From positions 1-5,516 of the forward strand of contig JAUMYC010000164.1 of the NCBI GenBank assembly GCA_030528845.1: DNA of 5,516 nt, written 5' to 3'. The position numbers were made by a program, and so were the translations under genes. The stretch comes from Eubacteriales bacterium. GTDB taxonomy: Bacteria > Bacillota_A > Clostridia > Christensenellales > Aristaeellaceae. Each line of letters begins with the position of its first letter. Position 1 is the stretch's first letter. A model generated the notes under the pieces. That model had not been told where the DNA came from. It did not search any database and saw only the letters and a list, made by a program, of their open reading frames with translations. Below are positions 1 through 5,516 of the stretch, piece by piece.

Positions 1-87
1 ATTAGCATTTCCGCCTGCGTTTTGCAAGGGGATTAACCTGCAGTTTACGCAGCGGTGCGTGAGCGGGGGCTCGGAGCTCCGGCGCGC

Positions 88-1050
88 TCAGAGCCTGCGG
101 AAGGACCAGTCCTCCGCAGGAGAAAGCTCGCAGTCGGCAAAGAGCGCGTCCACGGCGGCGCGATAGGCGGCGATGGAATTCGCCTTGCGGATGGCCTTGG
201 CATGCTTTGCGGAATCCGGGAAAAGGGAGATCATGTAGGCCCACATCTCCTTGAGATGAAACGCCACGGCGGTCTGATCGCGCCAGACAGCCAGATAGCC
301 CTCCAGCACGGCGTCGGCAAAATCTTTGTAGGTCTGCCGAGAGGGCGTCTGCCCGTTCAGCGCGCAGACGAGCCCGGGGTTTGCGATGAGCCCGCGCCCG
401 AGCATGACGGCGTGCGCCTGCGGGTATTCCGCCCGAAAAGCCTCGACGTCGCGCACGGAAAACAAGTTTCCGTTGTAGGAGACGGGAAAGGGGCACGCGG
501 CGAGCGCCTGCGCGAAGGCCTCGCGGTGCGGCTCGCCTTTATAGAGCTGCTCGCGCGTGCGCGGATGCACGATCAGCTCGCACAGGGGCAGGGCGCGGAA
601 GATCTCCAGCAGGGGGCCGAATTCCTCCGGCGAGGAGACGCCGATGCGCGTCTTGACCGAGAGCTTCACCGGGCATTTTTCGGCGATCTCGCATAAAAAG
701 GCGCGCAGACGCTCCGGCTCGCGCAGAAGTCCCGAGCCCTTTCCCTTGGAAAAGACCGTGCCGGAGGGGCAGCCGAGGTTCAGGTTCACCTCGTCGTAGC
801 CCATGTCCCGCAGCTTTTGCGCGCACCAGAGAAAATCCTCGGCGTTGTTTGTGAGCAGCTGCGGCACGAGCGGCACGCCCCGGTTGTTTTCCGGGTCCAC
901 GTCGGTCATTTCGCGCGTGGTGAGCCTGCGGCCCTGCGTGGGCGTGATGAAGGGGCTGTAGTAGCGGTCGATCCCCGGAAAAAAGCGCGCGTGCGCCTGT
1001 CGGTAGATCTGGTTCGTGATGCCCTCGAGCGGGGCGAAGGTCAGGAACAT
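88..1050 (-). CDS. dus: tRNA-dihydrouridine synthase (Dus family)
   Basis: Flavin-dependent cytoplasmic enzyme that reduces specific uridines in the tRNA D-loop or nearby positions to dihydrouridine, using NADPH. The 320-residue protein is a TIM barrel of normal Dus length. Visible motifs in order are the N-terminal FAPLEGITN (residues 5-13, FMN-binding start of the barrel), NLGCPSG (91-97, with Cys94 as the catalytic cysteine expected in the family), GKGSGLL (103-109), VKTRIG (132-137, Lys133), VHPRTREQLYKG (161-172, His162), YNGN (192-195) and LGRGLIANPGL (217-227, phosphate-binding end of the barrel). I chose the ATG at 1050 because the family normally starts at this motif and a GAGGAG Shine-Dalgarno lies at 1063-1068, with a rather long 12-base gap. 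A TTG start at 1077 would add nine residues and cannot be excluded. The gene is divergent from the BMP-domain gene and has its own promoter. Which Dus subfamily, and so which uridine, cannot be told by eye. Confidence 0.95.
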   Translation of the reverse strand: MFLTFAPLEGITNQIYRQAHARFFPGIDRYYSPFITPTQGRRLTTREMTDVDPENNRGVPLVPQLLTNNAEDFLWCAQKLRDMGYDEVNLNLGCPSGTVFSKGKGSGLLREPERLRAFLCEIAEKCPVKLSVKTRIGVSSPEEFGPLLEIFRALPLCELIVHPRTREQLYKGEPHREAFAQALAACPFPVSYNGNLFSVRDVEAFRAEYPQAHAVMLGRGLIANPGLVCALNGQTPSRQTYKDFADAVLEGYLAVWRDQTAVAFHLKEMWAYMISLFPDSAKHAKAIRKANSIAAYRAAVDALFADCELSPAEDWSFRRL

Positions 1051-1106
1051 ATCGGCTGAAAACTCCTCACTGTGCAATTTGACGAAATTTCTCCATGCAA
1101 AAATCC

Positions 1107-1135
1107 ATTATAATGCCCCGGAAGATAACCGTCAA
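1107..1135 (-). promoter_or_regulatory. sigma-A promoter for dus
   Basis: On the minus strand a TTGACG -35 box (1130-1135) and a perfect TATAAT -10 box (1107-1112) are separated by 17 bases. A transcript would start near 1100 and give a leader of about 50 bases before the dus ATG at 1050. The match is 11 of 12 to consensus with ideal spacing. It lies back to back with the rightward promoter, the two -35 boxes being only 4 bases apart. Confidence 0.85.
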
Positions 1136-1139
1136 CCGA

Positions 1140-1169
1140 TTGACAGCGCATAATCGCGCTTTCTATAAT
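1140..1169 (+). promoter_or_regulatory. sigma-A promoter for the BMP-domain/phosphoesterase unit
   Basis: Perfect TTGACA (1140-1145) and perfect TATAAT (1164-1169) boxes are separated by 18 bases, one more than the optimum. Transcription would start near 1176, leaving a purine-rich leader of about 60 bases. The box quality predicts a strong constitutive promoter unless a regulator acts on it. The two divergent -35 boxes form the dyad GTCAA-CCGA-TTGAC at 1131-1144, which may simply reflect the shared TTGAC element or may be an operator. Confidence 0.87.
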
Positions 1170-1201
1170 GCAGAAGGAGCAAAGAAGAGAAAGAAGAAAA
1201 G

Positions 1202-1223
1202 CCCGGCAGGGACTTTGGCCGGG
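1202..1223 (+). other. Leader hairpin just before the BMP-gene ribosome-binding site
   Basis: CCCGGC (1202-1207) and GCCGGG (1218-1223) form a perfect 6-base-pair GC stem with a 10-base loop, flanked on both sides by purine-rich sequence. It ends 4 bases before the AAGGAG Shine-Dalgarno at 1228-1233. No T-run follows on the plus strand, so it is not a terminator for the downstream gene. It could stabilise the mRNA 5' end or modulate translation. It is too short to be a known riboswitch I recognise. Confidence 0.5.
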
Positions 1224-1237
1224 AAGAAAGGAGAACC

Positions 1238-3166
1238 ATGGCATTTAACGATTATGTACAGGCCCGCAGGCTCGGGCTGAAGGCCGCCCAGCAAAAAACT
1301 GCGGCGCAGGAATCGCCCTATCTGGCCGCGCTGGATGAAAAAGTGGAAAAGGTAAACGGCTATCCGCACATCTCGCTCGGGTTGATCCAGATCCCCGTGC
1401 AGCGTATCATCGGCACCTTCAGCAAGGGGCGCACCAACGCCTTCGCGGCCAATTTTATGCCCCTTCTGGAAGCGCGCAGCGAGTTTGGCCTGAAATGGTC
1501 CAGCCTGTTTGACGGCGTGATCCAGGACGGCGTGCTCCACCCGATCAAGGTGGTGGAATATCGCAACTGGTATTATGTGATCGAAGGAAACAAGCGCGTT
1601 TCCGTGATGAAATACCTCGGCACGGACTACGCGGAGGCCGAGGTCACGCGCATCCTCGCCCCGCATACCGACGACCGCGAGGGCCGCGTCTACGCAGCCT
1701 ATCTGCAGTGGTATCAGGACACGAAGATCAACACGATTTATTTTACAAAGGAAGGCTCCTTTGAAAAGCTCTATGAACTGACCGGACACGAGCCGGGAGA
1801 GAAATGGACCGCGGACGAGGCGAAGGATATGCAGGCGGCGTATCTGCGCTTTGCAGAGGTATACCATTCGCTTTACGGCGATCTGATCGATCTGGAGCCG
1901 GGCGACGCCTTTGTGCTCTATCTCAAGGTGTACGGCTACGACCCCTCCCGCCTGCCCACGGAGATCGAGGCGGAGCTGGCCGCGCTGCGCGGCGAGCTGC
2001 AAAAGGACGGCCAGCAGGAGCAGGTCGCGCTGATCATGGAACCGGAGGAGCAGAAGAGCGGCCTGTTCGACGTGCTCTTCGCGCCCAGCCTGATCAAGGC
2101 CGCGTTCCTCTATCACCGCTCGCCGAGGGATTCCGGCTGGAACTACTGGCACGAGCTGGGGCGCATCAACGCGAAAAATGCGCTGGGCGATAAGCTGGAG
2201 CACACGGTGCACGTCTGCATGGAGATGGACGAATTCGAGCCGGCGATGGAAAAGCTGATCGCCGACGGCAACCAGATCATCTTTGCGACCTCGCCCCTCA
2301 TGCTCGACGCCACCATCCGCGTTTCGCTCAAATACCCCAACGTGCATATCCTCAACTGCTCGCTGCTGGCCAGCTATTATCACGTGCGCTCGTATTATCT
2401 GCGCATTTATGAGGCGAAGTTCCTCATCGGCATGATCGCCGGCGCGATGGCGGACAACAACGAGGTGGGCTATATCACGGATTATCCCATCTACGGCGTG
2501 CCCTCCTCCATCAACGCCTTTGCGCTCGGCGCGCGCATGGTCAACCCGCGCGCGCGGGTGCATCTGGAATGGTCCACGCGCAAGGGCTTTGACCCGGAGA
2601 ACCCCTTCCCCGGGCAGGATGTGCGCATCATCTCCAACCGCGACATCTCCGCGCCGAAGCATTCCTCGAAGGTATACGGGCTCTACCGCGTGGAGGAGGA
2701 CGGCGAGCTGACCAACCTCGCCCTGCCGCTGTGGGACTGGTCCAAGTTCTATATCCCGATCATCCGCTCCGTGCTCTCCGGCACCTTCGTCAGCGACGCG
2801 AAGGGCAAATGGGCGCTGGACTATTGGTGGGGCATGTCCTCGGACGCGCTGGACGTGATCGTGTCCACAAAATTCGATCCCTATCTGCTCCGGCTGATCA
2901 ACACGGTGCATTCGCAGATGCAGGCCGGCCAGTTCTGGCCGTTTGAGGGCCTGCTCGTCTCGCAGGACGGCACGGTGCGCTGCGGCACGCAATCGCACCT
3001 CACGCCGCCGGACGTGATCGCCATGGACTGGCTGCTGGACAACGTCGTGGGCTCCTTCCCGGAGAAGGAAGAGCTGTGCGAGCACGTCTGGCCCATCGTG
3101 GAAATGCAGGGCCTGATGGAGATCCCCAAGATCGACAAAAGCATGTTCAACTGGAAAGAAAAATGA
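1238..3166 (+). CDS. Cytosolic ParB/Srx-like plus BMP (PnrA-type) nucleoside-binding domain protein
   Basis: A 642-residue protein usually labelled a BMP family ABC transporter substrate-binding protein, but it has no signal peptide or lipobox, so it is predicted to be cytoplasmic. Residues about 45-128 resemble a ParB/sulfiredoxin-like fold: IQIPVQRIIGT (50-60), a GR element, and VIEGNKRVSVMKYLG (114-128), which is like ParB box II. Residues about 130-265 are a mostly helical linker. From about 285 to 590 there is a BMP/PnrA periplasmic-binding-protein-like domain, with DSGWNYWHELGR (298-309, ligand-pocket loop), IIFATSP (347-353), YEAKFLIGMIAGAMA (391-405), GYITDYPIYGV (411-421) and INAFALGARMVNP (425-437). 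BMP proteins bind purine nucleosides, so this is more likely a nucleoside sensor or regulator than a transport component. No permease or ATPase gene is next to it. AAGGAG at 1228-1233 supports the ATG at 1238. I recall similar fusions in Clostridia, but their function is not established to my knowledge. Confidence 0.85.
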   Translation: MAFNDYVQARRLGLKAAQQKTAAQESPYLAALDEKVEKVNGYPHISLGLIQIPVQRIIGTFSKGRTNAFAANFMPLLEARSEFGLKWSSLFDGVIQDGVLHPIKVVEYRNWYYVIEGNKRVSVMKYLGTDYAEAEVTRILAPHTDDREGRVYAAYLQWYQDTKINTIYFTKEGSFEKLYELTGHEPGEKWTADEAKDMQAAYLRFAEVYHSLYGDLIDLEPGDAFVLYLKVYGYDPSRLPTEIEAELAALRGELQKDGQQEQVALIMEPEEQKSGLFDVLFAPSLIKAAFLYHRSPRDSGWNYWHELGRINAKNALGDKLEHTVHVCMEMDEFEPAMEKLIADGNQIIFATSPLMLDATIRVSLKYPNVHILNCSLLASYYHVRSYYLRIYEAKFLIGMIAGAMADNNEVGYITDYPIYGVPSSINAFALGARMVNPRARVHLEWSTRKGFDPENPFPGQDVRIISNRDISAPKHSSKVYGLYRVEEDGELTNLALPLWDWSKFYIPIIRSVLSGTFVSDAKGKWALDYWWGMSSDALDVIVSTKFDPYLLRLINTVHSQMQAGQFWPFEGLLVSQDGTVRCGTQSHLTPPDVIAMDWLLDNVVGSFPEKEELCEHVWPIVEMQGLMEIPKIDKSMFNWKEK

Positions 3167-3185
3167 ACGGGGCGGATACAATACA

Positions 3186-3776
3186 ATGCGGATACTTGCG
3201 CTGGCGGACAAAGCCGATGAAATGCTCTGGGAGCATCTGGACAGGAGGCTTTTGGAAAATGTGGATCTGGTCATCTCCTGCGGGGATCTGTCGGCGGAAT
3301 ATCTCATGTTTCTGACCTGCTTTACAAAGGCGCCGATCCTCTATGTACACGGCAACCACGACGAGCGCTATGACAAAAAGCCGCCGGAGGGCTGCGAGTG
3401 CATCGAGGATATGATCTACGTCCACAACGGCGTGCGCATCCTCGGGCTGGGCGGCTCCTGCCGCTATCGCGGCGGGAAATGCATGTATACGGAAAAGGAG
3501 ATGGCACGGCGCATCCGCAGGCTGTGGTTTCAGCTCTGGAAGCACAAGGGCTTTGACATCCTCGTGACCCACGCTCCCGCGCGCGGCATCGGCGATGAGG
3601 AGCACATTTCGCACAGGGGCTTCGAGGCCTTTGTGCGCCTGATGGACAAATATCAGCCGCGCCTGATGCTCCACGGCCATGTCCACCGCGAATACTCGCC
3701 GCATTTTCAGCGCGCGCGCCTGCACGGGCAGACGCGCGTGATCAACGCCTACAAGCGGGTGTACGTCGAGCTGTGA
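3186..3776 (+). CDS. Metallophosphoesterase family protein (calcineurin-like fold)
   Basis: A 196-residue cytoplasmic phosphoesterase. Metal-binding motifs are clear: SCGDLS (31-36, Asp34), HGNHDE (55-60, Asn57 and His58), VTHAP (127-131, His129) and HGHVH (163-167, His165 and His167). The first motif, normally DxH, reads DKA (8-10): Asp8 is kept but the histidine is replaced by Ala10. This points to a YfcE-like but divergent subgroup, possibly with altered metal binding. Other marks are PPEGCECIED (66-75) and ILGLGGSCRYRGG (85-97), which I recall as conserved in clostridial members. The gene starts 19 bases after the BMP-domain gene with only a weak G-rich ribosome-binding site, so co-transcription and perhaps translational coupling are likely. 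The substrate is unknown. The pairing suggests a nucleotide or cyclic nucleotide, but that is inference. Confidence 0.9.
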   Translation: MRILALADKADEMLWEHLDRRLLENVDLVISCGDLSAEYLMFLTCFTKAPILYVHGNHDERYDKKPPEGCECIEDMIYVHNGVRILGLGGSCRYRGGKCMYTEKEMARRIRRLWFQLWKHKGFDILVTHAPARGIGDEEHISHRGFEAFVRLMDKYQPRLMLHGHVHREYSPHFQRARLHGQTRVINAYKRVYVEL

Positions 3777-3797
3777 GCGCGCGTGCTATTGCCCGGG

Positions 3798-3823
3798 CTG
3801 ATGTTCGGCGCGCGAACGTTCAG
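3798..3823. repeat. Imperfect inverted repeat after the phosphoesterase gene
   Basis: CTGA-T-GTTCG (3798-3807) pairs with CGAAC-GT-TCAG (3813-3823) around a GCGCG loop. This gives 9 base pairs interrupted by a small internal loop. It is followed by AAAAAA (3824-3829) rather than T's, so it is not a canonical intrinsic terminator on the plus strand. It may be a factor-dependent stop, an RNA 3'-end stabiliser, or an operator upstream of the aroF promoter. Confidence 0.4.
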
Positions 3824-3844
3824 AAAAAACGGTGCTTCGCGCTC

Positions 3845-3874
3845 TTGACAAGGGCGGGGGCGGAGTGGTAAAGT
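3845..3874 (+). promoter_or_regulatory. Promoter of the aroF-tyrA attenuator operon
   Basis: A perfect TTGACA (3845-3850) is followed after 18 bases by TAAAGT (3869-3874), a 4 of 6 match to TATAAT. The bases TGG just before it create an extended -10 element that would compensate. The start would be near 3881, about 27 bases before the leader-peptide ATG. A short dyad, GTGT-CTAAA-ACAC (3873-3885), overlaps the -10 end and start point and could be an operator or chance. Confidence 0.75.
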
Positions 3875-3898
3875 GTCTAAAACACCAAAGGAAAAGGA

Positions 3899-4000
3899 GC
3901 TTGCCCGATGCAGCACATGAACAGCAGCAAGGCCGCGTTCTTCTTTTATTACTTTACCTTTATCCAATAAGGGTAGAGTGATTCGTGCTGCAATGCAAGC
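3899..4000 (+). promoter_or_regulatory. Attenuator 1:2 (anti-antiterminator) helix
   Basis: TGCAGCAC (3909-3916) pairs perfectly with GTGCTGCA (3985-3992). The stem extends outward by GCTTGC (3899-3904) with GCAAGC (3995-4000) and inward by GAA (3919-3921) with TTC (3982-3984), with small internal loops between. The helix therefore takes in the last base of the leader Shine-Dalgarno and most of its start codon. It would form when translation of the leader is complete or absent, sequestering arm 2 so that the terminator folds. Confidence 0.7.
3908..3970 (+). CDS. Phe/Tyr-rich attenuator leader peptide
   Basis: A 20-codon open reading frame from ATG to TAA. A strong AAGGAG Shine-Dalgarno lies at 3894-3899 with an 8-base gap, which sets the start; the second ATG at codon 4 is less well placed. 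Residues 11-18 read FFFYYFTF, that is five Phe and two Tyr codons in eight (3938-3961). The N-terminal part is polar (MQHMNSSKAA). It resembles the E. coli pheA leader in length and composition but adds adjacent Tyr codons, which fits an operon for DAHP synthase and prephenate dehydrogenase. The peptide itself probably has no function beyond making the ribosome a sensor. The stop lies 7 bases before antiterminator arm 2, so a terminating ribosome touches that arm while one stalled on the aromatic codons does not. Confidence 0.88.
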   Translation: MQHMNSSKAAFFFYYFTFIQ

Positions 4001-4036
4001 CGGTGTTCCGGGATTTTACAGGCCGCGCAGAGTCAC
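3978..4036 (+). promoter_or_regulatory. Attenuator 2:3 antiterminator helix
   Basis: GTGATTC (3978-3984) pairs with GAGTCAC (4030-4036) and GTGC (3985-3988) pairs with GCGC (4025-4028). A4029 is bulged and there are two G-U pairs, for 11 base pairs in all. This removes 4025-4031 from the terminator's 5' arm. A small CCGG-TGTT-CCGG hairpin (4000-4011) sits in the enclosed loop and may bring the arms together. Confidence 0.72.
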
Positions 4037-4057
4037 ATCTGCACGGCCTGTTTTTTT
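4018..4057 (+). terminator. Intrinsic terminator of the attenuator (3:4 helix)
   Basis: ACAGGCCG (4018-4025) pairs with CGGCCTGT (4044-4051) and GCAGA (4027-4031) pairs with TCTGC (4038-4042), with one C-A mismatch and a GTCACA loop. Seven T's follow at 4051-4057. It is a strong, classical rho-independent terminator placed between the leader peptide and aroF, so it must be conditional for aroF to be expressed from the upstream promoter. Confidence 0.92.
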
Positions 4058-4098
4058 CGATGAATCAAGAAGCGGCGGAGGCAGACCGGCCGCGCAGA
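4021..4098 (+). repeat. Exact 11-base direct repeat of the terminator 5' arm
   Basis: GGCCGCGCAGA occurs at 4021-4031 inside the terminator 5' arm and again at 4088-4098, two bases before the aroF Shine-Dalgarno AAGGAGG (4101-4107). The second copy can pair with terminator arm 4 (4038-4048) in a read-through RNA, giving 10 base pairs and one mismatch. It can instead take part in a local hairpin, GCGGCGG (4072-4078) with CC-G-GCCGC (4086-4093). A role is inferred only; convergence of GC-rich sequence is the alternative. Confidence 0.6.
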
Positions 4099-4117
4099 AC
4101 AAGGAGGAAACAAGAAA

Positions 4118-5122
4118 ATGATCGCAGTGCTTAAACACGGGACTTCCGACCAGCAGAGGGACAGCCTGATCTCCTGGTTCAAGGGCATGGGGCTGGAGGT
4201 GCATATCTCTCAGGGCGAATATCAGTGCATCCTCGGGCTGATCGGCGATACCACCAAGGTGGACATGAGCCTGCTCGAATCCCTCTCTATCATCGATTCG
4301 GTCAAGCGCATCTCCGAACCGTTCAAGAACGCCAACAGGAAATTCCACGCCGGAGACAGCGTGATCGACGTCGGCGGCGTGAAGATCGGCGGCGGGCATT
4401 TTCAGATGATCGCCGGGCCCTGCTCGGTCGAGAGCGAGGAGCAGATCCTCGAGGTCGCGCGCAAGGTGAAGGAGGCTGGCGCGAGCATCCTGCGCGGCGG
4501 CGCGTTCAAGCCGCGCACCTCGCCCTATGATTTTCAGGGCCTGCACGGCGACGGCCTGCGGCTGCTCTCTCTGGCCAAAAAGGAGACGGGCATGCCCATC
4601 ATCTCCGAGATCATGAACATCAACGACCTGCCCCTGTTTGAGGATGTGGATATTTTGCAGGTCGGCGCGCGCAACATGCAGAATTTCGACCTGCTGCGCG
4701 AGCTCGGCCGCACGGGCAAGCCGGTGCTGATCAAGCGCGGCCTGGCCAATACGCTCAAGGAGCTGCTCATGAGCGTGGAATACATCCTCGCGGGCGGCAA
4801 CGAGCAGGTCATCCTCTGCGAGAGGGGCGTGCGCACCTTTGAGACCTACACGCGCAACACGCTGGATCTGAGCGCGGTGCCGGTGCTGCATGAGCTGACG
4901 CATCTGCCCATCGTGGTCGACCCGAGCCATGCCACGGGGAAATCCAAGCTCGTGGAGCCGATGGCCATGGCGGCAACGGCCTGCGGCGCGGACGGCCTGA
5001 TGATCGAAGTGCACAACGACCCCGAGCACGCGCTGTGCGACGGCGCGCAGTCGCTCCGGCCGGAGCAGTTTGCCAAGGTGGCCAGGAAAGTGATGAAGGT
5101 GCGGGAGGCGATCACGGAATGA
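4118..5122 (+). CDS. aroF: 3-deoxy-7-phosphoheptulonate (DAHP) synthase, type I-beta, AroF-like
   Basis: Cytoplasmic enzyme that condenses phosphoenolpyruvate and erythrose 4-phosphate to DAHP, the first committed step of the shikimate pathway. The 334 residues match the Thermotoga-type layout: an N-terminal ferredoxin-like regulatory domain (about 1-70), then a TIM-barrel catalytic domain. Motifs are AGPCSVES (99-106), [12 protein letters not shown] (126-137), [10 protein letters not shown] (181-190), IKRG (205-208), CERG (234-237) and DPSHATG (268-274). The expected metal ligands are all present: Cys102, His271, Glu297 and Asp308. The N-terminal domain in this family mediates Phe/Tyr feedback inhibition, so enzyme control probably adds to transcript control. 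No chorismate mutase domain is fused. AAGGAGG at 4101-4107 supports the ATG. The gene lies 60 bases after the attenuator terminator and its stop overlaps the tyrA start. Confidence 0.97.
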
Positions 5123-5516
5123 CAGTCGGGATTTGCGGCCTCGGGCTGATCGGCGGCTCGCTGGCCAAGGCCTATGCGCTCGCGGGCGCGCGCGTGCTGG
5201 GCTATGATACGGACGCGGGCGTATGCACCCTCGCCATGGCGGACGGCGTCCTCGCCGGGCTTTTGACGCAAGAGACCGCCGCGGAATGCGAGCTTCTGCT
5301 CGTGGCGGTCTATCCGCAGGCGGCGATGGAATACATGCGCCGTATCGCGCCGTTTCTCAAAAAGGAAACGATGCTGATCGACTGCTGCGGCACCAAGCGG
5401 CTCGTGTGCGAGGAGGGCTTCCGCCTCGCACACGAATACGGCTTTACCTACGTCGGCGGCCATCCCATGGCCGGCACGCATTTCTCCGGCTTCGCCGCCA
5501 GCCGCGCCACGCTCTT
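5119..5516 (+). CDS. tyrA: Prephenate dehydrogenase, N-terminal part (runs off window)
   Basis: Oxidative decarboxylation of prephenate to 4-hydroxyphenylpyruvate, the tyrosine branch after chorismate. Only the first 132 residues are present. They show a Rossmann fold starting [15 protein letters not shown] (4-18). Asp30 at the end of the second strand suggests NAD rather than NADP. DCCGTKR (88-94) corresponds to the usual D-x-G/C-S/T-x-K segment, and [12 protein letters not shown] (113-124) carries the catalytic His115. In most relatives I recall a Glu at the place of His121, so this is a mild oddity. The ATG overlaps the aroF stop as ATGA, with GGGAGG at 5103-5108, so translation is probably coupled and the two genes form one operon. 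The C-terminal dimerisation region, and any ACT domain, lie outside the window. Confidence 0.93.

Follow-up and report, generated by a model that had tools for sequence, protein, structure and literature searches.

How is aroF-tyrA controlled in this bacterium, probably one of the Clostridia? Firmicutes are usually regarded as T-box and TRAP organisms. T-boxes are common for such genes in the group, and TRAP-regulated leaders are marked by repeated (G/U)AG triplets. The leader ahead of aroF raises the question of whether a translating ribosome could take the measurement instead, through a short peptide rich in Phe (F) and Tyr (Y) codons. On the model set out below, the leader is very probably a ribosome-mediated transcription attenuator of aroF-tyrA that reads charged tRNA-Phe and tRNA-Tyr. 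The basis is computational throughout: a short open reading frame (ORF) that recurs in relatives, alternative helices that covary, and the states predicted for the RNA.

Leader signals and alternative helices

The window, meaning the whole stretch of 5,516 nt that was analysed, carries in order a leftward ORF of 329 aa (88-1077, from the ORF listing), a gene whose product has a Bmp/PnrA-type substrate-binding domain (1238-3166, domain match), a metallophosphoesterase gene (3186-3776), the leader, aroF and the start of tyrA. The product of the second gene is 642 aa long, and its residues 287-446 match the Bmp/PnrA substrate-binding family. The gene aroF (4118..5122, plus strand, like all features that follow) encodes a DAHP synthase with a ferredoxin-like (FXD) domain (PF00793, PF18152, NF006421), scoring 480.7 bits against NF006421 where the NCBIfam cut-off is 335, and is preceded by the Shine-Dalgarno sequence AAGGAGG (4101..4107). 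The 5′ part of tyrA, for prephenate dehydrogenase (5119..5516, PF02153), overlaps the aroF stop codon as ATGA.

A reading of the sequence alone had placed a promoter, a ribosome-binding site, an aromatic-rich peptide, competing helices and a terminator in that order upstream of the DAHP synthase gene; every element is present between 3845 and 4057, in the sequence stated: promoter, Shine-Dalgarno, 20-codon ORF, 1:2 hairpin, antiterminator and terminator. The motif scan finds a sigma-70-type promoter, TTGACA-18-TAAAGT with TG ahead of the -10 element (3845..3874), which agrees with the consensus at 10 of 12 positions (one found in the region, 0.1 expected). The Shine-Dalgarno sequence AAGGAG (3894..3899) lies 8 nt ahead of the ATG at 3908. 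The leader ORF, MQHMNSSKAAFFFYYFTFIQ, spans 20 codons (3908..3970) with the stop codon TAA at 3968-3970, is presumably translated, and has F/Y-rich counterparts at the same place in relatives. Its putative sensor codons, F F F Y Y F T F, occupy 3938..3961 and from 3948 on also form the inner part of arm 1.

In the minimum free energy (MFE) fold, the outer part of arm 1, UGCAGCAC (3909..3916), pairs with 3985-3992 (8 bp), while 3948-3963, within the F/Y codons, pairs with 3967-3982 (16 bp). Arm 2 (3967..3992) thus contributes AUAAGGGUAGAGUGAU to the F/Y codons and GUGCUGCA to the outer arm, an assignment that rests on the MFE fold and on the swap test over 71 sequences described below. The 1:2 hairpin is extended outward by a further 6 bp between 3899-3904 and 3995-4000, and this extension overlaps the edge of the leader Shine-Dalgarno sequence. 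Folding might in this way also reduce translation of the leader itself. The antiterminator 5′ strand, AGAGUGAUUCGUGCUGC (3975..3991), reads mostly as ...GAUUUGUGCUGC or near variants in relatives; it pairs at -19.7 kcal/mol with 4022..4040, a stretch that takes in the terminator's 5′ arm, its loop and the first part of its 3′ arm. The intrinsic terminator (4018..4057) has a hairpin at 4018-4051 of -24.5 kcal/mol, a T7 tail at 4051-4057, and ends 66 nt before aroF. One mismatch splits its stem into 8 and 5 bp, and a simple terminator scan, which apparently disallows mismatches, gave no hit in this region, against 0.8 expected by chance. The 273-nt leader as a whole folds with z = -3.55, and 1 of 200 shuffles folds equally well.

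Recurrence and covariation in relatives

A contig scan with the AroF of the window gave 80 loci with 61-81% identity over the best segment. Nearly all come from metagenome-assembled genomes, most titled Clostridia, Clostridiales, Bacillota, Oscillospiraceae, Ruminococcaceae or Lachnospiraceae and 3 of 80 titled Lentisphaerae or Thermoguttaceae. Three named strains are among them, and all carry the leader: Sporobacter termitidis DSM 10068 (L024), Aminicella lysinilytica DSM 28287 (L035) and Angelakisella massiliensis (L037). They make the proposed attenuator testable. The upstream set (n = 80) consists of the window and the 79 loci with at least 245 nt upstream of aroF; L058 was dropped.

Short ORFs with 5 or more F/Y per 10 residues occur in 71 of the 80 upstream regions versus 90 of 1600 dinucleotide shuffles. 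At 6 or more the counts are 67/80 versus 17/1600 shuffles and 7/1514 random 300-nt stretches from the same loci, and at 7 or more they are 52/80 versus 2/1600 and 0/1514. A chance ORF is excluded by these shuffles and random stretches. Other residue classes reach 6 of 10 far less often (Leu/Ile 17/80, Met/Leu 14/80, Lys/Arg 6/80, the rest 0-2). Two of the nine regions scoring below 5 hold weaker candidates (L006, which has WYWYYF, and L061), and the other seven are without any ORF reaching 4 aromatic residues per 10. In six of these seven (L019, L039, L049, L056, L064, L069) a same-strand ORF ends 10-70 nt before aroF, so that aroF lies directly behind another gene and a leader is not expected there. 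L065 is a true absence, with a terminator-like hairpin but neither a close upstream gene nor a leader.

Beyond these loci, an even sample of 59 genomes was taken from the order to which G024 belongs (L068 lies in this genome, titled Oscillospiraceae), and 41 of them have AroF; AroF was also found in 107 of 119 genomes of a phylum sample. Among the best 30 of the 41, 29 upstream regions were readable and 25 of these score at least 5 F/Y (23 at least 6), and among the best 30 of the 107 the figures are 14/29 and 9/29, both subsets leaning to close relatives and a score of 5 arising by chance in about 6% of shuffles. Leader-peptide attenuation thus looks like the usual way in which one order of Clostridia controls the first step of aromatic amino acid synthesis (25/29 among the best 30 of 41). 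At nine loci (L241-L243, L255-L257, L066, L074, L076) a second style of F/Y leader precedes aroF and continues into a GKAxxGLAE-like tail; these perhaps represent a different switch body. In L024, L001, L003 and others the leader ORF continues through arm 2, which is translated as KVRAIRAA, and the stop codon lies past the antiterminator strand, unlike in the window.

Could the F/Y run be conserved because the RNA pairs there, or because it encodes a small functional peptide, with the hairpins forming a riboswitch or protein-binding site and translation not acting as the sensor? Pairing alone would constrain the F/Y codons, which are paired with arm 2 in the MFE fold, and translation is itself a prediction. 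Against this, an ATG preceded by a Shine-Dalgarno sequence within 60 nt sits in the F/Y frame in 65 of 71 leaders and in another frame in 1 of 71, a comparison in which the choice of ORF, requiring an in-frame start, favours the 65. The peptides are alike in composition more than in sequence. Before other genes, moreover, nearly the same body carries a run of W, Y, I or L codons instead (see below), which a single riboswitch would not explain, and Rfam offers no match. This explanation is accordingly improbable. At E up to 10 the Rfam look-up, which was to tell whether the family is already described, returned three matches for the window, none a Phe/Trp-type leader or a T-box, and among 20 related loci it found no leader family and no T-box at gathering thresholds. 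A T-box, another tRNA-binding leader or a TRAP-like protein-binding leader that carries a chance F/Y ORF would be the usual device for such genes in Firmicutes as far as T-boxes go; with no T-box match and an F/Y ORF far above chance, it can be given almost no weight.

Conservation of the fold was followed in 73 sequences with an aromatic-rich ORF, the window included. A terminator is found in 53 of 73 by a strict rule and in 71 of 73 by a looser one (L012 and L067 are without), with a median of -19.8 kcal/mol. By the looser rule, -15 kcal/mol or better is reached by 66/71 real versus 5/213 shuffled downstream regions, and -8 kcal/mol or better by 71/71 versus 63/213. An alignment of 26 sequences with a clear core, running from arm 2 to the T-tail, has UUYGUG in common, and in most of them nUGC comes next. 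In the alignment of relatives, both sides have changed in 10 of 12 terminator pairs.

In the antiterminator the UUYGUG core is joined to the terminator's 5′ arm and loop, as in L015 (GCGAUUUGUGCUGC with GCCGCACAGAAUCGC) and L007 (GGUUAAUUUG with CAGAUUAACC). In the MAFFT alignment the bulge of the antiterminator is out of register and the alignment fold shows the terminator only, so the antiterminator was assessed by swapping arms and by permutation. An arm pairs better with its own partner than with that of another leader, both in the antiterminator (-18.0 versus -13.1 kcal/mol) and in the 1:2 helix (-22.7 versus -17.3 kcal/mol; n = 71 in each case, kinship ignored). Matching of the variable antiterminator hexamer to the terminator loop over 52 loci sums to 235 versus 199 ± 5 after permutation, a value that 0 of 5000 permutations reach, again with kinship ignored. 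The sequence-only reading had named a shared F/Y-rich short ORF and covarying helices in relatives as the test of its proposal, and both were found. The locus combines three features of a leader-peptide attenuator: a Shine-Dalgarno sequence and an ORF with codons for the amino acids of the operon, an intrinsic terminator between that ORF and the structural gene, and an antiterminator and an ORF-side hairpin that are mutually exclusive and covary (kinship ignored).

Predicted switching by the ribosome

In the proposed mechanism, a leader free of ribosomes would form the long 1:2 hairpin, in which GCAGCAC and the F/Y codons face arm 2; the antiterminator strand would be sequestered and the terminator would form. 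When Phe or Tyr is short, a ribosome would stall at 3938-3961 and the 1:2 hairpin would open, because the F/Y codons belong to arm 1. The freed 3975-3991 would capture the terminator's 5′ arm and loop, letting RNA polymerase continue into aroF. When both Phe and Tyr are plentiful, the ribosome would get to the stop codon at 3968 and cover arm 2, the terminator would form, and transcription would end prematurely. The leader would in this way sense both amino acids.

These states were simulated with an assumed ribosome footprint of 18 nt before and 14 nt after the first base of the A-site codon. The earlier estimate that a stalled ribosome would cover 'roughly 3920 onward' matches the rear edge of this footprint but not the first F codon. 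The nascent RNA of the window, folded to 4038 with no ribosome, has 0.1 expected antiterminator pairs. A lone ribosome on one F/Y codon raises this to 3.5-10.4, and a stall on F/Y together with a second ribosome at the ATG raises it to 13.8-13.9; an initiating ribosome alone gives 1.0 and a ribosome at the stop codon 0.3-0.8. A ribosome on the Ile or Gln codon before the stop also frees the antiterminator (13.8 and 10.8 pairs). Over 71 leaders the medians are 4.4 expected pairs with no ribosome, 12.9 with a stall, 13.9 with a stall and initiation, and 2.6 at the stop codon. Under a strict three-state rule (at least 10 pairs with stall and initiation, at most 5 with no ribosome and at most 5 at the stop), the simulated behaviour is seen in 32 of 71 leaders versus 8 of 213 controls with the middle segment shuffled, and 39 of 71 miss. 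A loose rule is passed by 56 of 71 leaders, with 15 missing, and by 86 of 213 shuffled controls.

The sequence-only reading had cautioned that a ribosome stalled on the aromatic codons would mask only the inner edge of arm 1, and that a queued ribosome or kinetic folding might be needed to keep the 1:2 hairpin from forming. This holds for the outer stem: GCAGCAC:GUGCUGC and its extension can survive behind a lone stalled ribosome in the simulation, and a queued one releases them. It does not hold for the inner half of arm 1, which consists of the F/Y codons themselves and is opened directly by the stall. A queued ribosome still helps in the window because the outer stem can persist behind the lone stalled one, and initiation by a following ribosome would be expected to free that stem. 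The dense F/Y run begins at codon 10 in the median leader, a start that would leave space for one initiating ribosome.

The terminator of the window is stronger than its antiterminator (-24.5 versus -19.7 kcal/mol), and the attenuator model therefore requires co-transcriptional folding. Equilibrium folding of the full leader, with ribosome masks one base off the codon frame, kept the terminator in every masked state. A plain terminator in the 5′ untranslated region that merely damps expression constitutively, with the F/Y ORF translated but non-regulatory, would agree with the strength of the terminator, and regulation by the leader is a prediction. The covarying antiterminator competes with the terminator, however, and is predicted to depend on ribosome position; such constitutive damping is thus very unlikely.

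The switch body before other genes, and a comparison with known systems

A covariance model, R1, was built from the 26 aroF-leader sequences and covers arm 2 to the T-tail. On 81 sources it gives a plus-strand match at the aroF leader in 58 at E<=1 and in 43 at E<=0.001, its own 26 included; the other matches in these sources are only weaker reverse-strand ones over the same terminators. Whole genomes chosen through aroF loci were matched in 23 of 25 cases at E<=0.1, the match in G022 (L102) being without a leader and chance-like. In further whole-genome sets the counts at E<=0.001 are 14/41, 19/40, 5/38 and 25/39. A search at the level of the order, with 22 candidates scored per genome, matched 18 of 197 at E<=1e-4, and a phylum-wide one matched 4 of 299, with 14 candidates scored per genome and thus with losses.

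Among the matches whose locus was read, 57 were classified, the genes being identified by Pfam or NCBIfam for one representative per kind and by eye from the N-terminal sequence for the others. Twenty are F/Y leaders before aroF, and beyond the 57 a further 11 order-level matches and 21 of 22 in another search are of the same kind. Four are F-rich leaders before prephenate dehydratase genes (pheA; L092, L140-L142). Ten are F/Y leaders before a TrpX-like substrate-binding protein (L106, L107, L165, L168, L171-L176; not L170); the ABC substrate-binding protein in L106 scores 218.6 bits, under the cut-off of 390, and the leaders suggest that this transporter carries Phe/Tyr rather than Trp. Four aromatic leaders containing Trp stand before a TrpB-like gene, L112 with WW and L114, L117 and L118 with one W each, and one YY leader precedes tyrS (L128), the gene starting 443 nt past the terminator. 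One of the 57 is chance-like (L177); it was set aside together with seven other matches of that sort (L108, L109, L110, L124, L125, L199, L102), some of the eight with E below 1e-4.

Nine of the 57 are leaders with a Leu run (such as MKRLNLANLLLLLLFTSKSE) before a TIM-barrel plus AMP-binding gene. The Leu-run loci are L131-L136, L138, L144, L145 and L104, with the cassette at about 1501 in most and L144 running into a contig end (1/57). Leu-rich leaders also precede prephenate dehydratase in two cases (L130, L137), and in L202 a Leu leader heads a gene order of prephenate dehydratase plus TIM/AMP, which a pure Leu reading does not explain. In some of them (L104, L132) the run of Leu codons is offset by one base from an F/Y-like frame in that RNA, which suggests a frame change that preserved the pairing. 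An F/Y reading of the Leu leaders was rejected, as that frame is without an ATG in the eight examined and broken by stops in several. Five of the 57 are Ile-run leaders (MMNQSSFAIIIGIIISFIIPSD and variants) before an HTH-cupin-AMP-binding gene (L153-L157, also L201). The visible part of this gene, which is cut by the locus end, resembles the acyl-CoA synthetase MbcS (106 bits versus a cut-off of 850) and may serve Ile synthesis from 2-methylbutyrate.

Taken together, these sequences could describe a codon-programmable attenuator family in Clostridia with a conserved body and exchangeable sensor ORFs, a reading for which the chances are about even. The proposed body would consist of the stop codon, the antiterminator strand around UUUGUGnUGC and the paired terminator; the proposed sensors, which stand or fall with the same evenly poised reading, would be Phe/Tyr for aroF, Phe for pheA, Tyr for tyrS, Trp for the TrpB-like gene, Phe/Tyr for the TrpX-like gene, and Leu and Ile for AMP-binding operons. 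The sensor codons suggest substrates, linking the TrpX-like transporter to Phe/Tyr and some AMP-binding operons to Leu or Ile. They may show the re-addressing of one attenuator body to a new amino acid. If true, the family would be a ribosome-read counterpart of the T-box that spreads among operons by a change of the codon run alone. The Clostridia leader family is ready for Rfam.

In the pheA (pheL) and trp attenuators of E. coli, a short ORF contains runs of codons for the regulated amino acid, the 1:2, 2:3 and 3:4 helices compete, and an intrinsic terminator precedes a biosynthetic gene. The aroF leader is like them in its short ORF, competing helices and intrinsic terminator. It differs in its target, aroF-tyrA, in sensor codons that make up much of arm 1, in a mixed Phe/Tyr run and in having no Rfam leader match at E up to 10. 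The view that leader-peptide attenuation is unusual for Firmicutes, from which the sequence-only reading had started, gives way to two published precedents. Predicted His leaders of hisS paralogues in bacilli (PMC2965389) likewise take the place of a T-box in Firmicutes, and they differ in using His codons before genes of tRNA synthetase type. The Leu-responsive ilv attenuator of Staphylococcus aureus (PMC5794164), which has mutant and reporter support, is also a leader-peptide attenuator in a Firmicute; it serves a branched-chain amino acid operon, uses Leu codons, and has a proposed antiterminator that pairs with the poly-U tail region.

Two systems come closer in target and were compared by their published descriptions. 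Attenuation has been proposed for the uORFC-13-1 motif at Acholeplasma aroF (PMC8632094), where a uORF with Phe codon(s), a possible promoter and a ribosome-binding site are followed by a terminator upstream of aroF. Its 24 representatives, as given there, are confined to Acholeplasma and environmental sequences, and the motif is described as having one Phe codon or more, not an extended F/Y run. Two uORF candidates with notable F and Y at shikimate genes, from a set of five genomes including Clostridium novyi (PMC6429828), resemble the aroF leader as F/Y-encoding uORFs tied to shikimate metabolism genes, and might even be identical to it. A T-box survey (PMC2494555) makes no mention of aroF, aroA, pheA, tyrA, leader peptide or DAHP, and no paper on such an aroF leader in Oscillospirales or other Clostridia was found in the literature within reach, which left out supplements and most subscription journals. 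Ribosome-mediated transcription attenuation is a known kind of mechanism. What is apparently new is how widely it occurs in Clostridia, together with the conserved body and the exchange of sensor codons.
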